Below, piece after piece: positions 1 to 64,000 of a stretch of DNA of 64,000 nt (position 1 is its first letter; each line of letters starts with the position of its first letter). The notes beneath the pieces were generated by a model, which saw only the letters and a program-made list of their open reading frames with translations, was not told the DNA's origin and did no database searches. The stretch comes from Chromohalobacter beijerinckii (lineage in GTDB: Bacteria; Pseudomonadota; Gammaproteobacteria; Pseudomonadales; Halomonadaceae). Location: contig NZ_JAKGAK010000006.1 in assembly GCF_023061185.1 (NCBI RefSeq), positions 62,001 to 126,000 on the forward strand, written 5' to 3'. A program made the translations under genes and the position numbers.

Positions 1-495
1 GCGCTCAAACGCGAGGTGAAGAAGCTCCATGGTCACGGTATCCGCCTGTCGGTGATAGGCCAGCGCGAGGAGTTTTCCACGTCCATCCAGCAATACATCG
101 AACGTGCCGAGACCATGACCCGCGACAATCAGGGGCTTCATCTGGTGGTCGCCGCCAATTACGGCGGCCGTTGGGATATTACCAGCGCCGCTCGACGGTT
201 AGCGCAGCGGGTCTCGGCGGGTGAGTTGTCGCCCGAGTCTATTGACGAGGAAACGCTGGGAGCCGAAATCAGCCTGGCCGACGAAGCCCCGGTCGACCTG
301 TGTATCCGCACCAGTGGCGAGCAGCGGATTTCCAACTTCTTGTTGTGGCAGCTGGCCTACGCGGAATTCTATTTCACGCCTGAGCTGTGGCCGGATTTCG
401 GAGCCGAGGCGTTCGATGCCGCGTTGGATGCTTACAAAGAACGTCAGCGCCGTTTCGGCATGTCCCAAGAACAAGTCGAGGCGCATGGTGCTTAG
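1..495 (+). CDS. uppS: Undecaprenyl diphosphate synthase, 3' part (5' end outside window)
   Basis: Cis-prenyltransferase that makes the C55 lipid carrier for peptidoglycan and O-antigen synthesis. The reading frame is open from base 1, so the start and the catalytic Asp region lie upstream of the window. Visible family motifs are ANYGGRWDI in the middle and DLCIRTSGEQRISNF followed by LLWQLAYAEFYF near the C-terminus, which form part of the active site and dimer face. The gene ends in TAG at 493-495 and overlaps the cdsA start by 11 bases, so the two are probably translationally coupled. The uppS-cdsA-dxr-rseP-bamA order is standard for gammaproteobacteria. Confidence 0.95.
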   Translation, partial: ALKREVKKLHGHGIRLSVIGQREEFSTSIQQYIERAETMTRDNQGLHLVVAANYGGRWDITSAARRLAQRVSAGELSPESIDEETLGAEISLADEAPVDLCIRTSGEQRISNFLLWQLAYAEFYFTPELWPDFGAEAFDAALDAYKERQRRFGMSQEQVEAHGA

Positions 496-1288
496 GCAAC
501 GTATCCTCACGGCGCTGGTCCTGGCGCCCTTGGCACTGCTCGGCTTGTTTGGGCTCACCGGCCTGCCTTTTGCCTTGTTCACGGGCGCGATCGTGCTGAT
601 CGGTGCCTGGGAGTGGGCCAACCTGGCTGGTTTCGAGCGCCAGATGCCGCGTTTTGTCTTCGCAGCCTCATGCGCCGTGGCGATGCTTCTTCTATGGCTG
701 AGCGGTGCTGTGCATCAGCCCTGGCCGTTGTGGCTGGGAATGCTGGGTTGGCTGGCCAACCTCTATTGGGTCGTTAGTTATCCCCAGCAACACGCGCAAT
801 GGCAAGGTCGCGCGGTGCGCCTGGGCATGGGCTTGTGGGTGCTGCTACCGTGCTGGATCGGTTTCGTGCAATTGCGCGGCGATGGCGCGGAGTGGCTGCT
901 GTTCGTGCTTTTACTGGTCTGGGTGGCGGATATCGGTGCTTACTTCGCGGGTCGTGCGTTCGGGCGCCGCAAGCTGGCTATACACGTTAGCCCCGGGAAG
1001 TCCTGGGAAGGTGTTTATGGCGGTATGGTGGCGGTGGCAGTCCTGGCCCTGATCTTCGCGCAGTGGCAGGAAGAGGCTGGCAGTAACGCATTGTGGCTGA
1101 TGATTCTGGCGCTGCCAGTGGTGTTGATATCGGTGCTGGGCGATTTGTTCGAAAGCATGCTCAAGCGCCAACGCGGCTTGAAAGATTCAAGCCACCTGCT
1201 GCCTGGACATGGCGGTGTGCTCGATCGCATCGACAGCTTGACCGCCGCGATTCCGCTTTTCGTATTGTTGCGCCCATGGTTGGGCTGA
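485..1288 (+). CDS. cdsA: Phosphatidate cytidylyltransferase (CDP-diglyceride synthase)
   Basis: Integral membrane enzyme that makes CDP-diacylglycerol from phosphatidate and CTP, the branch point to all membrane phospholipids. The 267-residue protein has many hydrophobic segments and ends with the CdsA signature (about residues 224-251: KR, then KDSSHLLPGHGG, then DRIDS). I chose ATG 485, inside the end of uppS, because the N-terminus MVLRQRILTALVL matches the family; the open frame continues upstream only as an uppS shadow. dxr starts 8 bases after the stop, suggesting one operon. Confidence 0.95.
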   Translation: MVLRQRILTALVLAPLALLGLFGLTGLPFALFTGAIVLIGAWEWANLAGFERQMPRFVFAASCAVAMLLLWLSGAVHQPWPLWLGMLGWLANLYWVVSYPQQHAQWQGRAVRLGMGLWVLLPCWIGFVQLRGDGAEWLLFVLLLVWVADIGAYFAGRAFGRRKLAIHVSPGKSWEGVYGGMVAVAVLALIFAQWQEEAGSNALWLMILALPVVLISVLGDLFESMLKRQRGLKDSSHLLPGHGGVLDRIDSLTAAIPLFVLLRPWLG

Positions 1289-1296
1289 GGTGACAC

Positions 1297-2502
1297 ATGG
1301 AATATGCCGATTGTGCTCGGATACAACGTGTGACCGTGCTTGGAGCCACCGGCTCCATCGGCAAGAGCACCCTCGATGTCATTGCCCGCCACCCCCAGCG
1401 TTATCGGCTGCATGCCTTGACCGCCTACCGTTCGCGCGAAACGCTGCGCGATCAATGCTTGGTTCATCGCCCTGAGGTCGCGGTGCTCGGCGAGGAGCGC
1501 GACGCCGCCTGGTTACGCGATGCTCTCACTGAGGCCGGTATCAACACCCAAGTGCGCGCTGGCGAGGCGGCGCTATCGGAGGTTGCCGGGAGCGCCGACA
1601 GCGATGTGGTAATGGCCGCCATCATGGGGGCGGCCGGCTTGATGCCAACGTTGGCTGCGGTGCGTGCCGGCAAGCGCGTGCTGCTCGCCAACAAGGAAGC
1701 CCTGGTGATGTCCGGCGCGCTGTTCATGGACGCCGTCGAACAGCATGGCGCGATATTGTTGCCCATCGATTCTGAACATAATGCCATTTATCAGTGTCTA
1801 CCCACCGAGCACCGTGGTGGGTTGGTGCGGCATGGCGTGACTCAGTTATTGTTGACCGCTTCCGGAGGGCCCTTTCGTGATTGGTCACAGGCGCAACTGA
1901 AGGCGGTGACGCCGGAGCAGGCGTGTGCGCATCCCAACTGGTCAATGGGTCGCAAGATCTCGGTAGATAGCGCCACCCTGATGAACAAAGGGCTCGAGCT
2001 GATCGAGGCATGCTGGTTGTTCGATGCGCGGCCGGAACAGGTTCAGGTCGTGGTGCATCCGCAAAGCGTCGTTCACTCCATGGCCGCTTATAGTGACGGT
2101 TCGGTGATTGCGCAGTTGGGCAATCCCGATATGCGTACGCCGATCGCCTATGGACTGGCTTGGCCCGAGCGGATCGATGCCGGCGTGGCGCCGCTGGATC
2201 TGTTTCAGGTGGCGCGGCTCGATTTCGAGGCGCCCGATGAAGCACGTTTTCCTTGCCTGCGTCTCGCCCGTGAGGCGATGGCGGCGGGCGGTACTGCCCC
2301 GGCGACGCTCAATGCTGCCAATGAAGTGGCGGTGGAGGCGTTTCTCGACGCGCGACTAGGGTTCGCGGATATTCCACATCTCGTGGCCGCGGTCTGCGAG
2401 GCTTGCGAGGTACATTCGGCGCATGAGTTAAGCGCGGTGCTAGCCGCAGACGAGGTGGCACGGCGCGAGGCCGAACGGCAATTGACGCGGTTCACGTCAT
2501 GA
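1297..2502 (+). CDS. dxr: 1-deoxy-D-xylulose 5-phosphate reductoisomerase
   Basis: Second step of the MEP isoprenoid pathway: NADPH-dependent conversion of DXP to MEP. The 401-residue length is normal. The NADPH-binding loop GATGSIG is at residues 16-22, followed by the [10 protein letters not shown] block and the metal/substrate site [19 protein letters not shown] lies just upstream of ATG 1297 as ribosome binding site. It provides precursors for the undecaprenyl carrier made by the neighbouring uppS product and for ubiquinone. Also known as ispC. Confidence 0.96.
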
Positions 2503-2542
2503 TGCGCGGCGTTGGCAAGCCGCAGGAAGGAGGGCGACCCCC

Positions 2543-3898
2543 ATGGGCGTGATTGAGAATCTGCTGGCGGTCATCGTGGTGCTGGGGTTGTTGATCACCT
2601 TCCACGAGTATGGACATTTCTGGGTTGCGCGGCGTTGTGGCGTCAAGGTGCTGCGTTTCTCGGTGGGGTTCGGCAAGCCGCTCTGGTCGCGCGTCGACCG
2701 CCATGGAACGGAGTTCGCTGTGGCGGCGATACCGCTGGGTGGCTATGTCAAGATGCTTGACGAGCGAGAGGGGCCGGTGGCGCCGGAGGAGCAAGCGCAG
2801 GCCTTCAATCGCAAGAGTGTTTGGGCGCGCATCGCTATCGTCTCCGCTGGTCCGATCGCCAACTTTCTGCTGGCCTTCGTCGCCTATTGGGTGCTTTTCG
2901 TCTATGGCACGACCACGGTGGCGCCGGTGATCGGCGACATTGCCGCAGATTCGCCAGCCGCCCGAGGCGGCTTGCAGTCCGGGCAGGAGATCGTGGCCGT
3001 CGAGGGCGAGCGCACGCCTTCTTGGGGTGAGGTAAACCTCAAGCTGGTAGCGGCCATCGGCGCTAATGGCGAGCTCGAGGTCACGACGCGCGATTCCGAA
3101 ACGGCCTCGCCGGAACGCCATCAAGTACCTGTCAGCGATTGGCTGGTACGCCAGGATCCGCCACGCCCCTTGGCCACGTTGGGAGTGACGCCGTGGCGCC
3201 CCGAACTGCCCGCCGTGCTGGGGGAGGTGCTGGATGACGGGCGTGCTCAGCAGGCCGGGTTGCAGAGCGGCGACCGCATCGTCAGCGTCGACGGTACCGC
3301 CGTCAAGGATTGGATGGCATTCGTCGATCGTGTGCGTGACAACCCCGGCAAGACGCTAGCGCTGCAAGTCGAGCGTGACGGTGAGCGCCGCGACGTGATG
3401 TTGACGCCGGCCGCGCGTGAGCAGGAAGACGGCACGGCGATGGGGTACATCGGCGTAGGGGTGCAAACTACTGAGTGGCCTGAGCGTTATCGTCGCGAGA
3501 TTCGTTATGGGCCGCTGGACGCCGTCGGTGAGGCGGTGAGCAAGACCGGTGAGATGAGCTTGCTCACGCTGGACTCGATCCGCAAGATGCTGATAGGGCT
3601 GATCTCGCCCTCCAATCTATCGGGTCCGGTGACGATTGCACGCATCGCGGGTGATTCCGCGCGTAATGGCGTGGAAAGCTTCATCAGCTTCCTGGCTTAT
3701 TTATCGATCAGCCTGGGGGTTCTCAATCTCTTGCCGATTCCCGTGCTCGACGGCGGTCACTTGGTTTATTACCTGATCGAGGCGGTGCGGGGGCGTCCGG
3801 TGCCCGAGGCGGTACAAGCCTTTGGGTTGCGTATCGGTGTCGCCTTGGTGGGCTCGTTGATGTTGATGGCGCTGTATTTCGATTTGATGCGTCTGTAG
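2543..3898 (+). CDS. rseP: RIP zinc metalloprotease RseP (site-2 protease)
   Basis: Inner-membrane intramembrane protease that cleaves anti-sigma factor RseA after DegS and so releases sigma E when outer-membrane assembly is stressed. The 451-residue protein has the HEYGH zinc motif at residues 21-25 in the first membrane segment, two PDZ-like stretches in the periplasmic loop (about 115-195 and 205-285), and the second zinc motif NLLPIPVLDGGH with Asp403. GGAGGG upstream of ATG 2543 is a good ribosome binding site. Its position just before bamA links the stress sensor to the assembly machine it monitors. Confidence 0.96.
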   Translation: MGVIENLLAVIVVLGLLITFHEYGHFWVARRCGVKVLRFSVGFGKPLWSRVDRHGTEFAVAAIPLGGYVKMLDEREGPVAPEEQAQAFNRKSVWARIAIVSAGPIANFLLAFVAYWVLFVYGTTTVAPVIGDIAADSPAARGGLQSGQEIVAVEGERTPSWGEVNLKLVAAIGANGELEVTTRDSETASPERHQVPVSDWLVRQDPPRPLATLGVTPWRPELPAVLGEVLDDGRAQQAGLQSGDRIVSVDGTAVKDWMAFVDRVRDNPGKTLALQVERDGERRDVMLTPAAREQEDGTAMGYIGVGVQTTEWPERYRREIRYGPLDAVGEAVSKTGEMSLLTLDSIRKMLIGLISPSNLSGPVTIARIAGDSARNGVESFISFLAYLSISLGVLNLLPIPVLDGGHLVYYLIEAVRGRPVPEAVQAFGLRIGVALVGSLMLMALYFDLMRL

Positions 3899-4019
3899 AG
3901 GCGTCGTTGCGGAGCGACTCGCCAGCGGGCTTTAATGTGGGCCATCAATGGCATGTCGTAAGCGGTCATCGGCCGCAAGGATGAGCGACCCGGGTGTTAC
4001 TGCGAGGCGGGCTATGACC

Positions 4020-4047
4020 TTGCCAGTCACCCAGGGAAATGTATAAG
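4020..4047 (+). promoter_or_regulatory. Candidate sigma-70 promoter for bamA
   Basis: TTGCCA at 4020-4025, a 16-base spacer and TATAAG at 4042-4047, each hexamer matching the consensus in five of six positions. Transcription would start near 4054, which also rules out the upstream ATG at 4059 as the bamA start. No obvious sigma-E site was seen, although bamA is a sigma-E target in E. coli. Confidence 0.55.
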
Positions 4048-4094
4048 GTGCCTGTTCCATGAGCGGGCGGACTCGAGAAAAGCGAATCGACTGC

Positions 4095-6431
4095 ATGAAG
4101 ATCAAGACCATCGGATTGGCGGCGCTGCTGCTGACCGCGACTCCCGCGGCACTGGCGGCCCCCTTCGAGATTTCAGATATTCGCGTGGAAGGGCTGCAGC
4201 GCGTATCGCCGGCATCGGTGTTCAATGCCTTTCCAGTCAGTGCGCGTGACCAGGTCGATGACCGTGAATTAGCCGAGGCGTCGCAGGAACTGTTCGATAC
4301 GGGCCTGTTCGACGACATCGCGCTGTCGCGTGACGGTGATGTATTGATCGTCAATGTGGTCGAGCGCCCCACCATCGCCAGCATCGAACTCAACGGCAAC
4401 TCTCAGGTGGCCGATGAGGATCTTCGCAAGGGGATGACCGAGGCCGGGCTGGATGAAGGCCAGGTGCTGCAGCGCTCGACGCTTGACGAAGTGCAACGCG
4501 AGCTCGAAAGGCTTTATCAATCCCAAGGGCGTTATAGCGCCAATATCGAGACCAGTGTCGAGGAACTCGACAATAACCGCGTCGAAGTCGATATCGACAT
4601 CAACGAGGGCGCGGTCGCCAAGATTCATCAAATCAACTTCGTCGGCAATCAAGACTTCGACGACGATACCCTGCGTGACTTGTTCGCGCTGGAAGACAAG
4701 CCGGGTTGGTTCTTTGGCTGGTTTTCCGACGATGAATACTCTCGCGACAAACTCTCTGGCGATCTCGAGACGCTACGCTCTTTCTACCTAGACCGCGGCT
4801 ACGTCAATTTCGACATCAGCTCGTCCCAAGTGTCGATCAGCCCCGACAAGTCCGATATCTTCATCACCATCAACGTCGATGAAGGCAAGCGCTACAAGCT
4901 CGACGAAATTCGCTTTGCGGGCGATCTCAAGATCGACGAAAGCGAGGCGCGCGAGATGGTGACAGCCGAGCCCGGTGAGTATTACTCGGAAAGCGCAATG
5001 ACCGAATCCGCCGAGGCTCTGCGCAAGCGTCTCGGGGCGGAAGGGTTCGCCTTCGCCGAGATCAACAGCGTACCCGAGGTCGATGCCGACGGCGATACCG
5101 TGGATGTGACCTTCCAGGTCGATCCAGGACGACGTGCCTATGTGCGGCGCATCAATTTCGAGGGTAATACCACGACCCAGGACGAAGTGCTGCGGCGTGA
5201 AATGACTCAGATGGAAGGTGCGCCAGCCTCCACCGATCAGATCAGCCAATCCCGCGAGCGCTTGCAACGTCTGGGCTTCTTCCGCTCGGTCGACGTCGAA
5301 ACGCGTCCCGTCTCCGATGAACCCGACCAGCTCGACGTGACCTACAACGTCGAGGAGCAGCCGTCCGGGTCGGTCTCGGCGAGCTTGGGCTACTCGCAAA
5401 GCGCCGGGGTCATCTATGGTGCGTCGCTATCGCAGAGCAACTTCCTGGGCACCGGCAATCGCGTCAACGTCAATGCGCAGAAAGGCGATTATTTCACCAA
5501 CCTCAACTTCGGCTATACCGATCCCTACTGGACGCTAGACGGCATCTCGCGCGGCTATAATCTCTATTATCGCGAGACCAATTACGAAGACTTCGATGAT
5601 ATTTCGACCTATTCCTCGGATGCCATCGGAGGTAGCGTCAATTTCGGGTATCCGATCAATGATTTGTCGCGCCTCAACTTCGGTGTCGGCGTCGAGGACC
5701 TATCGCTCGATACCTATCGCGATACGCCGGCCGAAATCGTCCAGTACACGGAAGACGAGGGTGAGGACTTCCTGAACTACAAGCTCACCGCCAGTTGGAC
5801 GCGCAATAACCTCAATCGCGGCATCATGCCCACCGACGGTAGCTACCAGAAACTGTCGCTGGAGGCCGCGGTGCCGGGGAGCGATACGCAGTATTACAAG
5901 ACGCGCTACGAAGGCCAGAAGCTGTTCGAATTCCGTCCTGAGTGGTCACTGAAATTCAGCACCAATGTTGGCTATGCGGACACCGTCGGTGACGATGCTT
6001 ACCCGTTCTACGAGAACTTCTATGCGGGTGGCCTGGGATCGGTACGCGGCTTCTCCAGCAATACGTTGGGGCCGAATACTACGCCGCGTAATGACGGGGA
6101 CGATGACACCCTAGGGGGTAACGTGCTCGTCGAAGGTTCGGCCGAGTTGATCTACCCATTCCCCTGGGTCGAGGACCGTCGCTCGCTGCAGACCAGCGTG
6201 TTCTTCGATGCGGGCAACACGTATCTAACCGATTGCTACGATGTGCCTGAGGGTACAACTTCTAGCTGTAGCAGTGGCGTGGATATGGGGGACTTGCGCT
6301 ATAGCGTCGGGCTGGGGCTTTCCTGGTTGACCCCGGTGGGGCCGTTGACCTTTAGTGTCGCCAAGCCGCTCAGCGATGAAGAAGACGACGATACCCAGGT
6401 CTTTCAATTCTCGCTGGGTCAGACCTTCTAA
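4095..6431 (+). CDS. bamA: Outer membrane protein assembly factor BamA
   Basis: Essential Omp85-family protein that folds and inserts outer-membrane beta-barrels. Starting from ATG 4095 the product is 778 residues with a signal peptide (MKIKTIGLAALLLTATPAALA, cut near residue 21), five POTRA repeats over roughly residues 22-420 and a 16-strand barrel ending in phenylalanine (FSLGQTF). The conserved VRGF loop motif is present, as is a Cys pair in a late extracellular loop (DCYDV, SSCSS) like the disulfide of E. coli BamA. An in-frame ATG at 4059 would bury the signal peptide. The sequence is rich in Asp and Glu, as in moderate halophiles. Confidence 0.97.
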   Translation: MKIKTIGLAALLLTATPAALAAPFEISDIRVEGLQRVSPASVFNAFPVSARDQVDDRELAEASQELFDTGLFDDIALSRDGDVLIVNVVERPTIASIELNGNSQVADEDLRKGMTEAGLDEGQVLQRSTLDEVQRELERLYQSQGRYSANIETSVEELDNNRVEVDIDINEGAVAKIHQINFVGNQDFDDDTLRDLFALEDKPGWFFGWFSDDEYSRDKLSGDLETLRSFYLDRGYVNFDISSSQVSISPDKSDIFITINVDEGKRYKLDEIRFAGDLKIDESEAREMVTAEPGEYYSESAMTESAEALRKRLGAEGFAFAEINSVPEVDADGDTVDVTFQVDPGRRAYVRRINFEGNTTTQDEVLRREMTQMEGAPASTDQISQSRERLQRLGFFRSVDVETRPVSDEPDQLDVTYNVEEQPSGSVSASLGYSQSAGVIYGASLSQSNFLGTGNRVNVNAQKGDYFTNLNFGYTDPYWTLDGISRGYNLYYRETNYEDFDDISTYSSDAIGGSVNFGYPINDLSRLNFGVGVEDLSLDTYRDTPAEIVQYTEDEGEDFLNYKLTASWTRNNLNRGIMPTDGSYQKLSLEAAVPGSDTQYYKTRYEGQKLFEFRPEWSLKFSTNVGYADTVGDDAYPFYENFYAGGLGSVRGFSSNTLGPNTTPRNDGDDDTLGGNVLVEGSAELIYPFPWVEDRRSLQTSVFFDAGNTYLTDCYDVPEGTTSSCSSGVDMGDLRYSVGLGLSWLTPVGPLTFSVAKPLSDEEDDDTQVFQFSLGQTF

Positions 6432-6515
6432 AGCAGGCTGATGCAGCGTAATGCGCCAGGTGCGGCGGTGTGGCCGCCGCACCGAGTGACCATAACGAAT
6501 CAAGGAGAGGGTGTG

Positions 6516-7019
6516 ATGCGCAAATTGACGGGTGCCCTATGTCTTGGGGTGATGAGCGTGCTGTCCATGCCGGCCATGGCGAACGAGGTTGGCGTTATCG
6601 ATTGGCGTCAAGCGTTGCTGGATTCGGATGCCGCCCAGCGCTCGATGAACGAGCTCAAGAATCAGATCGGCGACAAGAAGCAGCGCGCCGAATCACTCAG
6701 CCAAGAATTGCAACAGTTGCAACAGAAGCTTCAGCAGGATGGTGCGGTGATGTCCGATTCTGAGCGCACTAACGCTCAACAGGAACTGCGTACCAAGGGA
6801 TCCGAGTTCCAGCAGTTGCGTCAGCAGATTCAGAGCATGCAGCAGAAAAAGGAACAGTCCTTCATGCAGTCGGCCAAGCCCAAGCTCGATCGCGCCATCG
6901 AACAGGTCGTCGAGCGGCATGACCTGGACCTCGTGGTGGATCGTGATGCGGTGGTATATTCAGAGGATGGCCTCGACGTCACCGAGGAAGTCACTCGCAT
7001 CTTTAACTCGCTCAACTGA
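6516..7019 (+). CDS. skp: Periplasmic chaperone Skp/OmpH
   Basis: Holdase that carries unfolded outer-membrane proteins from the Sec translocon to BamA. The 167-residue product has a signal peptide ending AMA|NEVG near residue 22, a long Gln/Glu/Lys-rich coiled-coil arm (about residues 45-120) and a C-terminal body, the expected Skp layout. AAGGAGAGG at 6502-6510 precedes ATG 6516, so the longer open frame from 6441 is not used. It lies between bamA and lpxD as in most gammaproteobacteria. Confidence 0.93.
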   Translation: MRKLTGALCLGVMSVLSMPAMANEVGVIDWRQALLDSDAAQRSMNELKNQIGDKKQRAESLSQELQQLQQKLQQDGAVMSDSERTNAQQELRTKGSEFQQLRQQIQSMQQKKEQSFMQSAKPKLDRAIEQVVERHDLDLVVDRDAVVYSEDGLDVTEEVTRIFNSLN

Positions 7020-7066
7020 GCCCATGGGGCGCTCCCGGCGCCCGTGGTTAGCGGTTCCAAGCGCAC

Positions 7067-8116
7067 ATGAAGACCCTTACTCCTTGCGCCTTCACGCTCG
7101 GTGAACTGGCCGAACGTCTCAAGGCCCGCTTGGTCGGCGATAGCGATCATCGTGTCACCGGCCTGGCTACTTTGCTTGATGCGGGCCCGGACGATATTAC
7201 GTTCCTGGCCAACAAGACCTATCTCAAATACTTGCCTGAAACGAGCGCGGCTGCCGTGCTGGTACATCCCGCGTATGGCGATGAAGTGCCTTGCGCGCGA
7301 CTCGAACTCGACAACCCTTATCTCGGTTACGCCGAGCTATCCAGGCTGTTCGACCCGCTGGCGGGGCAGGCGCCGGAAGGTGTTCATCCCAGTGCGGTGG
7401 TCGCCGAGAGCGTGCATCTTGGGGCCCGAGTCTCGGTCGGCCCACAGTGTGTGGTCGAAGCCGGCGCGGTTATCGGTGATGGCTGCGTGATCGGCGCTGG
7501 TAGTATCATCGGCGCTCACAGCGAAATCGGCGCCGACTCTCGCCTGCATGCTAATGTCACTGTTTATCACGGCGTGAGTGTCGGGCGGCGCGCCATCCTG
7601 CACAGCGGTTGTGTGGTGGGTGCCGATGGCTTCGGTTTCGCGCATGATGGCCAGGGCTGGCACAAGATCGCGCAGTTGGGGGGCGTCATCGTGGGTGACG
7701 ACGTCGAAATCGGTAGCTGCTCAAGCATTGACCGCGGCGCCCTGGGAGACACGTTGATCGGCAATGACGTCAAGATCGACAGCCAGGTGCAGATCGCGCA
7801 CAACGTGCAGGTCGGCGATCATAGCGCCCTGGCGGGGTGCGTGGGTATCGCGGGTTCGACCCGCGTTGGACGCCACTGCATGCTGGGTGGCGGCGTGGGT
7901 CTCTCGGGGCACCTGACGATTTGCGATGGCGTTCAGGTCACCGGTATGAGTCTTGTCACCAACTCCATTCACGAGCCCGGGGTGTATTCCTCAGGGACAG
8001 GCGCCATGCCCAATGGCTTGTGGCGCAAGAACGCGGTGCGCTTCAAGCAGCTCGACGATCTCGCCAAGCGTCTGGCGCGTCTGGAACGGGATGCCTCGGG
8101 CGCCGCCCAAGGCTGA
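7067..8116 (+). CDS. lpxD: UDP-3-O-(3-hydroxyacyl)glucosamine N-acyltransferase
   Basis: Third step of lipid A synthesis: transfers a 3-hydroxyacyl chain from ACP to the 2-amino group of UDP-3-O-acylglucosamine. The protein has 349 residues, with an N-terminal uridine-binding domain and many left-handed beta-helix hexapeptide repeats (residues about 105-310). The conserved GADGFGFAHDG and HKIAQLG region carries the catalytic histidine. It is followed by fabZ, lpxA and lpxB, so acyl-ACP supply and use are genetically linked. Confidence 0.96.
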   Translation: MKTLTPCAFTLGELAERLKARLVGDSDHRVTGLATLLDAGPDDITFLANKTYLKYLPETSAAAVLVHPAYGDEVPCARLELDNPYLGYAELSRLFDPLAGQAPEGVHPSAVVAESVHLGARVSVGPQCVVEAGAVIGDGCVIGAGSIIGAHSEIGADSRLHANVTVYHGVSVGRRAILHSGCVVGADGFGFAHDGQGWHKIAQLGGVIVGDDVEIGSCSSIDRGALGDTLIGNDVKIDSQVQIAHNVQVGDHSALAGCVGIAGSTRVGRHCMLGGGVGLSGHLTICDGVQVTGMSLVTNSIHEPGVYSSGTGAMPNGLWRKNAVRFKQLDDLAKRLARLERDASGAAQG

Positions 8117-8164
8117 TAGCTGCTAGCGAGTCGGACCTGTATAATCCCTGCCCATCCAGATAGG

Positions 8165-8207
8165 CGGAGTACTCCGTCCTCGTGTGCCTGCCCCTCATGG
8201 CAGGCAC
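8165..8207 (+). promoter_or_regulatory. fabZ leader with palindrome and stem-loop
   Basis: A TATAAT box at 8140-8145 (no good -35) is followed by a perfect 12-base palindrome CGGAGTACTCCG (8165-8176) and a perfect nine-pair hairpin GTGCCTGCC/GGCAGGCAC (8184-8192 with 8199-8207). The T-poor sequence after the hairpin argues against a strong intrinsic terminator. It may be an internal promoter with a regulatory leader for fabZ-lpxA-lpxB; this is inference. Confidence 0.4.
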
Positions 8208-8231
8208 TTCGTTATTTCAGAGGTTGTATCG

Positions 8232-8675
8232 ATGGTAATGGACATCAACGAGATCCGTGAGTATCTACCGCATCGTTATCCGTTCTTGCTGGTGGATCGC
8301 GTCATGGAGATCACGGTCGGCGAGTCGATCGTCGCCAACAAGAATGTCAGCATCAACGAGCCATTTTTCAATGGGCATTTCCCGCATCATCCCATCATGC
8401 CCGGCGTGTTGATCATCGAGGCCATGGCTCAGGCATGCGGCATCCTAGGTTTCAAGACCGTCAACAAGATGCCCGCCGATGGTTATGTCTATTATCTTGT
8501 AGGAAGCGATAACGTGCGCTTCAAGCGTCCGGTAATGCCGGGCGATCAACTGCGCTTGGAAGCCAACGTCATCAAGGGCAAGCGCGGGATCTGGAAGTTC
8601 GCCTGTCGTGCTACGGTCGACGGCGAGCTAGCCTGCGAAGCTGAGATCATCTGTGCCGAGAGGAAAGTCGCTTGA
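8232..8675 (+). CDS. fabZ: (3R)-hydroxyacyl-ACP dehydratase FabZ
   Basis: Dehydrates 3-hydroxyacyl-ACP in fatty acid elongation, competing with LpxA and LpxD for the same substrate. The hot-dog protein has 147 residues from ATG 8232 (a second ATG lies two codons later). The catalytic block [16 protein letters not shown] with the active-site His and the following IIEAMAQ Glu is intact. AGAGG lies about seven bases upstream of the chosen start. The TGA stop overlaps the lpxA start codon. Confidence 0.95.
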
Positions 8676-9439
8676 TTCATCCCACCGCCATCGTCGACCC
8701 CAGTGCGCGTGTATCTGACGACGTCGACATCGGCCCGTTCTGCGTGGTTGGCCCCGAAGTGGAAATCGGGGATGGCACGGTGATCGGTCCGCACGTGGTG
8801 CTCAAGGGGCCCACGCGCTTGGGGAAGCGCAATCGGATCTTCCAGTTCGCCTCTGTCGGCGAGGACTGCCAGGACAAGAAGTACGCCGGAGAACCCACGC
8901 GTCTGGAGATGGGCGACGACAACGTCGTGCGCGAAGGCGTCACCCTGCACCGAGGTACAGTGCAGGATAAAGAAGCAACCATCATCGGCTCGCGCAATCT
9001 TTTCATGGCCTACGCGCATGTCGGGCACGACTGCGTCATCGGCGATGATTGCATTCTTGCCAACCAGGCGACCTTGGCCGGACATGTCACCATCGGCGAT
9101 CACGCTATCCTCGGCGGCCTCTCGGCGATCCATCAGTTTTGCCATATCGGTACCCATGCCATGTGCGGTGGCGGGTCGATCATCACCAAAGATGTCCCGG
9201 CCTACGTCATCGTCAATGGCAACCCGGCGCAGACGCACGGGCTCAACCTGGTGGGGCTCAAGCGGCGTGGCTTCTCGCGTGAGGCGCTACGAGCGCTGGG
9301 AGAAGCTTACCGCACCGTCTATCGCCAGGGACTGACCATGGAGCAAGCGCTGGAGCGTCTCGCGAACGATTTCGAAGGCCCTGAAGTTGCGACATTCCTG
9401 GCGTCGCTGAAGGATTCCCAGCGCGGCATCACGCGCTGA
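8672..9439 (+). CDS. lpxA: UDP-N-acetylglucosamine O-acyltransferase
   Basis: First step of lipid A synthesis: moves 3-hydroxyacyl from ACP to the 3-OH of UDP-GlcNAc. The protein has 255 residues with left-handed beta-helix repeats beginning [12 protein letters not shown] and a C-terminal helical domain; the catalytic His lies in AYAHVGHDC. The start appears to be TTG at 8672, overlapping the fabZ stop (TTGA) and preceded by AGAGGAAAG at 8659-8667; no in-frame ATG gives the conserved N-terminus. The rare start and overlap suggest translational coupling to fabZ. Confidence 0.94.
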
Positions 9440-9451
9440 ACGAGGCACGTC

Positions 9452-10615
9452 ATGCGTATCTACCTGGTCGCGGGAGAGCTGTCGGGCGATATCCTCGGCG
9501 CCGGCTTGATGCAGGCGCTGAAGCGTCGCCATCCCGACGCCGAGTTTCGTGGTATCGGCGGCCCTCGCATGCTTGCCGAAGGCCTGCACTCGCTGTATCC
9601 GCTGGAGACGCTGTCGGTCATGGGGTTGGTCGAGGTGCTCAAGCACCTGCCGGAGCTGATCAAAGTTCGACGTCATTTGCGGCGTGACGCCCTGGCTTGG
9701 CAGCCAGACGCGATGATCGGCATCGATGCGCCCGACTTCAACTTGGGACTCGAGCGCCAATTGCGAGTCACTGGCATCCCCACTGCGCACTACGTTAGCC
9801 CTTCGGTCTGGGCGTGGCGTCAGGGCCGAGTAAAGAGCATTGCCCAGTCGGTCGATGCCATGCTGACGTTCCTACCCTTCGAAGCGGCGTTCTATGCACG
9901 TCACGAGGTGCCGGTGGCCTTCGTTGGGCATCCGTTGGCCGATGAGCTGCCGCTGGTCAACGATCGCCAGGTGGCACGTTCGGCACTGGGATTATCGCCC
10001 ACAGCGCCCTTGCTGGCGTTGTTGCCGGGTTCACGCAGTAACGAAATTCGCTTTTTGGGGCCCACGTTTCTGGATAGCGTCGCCTGGTTGCGCGAACGCA
10101 TCCCCAACTTGCAAGTGATCGTGCCGGCGGCGTCCCCGGCGCGTCGCGAAGAACTCGAGGCACTGCTGGCCGATCATCCGGCCCGCGATATCGTCGTCCT
10201 GTGCGACGGTGAGTCGCGTCAGGCGATGACCGCTGCCGATGCGGTGCTGCTGGCCTCCGGGACGGCTGCGCTCGAAGCCATGCTCTGTCATCGTCCCATG
10301 GTGGTGGCCTACAAGATGGCGTCGGCTACGCACTGGCTAGCCAAGCGCATGGTCAAGACCGACTGGATCTCGCTGCCCAACCTGATCGCTCAGGAGACGC
10401 TGGTGCCTGAGCTGGTACAGGACGCCGCCAGTCATGAGGCGATCGGTGCGGCGCTGCTGGAATGGCTCGATGACGACGCGAAACGCCAGGCGATGGAAGC
10501 GCGTTTTGCCGCCTTGCACGCCACGCTCCAGCGTGGCGCCAGCGAGCGCGCCGCCGAGGCCATCGACGCCCTGATCACACACGGTCGTTTGCCGCCACGG
10601 GAGGAGAGCGCATGA
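9452..10615 (+). CDS. lpxB: Lipid-A-disaccharide synthase
   Basis: GT19 glycosyltransferase that condenses UDP-2,3-diacylglucosamine with lipid X to form the lipid A disaccharide at the inner membrane. The product is 387 residues, with the N-terminal [13 protein letters not shown] block, the [13 protein letters not shown] motif and the [13 protein letters not shown]-binding region. It starts 12 bases after lpxA and its end overlaps the rnhB start by four bases (ATGA). Confidence 0.96.
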
Positions 10616-11214
10616 CGGGACTACCACCATTGGTGATCGATTATCAGGGCTCGTGTCTGGCGGGCGTCGATGAAGTGGGTCGCGGGCCCCTCGTGGGTAA
10701 CGTGGTGGCGGCCGCGGTGATTCTCGATCCGGCGCGACCCATCGAGGGGCTGGCCGATTCCAAGACCCTCAGCGAAAAACGTCGCCTCGTATTGGCCGAG
10801 GCCATTCGCCAACATGCGACGGCCTTCGCAATAGGCGAAGCGTCGCCCGCTGAGATCGACACGCTCAACATCTACCACGCGACGCATCTGGCCATGCGGC
10901 GAGCCATCGACGCCCTGCCGGTGGCCGCGGAATATCTGCTGGTGGACGGCAATCGGATGCCGGGGCATCATGTGCCGGGGCAGTGCGCGGTCAAAGGTGA
11001 CCAGCGCCATGGGGCCATTGGCGCCGCCTCGATTCTGGCCAAGGTGACGCGCGACGCTCAGATGCTCGCGCTGCACGAGTGCTATCCCGAGTATGGGTTT
11101 GCGCGCCACAAGGGCTATCCTACCCGTGAGCACTGCGAAGCACTCGAGCGCTTGGGGCCGCTCGATGAGCATCGCCGCTCGTTTGCGCCGGTCAAGAAAC
11201 TGCTACCGGTGTAG
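10612..11214 (+). CDS. rnhB: Ribonuclease HII
   Basis: Removes RNA, including single ribonucleotides, from RNA/DNA hybrids. The product is 200 residues, normal for the family, with the acidic metal-binding motif [12 protein letters not shown] near residue 18 and the later KVTRDAQM helix. It overlaps lpxB by ATGA and precedes dnaE, the usual order lpxB-rnhB-dnaE. Confidence 0.95.
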
Positions 11215-11294
11215 CGTCACATCACGCTGTTACCCAATTCATTCAGGAAGGTGTCGCCCAGGCGGCATCGTCCGTTTCGTCTCAAGAGCTCGTC

Positions 11295-14801
<3,507 letters not shown>

Positions 14802-14839
14802 TGCCGTCATCGCTGGCGATGGTGCTGGCGCGCGGTGTC

Positions 14840-14867
14840 TTGCGTGATGCGTTCAGGGTGCGATAAT
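14840..14867 (+). promoter_or_regulatory. Candidate sigma-70 promoter for accA
   Basis: TTGCGT at 14840-14845, a 16-base spacer and GATAAT at 14862-14867 in the 170-base gap between dnaE and accA. The -10 matches five of six consensus bases. It implies a leader of about 100 bases. Confidence 0.4.
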
Positions 14868-14973
14868 GCCGGTTTACGGCCGGTTGGCGCCATGCCCTGT
14901 CCGTCACAGCGTCGCCTCGTGCGACATCGGACGTGCGGCCCCGGGCTGCCCAAGACCACAAAGTAGACGTTCT

Positions 14974-15927
14974 ATGAATCCCAACTACCTGGACTTTGAA
15001 CAGCCGATCGCCGAGCTGGAAGCCAAGATCGACGAGCTACGCCTGGTCGGTAATGACAGCCGTATCAGCTTGAGCGACGAAATCGGCAAGCTTGAAGACA
15101 AGAATCGCAAGCTCACCGAATCGATTTTTCGCGATCTTAGCGCCTGGCAGGTATCGCAGCTCTCGCGTCATCCTCAGCGTCCTTACACGCTGGATTACCT
15201 CGACAGTCTCTTTGAGGACTTCGACGAGCTGCATGGCGATCGTCACTTCGCCGATGACGCTGCCATCGTGGGCGGCGTGGCGCGCCTCGACGACAAACCG
15301 GTGATGGTCATCGGTCATCAGAAAGGGCGTGACGTCAAGGAGAAGGTGCGGCGCAACTTCGGTATGCCGCGCCCGGAAGGCTATCGCAAAGCGTGCCGGC
15401 TGATGGAAATGGCCGAGCGCTTCAAGATGCCGGTATTGACCTTCATCGATACCCCTGGCGCTTATCCGGGGATCGACGCCGAGGAGCGCGGCCAGAGCGA
15501 GGCCATCGCCTACAATCTGGCGGTCATGTCGCGCCTCAAGACGCCGATCATCTCCACCGTCGTGGGCGAGGGCGGCTCCGGCGGGGCGCTAGCGATCGGT
15601 GTCTGCGATGAGCTACAGATGCTGCAGTATTCGACCTATGCGGTGATCTCCCCGGAAGGCTGCGCCTCGATTCTGTGGAAGAGTGCCGAAAAGGCCTCCG
15701 AGGCGGCACAAGCGATGGGTATCACTGCCGAGCGCCTCAAGGAGCTGGGCTTCGTCGATACCTTGATCAAGGAGCCGCTGGGGGGCGCGCACCGCAACCC
15801 CCAGAAGATGGCCGATAGCATCAAGGACGCCCTCGGCGCCAGCCTCGAGCGGCTGGAAGCCATGGAGACGGATGACCTGCTGTCGCGTCGCTATGATCGT
15901 CTGATGAGCTATGGCGCGCCCCAATAA
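14974..15927 (+). CDS. accA: Acetyl-CoA carboxylase carboxyltransferase subunit alpha
   Basis: With AccD it forms the carboxyltransferase that moves CO2 from carboxybiotin to acetyl-CoA, giving malonyl-CoA. From ATG 14974 the product is 317 residues beginning [12 protein letters not shown], matching the family; the open frame extends further upstream from 14866 without family similarity. Conserved crotonase-fold blocks include [17 protein letters not shown] and the [11 protein letters not shown] oxyanion loop. Its last 17 bases overlap tilS. Confidence 0.96.
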
Positions 15928-17221
15928 CGCAGGGCCGACCCCCGAAGCCCTTGTCGATGACGCCCTGGCGATGACCTCGCCGGGGCGTCGTGTTTGGGTG
16001 GCTCTCTCCGGTGGGCTGGATTCTTCGCTGCTGCTGACACTCGCGGTGGCCGCCTGCCGTCGTCACCCACGGCCGCTTTACGCGTTACACGTCAATCATG
16101 GCCTGCAGGATGCCGCTGCCGCGTTCGAAGACCATGCGCGATGGTTGTGCGGGCGTCTCGGGGTGCCATTGTTCATAGAGCGCGCCACGGTTGAGCGCGG
16201 CGCACGGGGCCTCGAGGCCCACGCCCGCGACGCCCGCCTGGCGGCGTTCGCCCGACGTGTCACAGCGGGGGACACCCTGCTGCTGGCCCAGCATGCCGAC
16301 GATCAGGCCGAAGGCCTGTTGCTGGCGGGCTTGCGCGGTAGTGGTTTGCGCGGCATGGCCGGCATGCCCGAGAGCCGAGAGTGGCAGGGGCGTTTCATGG
16401 TCCGGCCATGGCTTTCCGTGACGCGGGCGGTGCTGGAGCGCGAGGCCGAGACACGTGGCTTGCGTTGGATCGATGACCCGAGCAACGCCGACGAACGTTT
16501 CGATCGCAACTATCTGCGGCATACCGTCATGCCAGCGCTGGCGTCACGCTGGCCGGGTGCGGCGACATCGCTGGCACGCACTGCCGAGCAACTGGGCGAG
16601 AGCGATGCGCTATTGGAGGAACTGGCTGGGGAAACCTTACAGTCGCTGGGTGGCGACGCCGCCTGCTTGCCATTGGCGGATGTCCTGGCGCTCTCCCGCC
16701 CCCGTCAGCGGCTTCTCGTGCGCCATGCTTGTCGGCAACTCTCTCTGCCTACGCCGCCTCGCGCGCGCCTCGAAAGCGTGCTCGACCAATTACAGGCCCG
16801 CGGCGACGCACAGGTCCATGTCGCCTGGCCGGGTGGAGAGGCCAGGCGCTGGCGAGGATATCTCTATCTGTTGGCGCCGCTCGAACCTGTCGACGTCGAC
16901 TGGAAGGCCGAGTGGGATGGCTGCACCCCCCTGGAAACGCCGCTGGGCCCGGTGGCGTGGCAACTGATTCCCGGCCCTCCGCGTCGTGTCCGCCTTACGC
17001 TGGGCAGGCGTCGGGGCGGCGAGACGCTGCGCGTGGCGGGACGCGGTCGGCGCGACGTCAAACGGCTCCTGCAGGAAGCCGGGATTCCATCCTGGCAACG
17101 CGAGCGTGTGTGGTTGGCCTGGGAGGGAGACACTCTGGTCGGGGTGCTGGGCATCGCCGCCGCCGAAGGCTGGCGGCTGCGGGCGATGCCCGATGACGCT
17201 GATTCATCTAGGCGTCGATAA
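15911..17221 (+). CDS. tilS: tRNA(Ile)-lysidine synthetase TilS
   Basis: Converts C34 of the CAU-anticodon tRNA-Ile to lysidine so that it reads AUA. The 436-residue protein has the N-type ATP pyrophosphatase P-loop SGGLDS at residues 33-38, the HVNHGLQ and HADDQAE blocks, and the extra TilS central and C-terminal domains. ATG 15911 lies inside the end of accA. It converges on ppx, and the two genes overlap by 14 bases at their 3' ends with no terminator between them. Confidence 0.94.
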
Positions 17222-18707
17222 CCAGCGAAAAGCCGGCATTGCGTTGATAACGGGCTTCCTGATCGAGGTCGGCCATCAACAGAGGTTGGTCGCTGGCCTG
17301 ATCGAGATACACGTATAGGGTCTCGCCGTCGGCCTCAAGGCGGGCGTCGAGGACGGGCGCCTCAGGACGCGAATGATTGAGTGCCACCGCCAGTCGCAAT
17401 AATCGCGCCAGTCGTGCATAGGTCGATCGCGAGGCGGATGGGAGGGCATCGAGCTCCTTGCCGGGGAACTTGCGTCGATGGGCACGCACTAGAAAGGCCA
17501 GGGACTGTTGCTCGGGACGCGAAAAGCCGGCCAGGTCGGAGTTTTCCAGCAGATAGGCGCCGTGGCGGTGAAACTGGCTGTGCGAGATTGCCAGGCCGAT
17601 TTCGTGCAGCTCGGCGGCCCAGAACAGAAACTGGCGCTGCTCCTGACTCAGGGGCCAGACGTCGGCGACATGCGCGCAGAGGTGTTCGGCGGTGGTGCGT
17701 ACGTTGCTGGCCTGACGCATGTCGACGTCGAAGCGTCGGCGCAGCGTGAGTAGCGCCGACGCGCGTGAATCCTCGGCGGTATTGCGGCCGAGGAGATCGT
17801 AGAGCACACCATCGCGCAAGGCGCCGTCGGAGTAGCGCATGCGCTCCAGGTCGAAGGCCTCGAAGGTGGCGCACAGAATCGCCACCCCGGCCGGAAACAC
17901 TCGGGCTCGGTCGCTTTTCAGCCCCGTCATGTTCACCTTGTCGAGCCGTTTGCACTTGACCAACCGACGCCGCAGGGCCATGAGCCCCTGGCGGGTCACG
18001 ATGTCTTCCGGGCCGTCGCCATAGGCGGCCTGTACGGCGGCGATGGCTTTGATGGTGCCGCTCGAGCCGACGGGATCCTGCCAGCCGAGCGCCTGATAGG
18101 GGCGTCGAATGTTGGCGAGTTCCGAGAGTGCGGCGAGTTCGGCATCGCGAAAGCGCCGCTCGGTGATCGTGCCGTCGTGGAAGAAACGCTGCGTATAGGC
18201 CACGCAGCCCATGTGCAGGCTTTCCAGAGCGAGGGGTTCGAAACGTTCGCCGATGATGAATTCGGTGGAGCCGCCGCCGATGTCGACGATGAGGCGGCGG
18301 CCGTGGACCTCGGCCAGGGCATGCGCGGCGCCAAGGTAAATCAGACGCGCCTCCTCGCGGCCGGCGATGATCTCGATAGGGTGGCCGATCAGGGCTTCGG
18401 CTCGATCGATCAGCGTCTGGCGGTTGTGTGCCGCGCGCAGCGCATTGGTGCCGACGATGCGCACGTCACCGGCGTCGAGGTCGCTCAGATAGGGAGCGAA
18501 ACGCTCCAGGCAGGCGAGGGCACGCTCCATGGCAGCTTCGTCGAGGATATCGTCGTCGTCGAGACCAGCGGCCAGTTGTACTTTCTCCCCCTGCTTGGCG
18601 ACCACCTGCAGGTCGCCGCCGACTTGATTGGCCACCAGCAGGTGGAAGCTGTTCGAGCCTAGATCGATGGCGGCAAGACGCCGTGGCGCCGGGTGGCGGC
18701 TGCTCAT
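17208..18707 (-). CDS. ppx: Exopolyphosphatase
   Basis: Ppx/GppA-family enzyme that removes terminal phosphates from polyphosphate and may also hydrolyse pppGpp. From ATG 18707, with AAGGATT upstream, the protein has 499 residues: two actin-like ASKHA domains (AAIDLGSNSFHLLV at the N-terminus, LIVDIGGGSTEFIIGE near residue 140) and a C-terminal HD-like helical region, the long-form layout. Ppx is preferred over GppA because of length and the ppx-trx-rho neighbourhood. The matching polyphosphate kinase gene is 9.4 kb away. Confidence 0.92.
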   Translation of the reverse strand: MSSRHPAPRRLAAIDLGSNSFHLLVANQVGGDLQVVAKQGEKVQLAAGLDDDDILDEAAMERALACLERFAPYLSDLDAGDVRIVGTNALRAAHNRQTLIDRAEALIGHPIEIIAGREEARLIYLGAAHALAEVHGRRLIVDIGGGSTEFIIGERFEPLALESLHMGCVAYTQRFFHDGTITERRFRDAELAALSELANIRRPYQALGWQDPVGSSGTIKAIAAVQAAYGDGPEDIVTRQGLMALRRRLVKCKRLDKVNMTGLKSDRARVFPAGVAILCATFEAFDLERMRYSDGALRDGVLYDLLGRNTAEDSRASALLTLRRRFDVDMRQASNVRTTAEHLCAHVADVWPLSQEQRQFLFWAAELHEIGLAISHSQFHRHGAYLLENSDLAGFSRPEQQSLAFLVRAHRRKFPGKELDALPSASRSTYARLARLLRLAVALNHSRPEAPVLDARLEADGETLYVYLDQASDQPLLMADLDQEARYQRNAGFSLVIDA

Positions 18708-18826
18708 GCGAGAATCCTTTTCACAGAAGTATGGCAAGGTTGCGGGGGCGCCCGAGGCTTGTCAATTGTCGCCATGCGGCGTCCAATGGGGAACGAGGAA
18801 TTGGTCGAGAATTCAGGAGAAAATGC

Positions 18827-19159
18827 ATGTCCGAGCGGCTTTTCGAGGTGACGGACGACACGTTCGAGGCCCGCGTGCTGGAAGCAGCCACGCCCACTCT
18901 GGTGGCCTTCGTGGCATCCTGGTGCAGCCCCTGCATCGAATTGCGTCCGCGATTATCCGCCTTGGCCAGCGCGCGCGAGACGACCTTGCAAGTCGCGCTG
19001 TGCGATGTCGACCTCAATACGGCCATGGCGCACAAGTACGGTGTGCGCGGCATGCCGACCCTGGCGCTGTTTACCGACGCGGGGCTGGATACCACGCGCG
19101 TGGGGGCGTTGTCCGCAGCGCAACTCGAGACATGGCTCGATCACCAACTCGTGAATTGA
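18827..19159 (+). CDS. trxA: Thioredoxin
   Basis: Small disulfide oxidoreductase of the cytoplasm. The product has 110 residues, typical of TrxA, from ATG 18827 with AGGAGA about nine bases upstream. The active site is WCSPC (Cys33, Cys36) instead of the usual WCGPC; the cis-proline loop GMPTLALF is present. It is divergent from ppx and upstream of rho, the common trx-rho arrangement. The Ser for Gly change may alter redox potential, which is inference. Confidence 0.88.
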   Translation: MSERLFEVTDDTFEARVLEAATPTLVAFVASWCSPCIELRPRLSALASARETTLQVALCDVDLNTAMAHKYGVRGMPTLALFTDAGLDTTRVGALSAAQLETWLDHQLVN

Positions 19160-19594
19160 GACCGCGCCATGGAATGGTCCGTCCCCGATAAGGATCAGAC
19201 CCGGCGCTCGCCCCGGTATTACGCATGAGCAAAGTGGGCTTGCGTTTGGCTGGCGCCTTGACTACCATCGAGACGTTCGCCTGTTCCGAATGCTTCCTGA
19301 CCGTTCACGCGGCATTGCCGTCGCGGTCCTCCAAGTCGTCAGATCGCCCCAAGTATTCTTGTCTCGCCAAGCCTCCCGATCAGGAGCTGGGCATGGCGCC
19401 AGGCGACGCGAACCGAATCTCTCAATACCGTTTTTCGCCAATCCCTCGCGCGGCGATGCCTTGAGGCATGAATGCGATGAGTGGAACGGATTTCCTGGGG
19501 CCCTCTGAACGCACCGCGCGGCGCACAACCGCCTCCTGTCTTTTGTCCGGCAATCCCATTGCCTCGCCGACACGAGCAATCTCTGACGAAACCG
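19160..19594 (+). promoter_or_regulatory. rho promoter and long untranslated leader
   Basis: This 435-base gap holds no convincing gene. A candidate promoter is TTGCGT at 19240-19245, a 17-base spacer and TACCAT at 19263-19268, which would leave an untranslated leader of about 320 bases. Long rho leaders are the site of Rho-dependent autogenous attenuation in E. coli; whether that occurs here cannot be seen directly. Confidence 0.45.
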
Positions 19595-20854
19595 ATGAAT
19601 CTTACCGAACTCAAGCAAAAAACCGTTCCCGAACTGCTGGATATTGCCCGGGAAATGGGCATCGACAATCTGGCACGTTCGCGTAAACAAGACATCATCT
19701 TCGCCATTCTCAAGAAGCATGCGAAAAGTGGTGAAGACATTTATGGCGATGGTGTGCTGGAAATCCTGCAGGATGGCTTCGGCTTTCTTCGCAGTGCTGA
19801 CAGCTCCTATCTGGCCGGCCCCGATGACATCTATGTCTCGCCGTCGCAGATCCGTCGCTTCAACCTGCGCAAGGGCGATAGCATCGCCGGCAAGATCCGG
19901 CCGCCGAAGGAAGGGGAGCGTTATTTCGCGCTGCTCAAGGTCAGTCAGATCAACTTCGACCGGCCCGAAAACGCCAAGCACAAGATCCTGTTCGAGAACC
20001 TGACGCCGCTGTTCCCGCAGGAACGCATGGTGATGGAGATCGGCAATGGCTCGACGGAGGATCTGACCTCGCGGGTAATCGATCTTACGTCGCCCATCGG
20101 CAAGGGCCAGCGTGGTCTGATCGTGTCGCCGCCCAAGGCGGGCAAGACGCTGATGTTGCAGAACATCGCGACGTCGATCACGCGTAACAATCCCGAATGC
20201 CATCTGATCGTGCTGCTGATCGATGAGCGTCCCGAAGAGGTCACCGAGATGTCGCGCACCGTGCGTGGCGAGGTGGTGGCCTCGACCTTCGATGAGCCGC
20301 CCGCGCGTCACGTCCAGGTCGCCGAGATGGTCATCGAGAAGGCCAAGCGTCTGGTCGAGCACAAGAAGGACGTGGTCATCCTGCTCGATTCCATCACCCG
20401 CTTGGCGCGTGCCTACAACACCGTGGTGCCGTCCTCGGGTAAGGTATTGACCGGTGGTGTCGACGCCCACGCGTTGGAAAAGCCCAAGCGTTTCTTCGGT
20501 GCGGCGCGCAACATCGAGGAAGGTGGCAGTCTCACCATCATCGCCACCGCGCTGGTCGACACCGGCTCCAAGATGGATGAAGTCATCTTCGAGGAGTTCA
20601 AAGGGACCGGCAACATGGAGGCGCACCTCGACCGCAAACTGGCCGAGAAGCGCGTCTATCCCGCGCTCAACATCCGCCGCAGTGGTACGCGCCGCGAGGA
20701 CCTCATTGCCTCCGAGGAAGAGATGCAGCGCATGTGGATTCTGCGCAAGCTGCTCAATCCCATGGATGATATCGCGGCGACGGAATTCTTGATCGATCGC
20801 TTGAAGGATACCAAGACTAACTTGGAATTCTTCGAGGCCATGAAGCGTAGATAA
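19595..20854 (+). CDS. rho: Transcription termination factor Rho
   Basis: Hexameric RNA helicase that terminates transcription. From ATG 19595 the protein has 419 residues, as in E. coli. It begins [15 protein letters not shown] (N-terminal helix bundle), followed by the cold-shock-like RNA-binding fold (about residues 48-120), and the RecA-like motor with Walker A PPKAGKT at 179-185. The Q-loop and R-loop regions ([12 protein letters not shown] area) are intact. The frame continues upstream to 19481, but that part lacks family similarity. Confidence 0.97.
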
Positions 20855-20877
20855 CATCGGTCTGCGCTCGGCAATAC

Positions 20878-20942
20878 GGCGTTGAACTCCGGCTCGCCAT
20901 GCTCATGTACTAAAGTACTCAGCTGGCTCTCCGGAGTTCGCC
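20878..20942. repeat. Long imperfect palindrome between rho and ubiD
   Basis: A 65-base interrupted inverted repeat: GGCG and AACTCCGG (20878-20881, 20885-20892) pair with CCGGAGTT and CGCC (20931-20942), and a central GTACT-AA-AGTAC sits at 20907-20918. No T-run follows on the + strand, so it is not a plain intrinsic terminator. It could be a dispersed repeat or an RNA processing/termination structure. Confidence 0.55.
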
Positions 20943-21020
20943 TTGTCTTCGCTCGGTCCGATGCTCTGCATTAATGCGATCAGTGCTACATCTAGGCTTC
21001 GCAGCAGAAACGAAAATGAA

Positions 21021-21045
21021 GGGCGGCATGTTATGCTGCCCTTTT
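21021..21045 (+). terminator. Stem-loop with T-run just before ubiD
   Basis: GGGCGGCAT/ATGCTGCCC (21021-21029 with 21033-21041, one G-U pair), loop GTT, then TTTT at 21042-21045. It ends 23 bases before the ubiD start. It could terminate rho transcripts or attenuate ubiD; the sequence does not decide. Confidence 0.5.
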
Positions 21046-21068
21046 CGCGTTTTGGCACGGAAAACCAC

Positions 21069-22595
21069 ATGAAGTATCGGGACTTGCGTGATTTCATCGC
21101 GGCGCTGGAGGAACGTGGCGAGCTCCAGCGAATCACGGCGGAGGTCGATCCCTATCTGGAGATCACCGAGATCTGTGATCGCACGCTGCGCGCGGGCGGG
21201 CCGGCGCTCTTGTTCGAGAACGTCAAAGGCCACGCCATGCCTTTGCTGGGCAATCTTTTCGGGACGCCGGAGCGTGTCGCGCTGGGCATGGGCCAGGATT
21301 CGATCGCTGCTCTGCGTGAGGTCGGCGAACTGCTGGCGTTTCTCAAGGAGCCGGAACCGCCCAAGGGCTTCCGCGATGCCTGGGAAAAGCTGCCGATCTT
21401 CAAGCAGGTGATGAGCATGGGGCCCAAGACGCTGCGCAAGGCGCCATGCCAGGAAGTGATCCGCGAAGGCGACGATGTCGATCTCGATCAACTGCCGATC
21501 CAGCATTGCTGGCCGGGCGATGTGGCGCCGCTGGTGACCTGGTCTTTGGTGGTGACTAAGGGGCCCCACAAGGAGCGCCAGAACTTAGGGATATACCGCC
21601 AGCAGAAACTGGGCAAGAATCGCCTGATCATGCGCTGGTTGTCGCATCGCGGCGGAGCGCTTGATTTCCAGGAATGGCAGCAAGCGCACCCTGGCGAGCC
21701 GTTCCCAGTGGCGGTGGCGCTGGGTGCCGACCCGGCGACCATTCTCGGCGCCGTAACGCCGGTGCCGGACAGTCTTTCCGAATACGCCTTCGCCGGTTTG
21801 CTGCGCGGCTCGCGCACCGAACTGGTCAAGTGCGGCCATGCCGATCTCGAGGTGCCGGCGTCTAGCGAAATCGTGCTCGAGGGCTACCTCTACCCCGACG
21901 ATACGGCGCCGGAAGGCCCTTATGGCGATCACACCGGCTACTACAACGAGGTCGAAACCTTCCCGGTCTTCACCGTGGAGCGCATCACTCACCGCCGCGA
22001 TCCGATCTATCATTCCACCTATACCGGGCGACCACCGGATGAACCCGCCATCCTGGGCCTGGCGCTCAACGAAGTGTTCGTGCCGATCCTGCGCAAGCAG
22101 TTTCCCGAGATCATCGATTTTTACCTGCCGCCGGAAGGCTGTTCCTACCGCATGGCAGTAGTGACCATGAAAAAGCAGTACCCGGGCCACGCCAAGCGCG
22201 TGATGATGGGCGTCTGGAGCTTCTTGCGTCAGTTCATGTACACCAAGTTCGTGATCGTGCTCGATGATGATGTCGATGCGCGCAACTGGGAAGACGTGAT
22301 CTGGGCGATCACCACGCGCATGGATCCGGCGCGCGATACGGTCATGGTCGAGAATACGCCCATCGACTATCTCGATTTCGCCTCGCCGGTGGCGGGCCTG
22401 GGATCGAAGATGGGGTTCGATGCCACCACCAAATGGTCGGGCGAAACCGACCGCGAGTGGGGCACACCCATCGTCATGGACGATGCCGTCAAGCGGCGTG
22501 TCGACGCGCGTTGGGAGGAATACGGTATCGCTACGCCACCACCGGCCCCCCGACATTCGCCCCAGAGCGACGAACGAGGACACGATGACGCCTAA
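21069..22595 (+). CDS. ubiD: 4-hydroxy-3-polyprenylbenzoate decarboxylase UbiD
   Basis: Prenylated-FMN-dependent decarboxylase of ubiquinone synthesis; the cofactor is made by UbiX, not in this window. From ATG 21069 the protein is 508 residues, close to E. coli UbiD (497), starting [22 protein letters not shown]. Family blocks seen are [21 protein letters not shown] and the C-terminal MGFDATTKW. An upstream extension of the frame to 20943 lies in the intergenic structures and is not used. The end overlaps the next gene by 11 bases. Confidence 0.95.
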
Positions 22596-23397
22596 GACGC
22601 TGACCTGCCATGTCGAATCGGTCGAAGACCTGACGGCCGACGTATTTCGCGTCCACCTGGCGGGGCGCCGCGAAGCCATCGCGCATGCCCCCGGCCAGTA
22701 CCTGGAACTCAAGCTCGACGAGGATATCTGGGTGCCGTTCTCCATCGCCAACGCCCATGTCGATGATGGCATCATCGAGTTGCACGTCCAGCATTGGCCG
22801 GAACGCAGCAATTCGGCACGCCTGCGCGAGATGCTCGTGCAGGCCGCTCAGTTGACGGTGCGCTTGCCCAATGGCGGCTGTGTGCTGGATACCCAGAGCC
22901 GGCGGCCGCTGACGCTGATCGCGGCGGGCACGGGCTTCGCCCAGATGAAAGCCATCGTCGAGGCGGCCCTGGCCAACGAGCACCCGGGCCCGATTCGGCT
23001 GTGGTGGGCGGTCAAGTCGCCCCGTGACCTGTACCTGGAAAGCCTGGCGCTCGAATGGGCCGCCACGCATCCCCACCTCGACGTGCATACCGTGGTCGAG
23101 GACAGCGAGCCTGCGCTGAGCGCGCCGGCCGGCGTGACGCGGCACATCGGCCGCATCGACGAGGTGCTTGCCGAGTACCACGGTGACATCTCCGGCGACG
23201 ATGTCTACCTGTCCGGCTCGCCGGGCATGGTGTACGCCTGCATCGACACCTTGGCACCGCTGGGGCTCGACCCCGAGCGAGTGTTTTCCGATGTCTTCGC
23301 CTATGCGCCGCGCGTACCGTTGATCCCCCTGCCGGAAGAGGTTAGCGAAGAAGCCCCGCTGTCACCCGGGGAACGCCGCACGGAGGGCGACACATGA
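22585..23397 (+). CDS. NAD(P)H-flavin reductase family protein (Fre-like)
   Basis: Ferredoxin-NADP reductase-like flavoenzyme with an N-terminal FAD-binding beta-barrel (VPFSIAN in place of the RxFS motif) and a C-terminal nucleotide-binding domain ([16 protein letters not shown], then [12 protein letters not shown] and [12 protein letters not shown]). Length is 270 residues, longer than E. coli Fre (233) by an acidic C-terminal tail. It overlaps ubiD, and a fre-type gene beside ubiD is common; the partner may be supply of reduced flavin. Exact substrate is not certain. Confidence 0.85.
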
Positions 23398-24107
23398 GCC
23401 AATCGCCGATTCTCGTCACCGGTGGCGCCCAGCGCTTGGGGCGGCATTGCGTCGAGCGTCTGCTCGACGATGGTCAGCCGGTGATATTGAGCTATCGCCG
23501 CGAGCGCGAGGCATTGGACGTCTTGCGTCGGCGTGGTGCCGTGACCCTGCAGGCGGATTTCTCGAGCGAGGCGGGCATCCTCGACTTCATCGCCCGCCTG
23601 AAGGCACAGACATCGTCGCTTCGCGCCATCGTCCACAACGCCAGCGACTGGGCGCCGGACAGCCTTGATGACGATGCCGGCGCCAATTTCGAACGCCTGT
23701 TTCGCGTGCACATGCAGGCTCCGTACTTGATTAACCTGCATGCCCGCGAACTACTCGATGCCTGCCAAGAACCGCAGCGCGACATCATCCACATGACCGA
23801 TTACGTCAGTCAGAAGGGATCGCGCAAGCATGCCGCCTATGCGGCCACCAAGGCGGGGTTGGACAATCTAACCCTGTCGTTTGCCGCCATGTACGCGCCG
23901 AGCATTCAGGTCAACGCCATCGCGCCGGCCCTGGTCATGCTCAATGACGATGACGACGACGCCTATGTCGAGAAGGCCAAGGCCAAGTCGTTGATGGCCA
24001 AGGTGCCGGGGCCGGGCGTCATCTATCAGACACTGCGGTATCTGCTCGACAACGATTTCGTTACGGGCGCGATATTGCCCGTCGACGGTGGCCGTCACCT
24101 GCGATGA
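23394..24107 (+). CDS. folM: Dihydromonapterin reductase FolM (short-chain dehydrogenase)
   Basis: NADPH-dependent pterin reductase that makes tetrahydromonapterin and can reduce dihydrofolate weakly. The 237-residue SDR protein has the cofactor motif TGGAQRLG (residues 9-16), HNAS, and the catalytic YAATK. Closeness to E. coli FolM is recognisable from SYR near residue 35, the DIIHMTDYV block and the terminal PVDGGRHLR. It overlaps the flavin reductase gene by ATGA. No folE or folX neighbour is present, unlike the folE-folM-folX cluster of pseudomonads. Confidence 0.88.
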   Translation: MSQSPILVTGGAQRLGRHCVERLLDDGQPVILSYRREREALDVLRRRGAVTLQADFSSEAGILDFIARLKAQTSSLRAIVHNASDWAPDSLDDDAGANFERLFRVHMQAPYLINLHARELLDACQEPQRDIIHMTDYVSQKGSRKHAAYAATKAGLDNLTLSFAAMYAPSIQVNAIAPALVMLNDDDDDAYVEKAKAKSLMAKVPGPGVIYQTLRYLLDNDFVTGAILPVDGGRHLR

Positions 24108-24127
24108 GCGATAGCCCCGCCGTGGGC

Positions 24128-24155
24128 TTGTCAAATCGCGACAGCCGTGTAGGAT
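24128..24155 (+). promoter_or_regulatory. Candidate promoter for the DAHP synthase leader
   Basis: TTGTCA at 24128-24133 (five of six consensus), a 16-base spacer and TAGGAT at 24150-24155. The transcript would begin near 24162 and the leader peptide ATG at 24180 would follow about 18 bases later. Confidence 0.45.
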
Positions 24156-24179
24156 GAGAGCATGTTTTGGAGTCAACCC

Positions 24180-24314
24180 ATGTCGATAGCATCAGCCACC
24201 GCAAGCACGCATTCCCTGCCGGTTCAGGTAGTGGAAAACGCTGTGCGTGCGTTCTTTGGCTTTAGCTATTGGTATTGGTTTAGCCCCGGCGTGCCCGGCG
24301 GTAGGGTCACATGA
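24180..24314 (+). CDS. Aromatic leader peptide upstream of DAHP synthase (attenuation)
   Basis: A 44-codon ORF whose core reads FFGFSYWYWF (codons at 24252-24281): four Phe, two Tyr and two Trp in ten codons, a density typical of leader peptides that sense aminoacyl-tRNA supply. GGAG at 24169-24172 lies seven bases before ATG 24180; an in-frame ATG at 24162 would add MFWSQP, but it lies at the predicted transcript start. The ORF stops at 24312-24314, just before mutually exclusive RNA structures and a strong terminator. It is too short for normal gene finders. The peptide probably has no function beyond ribosome stalling. Confidence 0.85.
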   Translation: MSIASATASTHSLPVQVVENAVRAFFGFSYWYWFSPGVPGGRVT

Positions 24315-24395
24315 CCTGATACGCCGCGAGGCACGCCCCACCCCGGGTTGCCTCCAGCGTCTTCGAACCCCCGGTCGGCAACCCGACCGGGGGTT
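24288..24395 (+). terminator. Attenuator: rho-independent terminator with competing antiterminator
   Basis: The terminator stem is CCCCCGGTCGG (24368-24378) with CCGACCGGGGG (24383-24393), loop CAAC, followed by five T. A competing perfect nine-pair helix joins CGGGTTGCC (24344-24352) to GGCAACCCG (24377-24385), which uses both terminator arms. Upstream helices GAGGCA/TGCCTC (24328-24333 with 24349-24354) and GGCGTGCC/GGCACGCC (24288-24295 with 24330-24337) compete in turn. This is the layout of a translation-controlled attenuator. A further GGGGG...CCCCC with T7 (24389-24420) could act as a back-up terminator. Confidence 0.85.
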
Positions 24396-24443
24396 TTTGC
24401 GTTTAATCCCCCCTTTTTTTGACGAATGACACGGGAGCGAAAC

Positions 24444-24590
24444 ATGTTCGAGATCGGCGGCGCATGGCAGAGCACGCAGGCACTATATTATTGGCGATTT
24501 AGCGACGTCCGGTCGGCCTTAGCTGCCACCTCCGACCGTGAAACGCTGGGTGGCGTCCGCCGAACACGAAGTTCCGCTGTCCGCTCGTGA
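24444..24590 (+). CDS. Second candidate leader ORF before DAHP synthase
   Basis: A 48-codon ORF with a clear ribosome binding site (GGGAG at 24433-24437, six bases before the ATG). Residues 15-19 read YYWRF, again a small aromatic cluster. It stops 26 bases before the DAHP synthase ATG. A stem CGGTCGG/CCGACCG (24510-24516 with 24532-24538) lies within it and CTGTCCG/CGGACAG (24577-24583 with 24591-24597) spans its stop. It may be a second sensor or a translational coupler; it could also be chance. Confidence 0.4.
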   Translation: MFEIGGAWQSTQALYYWRFSDVRSALAATSDRETLGGVRRTRSSAVRS

Positions 24591-24616
24591 CGGACAGTCC
24601 AGACAAGAGACTCGAC

Positions 24617-25687
24617 ATGAACGCACCCTTGACGATGCCCCAACGCCCCGATGTCGCCACGGCACCCTCTCATCAGCCCTTGCCCACGCCGGGTGAGCTC
24701 AAGCAGCGCCTGCCGCTGGAAGACGCCCTCGGTGAGCAGATCGAACGCCAGCGTGGCGAGATTCAGGCCATTCTCGACGGGCGTGACGACCGCCTGCTGG
24801 TAGTGGTGGGGCCCTGCTCGATCCACGATCCGCGCGCGGCGCTGGAATACGCCGAAAAGCTCAGTGAGCTCGCCGCGCGCCTCGACGACCGTCTGCTGAT
24901 GGTCATGCGTGTCTATGTCGAAAAGCCGCGTACCACCGTAGGTTGGAAGGGCCTCGCCTATGACCCGCACCTGGATGGCAGTGACGATATGGCGCAAGGC
25001 CTGGAGGTCTCGCGGCGCTTGATGCGTGACATCGCCGCTCTGGGCATGCCCGTGGCCACCGAATTGCTGCAGCCGATGGCTGCGCCGTACCTGGAAGACC
25101 TGCTCAGTTGGGTGGCCATCGGTGCGCGCACCACCGAGTCGCAGATCCATCGTGAACTCGCCAGTGGCCTGCGGGCCGCGGTGGGCTTCAAGAACGGCAC
25201 CGACGGCAGCGTCGATGTCGCCGTTGCCGCGATGCAGTCCGCTGCGCACCCGCACCGTCATTTCGCCCTCGACGATGCCGGCCGTCCGGCGATGCGCGAG
25301 ACCGACGGCAATCCGCATACCCACGTGGTGCTGCGTGGTGGGCATGGCAAGCCCAACTACGATGCGGATTCGGTTCGTGCCTGTCGCCGCACGCTACAGA
25401 GCGCCGGCATCACGCCGCGTCTGATGGTCGACTGCAGCCATGCCAATTCGCGCAAAGACTACCGCCGCCAGACCGAGGTCATGCTCGATGTGCTCGAGCA
25501 GCGCCTGGCCGGCGATCGCGATCTGGTCGGCGTGATGCTGGAAAGCCACCTATATGAAGGCAAGCAGTCGCTGCAGCCGGGTGCCATGCGTTATGGCGTC
25601 TCCGTCACCGATGCTTGCCTGGGCTGGGACGGCACCGAGCATCTGCTGACATTGGCCGCCGAGCGGTTGCGCGATGCCTGTGCCTGA
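24617..25687 (+). CDS. Class I 3-deoxy-7-phosphoheptulonate (DAHP) synthase
   Basis: First committed step of the shikimate pathway: condenses phosphoenolpyruvate and erythrose 4-phosphate. From ATG 24617 the protein has 356 residues (E. coli AroF has 356, AroG 350). Family blocks are intact: GPCSIHDP at 65-72, RVYVEKPRTTVGWKG, GARTTESQ, GFKNGTDGS, DCSHANS and YGVSVTDACLGW. A GTG at 24587 is in frame but has no ribosome binding site. Which of the AroF/AroG/AroH types it is cannot be settled by eye; the upstream leader with Phe, Tyr and Trp codons suggests control by general aromatic supply. Confidence 0.95.
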   Translation: MNAPLTMPQRPDVATAPSHQPLPTPGELKQRLPLEDALGEQIERQRGEIQAILDGRDDRLLVVVGPCSIHDPRAALEYAEKLSELAARLDDRLLMVMRVYVEKPRTTVGWKGLAYDPHLDGSDDMAQGLEVSRRLMRDIAALGMPVATELLQPMAAPYLEDLLSWVAIGARTTESQIHRELASGLRAAVGFKNGTDGSVDVAVAAMQSAAHPHRHFALDDAGRPAMRETDGNPHTHVVLRGGHGKPNYDADSVRACRRTLQSAGITPRLMVDCSHANSRKDYRRQTEVMLDVLEQRLAGDRDLVGVMLESHLYEGKQSLQPGAMRYGVSVTDACLGWDGTEHLLTLAAERLRDACA

Positions 25688-25692
25688 GCGGC

Positions 25693-25710
25693 GCTTCATG
25701 GCACTGTCAT
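25693..25710 (+). promoter_or_regulatory. Candidate Pho box upstream of phoX
   Basis: GCTTCAT-N4-CTGTCAT: the second seven-base half matches the PhoB consensus exactly, the first in four of seven positions, with the correct 11-base period. Ten bases further on lies CAGGAT, a weak -10. The site overlaps an inverted repeat GTCATATC/GATATGAC (25706-25713 with 25724-25731). Confidence 0.4.
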
Positions 25711-25786
25711 ATCGGCGGTTCAGGATATGACCTCACAGCATGTTCCGACATGACGGAGTGTCGGTGGAACGCCGTGAGGAGAGACC

Positions 25787-27937
25787 ATGAGCAAGGAAAT
25801 CGAGACCCAGCACAACTTCAACCGCAGCGATAACGAACCGTTCTCGTCGGTACTGGCACGCCACGTTTCTCGGCGTGACATCATGCGCGGCGGCCTGAGC
25901 CTGGCCGCCGTGGGCATGTTGGGTGGCATTGGCGGACTCAACCTGGCCAGTGCGCAGGAAAGTGGTACCCGCAAGACGCCGCTGGCGCTGGCGTTCGAGT
26001 CGCTGCGTGGCTCGCGTACCGATGCCGTGGTAGTGCCCGAGGGCTACACCGCCCAGGTGCTGATTCCCTGGGGCACGCCGCTGGAGGATCAGGCGCCGGC
26101 TTGGCATCGCGAGCAAGAGATGACCGCCGAGGCACAGGCCCGCAGCGTGGGTATGCATCACGATGGTATGCATGCTTTCCCTTTGAGCGAGCAACATGCC
26201 TCGCGCGACTTCCTGCTCGCCCTCAACAACGAGTACATCGACCAGGACGCGCTCTGGGCGCCGCGTGGCGGGCCGACGAATCCCGACAGTGGTCAGCGTC
26301 CGGCCGACGAGGTGCGTACCGAGATCAATGCTCATGGCGTCACCATCGTGCGGGTGCGCAAGCAGGCGGAAGGCGGCTGGTCGCATGTGGCCGGTGACGC
26401 CCACAATCGCCGATTCACCAGCGCGACGCCGATGGACTTGGCAGGCCCCGTGGCCGGTAGCGAGTACGTCAGAACCCGTTACTCCCCGTATGGCACGCGC
26501 ACGCGAGGCACCAACAACAACTGCGCCAATGGCTTCACGCCCTGGGGCACCTACCTGACCTGCGAAGAGAACTGGCCCGAGGTCTTCGTCAATCGCGGCG
26601 AGTTGAATATCGATGATGCGCGCCTGGGGCTGCCCACCGAACGCGGCCGCTATGGTTGGGAGACCGCCGCCGGCGTTGACGGTGAGCGCGATGACGAGTT
26701 CGCGCGTTTCGATGTCACACCGCATGGTGAGGGGCCACGGGATGATTATCGCAACGAGACGCGGACCTTCGGCTATATCGTGGAGATCGATCCATACAAT
26801 GGCCAATCCCGTGCGGTGAAGCGCACCGCGCTGGGACGCTTTCGACACGAGGGTTGCTGGCCGGGCAAGTTGGTCGCCGGTGAGCCGGTGGTCTTCTATT
26901 CCGGGCATGATGCCCGTAACGAGTACATCTACAAGTTCGTTTCCGACGCCAAGTGGGACCCGGCAGATGCCAACCGTCCCGGCGAGGCGTATGACCGCCT
27001 GGCATTGGGTGCCAAGTACATGGATCAGGGGACCCTCTACGTTGCCCGTTTCGATGCCGATGGTGGCGGGGAATGGTTGGCACTCGAGCCGGACACGCGC
27101 GTGGCGGACGGTCGCACGCTGGCTGCGGCCTTGTCGCTGGCGGAAGGCGATCGCGCAGGCGTCATCGTACATACCTGCGACGCCGCCGACCTGCTCGGCG
27201 CTACGCCGATGGACCGTCCCGAATGGGGGACCGTCGACCCGAGCTCGGGCGAGGTTTACATGACGCTGACCAACAATTCCCAGCGCACTGCCGCCGACTC
27301 GGCGCCGACCTTCACCAATGAAGGCGACGCCATCGACGCGGCAGGCGTGGGGTATGCCACGGCCCCCACCAATGCCGCGAATCCGCGTGCCGACAACGAG
27401 GCGGGACAGGTGATCCGCTGGCGGGAGCGGGGCGACGACGCCACGCGTTTCGACTGGGAGGTGTTCGTGTTCGGCGCCGCCGCAGACGATGCCGACAACC
27501 TGTCAGGGTTGACCGAGCGCAACCAGTTCGCCAGCCCCGATGGTCTATGGTACGACGACCGCGGTGACGACCAGGGCATTCTGTGGATAGAGACCGACAA
27601 TGGCTACGACGGTGTCGCCGAGCAGACCAACGACCAGGTGCTGGCGGTGGTGCCGGCGGCACTGTCACGCGAGAGCGGCCAGGCGTCGGTGGTGGGGGCC
27701 GCCAACCAGCAGCAACTCAAACGGTTTGCGGTGGGCCCCAATGACTGTGAGGTGACCGGCATCTTCGCCACACCGGACAAGACGGCGCTGTTCATCAACA
27801 TCCAGCATCCCGGCAATTGGCCAGCGGATGCCGATGCCGCGATGCAGGACGCCTCGCGCGCCACTGCCGGTAGCGTACGTCCACGGGCGGCCACGGTGGT
27901 AATCCAGAAGGCCGATGGTGGGCAGGTCGGGGTATAA
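25787..27937 (+). CDS. phoX: PhoX-family alkaline phosphatase (DUF839), Tat-exported
   Basis: Periplasmic or extracellular phosphatase that frees phosphate from organic esters, using iron and calcium rather than zinc. The 716-residue protein has a long twin-arginine signal (SRRDIM at residues 28-33, hydrophobic stretch to about 53, ASA|Q cut near 56). The PhoX blocks NNCANGFTPWGTYLTCEENW (Cys246 as likely iron ligand) and several acidic metal-binding segments are present. GAGGAGAGACC precedes ATG 25787. A Pho-box-like site lies upstream and tatABC is 2.5 kb downstream. A strong terminator follows the gene. Confidence 0.9.
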   Translation: MSKEIETQHNFNRSDNEPFSSVLARHVSRRDIMRGGLSLAAVGMLGGIGGLNLASAQESGTRKTPLALAFESLRGSRTDAVVVPEGYTAQVLIPWGTPLEDQAPAWHREQEMTAEAQARSVGMHHDGMHAFPLSEQHASRDFLLALNNEYIDQDALWAPRGGPTNPDSGQRPADEVRTEINAHGVTIVRVRKQAEGGWSHVAGDAHNRRFTSATPMDLAGPVAGSEYVRTRYSPYGTRTRGTNNNCANGFTPWGTYLTCEENWPEVFVNRGELNIDDARLGLPTERGRYGWETAAGVDGERDDEFARFDVTPHGEGPRDDYRNETRTFGYIVEIDPYNGQSRAVKRTALGRFRHEGCWPGKLVAGEPVVFYSGHDARNEYIYKFVSDAKWDPADANRPGEAYDRLALGAKYMDQGTLYVARFDADGGGEWLALEPDTRVADGRTLAAALSLAEGDRAGVIVHTCDAADLLGATPMDRPEWGTVDPSSGEVYMTLTNNSQRTAADSAPTFTNEGDAIDAAGVGYATAPTNAANPRADNEAGQVIRWRERGDDATRFDWEVFVFGAAADDADNLSGLTERNQFASPDGLWYDDRGDDQGILWIETDNGYDGVAEQTNDQVLAVVPAALSRESGQASVVGAANQQQLKRFAVGPNDCEVTGIFATPDKTALFINIQHPGNWPADADAAMQDASRATAGSVRPRAATVVIQKADGGQVGV

Positions 27938-27957
27938 CTGACGGCGTGAGGCGGGAA

Positions 27958-27994
27958 GACAAACCCTCCGAGGCATAACCTCGGAGGGTTTGTC
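27958..27994 (+). terminator. Terminator after phoX
   Basis: A perfect 16-pair hairpin: GACAAACCCTCCGAGG (27958-27973), loop CATAA, CCTCGGAGGGTTTGTC (27979-27994). The T-rich descending arm is present on both strands, so it may also stop ppk transcripts arriving from the other side. Confidence 0.8.
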
Positions 27995-28022
27995 GTTCCA
28001 GGGGAGGAACTTGGCATACTGC

Positions 28023-28092
28023 CTACGAGCTACGAGCTACGAGCTACGAGCTACGAGCTACGAGCTACGAGCTACGAGCTACGAGCTACGAG
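28023..28092. repeat. Tandem array of ten 7-base units (CTACGAG)
   Basis: Ten exact head-to-tail copies of CTACGAG fill 28023-28092, ending one base before the ppk stop codon (TCA at 28094-28096 on the + strand). The unit AGCTACG contains AGCT and resembles the unit of the second array near 35.98 kb. Exactness suggests recent slippage and likely copy-number variation between strains. Confidence 0.95.
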
Positions 28093-28093
28093 T

Positions 28094-30298
28094 TCAGGGC
28101 TTGGCGGCATAAGCATAGAGTAAGGTTTCCTGGGCGCTGATCGGTTCGGCGTCGCCGGCATCGAGGAGACGGTAGCGGCCGTCGGTTTGTAGCTCCCAGC
28201 TCTGACAGTTGTCCACTAGGTAGGTGGCCAGGTCCTTGCGCACCCGTTGGGCGAGCTTCTTGTCGAGCAGTGGGAAGCAGGTCTCCACGCGGCGGAACAT
28301 GTTGCGCTCCATGAAATCGGCGCTGGAGCACCAGGTCTCGGGCTTGCCGCCGTTGTGGAAGTGAAACACCCGGGTGTGCTCCAGGAAACGACCGATGATC
28401 GAGCGCACCCGAATGTTCTCGGAGACGCCCTCGACCCCGGGGCGCAGGCAGCACATGCCGCGAATGATGAGATCGCACTGCACACCGGCGCGCGAGGCGC
28501 GGTAGAGCGCGCGAATCAACTGCGGCTCGGTCAGCGAGTTGCACTTGATGATCAGCTGCGCCTTTTGGCCCTTTTCGGCGTGACGCGCTTCGCGGTCGAT
28601 CATGGCCACCAGGCGGTCGTGCAGCACGAACGGCGCGTGTAGGAGCGTATCGATCTGGCGCGGCTTGCCCATCCCCGAGAGTTGCTGGAAGACCATATGC
28701 ACGTCTTCACAGAGCGTTTCGTTGGCGGTGAGCAGGCTGTAGTCGGTATACAGCTTGGCGGTCTTGGAGTGGTAGTTGCCGGTGCCCAGGTGCGCGTAAT
28801 AGCGCAAGGCGCCGCGTTCGCGGCGTACCACGTGAAGCATCTTGGCATGCGTCTTGTAGGCCATGACGCCGTAGATGACGATGGCGCCGGCTTCTTGCAG
28901 GCGCGAGGCCAGTGCCAGGTTGTCGGCCTCGTCGAAACGGGCGCGCAACTCGATGACCACGGTGACTTCCTTGCCGTTGCGCGCCGCATTGACCAGAGCG
29001 CCGACGATGGGCGAGTCCGCGCCGGTCCGGTAGAGGGTCTGCTTGATCGCCAGTACGTCGGGATCGTCGGCCGCCTCTTGAAGCCAGTCCTCGATCAGCG
29101 AGAAGGACTGGAAGGGATGATGCAGCAAGATGTCGCTCTGGGCGATCTGGGTGAACAGGCTGACATCGCTCTTGACCTGACGCGGCAATCCCGGCGTGAA
29201 GGTGCGATACAAAAGGTCCGGGCGGTCGACGTCGCTGAGTACCGACATCAGGCGGGTCAGGTTGACCGGGCCGGATACACGGTAGAGATCCGCCGCCTCG
29301 AGTTCGAACTGGGTCAGCAGGAAGCGCGAGAGTTGATCGGGGCAGTTGTCGGCGACTTCCAGGCGCACGCCGCTGCCGTAGCGCCGTGCCAGCAGCTCGC
29401 CGCGCAGCGCCGAGGCCAGATCCGAGACGTCCTCGGGGTCGACGGCCAGATCGGCGTTGCGCGTCAGGCGGAACTGGTAGCAGCCACGCACTTCCATGCC
29501 GGGGAAGACCTCCTGGGCATGGGCATGGATCATCGAGGAGAGAAACACGTACTCGGTGTAGCCTGACTCGCACAGCTCGCTCGGCAGACGCATCAAGCGT
29601 GGCAGCGAGCGTGGCGCTGGCAGGATGGCCATGCCCCCCTCACGACCGAAGGCGTCGGTGCCTTCGAGCTCGACGATGAAGTTCAGGCTCTTGTTGACCA
29701 GTCGCGGGAAGGGGTGCGAGGGATCGAGGCCGATGGGACTGATCACCGGCATGATCTCTTCGGCGAAATACTCGCGCACCCACGCGGCCTGCGCCTCGGT
29801 CCACTGCGTGCGTCGCCGGAAGCGCAGCCCCTGCTCCTCGAGTGCCGGGATCAGCGTCTCGTTGAGAATATGGTATTGGCGTTCGACCTGCTCGTGCGTG
29901 ATGCGAGAGATTTCGGCCAGTACCTGGCGCGGAGGCAGGCCATCGGCACCGCTCTCCTCGCGGGCCAGAGCGACTTGGTGCTTGAGGCCCGCCACACGAA
30001 TCTCGAAGAACTCGTCCAAATTGGAGGAGAAGATCAGCAGAAACATCAACCGGTTGAGCAGTGGATGCGAAGGATCCAGGGCTTGCTCGAGCACGCGGAT
30101 ATTGAACTGCAGATGCGACAGCTCGCGATTGAAATACAGCGCTGGATCGTCAAGATCGGCCTCGGGAAACGGCGCGGGCTTGGCGTGAATGCCCGTGCGC
30201 GTGCGGTTGACGCGAAGTGGGGGCGTTTCACCGGCCTCTTGAGAGGTTGCATTGTCGCTACCGAGGGGAACATCGGAAGAGCGCGTGTCGTCCATCAT
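28094..30298 (-). CDS. ppk1: Polyphosphate kinase 1
   Basis: Makes polyphosphate from ATP, reversibly, at the inner face of the membrane. From ATG 30298 (GGGAGCTC upstream; a second ATG follows directly at 30295) the protein is 734 residues with N, H, C1 and C2 domains. The phospho-accepting histidines map to KTHAK (His484) and AHLGTG (His503), 19 residues apart as in E. coli His435/His454. An ATG at 30352 is in frame but lies upstream of the transcription start predicted from the Pho box. The stop codon abuts the seven-base repeat array. Confidence 0.94.
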   Translation of the reverse strand: MMDDTRSSDVPLGSDNATSQEAGETPPLRVNRTRTGIHAKPAPFPEADLDDPALYFNRELSHLQFNIRVLEQALDPSHPLLNRLMFLLIFSSNLDEFFEIRVAGLKHQVALAREESGADGLPPRQVLAEISRITHEQVERQYHILNETLIPALEEQGLRFRRRTQWTEAQAAWVREYFAEEIMPVISPIGLDPSHPFPRLVNKSLNFIVELEGTDAFGREGGMAILPAPRSLPRLMRLPSELCESGYTEYVFLSSMIHAHAQEVFPGMEVRGCYQFRLTRNADLAVDPEDVSDLASALRGELLARRYGSGVRLEVADNCPDQLSRFLLTQFELEAADLYRVSGPVNLTRLMSVLSDVDRPDLLYRTFTPGLPRQVKSDVSLFTQIAQSDILLHHPFQSFSLIEDWLQEAADDPDVLAIKQTLYRTGADSPIVGALVNAARNGKEVTVVIELRARFDEADNLALASRLQEAGAIVIYGVMAYKTHAKMLHVVRRERGALRYYAHLGTGNYHSKTAKLYTDYSLLTANETLCEDVHMVFQQLSGMGKPRQIDTLLHAPFVLHDRLVAMIDREARHAEKGQKAQLIIKCNSLTEPQLIRALYRASRAGVQCDLIIRGMCCLRPGVEGVSENIRVRSIIGRFLEHTRVFHFHNGGKPETWCSSADFMERNMFRRVETCFPLLDKKLAQRVRKDLATYLVDNCQSWELQTDGRYRLLDAGDAEPISAQETLLYAYAAKP

Positions 30299-30354
30299 GA
30301 GCTCCCTGTCGTCGCTGGTGACCAACCGCTGCCCCGGAAGCATGACACCCATCT

Positions 30355-30372
30355 GTGACAGGCATGTGACAG
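30355..30372 (-). promoter_or_regulatory. Pho box upstream of ppk1
   Basis: On the minus strand: CTGTCAC-ATGC-CTGTCAC, two identical seven-base repeats with a four-base spacer, an essentially perfect PhoB site. Ten bases downstream lies CATGCT (30344-30339) as a weak -10, the spacing seen in E. coli phoA. This gives a 5' leader of about 34 bases to ATG 30298. Confidence 0.8.
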
Positions 30373-30467
30373 TGACGACCGGGCGCCTTCAGTATACGCA
30401 TGAAACAGGGCACGACACGCGTCAATCAACGGTGAGGAAGGACCAAGCGTGGCCCGCGTGTCGGAGA

Positions 30468-31247
30468 TCAGTTTTCGCGGGGCGCCTCGTCTTCGGCATC
30501 GTTCCGGTGACGCGGTACCAGGCGACCGAAGAGGATACCAACCTCGAACAGCAGCCACATGGGGACGGCGAGGAGGCTCTGTGAGACCACGTCCGGGGGC
30601 GTCATCATCATGCCGACCACGAAGCAGCCGACGATCACGTAGGGGCGTTTCTTGCCGAGACTCTCGACGCTGGTCGCGCCGGTCCAGATCAGCAGAAAAG
30701 TGGCGATGGGGATTTCGAAGGCCGCACCGAAGGCGAAGAACAGCTTGAGCACGAAATTGAGATACTGATTGATATCGGTCATTACCGTGACGTTCTCCGG
30801 CCCGGTGTGGACGAAGAAGTCGAACAGTAGAGGAAAGACCGCGAAATAGGCGAAAGCCACGCCACCGTAGAACAGCAGGATACTCGAGGCGAGTAGAGGA
30901 AATGCCAACGTCTTTTCGTGCCGGTAGAGGCCCGGTGCGATGAATGCCCAGGCCTGATAGAGCACGAAGGGGACGGCGATGAACAAGGCCGTGAACAGCG
31001 TCAGCTTGAAGGGCGCCAGGAAAGGCGAGGCCACTTCGGTGGCGATCATCTGCGAGCCTTCGGGCAAGAGCGCCATCAGAGGGTCGGCGACGAAGCTGTA
31101 GATGTCGTTGGAGAAAGCGTAAAGCGCAGCGAAGATGACGACGATCACCGCCACCGCCTTGACCAGCCGCGAACGCAGCTCGATCAGGTGTTCGATCAAG
31201 GGCGTCTGGGCGTGCTCCTCCGGTTCGCGGGGCGGTGTATCGCTCAT
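30468..31247 (-). CDS. tatC: Sec-independent protein translocase TatC
   Basis: Six-span membrane protein that, with TatB, binds twin-arginine signal peptides. The 259-residue product has the cytoplasmic N-terminal motif PLIEHLIELRSRL and the conserved FAYFAVFPLLFDFF and ATFLLIWTGA helices. It overlaps tatB by four bases. It is last in the hisE-tatA-tatB-tatC cluster. The nearby phoX product is an obvious client. Confidence 0.96.
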   Translation of the reverse strand: MSDTPPREPEEHAQTPLIEHLIELRSRLVKAVAVIVVIFAALYAFSNDIYSFVADPLMALLPEGSQMIATEVASPFLAPFKLTLFTALFIAVPFVLYQAWAFIAPGLYRHEKTLAFPLLASSILLFYGGVAFAYFAVFPLLFDFFVHTGPENVTVMTDINQYLNFVLKLFFAFGAAFEIPIATFLLIWTGATSVESLGKKRPYVIVGCFVVGMMMTPPDVVSQSLLAVPMWLLFEVGILFGRLVPRHRNDAEDEAPREN

Positions 31248-31639
31248 GGGGCGTTGGAATCCTTGGCGGACGAGGCGTCGGGTGTTTCCTGGGAAGCGGC
31301 GGTACGCGCCGCCGGGGCGCCATCCTCCGGTTTAGGCGCCGCCTGGCCCCGGCGTGATCCGGTGCGATGCGTATCGGTGTCGTCGGCGTGACGTTCGACC
31401 CCATCGCGGACCTTGTGCAGCCCGGCGTCGAGCTTGCGTTGTTGCTCGTTGAGCTTCTGGCGCAGGTCCTCGGCTTCCAGCTGTGCGTTGATTTCGCGCT
31501 GCATGCCGGACACCGTGCGCTTGATCTTGCCGATCCACAGACCCACGGTGCGCGCCGCCGTGGGCAGGCGCTCTGGTCCTAGCACCAATAGGGCCACGAC
31601 ACCGATGAGCATCAGTTCGAGAAAGCCCATATCGAACAT
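31244..31639 (-). CDS. tatB: Sec-independent protein translocase TatB
   Basis: Partner of TatC in the Tat receptor complex. The 131-residue protein has one N-terminal membrane helix (MGFLELMLIGVVALLVLGPERLP, with the Glu and Pro typical of TatB), an amphipathic helix and a long charged coiled tail ending in a low-complexity Ala/Ser/Pro-rich stretch. It is separated from tatA by five bases and overlaps tatC. Confidence 0.94.
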   Translation of the reverse strand: MFDMGFLELMLIGVVALLVLGPERLPTAARTVGLWIGKIKRTVSGMQREINAQLEAEDLRQKLNEQQRKLDAGLHKVRDGVERHADDTDTHRTGSRRGQAAPKPEDGAPAARTAASQETPDASSAKDSNAP

Positions 31640-31644
31640 GGTGG

Positions 31645-31920
31645 TTACTTCCGCTCAGAGGTTTCGTCGGCCTTGGACGATTGCGAGGCTTTCGATTGCG
31701 TGTCGAGCGTCTCGTCGTTCGCCTCATGCTCGACACGCTGCTGCGTCGTGTCCTCGTCGTCGTGCGCTTTTTTCTGTTCCTCTTCGCCGACTGCGCTCTT
31801 GAATCCCTTGACGGCGCCCCCGAGATCGCTGCCCAGATTACGCAGCTTCTTGGTGCCGAAGATCAGGATGACGATGCCGAGAACGATCAGCAGTTGCCAG
31901 ATACTGATGCCACCTAACAT
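31645..31920 (-). CDS. tatA: Sec-independent protein translocase TatA
   Basis: Pore-forming subunit of the Tat system. The 91-residue protein has the membrane helix [18 protein letters not shown], the [10 protein letters not shown] hinge and the amphipathic helix [13 protein letters not shown], followed by a very acidic tail. GGAGAGC upstream of ATG 31920 is the ribosome binding site. First of the three tat genes, 37 bases after hisE. Confidence 0.95.
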
Positions 31921-31957
31921 GGAAGCTCTCCTTCATGCTCGGGTACGGCCGAGCCGA

Positions 31958-32296
31958 TTAGCGTGATTGTCGTGCCGCCTTCTCGTCGAGGCCGGAGACG
32001 CCGAAGCGACGGGCCAGCTCATCCAGCACGGCTTGGTGATCGATGTCCAGATGCGACAGCATCACCAGGCTATGAAACCACAGGTCGGCCGTTTCGGCGA
32101 CTACTGCTTGACGTGTCGCGTCGTCGCCGTGCTCGGCATCCTTGGCGGCCAGCAGAGTCTCGGTGGCTTCCTCGCCGACCTTCTCCAGAATCTTGTTGAG
32201 TCCCTTTGCGTGAAGCTTGGCGACATAGGAACTCTCGGGATCGGCGTGGCGGCGTGCGGCCAAGACGTCCGCGAGCTGGGCAAGCGTATCACTCAT
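31958..32296 (-). CDS. hisE: Phosphoribosyl-ATP pyrophosphatase
   Basis: Second step of histidine synthesis: hydrolyses phosphoribosyl-ATP to phosphoribosyl-AMP. The 112-residue all-alpha MazG-like protein has the motifs [21 protein letters not shown] and ETADLWFH, carrying the metal-binding Glu and Asp residues. In pseudomonads hisI lies directly before hisE in this cluster; here only 71 bases separate hisE from ubiB, so hisI must be elsewhere. Confidence 0.94.
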
Positions 32297-32367
32297 GATG
32301 TGACGGTCTCGTTATCGTATGGCGATGGGTGGATGGTAAGCAAGATGGCGCGTGATGCGGTGCCACG

Positions 32368-33990
32368 TCAACGCCAGGCGATAAGTAGCAGGCCGAGCGC
32401 GGCGGCGACCAGCACCGGCCAGGGTTGGCTATGCGCCCATTCCCAGAGGGGCTGCCAGGCCAGCGCCACGGCGATCAGCAAGGCCCCGAAACGCAGTCGC
32501 CGCGCGCGCGTCCCGGCACCGCGCAAGCGCCGCCGCAAGGCATTGAGCGCCTCGGTTTGCTGGCGCTGCTGGCGGTGGCTGTCTTCGCTTCGGGCGAGGG
32601 CCTGGTGGGCCAGCACTGGCAGCTCGGGTAACTGTCGCGAGAGTTCAGGCGCGTGTTTGGTCAAGGCATCCCAGAAGCCGCGCGGCCCGGCCCGTTCCTT
32701 CATCCACTGTTCTAGGTAAGGCTTGGCGGTGCTCCACAAGTCCAGGTCCGGGTACAGCTGGCGACCGAGCCCTTCGATATTGAGTAGCGTTTTCTGCAAC
32801 AGCACCAATTGTGGTTGGACTTCCATGTTGAAGCGTCGCGCGGTCTGGAACAGCCCCAGCAGCACCTGGCCGAAGGAAATATCCTTGAGCGGCTTCTCGA
32901 GAATCGGCTCGCAGACGGCGCGAATGGCGGCGGCGAACTCATTGGCGCGCGTGTCCTCGCCGACCCAGCCCGATTCGATATGCAGCACGGCTACTTCGTA
33001 GTAGTCCTGGCGGAAGAAGGCGAGCAGGTTGCGGGCCAGGTAATCCTGGTCCTCGCGGGTCAGGCTACCGACGATCCCGCAGTCGATGGCGATGTACTGC
33101 GGATCGTGCGGATTGTCGGCGGACACGAAGATATTGCCGGGGTGCATGTCGGCATGGAAGAAATTATCGCGAAACACCTGGGTGAAGAAGATCTCCACAC
33201 CGCGCTCGGCGAGTCGGCGCAAGTCGATGCCGGCCGCTTGCAGAGCGTCCATGTCGGCCACTGGAATGCCGTGGATGCGCTCCTGGACCATCACCTGCTT
33301 GCGTGTCAGTGACCAATGAATCGCTGGCACGTAAAGCAGCGGCGAGTCGCGGAAGTTGCGCTTGAGCTGTGAGGTGTTGGCCGCTTCCTTGTGCAGATCC
33401 AGCTCATCGAACAGCGTTGCTTCGTAGTCGGCAACGACCTCGACGGGGCGTAGCCGCTTGGCTTCGGGAACACGTTTGAGCAGGCGCGCGAAGGTATACA
33501 GCAGGCCAATGTCCTTGCGCATCACGCCATCGATGTTGGGGCGGATGATCTTGACCACTACGTCTTCGCCGCTGTGCAGGCGTGCGCAGTGGACCTGGGC
33601 AATGGAGGCCGAGGCGAGTGGCTCGTGGGTGAATTCGGCGAAGGCGGCATCGATGTCCATGCCGAGCTCTTCCTCGACCAGCGCGCGCGCCTGCTCGCCG
33701 GGAAACGGCGGCACCTGATCCTGTAGACGCTTGAGCTCGTCGGCGATATCCGGCGGTAGCAGGTCACGGCGGGTGGAGAGCATCTGGCCGAACTTGACGA
33801 AGATCGGGCCCAGGGCTTCGAGTGCCAGACGTAGGCGCTTGCCTCGGGTATGTGGGCCGGTGGGGAGCAAGCGCAGTGGCGAGAGCTTCATCGACACGCG
33901 CAGTATGCCGGGGAGGCGCTCTGCAGGAATCAGGGTGTCGAGGCGGAAACGCGCGATCACCCAGGCAATACGAAACAGCCGCAAACTCAC
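32368..33990 (-). CDS. ubiB: Ubiquinone biosynthesis ATPase/kinase-like protein UbiB
   Basis: Membrane-bound member of the ABC1/ADCK atypical kinase family, needed for ubiquinone synthesis. From GTG 33990 (AGGAGG ten bases upstream, GTGA overlap with the ubiJ stop) the protein is 540 residues (E. coli 546). The KxGQ motif is [15 protein letters not shown], and the metal-binding DMHPGN motif is present. Two hydrophobic helices at the C-terminus anchor it. The open frame runs upstream to 34107 inside ubiJ, but that part has no family similarity. Confidence 0.94.
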
Positions 33991-34637
33991 GACGCGTGTT
34001 CCTCCTGTCGGCGACGTTCGATTTCGCGAACCAGCCGGTCCAGGCGTGCCTCGAGTCGGTCGGTGGCCAGGCCCAGTTGCGTCAGGTGTTCGCGAGCGAT
34101 GTCCCATTGCGTGCGACTGGGGAGTAGTCGCGCTTCCTCGGTCAGGTATTCATGCACGTCGCGTCGCAACTCGCCGCGCGTGCGTAGACCGAAGCGGTTC
34201 AGGCGTCGCAAGCCTTGCGACAGGCTATGCGCCGGCATGTCGCCTAGCCGGTGCGCCAGTTCGGCTTCCCAGTCGATCTCCAGATCGCTGAGCAACTGAC
34301 TGGCGCGTTCCAGTACATGGGTGCGGCCACGCACCGACAGCCTCCCGGCGAACATCAGCGCCTCGACACGTTCGCCACCCAGCAGTGCGCCCAAGGTCTC
34401 GGCGTCCAGTTCGACGACCACGTCGCTATCGGCCTCATCGGGGTCGTGCTGGACGAGCAGGGTGATGCCATGGGTGTCGAAATGCACCAACACCGCCAAT
34501 GCCGGACGTTCGAGACGCAGCGATATGCGCTGTCCAGCAAGCTGCGACAATCGCGCGGGCGAGGCGGGATCGTGTGCCAGAAGTCCGTTGATCAGCGTTT
34601 CCGCGCTGGCCAGCAGGGTGGTGAACATCACCGGCAT
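33987..34637 (-). CDS. ubiJ: Ubiquinone biosynthesis accessory factor UbiJ
   Basis: SCP2-domain protein that binds ubiquinone precursors in the Ubi complex with UbiK. From ATG 34637 the protein has 216 residues: an N-terminal SCP2 fold (about residues 10-110) and a C-terminal helical/coiled segment rich in Arg and Glu. GAGG lies five bases upstream; the ATG is 7 bases after the ubiE stop. The ubiE-ubiJ-ubiB order is conserved in gammaproteobacteria, which supports the call more than sequence alone. Confidence 0.88.
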
Positions 34638-34644
34638 GACGGCC

Positions 34645-35391
34645 TCATAGTTTGATGCCACGGTGCAGGGCGACGACGCCCCCGGTCATGTTGGTGTACT
34701 CGACACGTTCGAGCCCGGCGTTTTCCATCATCGCCTTGAGGGTTTCCTGGTCAGGGTGCATGCGAATCGATTCGGCCAGGTAGCGATAGCTCTCGCCGTC
34801 CTGGGCGACCCATTCACCCATACGCGGCAAGACGCGGAAAGAATATTCGTCGTAGAGGCGCGACAACGCGGCACTCGCCGGCTTGGAAAATTCCAGTACC
34901 AGCAGGCGGCCGCCAGGCTTGAGCACGCGCGTCATGGAGCGCAGTGCGGCATCTTTATCGGTGACGTTGCGTAGGCCGAAGGCGATGGTGATGCAGTCGA
35001 AGCTGTTGTCGGCGAAGGGTAGCGCTTCGGCATTGGCCTGCACGTATTCGACATTGTCGCCGACACCGTTGTCGAGCAACTTGTCGCGGCCTACTCGCAG
35101 CATCGAGGCGTTGATGTCGGCGAGCACCACGCGACCACGAGGACCGACCAGGCGCGAGAACTTCAGCGCCAGATCGCCGGTGCCGCCCGCGATGTCGAGC
35201 ACGTGATGACCGGGGCGCACACCGGCGCGCTCGAGGGTCAGGCGTTTCCAGAGGCGATGCACGCCGAACGACATGAGGTCGTTCATGACGTCATAGCGGG
35301 CGGCGACCGAATGGAAGACTTGCGCCACCCGGTCGGCTTTCTCCTCGACCGGAACTTCCTGATAACCGAAGTGGGTCGTGCGCTTGTCCAT
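34645..35391 (-). CDS. ubiE: Ubiquinone/menaquinone methyltransferase UbiE
   Basis: SAM-dependent C-methyltransferase acting on demethylmenaquinol and the ubiquinone precursor DDMQH2. From ATG 35391 the protein has 248 residues (E. coli 251). It starts [14 protein letters not shown], followed by [17 protein letters not shown], the SAM motif [14 protein letters not shown] and FGLRNVTD, all typical. The open frame continues to 35571 without similarity. First gene of the ubiE-ubiJ-ubiB-hisE-tatABC run. Confidence 0.96.
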
Positions 35392-35446
35392 GACCTTTCC
35401 TTGGGCAGGCGTGGAGTGCCCGCGCGGTGCGTGGAAGTGGGGCTGC

Positions 35447-35475
35447 ATTGTAACGTCGCCCCCGGCGTTTGTCGC
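35447..35475 (-). promoter_or_regulatory. Candidate promoter for the ubiE operon
   Basis: On the minus strand: GCGACA (35475-35470), a 17-base spacer and TACAAT (35452-35447), about 55 bases before the ubiE ATG. The spacer overlaps a perfect nine-pair hairpin, CCCCGGCGT/ACGCCGGGG, that follows the DUF971 gene. Confidence 0.4.
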
Positions 35476-35489
35476 CACGCCGGGGTGTC

Positions 35490-35873
35490 TTATAACTCCT
35501 TGATGGTGATGGTGGAAGGCTCGCGCGAGGCACCGGCCTCCTCGAGGCGGCGCAGGTAATCGGCCCACCATTGCTCTTGATGGCGAGCCATTTCATAGAG
35601 GTAGTCCCAGCTATACAGGCCGCTGTCGTGGCCGTCGTCGAAATGCAGCTTTAGGGCATAACGCCCGGCCTGAGTGATGTTCTTGAGGCCGACATCCTTC
35701 TTGCCGACCTGCAGGACAGCCGTGTCCGGGCCGTGGCCGCGAACCTCGGCGGAGGGGGAGAACACGCGCAAAAGCTCCGCCGGCAAGCGGTAGGACGTGC
35801 CATCGGCATAGCCGAGCTCGAGCTCGCGGGCCTTCTGATGGTAATGGATGCGCGTGGGAACGTGAGCGGACAT
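35490..35873 (-). CDS. DUF971 protein (gamma-butyrobetaine hydroxylase-like N-terminal domain)
   Basis: Conserved small protein of unknown cellular role, 127 residues from ATG 35873 with GGAGG five bases upstream. It consists of a single GBBH-like N-terminal domain: [53 protein letters not shown]. The SGLYSWDYL ending is the family hallmark. In eukaryotic homologues this domain binds zinc and precedes a hydroxylase; here it stands alone. It lies between hslU and ubiE, as often in gammaproteobacteria. I assign no function. Confidence 0.85.
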
Positions 35874-35973
35874 GAGCACCTCCGGTGAGCTTGAAGCTGG
35901 AAGAGCGCCGCTGCGCGGCTGGATGCATGAGCAAAACGCTTAACTCAAGCGTGGAGAGCTACATGATGATTGT

Positions 35974-36013
35974 CGAGCTTCGAGCTTCGAGCTTCGAGCT
36001 TCGAGCTTCGAGC
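35974..36013. repeat. Tandem array of 7-base units (CGAGCTT)
   Basis: Five exact copies of CGAGCTT (35974-36008) plus a partial sixth, followed by two CCCGAAG units (36023-36036). It lies in the 171-base gap between hslU and the DUF971 gene. Unit length and the shared GAGCT core match the array at 28.02 kb. Confidence 0.9.
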
Positions 36014-36044
36014 GGCTCGTGGCCCGAAGCCCGAAGCGCACGCT

Positions 36045-37370
36045 CTAGAGAATGTAGCGGGACAGATCTTCGTCGGTGGCCAGTTCGCCGAGTTGCTCGT
36101 CGACATAGGCGGCATCGATGGTCAGCGGGCTGGCCATGTCGCCTCCCTGGAAGGACGGCTCCTCGAGTAGGCGTTCCATTACCGTGTGCAGGCGCCGGGC
36201 GCCAATGTTCTCGGTGCCTTCGTTGACCTGCCAGGCAATCTCGGCGATGCGCGTGATGCCTTCATCGGTGAAGTTCACGTCCAGGCCATCGGTCGCCAGC
36301 AGCGCTTGGTACTGTTTGGTCAGCGCGGCGGACGGTTCGGTGAGGATGCGCTTGAAGTCAGCCGGCGTCAGCGCTTGCAGCTCGACACGGATCGGCAGGC
36401 GACCCTGCAATTCGGGGATCAGGTCCGATGGCTTGGAGAGGTGGAACGCCCCCGAGGCAATGAACAGGATATGGTCGGTGTTGACCATGCCGTGCTTGGT
36501 GGACACCGTCGACCCCTCGATCAGCGGCAGCAGGTCGCGCTGCACGCCTTCGCGGGAGACATCGCCGCCGCTGCCCGAGTCACCGCGCTTGGCGACCTTG
36601 TCGATCTCGTCGAGGAAGACGATGCCGTTCTGCTCCACCGCTTCGATGGCGCGGTTCTTGATCTGCTCTTCGTTGACGAGCTTCGCGGCTTCTTCATCGT
36701 GCAGCAGGCGCCGGGCTTCCTCGACGGTCACGCGGCGCGACTCAGACTTCTGCTTGCCCATGTTGGAGAACATGCTTTGCAGCTGGCTGGTCATTTCTTC
36801 CATGCCCGGCGGCGCGGAGATATCGAAGTTGCCACCCTGAGGCGTGACCTCGATGTCGATCTCCTTATCGTCGAGCTGGCCTTCGCGCAGTTTCTTGCGG
36901 AAGGTCTGGCGCGTCGAGGAGTCGTCGCGGGCATGGTCGTACTCGCTGCCACGCGGCCGGGGCAGAAGCGCGTCGAGAATGCGCTCCTCGGTGGCGTCCT
37001 CGGCCTTGTGAGCGACTTCTTCCTTGGCCTGCTCACGGACCATCTTCATGGCCATTTCGACCAGGTCGCGGACGATCGACTCGACGTCGCGACCGACATA
37101 GCCCACTTCGGTGAACTTGGTCGCCTCGATCTTGATGAACGGCGCCCCGGCCAGCTTGGCCAAGCGACGGGCGATCTCGGTCTTGCCGACCCCCGTGGGG
37201 CCAATCATCAGGATGTTCTTGGGCACCACCTCGCCGCGCAGACTGTCGTCGAGCTGCATGCGGCGCCAGCGGTTGCGCAGAGCGATGGCCACCGAGCGCT
37301 TGGCTTCCTGCTGGCCGATGATGTACTGATCCAGTGCGTGGACGATCTCGCGGGGAGTCATCTGTGTCAT
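36045..37370 (-). CDS. hslU: ATP-dependent protease ATPase subunit HslU
   Basis: AAA+ unfoldase that feeds substrates to the HslV peptidase. The 441-residue product has Walker A GPTGVGKT at residues 57-64, an inserted I domain (about 110-240) rich in charged residues, Walker B VFLDEIDK and the sensor and C-terminal domains ending DEDLSRYIL, the tail that docks into HslV. It lies 38 bases after hslV, in one operon with it. Confidence 0.97.
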
Positions 37371-37408
37371 GACGGAGCCCTATGCTGCCCGGGAGCTGTG
37401 AGCGTGGC

Positions 37409-37927
37409 TCACAGCTCCTCGAGGGTGATGTTTTGATTGGTGAAGACGCAGATATCGCCAGCGATTTCGAGCGACTTCTCGGTGATGGCGCGCGCGTCGA
37501 GCTCGGTGTTCTCGAGTAGTGCGCGTGCGGAGGCCTGGGCGTAATGGCCGCCGGAGCCGATGGCGATAATGCCGCGTTCGGGTTCGACGACATCGCCGTT
37601 ACCGGTGAGGATCAGCGAGGCGTTCTTGTCGGCCACGGCGAGCATCGCTTCCAGGCGTCGCAGGGCGCGGTCGGTGCGCCATTCCTTGGAAAGCTCGACG
37701 GCGGCCTTGACCAAGTGTCCTTGGTACTTGTCCAACTGGGCCTCGAAGCGCTCGAACAGGGTGAAGGCGTCGGCCGTGCCGCCGGCGAAACCGGCCAGCA
37801 CCTTGCCATGGTGAATGCGGCGTACCTTACTGGCGTTGCCTTTCATCACCGTGTTGCCGAGCGACACCTGGCCGTCGCCAGCGAGGGCGACATGTTCGCC
37901 GCGACGTACGGATACGATCGTGGTCAT
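37409..37927 (-). CDS. hslV: ATP-dependent protease peptidase subunit HslV
   Basis: Proteasome-beta-like threonine peptidase. The 172-residue precursor begins [24 protein letters not shown]; removal of Met exposes Thr2, the nucleophile. The [14 protein letters not shown] motif is intact. AAGGAG lies upstream of ATG 37927. Upstream, near the end of ftsN, is a heat-shock-like promoter candidate. Confidence 0.97.
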
Positions 37928-38035
37928 GGATGGGAACTCCTTGTGGGGTGTCGGGCACCCGATGACTTGATTGCCGAGGCGCCCGTGGCCTCAGGCGATA
38001 AAACGGTGGCGACGAATGCCATGATGCTCACGGTA

Positions 38036-38062
38036 ATGCGGGCGGCCGGCGGGGAAATCAAG
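38036..38062 (-). promoter_or_regulatory. Candidate heat-shock (sigma-32-like) promoter for hslVU
   Basis: On the minus strand: CTTGATT (38062-38056), 13 bases, then CCCGCAT (38042-38036), compared with CTTGAAA and CCCCATnT for RpoH promoters. It lies just after the ftsN stop and about 110 bases before hslV, in agreement with heat-shock control of hslVU in E. coli. Match is approximate. Confidence 0.35.
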
Positions 38063-38077
38063 CCGCCCGGACGCCCT

Positions 38078-38776
38078 TCAGTTCTGGAGTTTGATCAACA
38101 GTGGCTCGATGCCTTGCGTCACCATCAGGTCCTGGGCGCGCGATAGCTCGCGAGTATCCTCGTAGGGGCCGACCTGCACGCGGTGCCAGGTCTCGTCGTT
38201 GGAGGTCTGCACTTCGGTGATGTTGGCGAGCAGGCCGAAGTCCTGTAGCCGGCTTGCGAGACGCTCGGCATCGGCAACCTTGCGAAACGAGGCCGCCTGC
38301 AGCATGTACTTGAGTCCATCGGCGGAAGGATCGGCCACCACCTCGTCGGCACGCTCGTCGCTGGTGTCCGCCGAACTCTCACCGCCGCTACTGGGCGCCG
38401 CCGAGGTGTTATCCACCTTGGGGGCGATGACCTCCGATTCCGGTAACAAGGTATAGAATTCGAAAGTCGGCATGCGCGACTCGGAGGCGCCCTCGTTAGA
38501 GGTGCCGCTCGGTGAGGCGCCATCGCCTGTACTGCCGGTCGAATCGCTGCCGGACGAGGCGCTGTTGGAGGGCTTGGGCATTACCGTAGCGACCGGCGAC
38601 GGGGCCGACTGCTGGAGGTATTGGGCAAGCACGAAGCCGGCGATCAAGCCGGCTACGCCCCATAGCCACCCCGGAAGGCCCGCGCGCGATGATTTGGTCT
38701 GGCGCTTGCGACTGGTGGCACCGCGTGACGCGGTGCGGGAGTTGTTTTTCCCTTGCTGGGCGGGGCGACGAGCCAT
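38078..38776 (-). CDS. ftsN: SPOR-domain cell division protein FtsN
   Basis: Late division protein that activates septal peptidoglycan synthesis. The 232-residue bitopic protein has a basic cytoplasmic tail (about 1-33), one membrane helix (LPGWLWGVAGLIAGFVLAQYL), a Ser/Pro/Gly-rich periplasmic linker and a C-terminal SPOR domain (about 155-232; YMLQAASFRKVADAERLASR) that binds denuded glycan. Sequence outside the SPOR domain is poorly conserved, so the FtsN name rests on topology and the argS-ftsN-hslV-hslU order. Confidence 0.82.
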   Translation of the reverse strand: MARRPAQQGKNNSRTASRGATSRKRQTKSSRAGLPGWLWGVAGLIAGFVLAQYLQQSAPSPVATVMPKPSNSASSGSDSTGSTGDGASPSGTSNEGASESRMPTFEFYTLLPESEVIAPKVDNTSAAPSSGGESSADTSDERADEVVADPSADGLKYMLQAASFRKVADAERLASRLQDFGLLANITEVQTSNDETWHRVQVGPYEDTRELSRAQDLMVTQGIEPLLIKLQN

Positions 38777-38778
38777 GC

Positions 38779-40464
38779 TTACATCTCCTCGGGTGCGCTG
38801 ACGCCCATCAGGTCGAGGCCGTTGCGCAGTACTTGGCGCGTAGCCAAGCCCAGCGCCAGCCGGGCATTGCGCAGTTCATCGTCGTCGACCATGACTTTGA
38901 CCGCGTTGTAGCAGGTGTGGAAATCGGAGGCCAGATCCATCAGGTACTGGGCGACCTGCTGTGGCTCGCGAGTTCGGGCGGCCCGTTCGACGACTTCCGG
39001 GTAGCGTGCCAGGCGATTCATCAGCTCTTTTTCCTGATCGGTGTCGAGCCGGTTCAAGTGCTGCATGCCCAGCGCATGATCGAACGCCTTGGCGTCGGAT
39101 TCGGCGCGGCGCATCATGCTGCACACGCGCGCATGAGCGTACTGGATGTAGTAGACCGGATTGTCGTTGGACTGCGAGCGGGCGAGGTCGATATCGAAGG
39201 TCAACTGCGAATCGGCACGCCGTGCAGCGAGGAAGAAACGGGTGGCGTCGCGGCCCACTTCATCGATGAGATCGCGCAGGGTCACGTAGCTGCCGGCACG
39301 CTTGGAGAGCTTGACCTCGACCCCGGAACGCGTGACCAGCACCATTTGATGCAGCACGTAGTCCGGCCAGCCTTGCGGGATGCCGGTTTCCAGCGCCTGG
39401 AGGCCGGCCCGCACCCGGGTGACCGTGGAGTGGTGGTCGGCGCCTTGCTCGTTGATCACGGTGGTGAAGCCGCGCTGCCACTTGTCGTGGTGGTAGGCGA
39501 CGTCCGGCAGAAAATAGGTGTAATCGCCGTCTTTCTTGCGCATCACTCGGTCCTTGTCGTCACCGAAATCGGTGGTGCGCAGCCAGGTGGCGCCGTCTTC
39601 TTCATACGTATGGCCGCCGCCGACGAGTGCTTTCACCGTGGCGTCCACCTTGCCGTCGTTGTACAGCGAGGACTCCAGGAAGTAGACATCGAACGCGACA
39701 CCGAACGCCTTGAGGTCAAGATCCTGCTCTCGACGCAGGTAGGCGACGGCGAAGTCCTGGATGGCATCGAGATCGTCGGCATCCGCTTTGCCGGTCACTT
39801 CCCTGTCATCGGCGGTAATCGTCTCGCCGGCCAGATACGCCTTGGCGACATCGGCGATATAAGCGCCGCGATAGCCGTTCTCGGGCCACTCGGCGGCCTC
39901 CGGCGTGAGGCCTTTCACGCGGGCTTGCACCGAGAGGGCGAGATTGTGGATCTGGACGCCAGCATCGTTGTAGTAGAACTCGCGGGTGACATCGAAGCCG
40001 GTGGCTTCCAGTAGCCGGCACAGGCAGTCGCCGATGGCGGCGCCACGCCCATGGCCGACGTGTAGCGGCCCGGTGGGGTTGGCGGAAACGAACTCCACCT
40101 GCACTTTCTGGCCCTGGCCGCTCAGGCTGCGCCCGTAGGTGTCGCCGGCATCCAGAATGCTGGGCACGACCTGGGCGACGGCGTCGGTGGCGGCGAAGAA
40201 GTTGATGAAGCCGGGGCCGGCGATGTCGACCTGGCGTATGGCGGCGCTTTCCGGCAGCGCCGCGACCAGTGCCTCGGCCAGCTCGCGTGGCTTGCGTCCG
40301 GCCGGCTTGGCCAGGGTCAGCGCGAGGTTGCTCGCGTAGTCGCCATGGGCCTTGTCTTTGGTCGGTTCGACCTTGATGGCAAGCGGGGTGTCTTGGGGAA
40401 GAATGCCTTGCTGCTTGAGCTGCGTACCGGCCGCGTCGAGCAGTTCGATGATGGTGTCTTTCAT
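38779..40464 (-). CDS. argS: Arginyl-tRNA synthetase
   Basis: Class I aminoacyl-tRNA synthetase. The 561-residue protein has the N-terminal tRNA D-loop-binding domain, the HIGH-type motif in [14 protein letters not shown] (HVGH), and [11 protein letters not shown] where other class I enzymes have KMSKS. The C-terminal DALR anticodon-binding domain runs from about residue 440. Length fits the family (E. coli 577). ftsN follows after two bases. Confidence 0.96.
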
Positions 40465-40539
40465 GAAATTCCGATGTCCTGTGTCTGGCGCGCGACAGGC
40501 CGGCGAGCGCCAGGCTGCGCTAAGAGCGTTAGGTCGCCT

Positions 40540-40568
40540 ATTATCGGCGATTGGCCGACGCCTTTAAA
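40540..40568 (-). promoter_or_regulatory. Candidate sigma-70 promoter for argS
   Basis: On the minus strand: TTTAAA (40568-40563), a 17-base spacer and GATAAT (40545-40540), about 75 bases before the argS ATG in the priA-argS gap. Confidence 0.5.
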
Positions 40569-40630
40569 CCCAGCGGCGCCATGTGTCTTTCGTTGCCGCT
40601 CGTGGCGGCTTATGTGAGCGGTGGCTCCCG

Positions 40631-42853
40631 TCAACTCAGGGTTTGTGGATCGACATCCAGCGAGGCGCGTACGCGCCGACTATCGGGGTGATTGTCCAGC
40701 CACTGCACGAGCCAGGCGCAGGCGCGGTGCAGGGCGCTGCGGCGCGTGTCGGAGAGCATTAGCTGCATGTGATAGCGATTCTGGCGCCGCTCCATGGGGG
40801 CCGGTACCGGTCCCAGGCAGGTGACCGAGGCGTCCTGGGTGACGAGCCATTCGCGCAATGCTTCGGCGGCTGCGGTGGCGAATTCGGTGACGTGTTGCTC
40901 GCGTGCCGCTTCGAAGCGGACCAGGGCCAAGTGACGATAGGGCGGCAGGCCGGCCAGGCGCCGTTCTTCTAGCAGTTGGCCGGCGAGCGCTTCATAGCCG
41001 CTGTCGGCGAGCAGGCGCAGGTTGGGGTCGTCGGGATGCAGGGTCTGGACCAGCACGCGTCCGGGATGCTCGGCACGGCCGGCGCGGCCGGCGACCTGCA
41101 CCAGCAGTTGGGCGCTGTGCTCGAGGGCGCGAAAGTCGCTGGCATAGAGGCCAGCGTCGGCGTTGACGACCACCACCAGCGTGACATGTGGCAAGTGATG
41201 GCCCTTGGCGAGCATCTGGGTGCCGACCAGCAGGCTGGGTTCGCCGCGCCGAATCTCGCGCAGGATATCCTCGAAGGCTTGCTTGCGCCGGGTGCTGTCG
41301 CGGTCGATACGATGCACGGGCGTCTCGGGGAATAGTGCGGCCAGCGTTTCCTCGGTGCGTTCGGTGCCGCTGCCCAGTGGGCGCAGGTCGCCACTGTCGC
41401 ATTCCGGACAGGCATCGGGAAGCGGACGGTGAAAGTCGCAATGATGGCAGACCAGTTCCTGAGGTTGGCGATGCAACGTCATGCGGGCATCGCAATGCGG
41501 GCACTCGGCCAGCCAGCCGCACGCATGGCACGCCAGGGTGGGAGCGAAACCACGCCGGTTGATGAAGACCAGTACCTGATTGCCCGCGTTCAGGGTCTGC
41601 CGAATTGCCTCGATGGCGGGGGCGATCAAACCGCCCTGGCGGTGGCGTCCGCGTAGGTCGGTCAGCTCCAGGCGTGCCGGGGCGTGCCGGTTGGCGCGTT
41701 GGGTCAGACGCAAATGCCGGTAGCGGCCGCTACGTGCCTGAGCGAGTGTCTCCAGCGCCGGTGTGGCGCTGCCCAGCACGATGGGAATGTTCTCGCGGTG
41801 GGCGCGGGCGATGGCCAGGTCACGGGCGTGGTAGCGGAGGCCTTCCTGTTGCTTGAAGGAGCCGTCGTGTTCCTCGTCGATGACGATTACCCCGGCAGCG
41901 GCCAAGGGGGTAAAGACCGCCGAACGCGTACCGATGACGATCGGGGCTCGGCCGGTACGCGCGGCATCCCAGGCATCCAAGCGTTCGAGATCGGTGAGCC
42001 CCGAATGCAGGGCGACCACCGGGACCCGAAAGCGTTGTCGGAAGCGGGTCAGCGTTTGCGGTGTCAGGCCGATTTCCGGCACCAGCACCAGCGCCTGGCG
42101 GCCTCGCGCAAGCACCGCCTCGATGAGTTGTAGATAGACTTCGGTCTTGCCGCTGCCGGTAACGCCATGCAGCAGGCACGGGTGGTAGCGCTCGAGGCCT
42201 TCGTGAATCTCGGCAAGGACCCCCGCCTGTTCGCGGGTCAGAGGCAACGAGGGTTCGGCGAGCCGTGAGCCGGATTCTTCCTCGGTGGCCGTCAGGCGTT
42301 CTTCGTGGCACTCGACGAGATGCTTGGCCTGCAGGCCTTCGAGCTGCGCGCGGGTGAAGCCTTGCGCGGTGATCGCGCGTGTCATCAATCCACGTGGGTG
42401 CTGGCGCAGCATCGCCAGCAGTTCGGCCTGGCGAGGTGCACGCTCGAGCGGGCCGGTATCGCCGTCGCGCGCGATCCAGCGCTCCTGATGGCGCGCCTGC
42501 AATGGCCGCCCCTGGCGCAAGGCGACGGGCAGTGCCTGGGCGATGGTGTCGCCCAGCGGGTGTTGATAGTAGCGCGCGGTGAAGCGACACAACCACCACC
42601 AGTCGTCGGGCAAGGGGGCATCGTCGAGACACGCCAGTACGGACTTGAGCTGTGTGTCCGGTACGTCGCTGCGTTCGGGGCACTCGACCACCACGCCGAT
42701 GAGCTGGCGGCGTCCGAATGGCACCTTGACGCGAAGCCCAGGGCGCCAGCCACAAGTGGGAACTTCGCGGCAGGGGCGATAGTCGAAGAGGCGTCGCAAG
42801 GGCGTGGGCAGGGCGACCCTGAGTAGGCGCGGCGTATGGTCGGTGCTCGACAA
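40631..42853 (-). CDS. priA: Primosomal protein N' (replication restart helicase PriA)
   Basis: Superfamily 2 helicase that reloads the replisome at broken forks. It has the N-terminal DNA-binding domain, Walker A GVTGSGKTEVY, the DEEH box in VIVIDEEHDGSFK and the zinc-binding cysteines in CHACGWLAECPHC and CHHCDFHRPLPDACPEC. I prefer TTG 42853 (740 residues) because GGAGG lies five bases upstream and the conserved RLLRVALPTPLRRLFDY follows; ATG 42880 (749 residues) is in frame but lacks a ribosome binding site. Divergent from rpmE. Confidence 0.94.
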   Translation of the reverse strand: MSSTDHTPRLLRVALPTPLRRLFDYRPCREVPTCGWRPGLRVKVPFGRRQLIGVVVECPERSDVPDTQLKSVLACLDDAPLPDDWWWLCRFTARYYQHPLGDTIAQALPVALRQGRPLQARHQERWIARDGDTGPLERAPRQAELLAMLRQHPRGLMTRAITAQGFTRAQLEGLQAKHLVECHEERLTATEEESGSRLAEPSLPLTREQAGVLAEIHEGLERYHPCLLHGVTGSGKTEVYLQLIEAVLARGRQALVLVPEIGLTPQTLTRFRQRFRVPVVALHSGLTDLERLDAWDAARTGRAPIVIGTRSAVFTPLAAAGVIVIDEEHDGSFKQQEGLRYHARDLAIARAHRENIPIVLGSATPALETLAQARSGRYRHLRLTQRANRHAPARLELTDLRGRHRQGGLIAPAIEAIRQTLNAGNQVLVFINRRGFAPTLACHACGWLAECPHCDARMTLHRQPQELVCHHCDFHRPLPDACPECDSGDLRPLGSGTERTEETLAALFPETPVHRIDRDSTRRKQAFEDILREIRRGEPSLLVGTQMLAKGHHLPHVTLVVVVNADAGLYASDFRALEHSAQLLVQVAGRAGRAEHPGRVLVQTLHPDDPNLRLLADSGYEALAGQLLEERRLAGLPPYRHLALVRFEAAREQHVTEFATAAAEALREWLVTQDASVTCLGPVPAPMERRQNRYHMQLMLSDTRRSALHRACAWLVQWLDNHPDSRRVRASLDVDPQTLS

Positions 42854-42902
42854 GAGTCCTCCGAAAGGGCGGTGGCACATGGCGTTGCAGGCGCCACGCG
42901 TC

Positions 42903-42932
42903 TTTTCAGCGATATCACGGCACTGCTATAAT
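42903..42932 (+). promoter_or_regulatory. Promoter for rpmE
   Basis: TTTTCA at 42903-42908, an 18-base spacer and a perfect TATAAT at 42927-42932. The leader before the rpmE ATG is about 130 bases, long enough for feedback control by L31, which is known in E. coli. Confidence 0.55.
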
Positions 42933-43068
42933 GCGCGGCCCTTCGGTTGTGGGCCAAGGCGAGTATCGTCGGGGTCGCATGCCGAATCAATCGGTTGCAT
43001 CTTTATCAACCCGTGTGCGGTGCCTGGCATCGACCAGGTGGCGGCGCACCATAGCGTGAGGCAGCAAA

Positions 43069-43284
43069 ATGAAACAAGCGATCCATCCCGAATACAAGAA
43101 GGTCTCCGCCACGTGTTCCTGTGGCGCGACTTTCGAGCTGGGCTCCACATCCAAAGACGATTTCTACCTGGATGTTTGCTCGCAGTGCCACCCGTTCTAT
43201 ACCGGTAAGCAGAAGCAGGCGACTACCGGTGGACGTGTCGAACGCTTCAACAAGCGTTTCGGTGCGGCGCTCAAGCGCGACTGA
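43069..43284 (+). CDS. rpmE: 50S ribosomal protein L31, zinc-binding type
   Basis: 71-residue bridge protein between ribosomal subunits. Cys16, Cys18, Cys37 and Cys40 (CSC and CSQC) form the zinc site, so this is the C+ form that zinc-starved cells replace with a Cys-free paralogue. The usual KQAIHPEY start and [10 protein letters not shown] end are present. It is divergent from priA and followed by a strong terminator. Confidence 0.97.
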
Positions 43285-43330
43285 GTCAAGCCAGAACCGC
43301 TACGCCGGCGATGCGCCGGCGTTCGAGAAA

Positions 43331-43358
43331 ACCCGCCAAGAATATGGCGGGTTTTTTT
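43331..43358 (+). terminator. Terminator after rpmE
   Basis: ACCCGCCA (43331-43338), loop AGAATA, TGGCGGGT (43345-43352), followed by a run of seven T. A small GC-rich hairpin, GCCGGCG/CGCCGGC, precedes it at about 43305-43320. Confidence 0.9.
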
Positions 43359-43398
43359 ATTTTTGAAAGTCGAAAACGACGCTCCGATAAGGTTTGTT

Positions 43399-43422
43399 TT
43401 ATGCCTGGTTTGTCAGGCATAA
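43399..43422. repeat. Perfect inverted repeat upstream of malic enzyme gene
   Basis: TTATGCCTG (43399-43407), six-base spacer, CAGGCATAA (43414-43422), in an AT-rich gap of about 200 bases. No T-run follows on the + strand. A -10-like TATATT lies at 43516-43521. It could be an operator for the malic enzyme gene; this is inference. Confidence 0.6.
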
Positions 43423-43562
43423 GTTTCAACAAATGGCTGGTAATTGCTTCAAACGGTCGCTTAAAAGTCTTTAATGTCACGAACTTGGCGTAAGTTGTTT
43501 GGCGGAATTTTTTTCTATATTCTGGCGATCATGCCTCCATGCAGACGATTGGAAAAAAGCTC

Positions 43563-44837
43563 ATGAGTGACGAAAAAAGACAGGCAGCGCTGGATTATCA
43601 CGCCAAGCCGATTCCCGGTAAATTATCCGTCGAACTGACCAAGCCCACCGAAACATCGAAACATCTGGCCCTGGCGTATAGCCCTGGAGTGGCCGAGCCG
43701 TGTCGCGAGATTGCCAAGGACGTGGAAAACGCCTATCTGTATACCGGCAAGGGCAACTTGGTGGCCGTGGTCTCCGACGGCAGCGCGATCCTCGGCCTGG
43801 GGAATCTGGGCCCCCTGGCCAGCAAGCCGGTCATGGAAGGCAAGGGCGTGCTGTTCAAGCGCTTTGCGGGTATCAACTCCGTGGACATTGAGGTCGATGC
43901 CGAGAGTCCGCAGGCCTTCATCGATACCGTGGCACGCATCGCTGACACCTGGGGCGGTATCAATCTCGAGGATATAAAAGCGCCGGAGTGCTTCGAGATC
44001 GAGCAAGCGTTGATCGAGCAGTGCAATATTCCGGTCTTCCACGATGATCAGCACGGCACGGCCATCGTCACGGCCGCGGGGCTGCTCAATGCCCTGGATA
44101 TCGCCGGCAAGCGCTTGGAAGATGCCAAGATCGTCTGCCTGGGCGCTGGCGCGGCGGCCATCGCCTGCATGAAGCTGCTGGTCTCGTGTGGTGCGCGCGC
44201 CGAGCATATCTACATGCTCGATCGCAAGGGCGTGGTGCACAGCGAGCGTGACGATCTCAACCAGTACAAGGCGATGTTCGCCACCGAGACGTCGCGGCGT
44301 ACGCTGGATGACGCCATCGAAGGAGCCGACGTCTTCGTGGGGCTTTCCGGGCCTAATCTACTCAAGCCCGAGCAGCTTGAGCGCATGGCGGCGAGTCCAG
44401 TGGTTTTTGCGTGCTCCAATCCCGACCCCGAGATTCATCCGGACGTGGCCAACGAGACCCGCGACGATGTGATCATGGCCACCGGGCGTTCCGATTATCC
44501 CAACCAGGTCAACAACGTGCTGGGCTTTCCGTTCATCTTCCGTGGGGCGCTGGATGTGCGCGCCACGCGTATCAACGAGGAGATGAAAGTGGCGGCCGTA
44601 CATGCCTTGAAGGACCTGGCGCGCGAGCCGGTGACCCGCGAGGTGCTGGATGGCTACGGCATTGAGTCACTGGAGTTCGGGCGCGGTTACATCATTCCCA
44701 CGCCACTGGATTCGCGGCTGCTCGACCGCGTCGCTTCGGCGGTGGCGCAAGCTGCGGTAGATAGCGGCGTGGCGCGCAAGCCTTATCCGGCGCATTATCC
44801 GTTGACCAGCATCAAGGACGTTTACGGGCCGCAATAG
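43563..44837 (+). CDS. Malic enzyme (oxaloacetate-decarboxylating malate dehydrogenase)
   Basis: Oxidative decarboxylation of malate to pyruvate with NAD or NADP. From ATG 43563 the protein has 424 residues: an N-terminal malic domain (YSPGVAEPCREI, then VFHDDQHGTAIV) and the NAD-binding domain (LGAGAAAIACMKLL). It lacks the C-terminal phosphotransacetylase domain found in E. coli MaeB, as in several Pseudomonas enzymes. Cofactor preference cannot be read by eye. An ATG at 43539 would add eight residues. The rpmE neighbourhood is shared with pseudomonads. Confidence 0.93.
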   Translation: MSDEKRQAALDYHAKPIPGKLSVELTKPTETSKHLALAYSPGVAEPCREIAKDVENAYLYTGKGNLVAVVSDGSAILGLGNLGPLASKPVMEGKGVLFKRFAGINSVDIEVDAESPQAFIDTVARIADTWGGINLEDIKAPECFEIEQALIEQCNIPVFHDDQHGTAIVTAAGLLNALDIAGKRLEDAKIVCLGAGAAAIACMKLLVSCGARAEHIYMLDRKGVVHSERDDLNQYKAMFATETSRRTLDDAIEGADVFVGLSGPNLLKPEQLERMAASPVVFACSNPDPEIHPDVANETRDDVIMATGRSDYPNQVNNVLGFPFIFRGALDVRATRINEEMKVAAVHALKDLAREPVTREVLDGYGIESLEFGRGYIIPTPLDSRLLDRVASAVAQAAVDSGVARKPYPAHYPLTSIKDVYGPQ

Positions 44838-44863
44838 TCGTGCGCCGAGCAGGCATGATGTCG

Positions 44864-44892
44864 AAGGGCCGCTCCGGGAGCGGCCCTTTTCG
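44864..44892 (+). terminator. Terminator between malic enzyme and DUF481 genes
   Basis: AAGGGCCGCTC (44864-44874), loop CGG, GAGCGGCCCTT (44878-44888), then further T. The reverse complement also ends with a short T-run (AAAAGGGC/GCCCTTCGA), so it may serve both convergent genes. Confidence 0.85.
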
Positions 44893-44915
44893 TTGTAGGT
44901 CGGGGCGTGTCGCCA

Positions 44916-45668
44916 TTACCAGCTGTAGAGCAGTGACATCGAGGTCGTGCGGTCGGTGTTGGCTTCGGCGCCGTCGGGCGGGCTCGTGTTGTTCTTGACC
45001 TCAAAGGACATCTTGAGCGCCAGGTGCGAATTGAGCTGGGAGGTCAACGACGAAATCGAGCGCGTCGTGGTGTTGGGTGCGGCCGCTTCGACAGAAACTG
45101 CCTGCTCGAAGTAGGCGCCTTCCGAGATGTTCCAGCGATAGTCGAGTGCAGCATAGGCCAAGCCGAGGTCGTCTTCCTTGCCGTCCTGGTAGGCATCGTG
45201 ACGATAGCCCGGGCCGAATTCCGTGGACAGTGTATGCGTCGGCCCGTCGAGCCACTGGCGGCCATAGCCGCCGATGGTGGTGAACTGGTAGTCGTAACCG
45301 CTGAAACGGTCCTTTTCCCAGCGTCCGAAACCGAACAGATAGTGAGGGCCTTCCAGCTCATAACGCTCGCGGCCGCCCAGCAGATACTGCTCGGTACTGG
45401 TTTCATCGTTTTCCTGAACGCTGCGCGTCTCGCCGCGCAGCGTGTGTGTATGGCGTCCCGTCAGCCAGGTGAGACGCCCCTTGGCGAGCAGCGTCCGACT
45501 GTTGCTGTTCCCGGAGAGATGCGTATAGCCGAGTTCGGCCTCGCCACTCATCTTGGGGGCATCGTCCTGTGGTGCAGGCGGTGCGTAGAACAAGTCGGCG
45601 TGCACCGGGAGTGCGCCACCGAGCAGCATGACGAACAATAGCCATCGCGAGCCTCGCGACACGAGCAT
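44916..45668 (-). CDS. DUF481 outer-membrane beta-barrel protein
   Basis: Putative salt-induced outer-membrane protein of the YdiY/DUF481 family; role unknown. The 250-residue product has a signal peptide (WLLFVMLLGGALPVHA|D near residue 25) and then alternating hydrophobic/polar strands: GEAELGYTHLSGNSNSRTLL, and so on, ending in aromatic Trp (SLLYSW), the outer-membrane sorting signal. GGGAG lies upstream of ATG 45668. It is followed by nothing co-directional and preceded by mrcA, 92 bases away. Confidence 0.82.
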   Translation of the reverse strand: MLVSRGSRWLLFVMLLGGALPVHADLFYAPPAPQDDAPKMSGEAELGYTHLSGNSNSRTLLAKGRLTWLTGRHTHTLRGETRSVQENDETSTEQYLLGGRERYELEGPHYLFGFGRWEKDRFSGYDYQFTTIGGYGRQWLDGPTHTLSTEFGPGYRHDAYQDGKEDDLGLAYAALDYRWNISEGAYFEQAVSVEAAAPNTTTRSISSLTSQLNSHLALKMSFEVKNNTSPPDGAEANTDRTTSMSLLYSW

Positions 45669-45723
45669 GGTGGACTCCCTTTCAAAAACGGTTCTCGGTC
45701 AGTGGTGTGGGAGCTGGCGCGCT

Positions 45724-45751
45724 CATGGGGTGGCCGCTGGGGCCACCCATG
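45724..45751 (-). terminator. Hairpin downstream of mrcA
   Basis: CATGGGGTGGCC (45724-45735) pairs with GGCCACCCATG (45741-45751) with one bulged G. There is no T-run, so it is a weak terminator candidate or 3' stabiliser of the mrcA transcript. Confidence 0.4.
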
Positions 45752-45760
45752 GGTAATCGA

Positions 45761-48280
45761 CTAGAAAATGGCATCGTAAGTGCCGGTTCCTTGGGAGCCG
45801 CTGCTATCTTCGAGTTCGGGCTGGATCGAACGCGGCTTGTAGTCGGGTAGATTGTCTTTGCGGAAGATTTCCTGCATGCCGCCCGATTGATCGTTGTGCA
45901 GGCGCAGTCCGGTCTCGGGGTCGATGCGGACTTTGACGATATCGTCGGGGCGCGAGGGCATGCTTTCGGGCTGGCCTCGAAGCGCCTCACCCATGAACGA
46001 CTTCCAGATCGGCAAGGCGGCTTGCGAGCCGTATTCACCAGTCGTGGAGTTATCGTCCTTGCCGACCCAGACGGTGGCCACCAGGTCGTCGTTGAAGCCC
46101 GAGAACCAGGCGTCGCGCTGATCGTTGGTGGTACCGGTCTTGCCGACGATGTCGGGACGGTTGAGGTCCAGTGCGCCGCGTCCCGTGCCCTTCTCGATGA
46201 CATCACGCATCATGTCGCGGATGATGTACATCTCTTCGGGCGTGGCTACGCGCTCGGCGATGCGGCGGGTTTCGCCGTCGAATGCGACGGTCTTCTGGTC
46301 CGGGTCGCACTCCCGGCATGCCACCACAGGGTTGGCTTCCTCGACCAGCTCGTTTTGGCTGCCATGAGTAACCGACTGGATATACCATGGCGCGACCTTG
46401 AAGCCGCCATTAGCCAAGACGGCGTAGGCATTGGCCATTTCCAGCGGTGTCAGCGATGCGCTGCCCAGGGCGAGCGATAGGCCATGCGGCAACCGACCCT
46501 TGGCGAAGCCGAAGTTCGTCAGGAATTCGAGCGTATTATCCAAGCCTAGCGACTGCAGCACACGAATCGTGACCAGGTTGCGCGACTGGTAAAGGCCGAC
46601 GCGCAACCGCGTGGGGCCGCGGAATTCGCCCTCGGCGTTTTCGGGGCGCCAGTCGCCGCCGACATCGGACATGACCACGGGGGCATCGTTGATGACCGTG
46701 GCGGCGTTCATCCCATTGTGCAGCGCGGCGAGATAGATGAAGGGTTTGAAGATCGAGCCCGCCTGACGTTGCGCCTGAATGGCGCGGTTGAACTTGCTCG
46801 ACGAGAAGCTGAAGCCACCCTGAAGGCCACGGATGGCGCCGGTTTTAGGATCCATGATGACGATCGCTGCCTGGGCGCCTGGCACCTGAGAAAGGCGCCA
46901 GTCGCCATCCTCGGTGCGCATGACGCGAACCAGGTCGCCACGCTGGGCGATGGCCTCGGCATTGGCCGGTGTCTCGCCGCGCCATTCGGCGCTGTGGTAG
47001 GTACGCGCCCAATCAAGCCCATCCCAATCGAGCGTTACGACGTCATCGTCACGCGTCAAGGCACGCATCTGGCGGCCATCGGTATCCACCACGATGCCGG
47101 GCTCGAGTGGGCCGTGCCGAGGGGTGCGATCGAGCACCTTGACCCAGTTGCTGACATCCCCGTCGACCCCTTCGACCGACTCCTCGCTGCTCTTGGCGGC
47201 TTGGCGCGCGGTCTCCATGACCTCGGGCGATTCGGACAGCTCTTCCTCGAGCCCTTGGGAATCCGTGCGTTCCTGGGCCTCCACCAGGCTAGAGGGGATA
47301 TCGTTTTCCTCAGCCCCACGCCAGCCATGGCGGGTGTCGTAATCGATGAGCCCGTTGACCAATGCGTCGCGGGCGGAGGCCTGCAGGCGACTGTCGATGG
47401 TGGTCTTGATCTGGTAATTGCCGGTATAGGCATCGTCGCCGAAGCGTTCCACGGCGTATTGTCGCGCCATTTCGGCGATATACGGTGCGTTGACCTCATA
47501 CTGCGAGCGCGGTCGATGCGCGGTGATCGGCGCCTTGACGGCGGCCTGGTACTGAATCGGATCGATGGAGCCGAGTTCGCGCATGCGCAGCAAGACCCAG
47601 TTGCGGCGAATCAACGAGCGCTCGGGGTTGTTCAGGGGGTTGAGCGCCGAGGGGGCCTTGGGCAGGCCGGCGAGCATGGCCAGTTGCGGTAAGTCGAGCT
47701 CCGCAAGCGGTTTGTCGTAGTAGCCTTCGGCAGCCGCCCCGATGCCGTAAGCGGCATTCCCGAGATAGATCTTGTTGACGTAGAGCTCGAGAATTTCCTG
47801 CTTGTCGAGCACCTGCTCCATTTGCAGCGACAGCAGGATCTCGCGAATCTTGCGGGTGAAAGTGCGGTCCAGCGTCAACAGATAGTTGCGCGCTACCTGC
47901 ATGGTGATGGTGCTGCCGCCTGACTGGATATTGCCGCTGGTGGCAAGCTCCATCGCCGCGCGTGCGAGCCCCTTGGGATCAATGCCGGGATGCTCGAAGA
48001 AGCTGGCATCTTCGGCGGCCAGCAGGGCGTCGACGTAGGATTGGGGGATGTCGTCGTAGCTCACCGGCATGCGGCGTTGCTCACCGAACTCGCCGATTAG
48101 CTTGTCGTCACGCGTGTAAACGCGCAGCGGTGTCTGCAGTTCGAAGTCCTGCAGTTGACGAACGTCGGGCAAGCCCGGCGCGAAATAGATACCGGCGCCG
48201 ATGATGGCCAGTACGCAGCCCAGCCCCAAAGACACTATTAGCCATAGGATGGATGTTAACAAGCGTTTGAAAAGCTTCAT
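45761..48280 (-). CDS. mrcA: Penicillin-binding protein 1A (bifunctional)
   Basis: Peptidoglycan glycosyltransferase and DD-transpeptidase of the inner membrane. From ATG 48280 the protein is 839 residues: short cytoplasmic end, membrane helix (residues about 8-30), GT51 domain with the catalytic Glu in LAAEDASFFEHPGIDPKG and RKIREILLSLQMEQ, an OB-like insertion, and the transpeptidase domain with SIFK (Ser-x-x-Lys) and KTGTTNDQ. The frame continues to 48370 without similarity. Divergent from pilM, the usual ponA-pilM arrangement. Confidence 0.95.
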   Translation of the reverse strand: MKLFKRLLTSILWLIVSLGLGCVLAIIGAGIYFAPGLPDVRQLQDFELQTPLRVYTRDDKLIGEFGEQRRMPVSYDDIPQSYVDALLAAEDASFFEHPGIDPKGLARAAMELATSGNIQSGGSTITMQVARNYLLTLDRTFTRKIREILLSLQMEQVLDKQEILELYVNKIYLGNAAYGIGAAAEGYYDKPLAELDLPQLAMLAGLPKAPSALNPLNNPERSLIRRNWVLLRMRELGSIDPIQYQAAVKAPITAHRPRSQYEVNAPYIAEMARQYAVERFGDDAYTGNYQIKTTIDSRLQASARDALVNGLIDYDTRHGWRGAEENDIPSSLVEAQERTDSQGLEEELSESPEVMETARQAAKSSEESVEGVDGDVSNWVKVLDRTPRHGPLEPGIVVDTDGRQMRALTRDDDVVTLDWDGLDWARTYHSAEWRGETPANAEAIAQRGDLVRVMRTEDGDWRLSQVPGAQAAIVIMDPKTGAIRGLQGGFSFSSSKFNRAIQAQRQAGSIFKPFIYLAALHNGMNAATVINDAPVVMSDVGGDWRPENAEGEFRGPTRLRVGLYQSRNLVTIRVLQSLGLDNTLEFLTNFGFAKGRLPHGLSLALGSASLTPLEMANAYAVLANGGFKVAPWYIQSVTHGSQNELVEEANPVVACRECDPDQKTVAFDGETRRIAERVATPEEMYIIRDMMRDVIEKGTGRGALDLNRPDIVGKTGTTNDQRDAWFSGFNDDLVATVWVGKDDNSTTGEYGSQAALPIWKSFMGEALRGQPESMPSRPDDIVKVRIDPETGLRLHNDQSGGMQEIFRKDNLPDYKPRSIQPELEDSSGSQGTGTYDAIF

Positions 48281-48560
48281 GAAAAGGCGTTTCCGTCGTC
48301 TCGGGTGGCGGTCTGGCCGCAATGAATGGTGCAATCCGTTGCCATCGGCATTATAAGAACGCAGCCGCATAGGGGCTAGCGTTGATGCAAATCGACTGTC
48401 ACGGCAGTATGCATAATGTAACCTTACGCAATGTGGCGTGCCTCATACGATAGTGTGGCATGCTGATAATAAAGCGGCTTGCCTCGACACAGGGGCAGCG
48501 GGTTGGCTCGACGAACGATCATACCGAGCGCCACGCCACGCCGAAGAATATCGCAGGGGT
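48281..48560. promoter_or_regulatory. Divergent promoter region between mrcA and pilM
   Basis: About 280 bases without a gene. On the minus strand a perfect TATAAT (48355-48350) lies 70 bases before mrcA, with no good -35. Towards pilM a GATAAT at about 48464-48469 is the best -10. No sigma-54 site was recognised. Confidence 0.45.
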
Positions 48561-49631
48561 ATGACAGTGTGGCGGTTTAAAAAGTCCCAGCAAGGCCTGG
48601 TAGGGGTGGATATTACCTCGGCCACCGTCAAATTGATCGAGCTCGATCGCGCGGGGGCGGGCCAACGTATCGCCAGTTACGCCGTGCGTCCATTGCGTGA
48701 AGGCGCGGTAGTGGAGCGGCGCATACGCGATCTCGACGAGGTGGCCGCGACGTTGACGCGCGCGGTCGAGCATGCGCGACCGCATTCACGGCATGCGGTC
48801 GCGGCGGTCCCCGCCAGCGCCACGATCACCAAGACGCTGACCTATCCGGTCTCCCTCAGCGATGATGAGATCGAGGCCCGCATTCAGCTCGAGTCCGAAC
48901 GCCATATCCCGTTTCCGCTCAATGAAGTGGCCTTCGATTTCCAGCGCCTGGGACTCAATGCTCGCTACCCCGATCAGCAAGATGTCTTGCTGGTAGCGTG
49001 CCGCCTGCAGGACGTCGACCATCTCGCCGATGTTCTTCGTCGTGCCGGACTCGAACCTGCGGCGGTCGACGTGGAATCGTTCGCCATGGAGCGTGCGGCC
49101 AGTGAGCTGTTGCGCGACGAGACGCCGGCCGGCCAGACGGAAGAGTGCGCCGCGTTAGTCGATATCGGCGCCAATATGAACGCCTTCCATGTGCTCATCG
49201 ATGGGCGCATCGCCTACACCCGCGACAACGTGCTGGGCGGTCGCCACTTGACCGAGGAAATACGCAAGCGCTACGGCCTGAGCCTCGAAGAGGCGGGGTT
49301 GGCCAAGAAGCGCGGCGGTTTGCCCGAGGATTACGAGCATGAGGTGGTGACGCCGTTCATCGACATGCTGATTCAGCAAATCGGCCGCTCGTTGCAGCTT
49401 TATCACACCTCGGGCAAGCCCCGTGATATCCAGCGCCTGATTCTGGCGGGCGGCTCGAGTGTCATTCCGGGGCTGCGTGAACGGCTCGCCGCGCAAAGCG
49501 GGTTGGAGGTAGTGATGGCCAACCCGTTCGAGCGCATGCGGGTGGCGTCGCGCGTCGATGTGCAGGCGCTCGCCAGCGATGCGCCGGCGATGCTCACTGC
49601 GTGCGGCCTGGCGATGCGGGGGCGGCGATGA
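48561..49631 (+). CDS. pilM: Type IV pilus assembly protein PilM
   Basis: Actin-like cytoplasmic protein that binds the PilN N-terminus at the inner-membrane alignment complex. From ATG 48561 (GCAGGGG upstream) the product has 356 residues with the ASKHA nucleotide-binding fold: GVDITSATVKLIEL at the N-terminus, LVDIGANMNAFHV in the middle and LILAGGSSVIPGL near the end. It overlaps pilN by ATGA, first of pilMNOPQ. Confidence 0.95.
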   Translation: MTVWRFKKSQQGLVGVDITSATVKLIELDRAGAGQRIASYAVRPLREGAVVERRIRDLDEVAATLTRAVEHARPHSRHAVAAVPASATITKTLTYPVSLSDDEIEARIQLESERHIPFPLNEVAFDFQRLGLNARYPDQQDVLLVACRLQDVDHLADVLRRAGLEPAAVDVESFAMERAASELLRDETPAGQTEECAALVDIGANMNAFHVLIDGRIAYTRDNVLGGRHLTEEIRKRYGLSLEEAGLAKKRGGLPEDYEHEVVTPFIDMLIQQIGRSLQLYHTSGKPRDIQRLILAGGSSVIPGLRERLAAQSGLEVVMANPFERMRVASRVDVQALASDAPAMLTACGLAMRGRR

Positions 49632-50194
49632 GTATTGAAATCAATCTGTTGCCGTGGCGTGAAGCGCATCGGCAGCGGCGCACGCGGCGCTTTTACATGG
49701 CTCTATTGGGCGTGGCGGTGCTGGCACTGCTGTGCGCCTTGGGGGTGTCGCGTTGGTATCAAGCGGGGATCGACGCCGAGCGCGGTCGGTTGGCCTTGAT
49801 CGAGCGCCGGATGGAGGCGCTCGAAAAGGATATCGACACGGTCAAGGATTATCGCGAATTGCGGGGGCGAATGCTCGAGCAGATCGGCCTGATCCGTGAA
49901 CTGCAATTCAGTCGTCCGCAGACGGTGCGGATTTTCGATCAATTAGCGGCGACGCTGGTCGACGGCGTGCATTACGACCGCCTGGTGCGGGAGGGCGATC
50001 GCCTCGAGCTCAGTGGCCTGGCGCGCTCCAATCGACATGTGTCCGAGTTGTTGCGGCAGCTCGATGCCTCGCCTGTGTTCGGCACGCCGGCGCTTTCCGA
50101 TGTGCAGTCGGACGGCAGCGATGCGACGCTGAAGCGTTTCAATCTCAGTGTCGAGGCGCAAGCGCCTCGCCGTGATGCCGAGGAGACGCCATGA
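49628..50194 (+). CDS. pilN: Type IV pilus assembly protein PilN
   Basis: Inner-membrane alignment protein. The 188-residue product begins with the PilM-binding motif SIEINLLPWRE, has one membrane helix (about residues 22-42), a coiled-coil stretch and a periplasmic ferredoxin-like domain. ATG 49628 overlaps the pilM stop; its own end overlaps pilO by four bases. Confidence 0.94.
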   Translation: MSIEINLLPWREAHRQRRTRRFYMALLGVAVLALLCALGVSRWYQAGIDAERGRLALIERRMEALEKDIDTVKDYRELRGRMLEQIGLIRELQFSRPQTVRIFDQLAATLVDGVHYDRLVREGDRLELSGLARSNRHVSELLRQLDASPVFGTPALSDVQSDGSDATLKRFNLSVEAQAPRRDAEETP

Positions 50195-50829
50195 GTCTGC
50201 GCTCACAGTGGCGACAGTTGCGCGAGGTGGAGTGGCGCGACCTGGACCTCAAGGAAGCCGGTACGTGGCCGGCGTTGCTGCAGGCGATGTGCTTGGTGGC
50301 GCTGTTCCTGGCCATCTTCTGGGTGGCCCAGTGGTACGTCGCCGCGCCGCGCCAGGAAACTCTGGACAGTTTGCAGGAGCGCGAGGGCGAGCTGCTCCAG
50401 GAATACGAAACCCGTGCTTATCAGGCAGCCAATCTCGAACAGATGCGCATGCAGATGGCAGAGCTCGACACGCGCATGCAGGCATTGCTGCAAATGCTGC
50501 CCACCGACACAGAGATCCCCGCGCTGCTGGATGACATCAGCGATGCGGCGCAGGATCATCGACTCGCGATCGAATCGATCCGACTGCGCTCGCCGGTGCC
50601 GCAAGACTTCTATACCGAACAGCCCTTCGATATCCAGGTACGGGGCGGCTATCACGACATTGCCGCCTTCCTGGCCAGCGTGGCGGCGCTGCCGCGTATC
50701 GTGACCCTGCATGACTTCTCGCTGTCGCCGGTCGGCGATGGCGATACGCTGCGTCTATCGCTGCTGGCACGTACCTACAGCTATCGCGAAGACGCCGACC
50801 CCAAGTCCGGGGGGCGTAACGATGATTGA
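50191..50829 (+). CDS. pilO: Type IV pilus assembly protein PilO
   Basis: Partner of PilN in the inner-membrane subcomplex. The 212-residue protein has a short cytoplasmic segment, one membrane helix (about residues 30-50), a coiled coil with the ETLDSLQEREGELLQEYE region and a periplasmic domain with FDIQVRGGYHDIAAFLASVA, typical of PilO. Overlaps both neighbours, so pilMNOP is tightly coupled. Confidence 0.94.
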   Translation: MSLRSQWRQLREVEWRDLDLKEAGTWPALLQAMCLVALFLAIFWVAQWYVAAPRQETLDSLQEREGELLQEYETRAYQAANLEQMRMQMAELDTRMQALLQMLPTDTEIPALLDDISDAAQDHRLAIESIRLRSPVPQDFYTEQPFDIQVRGGYHDIAAFLASVAALPRIVTLHDFSLSPVGDGDTLRLSLLARTYSYREDADPKSGGRNDD

Positions 50830-51379
50830 ATGGCTGACGATCCCCCCAAGCTGGCGTTTCCTGCTTGCAGGGCTGGTCGGGATGGTGTTGCTGGGCGGTT
50901 GTCGCGATGCCGAGATGACCGATCTGGACGCGCACCTGGATGCCCTACGCCAGCGGCCGGAGGGCAGCATCGAAGCGCTTCCTCCCGCCCCGGTGTATCG
51001 CACGGCGCATTATTCGCAGGCCCAGCAGCGCAGCCCGTTCCGTGCCGAACGCCGAGCGCAGGAAAGCGCCGCGACATCGTCGCAGGATGACGGCCCCGAC
51101 CGTCAGCGTCCGCGAGAGCCCCTGGAGCGCTTTCCGCTGGAACAGCTCGAACTGGTGGGAACCTTGACGGTGGGCGGGCAGCCATCGGCCTTGATCCGCG
51201 CGCCCGATGGTAACGTCTATCGTCTTTTCGAAGGCCACTATCTGGGGACCGATTTCGGACGTGCCACGGAGATTCGAGACGCGAGCGTCGAGCTGGTCGA
51301 GCGGGTGCGCGATGGCGGCGCTTGGCGTCAGCGGCGGCGTACTCTGGAATTCAACGATTCATCGCAAACCGCCGAATGA
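50822..51379 (+). CDS. pilP: Type IV pilus lipoprotein PilP
   Basis: Lipoprotein linking the PilN/O complex to the PilQ secretin. From ATG 50822 the product has 185 residues with a lipobox signal (VGMVLLGGC, Cys near residue 27), a disordered Pro/Arg-rich linker and a C-terminal beta-domain (LEQLELVGTLTVGGQPSALI, VYRLFEGHYLGTDFG). Overlaps pilO by eight bases. Confidence 0.93.
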   Translation: MIEWLTIPPSWRFLLAGLVGMVLLGGCRDAEMTDLDAHLDALRQRPEGSIEALPPAPVYRTAHYSQAQQRSPFRAERRAQESAATSSQDDGPDRQRPREPLERFPLEQLELVGTLTVGGQPSALIRAPDGNVYRLFEGHYLGTDFGRATEIRDASVELVERVRDGGAWRQRRRTLEFNDSSQTAE

Positions 51380-51407
51380 TGGCGGTACGTACAGGCAGGA
51401 GAACTAC

Positions 51408-53420
51408 ATGATGCGAACGCTGCGCGACTGGCTGGTGGGCGGGCTCTGCCTCGTGGGGCTGGTCGTCTGTGCCCAGGGACAGGCGGCGACGTTGACATCG
51501 CTCGAGTTCGCCCAGCGCGGGGATGGCGGAATCGATGCGTTGCTGGCGTTCGATGGTCCGGCCCCCGAGCCGCATAGCTACCGAAGCGAGTCGCCGGCGC
51601 AGATCATCGTCGACCTGCCGGGGACGCAAAACCAGCTCGAGCAACGCCGCTTCGGTATCGATCGTGACGGGGTGCGCGAGGTCAGCGTGGCCGAGACGGG
51701 GGAGCGCACGCGTCTGGTTTTCGGTCTCGACGAGCCCCTGCCCTATTCGACCCAGCGTCAGGGGGAGAGCCTTCGCGTGCGCCTGGGAGGAGATGCCGCT
51801 GAGCGCGCCACCGCGTTGACGCGCATCCGCGATCTCGATTTTCGGCGCGGCGATAACGGCGGTGGGCGCTTGGTGGTCACGCTCGACCACGGTGGTGTGA
51901 CACCTGAAACGGACACCGAGGGCGATACCTTGAAAGTAACGTTGCCCGGTGTCCGGCTGCCCGGAGATATGGATCGGATCCTCGACGTCAGCGATTTCGA
52001 TACGCCAGTGTCGCGCATCGTGCCTCAGTCCGACGATGATGGTGTGACGCTGACGCTCGACAATCGCGAGGCTTTTCAGCACCTGGTCACGCAACGCGGC
52101 GATCAGCTGATCGTGGAGGTTCAGCCGCGCGATGATGATACGCGCGCGTTAGAGGGCGATACGCAGGAATATGACGGCGAGCCGGTCAGCCTCAATTTCC
52201 AGAACATTCAAGTGCGCGAAGTACTGTCGGTGCTCTCCGACTTCAGTGGGGTCAATATCGTCGCCAGCGATAGCGTCCAGGGCAGCGTGACGCTCAATCT
52301 CACGCAGGTGCCGTGGGATCAGGCACTTGATCTGATCCTCAAGAGCCATGGCCTCGCCAGCCGCCGCGAGGGAGATGTGATCGTGGTTGCGCCCGCCGAT
52401 GAGTTAGCGCAGATGGAGCGCCAGACGCTGGAGAATCGCGCCCAGTCCCAACAGTTGGCCCCGCTGAAGACGGAATACGTGCAAGTGCGTTACGCCAAGG
52501 CCACCGATCTCGCCACGATGCTGCGTGGCAGCGAAGGGTTCGGGTTGCTCTCCGAGCGTGGCCGTGTGACGGTCGATGAGCGGACCAATACCTTGCTGGT
52601 GCGTGACACGCCCGAGCAATTGGCAGGTATCCGTGGCATGCTCGACAAACTCGACGTGCCGGTGCGTCAGGTGCAGATCGAGGCGCGGATCGTCATCGCC
52701 CGTGATACCGCCTCCCAAGAGTTGGGCGTCAACTGGGGCGTCTCGCAAAGCCAGGGTGTTACCTTCGACGAAGACGGCGTGGGGAGCGTGGTCGATCGCA
52801 ACCCCAGCGGTGCCAATCGTGGCTCCGCGGGTTTATCCGTCGATCTGGGTGATAGTGATGGCAGCGGTTCGGCATTCAGCTTCGGCTATCTTTCCGGCGA
52901 TGTGCTGCTCGATCTGGAGCTGCGCGCCCTGGAAAGCGAAGGCAAGAGCCAGACCATTTCACAGCCCAAGATCATCACTGCCAACCAGAAGAAGGCGGTG
53001 ATCAAGCAGGGGCAGGAAATTCCCTACCAAGAGTCGACCTCGTCCGGGGCGACCAACGTGGAATTCAAGGAAGCCGTGCTGTCGCTCGAAGCCACGCCGC
53101 AGATCACTCCTGATGGGAGTATCGTCATGGACTTGCTGATCAATAACGATACCGTCTCTGACATGAGCTTCGGTGACGGCGCCCCGGCAATCGATACCAA
53201 TTCCATCGAAACACAAGTGCTGGTGAACGATGGCGAAACGGTGGTGCTGGGCGGCATACTGACGTCTGAGCAATTGCGCAATCTCTACAAGACGCCGCTG
53301 CTCGGTGATTTGCCGTTCATCGGTTCGTTGTTCCGCTATACCCAGGAATCCAACGAAAAGGTAGAATTGTTGATCTTCATTACCCCCAAGATCATCGGAG
53401 ACGAACAGGCGAATCGCTGA
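51408..53420 (+). CDS. pilQ: Type IV pilus secretin PilQ
   Basis: Outer-membrane secretin pore for the pilus. From ATG 51408 (CAGGAGAAC upstream) the protein has 670 residues: signal peptide ending AQGQAA near residue 25, two AMIN-type beta domains (about 25-250) for peptidoglycan binding, an STN/N0 domain ([19 protein letters not shown]), N1 domain, and the secretin core with [19 protein letters not shown] and the final [10 protein letters not shown]. The open frame continuing upstream to 51207 is within pilP. Confidence 0.96.
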
Positions 53421-53962
53421 TGCAGGGTCTGCCCACGATCATTCTCGTTGGCCCCATGGGCGCGGGGAAAAGCACCATCGGACGCCTGCTGGCAGCCGAG
53501 TTGAAGCGCGAGTTTTTCGATAGCGACCATGAAATCGAAGCGCGCTGCGGTGCCAATATTGCCTGGATTTTCGATGTCGAGGGCGAGCGTGGCTTTCGTG
53601 ATCGTGAAACCCTCATGCTGCGTGAACTGGCTGGCCGCGAGGCCATCGTCCTCGCCACCGGCGGCGGCGCAGTGTTGCGCGAAGATAACCGCCAAGCGCT
53701 GCGCGAGCGTGGCACGGTGGTGTATTTGGCGACGTCGGTCGAGCAGCAGATTCGGCGCACGGCCCGTGATCGCAATCGCCCGTTGTTGCGCCAAGGCAAT
53801 CCCGAGCAGGTGTTGCGCGATCTATTCGCCAAGCGTGACCCGCTTTATCGCGCCACTGCCGACTTGACGGTACGCACTGACCGGCGCGGCCCCAAGGCGG
53901 TGGTCAACGAGATCATTCGTCGCACCAAGCGTTTGTCCGATCCACTCGATTTAAAGGCTTGA
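53420..53962 (+). CDS. aroK: Shikimate kinase I
   Basis: Phosphorylates shikimate at the 3-OH with ATP. The 180-residue product has the P-loop GPMGAGKST (residues 11-19), the shikimate-binding DSDHEIE and the ATGGGAVLR motif. The ATG shares one base with the pilQ stop (TGATG), so translation is likely coupled to the pilus operon, as in pseudomonads. Confidence 0.96.
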
Positions 53963-53964
53963 TC

Positions 53965-55077
53965 ATGACCGCCTCGTCCGCATTGCCGTATCAACGTCTG
54001 CATGTCGAGCTCGATGCCCGGCGCTATCCCATCCATGTGGGACCGGGGGTGCTCGATGCGCCGGACATGCTGGTGCCGTACCTGGCTGGGCGTCAGGTGA
54101 TGATCGTCACCAACGAGACGGTGGCGCCGCTGTATCTCGAGCGCCTCAAGCGCACGCTGAGCGGTGACGACCGTGACGTGCGCGAGGTGATCCTTCCCGA
54201 TGGCGAACATACCAAGACGCTGGCCAGTGTCGAGCGCATCTGGGATGCACTGCTGGCAGCGGGCTTCAATCGTCGTTGCACACTAGTGGCGCTTGGCGGG
54301 GGCGTGATCGGCGACATGGCCGGTTACGCAGCGGCGTGCTATCAGCGCGGCGTGGCCTTCGTGCAAGTGCCCACCACCTTGTTATCCCAGGTGGATTCCT
54401 CGGTGGGGGGCAAGACCGGCGTCAATCATCCGCGCGGCAAGAACATGATCGGCGCTTTCTGGCAGCCGCGCGCGGTATTGATCGACACCGATACGTTGGC
54501 CACGCTGCCGGGTCGAGAGCTATCCGCGGGGCTCGCCGAGGTCATTAAATATGGCCTGATACAGGATGCTGACTTCCTCGCCTGGCTGGAGGCGCGCATG
54601 CCGGCGCTGCGCGGGCTCGATGTCGAGGCGCTCACCGAAGCCATTCTGAGGAGCTGTGCGATCAAGGCCGAGATCGTCGCCCGCGACGAGACCGAGCAGG
54701 GGCAGCGGGCGCTGCTCAACCTGGGGCATACCTTCGGGCACGCGATCGAAGCGCACCAGGGCTATGGCAACTGGCTTCACGGTGAGGCAGTGGGCGCAGG
54801 AATGCTGATGGCTGCCACGCTGTCGCAGCGTCTGGGTTGGCTTTCCACCGAGGATATGGCGCGTGTCGAGACGCTGGTGGCCAGCGCCGGCCTACCGGTG
54901 ACGGTGCCTGCTGCGATGGGCGTCGAGGCGTTTCTCGCCACGATGCGCCTGGACAAGAAGAACATCGACGCACGCTTGCGCCTGATACTGCTATCTAGAT
55001 TGGGCGAAGCATGCGTGTATGACGAGACTCCGCCGAATATGCTCGAGGCGCTGCTCGTCGAGTTCCCCCGCGCCTGA
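53965..55077 (+). CDS. aroB: 3-dehydroquinate synthase
   Basis: Second step of the shikimate pathway: NAD- and zinc-dependent cyclisation of DAHP. From ATG 53965 (AAAGG seven bases upstream) the protein has 370 residues; a TTG at 53959 overlapping the aroK stop is an alternative. The NAD motif [15 protein letters not shown], the [20 protein letters not shown] block and zinc-ligand His residues in [10 protein letters not shown] are intact. A terminator follows. Confidence 0.96.
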
Positions 55078-55107
55078 CGTTCTCTTTTCCCGCCGATCGA
55101 CTCGCGA

Positions 55108-55132
55108 CGCCTGCCTCCTCGGCAGGCGTTTT
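55108..55132 (+). terminator. Terminator after aroB
   Basis: CGCCTGCC (55108-55115), loop TCCTC, GGCAGGCG (55121-55128), followed by TTTT. It closes the pilMNOPQ-aroKB unit. Confidence 0.85.
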
Positions 55133-55527
55133 GCGTAGGGCCTCGCCGCGTTTGTGCAACGGCGGTTTTCACGCGACAATATGCCTGTATCGGCATGCCT
55201 CATGCAGGATCGGCATGAGATGAATCTGGATTTTAGACCAAAGTCGCATGGCTCGATACTCAAGCGTTCAAGCTTGCTAACGCGTTGACATGTCAGGGGT
55301 TTTAGTGAGGGTTTGCGGCTAACCCCGCGATTTTGCGCAGCTTTGAGGCAACACGGCAGGTAGTGGAATTGCTTGAGAGGGGGGCAGGGGCTATGCTGGT
55401 CGACCTTTTTCACGCCCGATGCGTCACCGCATGACGTGCTTTTCGACCTTCAAAAAATAAAAGATAACCGTGAAGCATAACACGATTATTTCTGGACACA
55501 AGTTTCAAAATTTTGTGAGGCACGCCC
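55133..55527 (+). promoter_or_regulatory. gltB upstream region
   Basis: About 395 bases without a convincing gene. The best promoter is TTGCTT (55369-55374), a 17-base spacer and TATGCT (55392-55397). A palindrome TGACATGTCA lies near 55286-55295 and an AT palindrome CAAAATTTTG at 55506-55515, directly before the GTGAGG ribosome binding site. No clear sigma-54 site was found. Confidence 0.4.
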
Positions 55528-59979
<4,452 letters not shown>

Positions 59980-60021
59980 GAGCCGTCGGCGGCCCGAGTA
60001 GCGCCTAGCGCTACTCGCTGA

Positions 60022-61458
<1,437 letters not shown>

Positions 61459-61492
61459 GTCTCGGCTGCGGGCCATGGAGGCCTGATCCGGT

Positions 61493-61560
61493 ATCGGGTG
61501 GGAGCGAATTTATTCGCGATGGAGTTGGCGCCGTCGGGAACAAGTTCCCTCCCACCGGAT
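61493..61560. repeat. REPIN-like element (two REPs in inverted orientation)
   Basis: Outer 12-base arms ATCGGGTGGGAG (61493-61504) and CTCCCACCGGAT (61549-61560) are complementary with one mismatch. Each arm continues into its own small hairpin: GCGAAT-TT-ATTCGC (61504-61517) and GGGAAC-AA-GTTCCC (61536-61549). Both halves have the GTGGGAG plus short hairpin form known from Pseudomonas REP sequences, which are spread by REP-associated tyrosine transposases. Confidence 0.8.
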
Positions 61561-61563
61561 TGC

Positions 61564-61604
61564 GGGCTACGAGCATGGCAGAGTCATCGTCCTGCTCGTA
61601 GCCC
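61564..61604. repeat. Inverted repeat GGGCTACGAG / CTCGTAGCCC
   Basis: A perfect ten-base stem (61564-61573 with 61595-61604) with a 21-base loop, just after the REPIN-like element. The arms contain the same CTACGAG unit as the tandem array at 28.02 kb. No T-run follows, though it may help end gltBD transcripts. Confidence 0.7.
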
Positions 61605-61608
61605 GTAG

Positions 61609-64000
<2,392 letters not shown>

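Follow-up and report, generated by a model that had tools for sequence, protein, structure and literature searches.

A predicted aromatic leader-peptide attenuator and a second conserved leader ORF upstream of the DAHP synthase gene in Halomonadaceae and Pseudomonas relatives

The DAHP synthase gene in the window (the whole stretch of DNA analysed here, 64 kb) is preceded by a short ORF, leader 1, with a run of aromatic codons, a terminator and a set of mutually exclusive helices. With a probability of roughly 0.87, we read leader 1 as an attenuator by which the ribosome controls transcription of the DAHP synthase gene, and which senses charged Phe, Tyr and Trp tRNA together. A second short ORF, leader 2, lies between the terminator and the gene; judged from its sequence in relatives, it appears to be a real, conserved and probably translated element, and in our view it forms a second gate or coupler, dependent on translation and acting after read-through.

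Leader 1 and its target gene

The features of leader 1 and of the gene, all on the plus strand, are the following.

24128..24155, + strand: promoter-like site TTGTCA-16-TAGGAT (TTGTCA at 24128, TAGGAT at 24150-24155), with a 9/12 match to the consensus
24180..24314, + strand: leader 1 ORF, MSIASATASTHSLPVQVVENAVRAFFGFSYWYWFSPGVPGGRVT, with ATG at 24180 and TGA at 24312-24314, 44 aa (ORF listing, relatives)
24252..24281, + strand: aromatic codon run FFGFSYWYWF (codon count)
24257..24393, + strand: match to Rfam RF00627 (P15), 49.1 bits, E 6.6e-9, over the full 119-position model
24288..24295, + strand: segment B, partner of C (24330-24337) (pairing and covariation)
24328..24337, + strand: segment C, partner of B, or of D through 24328-24333 : 24349-24354 (pairing and covariation)
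24344..24354, + strand: segment D, partner of C, or of E in the antiterminator 24344-24352 : 24377-24385 (pairing and covariation)
24365-24396, + strand: terminator, a 14-pair stem followed by a T-rich stretch (sequence fold)
24366..24385, + strand: segment E, 5' arm and loop of the terminator, with 24377-24385 as partner of D (pairing and covariation)
24383..24398, + strand: segment F and the T run of the terminator (pairing and covariation)
24617..25687, + strand: DAHP synthase gene, aroFGH type, 356 aa (TIGR00034, 454.9 bits, cutoff 173.2)

Leader 1 has three features expected of a ribosome-controlled attenuator: a short ORF (its translation being predicted) with a run of codons for the amino acids of the pathway, an intrinsic terminator between this ORF and the gene, and a conserved antiterminator helix that excludes the terminator (D:E, with B:C and C:D covarying as well). 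The earlier note on this DNA had claimed a 44-codon aromatic leader with a ribosome-binding site and four Phe, two Tyr and two Trp within ten codons; the ORF, a GGAG at 24169-24172 5' of its ATG and the count of eight aromatic residues in ten codons were all recovered. Among 103,878 stop-free windows of 10 codons on both strands of the 64 kb, just six contain at least 6 aromatic residues, and these overlap and all derive from the leader 1 run; first-order Markov copies (n=20) have on average 0.25 such windows, and none with at least 7. The leader 1 RNA also folds better than 200/200 shuffles (z -6.6). The site at 24128-24155 is a plausible transcription start by pattern match alone, because the upstream neighbour is a dihydromonapterin reductase-like SDR gene on the same strand.

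Conservation of leader 1

Relatives of leader 1 were collected with the P15 model and with a scan blind to the downstream gene. Scanning the window with Rfam at the gathering cut-offs gave no match, and since its score lies below the RF00627 gathering score of 70, the window leader is a relative and not a member by Rfam's rule. P15 matches at E 0.01 or better were found in 48 of 61 genomes of the family (one of the 61 over the cut-off), with DAHP synthase downstream in 30/30 of the family loci fetched, which were the best 30 matches. At 0.001, 27 of 293 genomes of the order match, 14 of them over the cut-off, and DAHP synthase is downstream in 27/27. No match was obtained in 13/61 family and 266/293 order genomes, searches whose filters lose weak matches (G010, for instance), and none of the 14 control genomes gave a match. 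All of the fetched P15-model loci (n=53, including that of the window) precede DAHP synthase and encode a leader peptide.

The gene-blind scan, with the pattern GGGTATTGGTTTAGC-N(50-80)-CCCCGG over genome contigs, gave at least 119 loci. Those listed are mostly from Pseudomonas and also from Stutzerimonas, Halopseudomonas, Alcanivorax, Alloalcanivorax, Denitrificimonas, Halotalea, Salinisphaera and a few others; no P. aeruginosa is among them, and the link to DAHP synthase concerns other Pseudomonas species. In 118/119 of the scan matches listed the motif is part of an open frame that has GYWFS close to its end, and an ATG was found in 117; in L137 the leader 1 frame runs off the upstream end of the slice. 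DAHP synthase begins 130-424 nt after the motif in 110 of the 119 listed, and the slices of another eight end no more than 548 nt past the motif. L122, a match in a Rhodospirillaceae bin, looks like chance. Because the YWFS codons are prescribed by the scan pattern, nothing follows from their constancy, and the weight is carried by the additional Phe and Tyr codons, the starts and the stops.

The 53 P15-model loci and the 110 listed scan matches with the gene make 163 loci. Their 300 nt upstream show 159 different sequences, since four pairs are identical there, each pair being one record in duplicate. YW[F/L] occurs in an ATG-started ORF in 162 of the 163, with 5-8 aromatic residues in the last 11 up to YW[F/L], the exception being L137. 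DAHP synthase had been named beforehand as the target of the attenuator, and in all 163 fetched loci leader 1 precedes a DAHP synthase gene. The earlier note had also made its reading depend on whether related genomes conserve the aromatic run and the alternative helices; both are kept in relatives, and on this point the reading was not refuted.

When the leader 1 model R2 was searched against 369 genomes of the class at 1e-4, with filters that lose weak matches, six genomes matched, two of them in a further family. The second R2 match in one genome (G510, locus L181, E 3.3e-5) was rejected as chance, having neither the leader motif nor DAHP synthase. A rescan at the gathering cut-off found P15 in 7/8 loci, among them those of Pseudomonas sp. 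GM50, P. guguanensis and P. protegens (L058, L069 and L078) at 99.8-135.7 bits; it found no P15 in L097, from Alcanivorax sp. DP30. P15 scores over the cut-off span 70.6-135.7 bits.

Alternative helices and ribosome position

A strong terminator and a perfect competing nine-pair helix, both claimed previously, are present in the window, and the helix, D:E, covaries among relatives. Covariation was measured in 38 diverse leaders plus the window (39 sequences), chosen among 159 loci (four of the 163 were missed by the script). Paired cells amount to 88.4% for B:C (21 double-changed cells vs 4.9 in shuffles), 93.8% for C:D (14 vs 4.9), 81.5% for D:E (16 vs 6.1) and 96.1% for the terminator E:F (16 vs 3.0). 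For each of the four helices the double-changed cell count or the covariation score was equalled by 0/500 shuffles, and controls with slid partners paired at most 57.7% (B:C), 50.3% (C:D), 50.5% (D:E) and 67.1% (E:F). When pairs with a double change are counted instead, which is the stricter measure, D:E and C:D are unusual, each reached by 1/500 shuffles, and B:C (94/500) and E:F (107/500) are not. Alignment column 93 has a partner in B:C and another in C:D, and it changes along with both. The antiterminator is imperfect in many relatives, since two positions of D:E fail to pair in 21-22 of the 39 sequences. A further helix, A:B, which is part of the P15 model structure, exceeds shuffles by one standard deviation in 22/39; the window fails (z -0.8).

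These helices suggest a relay. When charged aromatic tRNA is short, the ribosome would stop in the run and leave B free to pair with C; with B:C formed, D would pair with E, the terminator would be delayed and transcription would continue. With a good aromatic supply the ribosome would run on and cover B, C would pair with D, and E would remain free for the terminator E:F, so that a short RNA would be released, which in Pseudomonas would be the Rfam 'sRNA P15'.

Folding with the ribosome placed on the leader was carried out in two versions, one in which RNA on both sides of the ribosome may pair and one restricted to RNA downstream of it, with transcription up to 24385. For the window, the downstream-only model gives D:E a probability of 0.98-0.99, together with B:C, when the hungry codon is any of the first seven aromatic codons (24252 to 24276), and 0.49 for a hungry last Phe (24279); at positions after the run and at the stop, C:D forms and D:E falls to 0.04-0.08. 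The flip therefore sits at the end of the aromatic run. Across the 39 sequences in this model, D:E rises by more than 0.1 on stalling in 23, falls in none and is unchanged in 16, while C:D falls in 21 and rises in one. Without a ribosome it predicts antitermination, which helix A:B would turn off. The version with upstream pairing gives the reverse, the antiterminator standing at 0.00-0.15 with the ribosome stalled in the run and at 0.97 with it at the stop. The folding check proposed in the earlier note thus agrees with attenuation in one version and opposes it in the other. Models of this kind usually leave out pairing around the ribosome, and for that reason we prefer the downstream-only version, a choice made after the result of the first version. 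In full-length RNA the terminator wins in every ribosome state, and the switch must therefore be kinetic. The on/off logic, left open in the earlier note, is best read as B:C with D:E versus C:D with E:F.

A second conserved leader ORF

The earlier note described a single leader, a description that has to be given up, since a second conserved leader ORF stands between the terminator and the DAHP synthase gene. Its features are listed below.

24444..24590, + strand: leader 2 ORF, MFEIGGAWQSTQALYYWRFSDVRSALAATSDRETLGGVRRTRSSAVRS, preceded by GGGAG at 24433-24437 (ORF listing, relatives)
24492..24501, + strand: TGGCGATTTA, Trp-Arg-Phe codons, invariant in 42 aligned rows (rows picked by the WRF peptide, not by codons)
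24492-24496 : 24524-24528, + strand: alternative helix T1, pairing the Trp-Arg codons with the 5' arm of S2
24509..24554, + strand: candidate H-type pseudoknot, S1 24509-24516 : 24532-24539 and S2 24525-24530 : 24549-24554

The leader 2 peptide begins MFEIGGAWQSTQALYYWRFSDVRSALAATSDRETLGG, and the ATG of DAHP synthase lies 26 nt past its stop. A script that looked for an ATG ORF with WR[F/C/Y] found leader 2 in 150 of the 163 loci (147/159 distinct loci). In L031 it picked leader 1, though the TGGCGATTTAG site is present, and L050 reads WRC; four of the 13 loci that fail the rule (L003, L047, L052 and L141) still have CGATTTAG in a short ORF. L049 and L097, which are the same locus of Alcanivorax sp. 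DP30, carry a short ORF, MYRYQP..., at the place of leader 2, with the CGATTTAG site lost.

The codons of the site are nearly fixed: TGG in 150/150, CGA in 147/150 and TTT in 148/150, with L031 and L050 as exceptions for both CGA and TTT, and CGC in L108. Both CGA and TTT are rare in the DAHP synthase genes of 103 named loci, where CGA makes up 95 of 2567 Arg codons and TTT 29 of 464 Phe codons. Among the 59 loci with a 50-codon leader 2, codons 15-17, 22, 24, 26-28, 34-35 and 47-48 are invariant and several others vary silently, and the constraint on leader 2 is therefore partly at the nucleotide level. It is a short element whose codons are nearly fixed across families, and we found no described role for it. 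A programmed frameshift at CGA-TTT was rejected: reading of the frames showed neither a classic slippery heptamer nor a fusion with the gene. The GATTTA in leader 2 bears some resemblance to a tRNA-like fold or an RNase E site. Near the leader 2 stop, CGAACAC (or its CGATGTTCGACAC variant) recurs in many aligned loci, at 24561-24567 in the window, and the codons CGA-ACA are invariant there in the 59 Pseudomonas-type leaders.

S1 and S2 interlock in two lineages, the Halomonadaceae-type and the long Pseudomonas-type leaders, and S1 begins five nt past TGGCGATTTAGC; in the short Pseudomonas-type leaders the pseudoknot was not seen by eye. The alignment used here has 42 rows: the window and 41 of the 52 diverse rows taken from 101 loci. 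S1 and S2 together pair in 93.2% of cells, vs 90.9 in shuffles and at most 50.3% in slid controls, and show 11 double-change cells vs 3.4 in shuffles, a count reached by 0/500. In the count of pairs with a double change the two stems do not stand out (50/500 shuffles), and all such pairs are in S1, none in S2; one S1 pair is unpaired in 18/42 rows. Helix T1, which is mutually exclusive with S2, fits 99.5% of cells without covariation; with one arm fixed, it cannot covary. A model of the pseudoknot region matched 2/369 class genomes at 1e-4, with filters that lose weak matches, both in its own family and one being its own genome.

A further reading, to which we give less than even odds, joins both leaders: in Halomonadaceae and Pseudomonas relatives two ribosome sensors would act one after the other on DAHP synthase, first a three-amino-acid transcription attenuator, which would be the true nature of 'sRNA P15', and then a second leader in which a ribosome pausing at the rare codons UGG-CGA-UUU would switch an mRNA pseudoknot and so gate the gene again. 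Three narrower accounts of leader 2 were weighed. If leader 2 were a translational gate, a stall at Trp-Arg-Phe would alter access to the ribosome site of DAHP synthase. A DAHP synthase start was called in 146 of the 150 leader 2 loci, and the leader 2 stop falls -17 to 50 nt from it in 145 of these, the exception (L031) being the script miscall; in six loci it lies at -4, in an ATGA overlap with the start. This closeness suggests coupling, and T1, in excluding S2, uses the Trp-Arg codons themselves. However, T1 lacks covariation, and in constrained folding without pseudoknots stalling makes access to the site better in 22 and worse in 26 of the 146 loci, so that opening of the site by a stall was rejected as a consistent effect. 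By class, access rises in 7 and falls in 7 of the 69 long Pseudomonas-type loci, rises in 15 and falls in 19 of the 74 others, and changes in none of the 3 assigned to the Halomonadaceae, the class rule having caught only three loci of that family, most others of which sit among the 74. We consider the translational gate rather doubtful.

A second transcription gate through Rho, in which the ribosome or the pseudoknot would hide or expose a C-rich stretch, also seems to us an improbable account. In its favour, 302 nt separate the leader 1 stop from the gene, the 3' part of leader 2 has C 0.37 and G 0.18 in the 69 long Pseudomonas-type loci, and tandem leader ORFs with separate signals are known from Salmonella mgtCBR, according to the portion of PMC3641672 at hand; yet the DAHP synthase start in the same 69 loci is equally C-rich (C 0.41, G 0.20), composition does not single out the region, and a Rho site was rejected on that basis.

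Finally, leader 2 could act as an arrest peptide, or as a pause on slow codons, and so reduce the output of DAHP synthase when aromatic amino acids are high; we consider this unlikely. The Y-rich..WRF peptide is kept and the CGA and TTT codons so strongly retained are rare in DAHP synthase genes, but the invariance is at the level of nucleotides and not of the peptide, which points to RNA or to codon speed, and the Trp is replaced in L003, L047, L052 and L141.

Relation to sRNA P15 and to known leaders

The window leader belongs to the same sequence family as RF00627, and the earlier description of it as unannotated does not hold for its Pseudomonas relatives, which are already in Rfam as 'sRNA P15'. 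The Rfam line differs from our reading in giving the type 'Gene', an sRNA name, and one consensus structure and in naming neither a leader peptide nor a target; what we find points to a leader that regulates in cis. It is very improbable that the P15-like RNA is a free trans-acting sRNA lying before DAHP synthase by chance with an incidental ORF: the Rfam type and name, the listing of P15 in PMC2375449 (as far as that source was available) as one of the sRNAs that Livny et al. detected in P. aeruginosa, and the identical appearance of a terminated leader favour it, against an aromatic-run leader ORF in nearly all loci (weighing the extra aromatic residues, the starts and stops and the 53 P15-model loci), a constant place before the gene, and covarying alternative helices that would be useless to a simple sRNA. 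P15 is thus probably a cis attenuator, and RF00627, listed as a small RNA gene, gains a likely function and target.

The alternation of exclusive helices ending in a terminator or an antiterminator resembles the his operon leader (RF00514), with its six-segment logic. The two differ in sequence: the best match of the His_leader model has 18.6 bits, on the minus strand, where the gathering score is 49.

A leader of aroF named AroR, in Corynebacterium glutamicum, was reportedly described by Neshat in 2014. Like leader 1, AroR is a leader peptide with aromatic codons (Phe-Tyr-Phe) ahead of a DAHP synthase gene, aroF, and its stalling under Phe limitation raises transcription (available parts of PMC11802643 and PMC4046766 for the leader, PMC11802643 for the stalling). 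It differs in belonging to another phylum and in having three aromatic residues, with no Trp or second leader named in those parts of PMC11802643 and PMC4046766. Aromatic-leader attenuation of DAHP synthase, as read in the earlier note, is supported here, although it is not unprecedented and, as a principle, was already known from the Corynebacterium leader (PMC11802643, in the part available). In Acholeplasma, the uORFC-13-1 motif before aroF has likewise been proposed to act by attenuation; it resembles leader 1 as an upstream ORF with a Phe codon and an apparent terminator before a DAHP synthase gene, and differs in its unrelated group and in having at least one Phe codon only (PMC8632094, in part). 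For E. coli aroF, attenuation was hypothesised by Camakaris 1980, as cited in the same portion of PMC8632094.

Two short ORFs in one leader, as here, are found in Salmonella mgtM/mgtP of mgtCBR, which differ in responding to ATP and proline signals and in serving another gene, leader 2 being known from conservation and structure alone (PMC3641672, in the portion at hand). The main text of an attenuator survey (PMC2965389) contains none of the terms aroF, aroG, DAHP, shikimate, chorismate and phenylalanine. In the literature searched, mostly outside subscription journals, 'RF00627' was not found in any paper, and neither P15 nor a Pseudomonas DAHP synthase gene was found tied to a leader peptide. 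As predicted from sequence, the new element would be the sensing of three amino acids in one relay-type leader followed by a second leader, a combination that we did not find described in that literature.

A second DAHP synthase in the same genome

The same genome has a second DAHP synthase (G000:C1:30560-31579, L002), 51% identical to the first, and neither the listing of its upstream ORFs nor models R1 and R2 at 1e-4 revealed these leaders. The earlier statement that leader 1 sets entry into the shikimate pathway is right as to the DAHP synthase target and too strong as to the pathway, given this second enzyme without leaders found. Pseudomonas, the Halomonadaceae and some relatives may control entry into aromatic synthesis in this way, at a step useful in metabolic engineering. 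The gene for the transcription terminator Rho also lies in the window, at 19481-20854 on the same strand.
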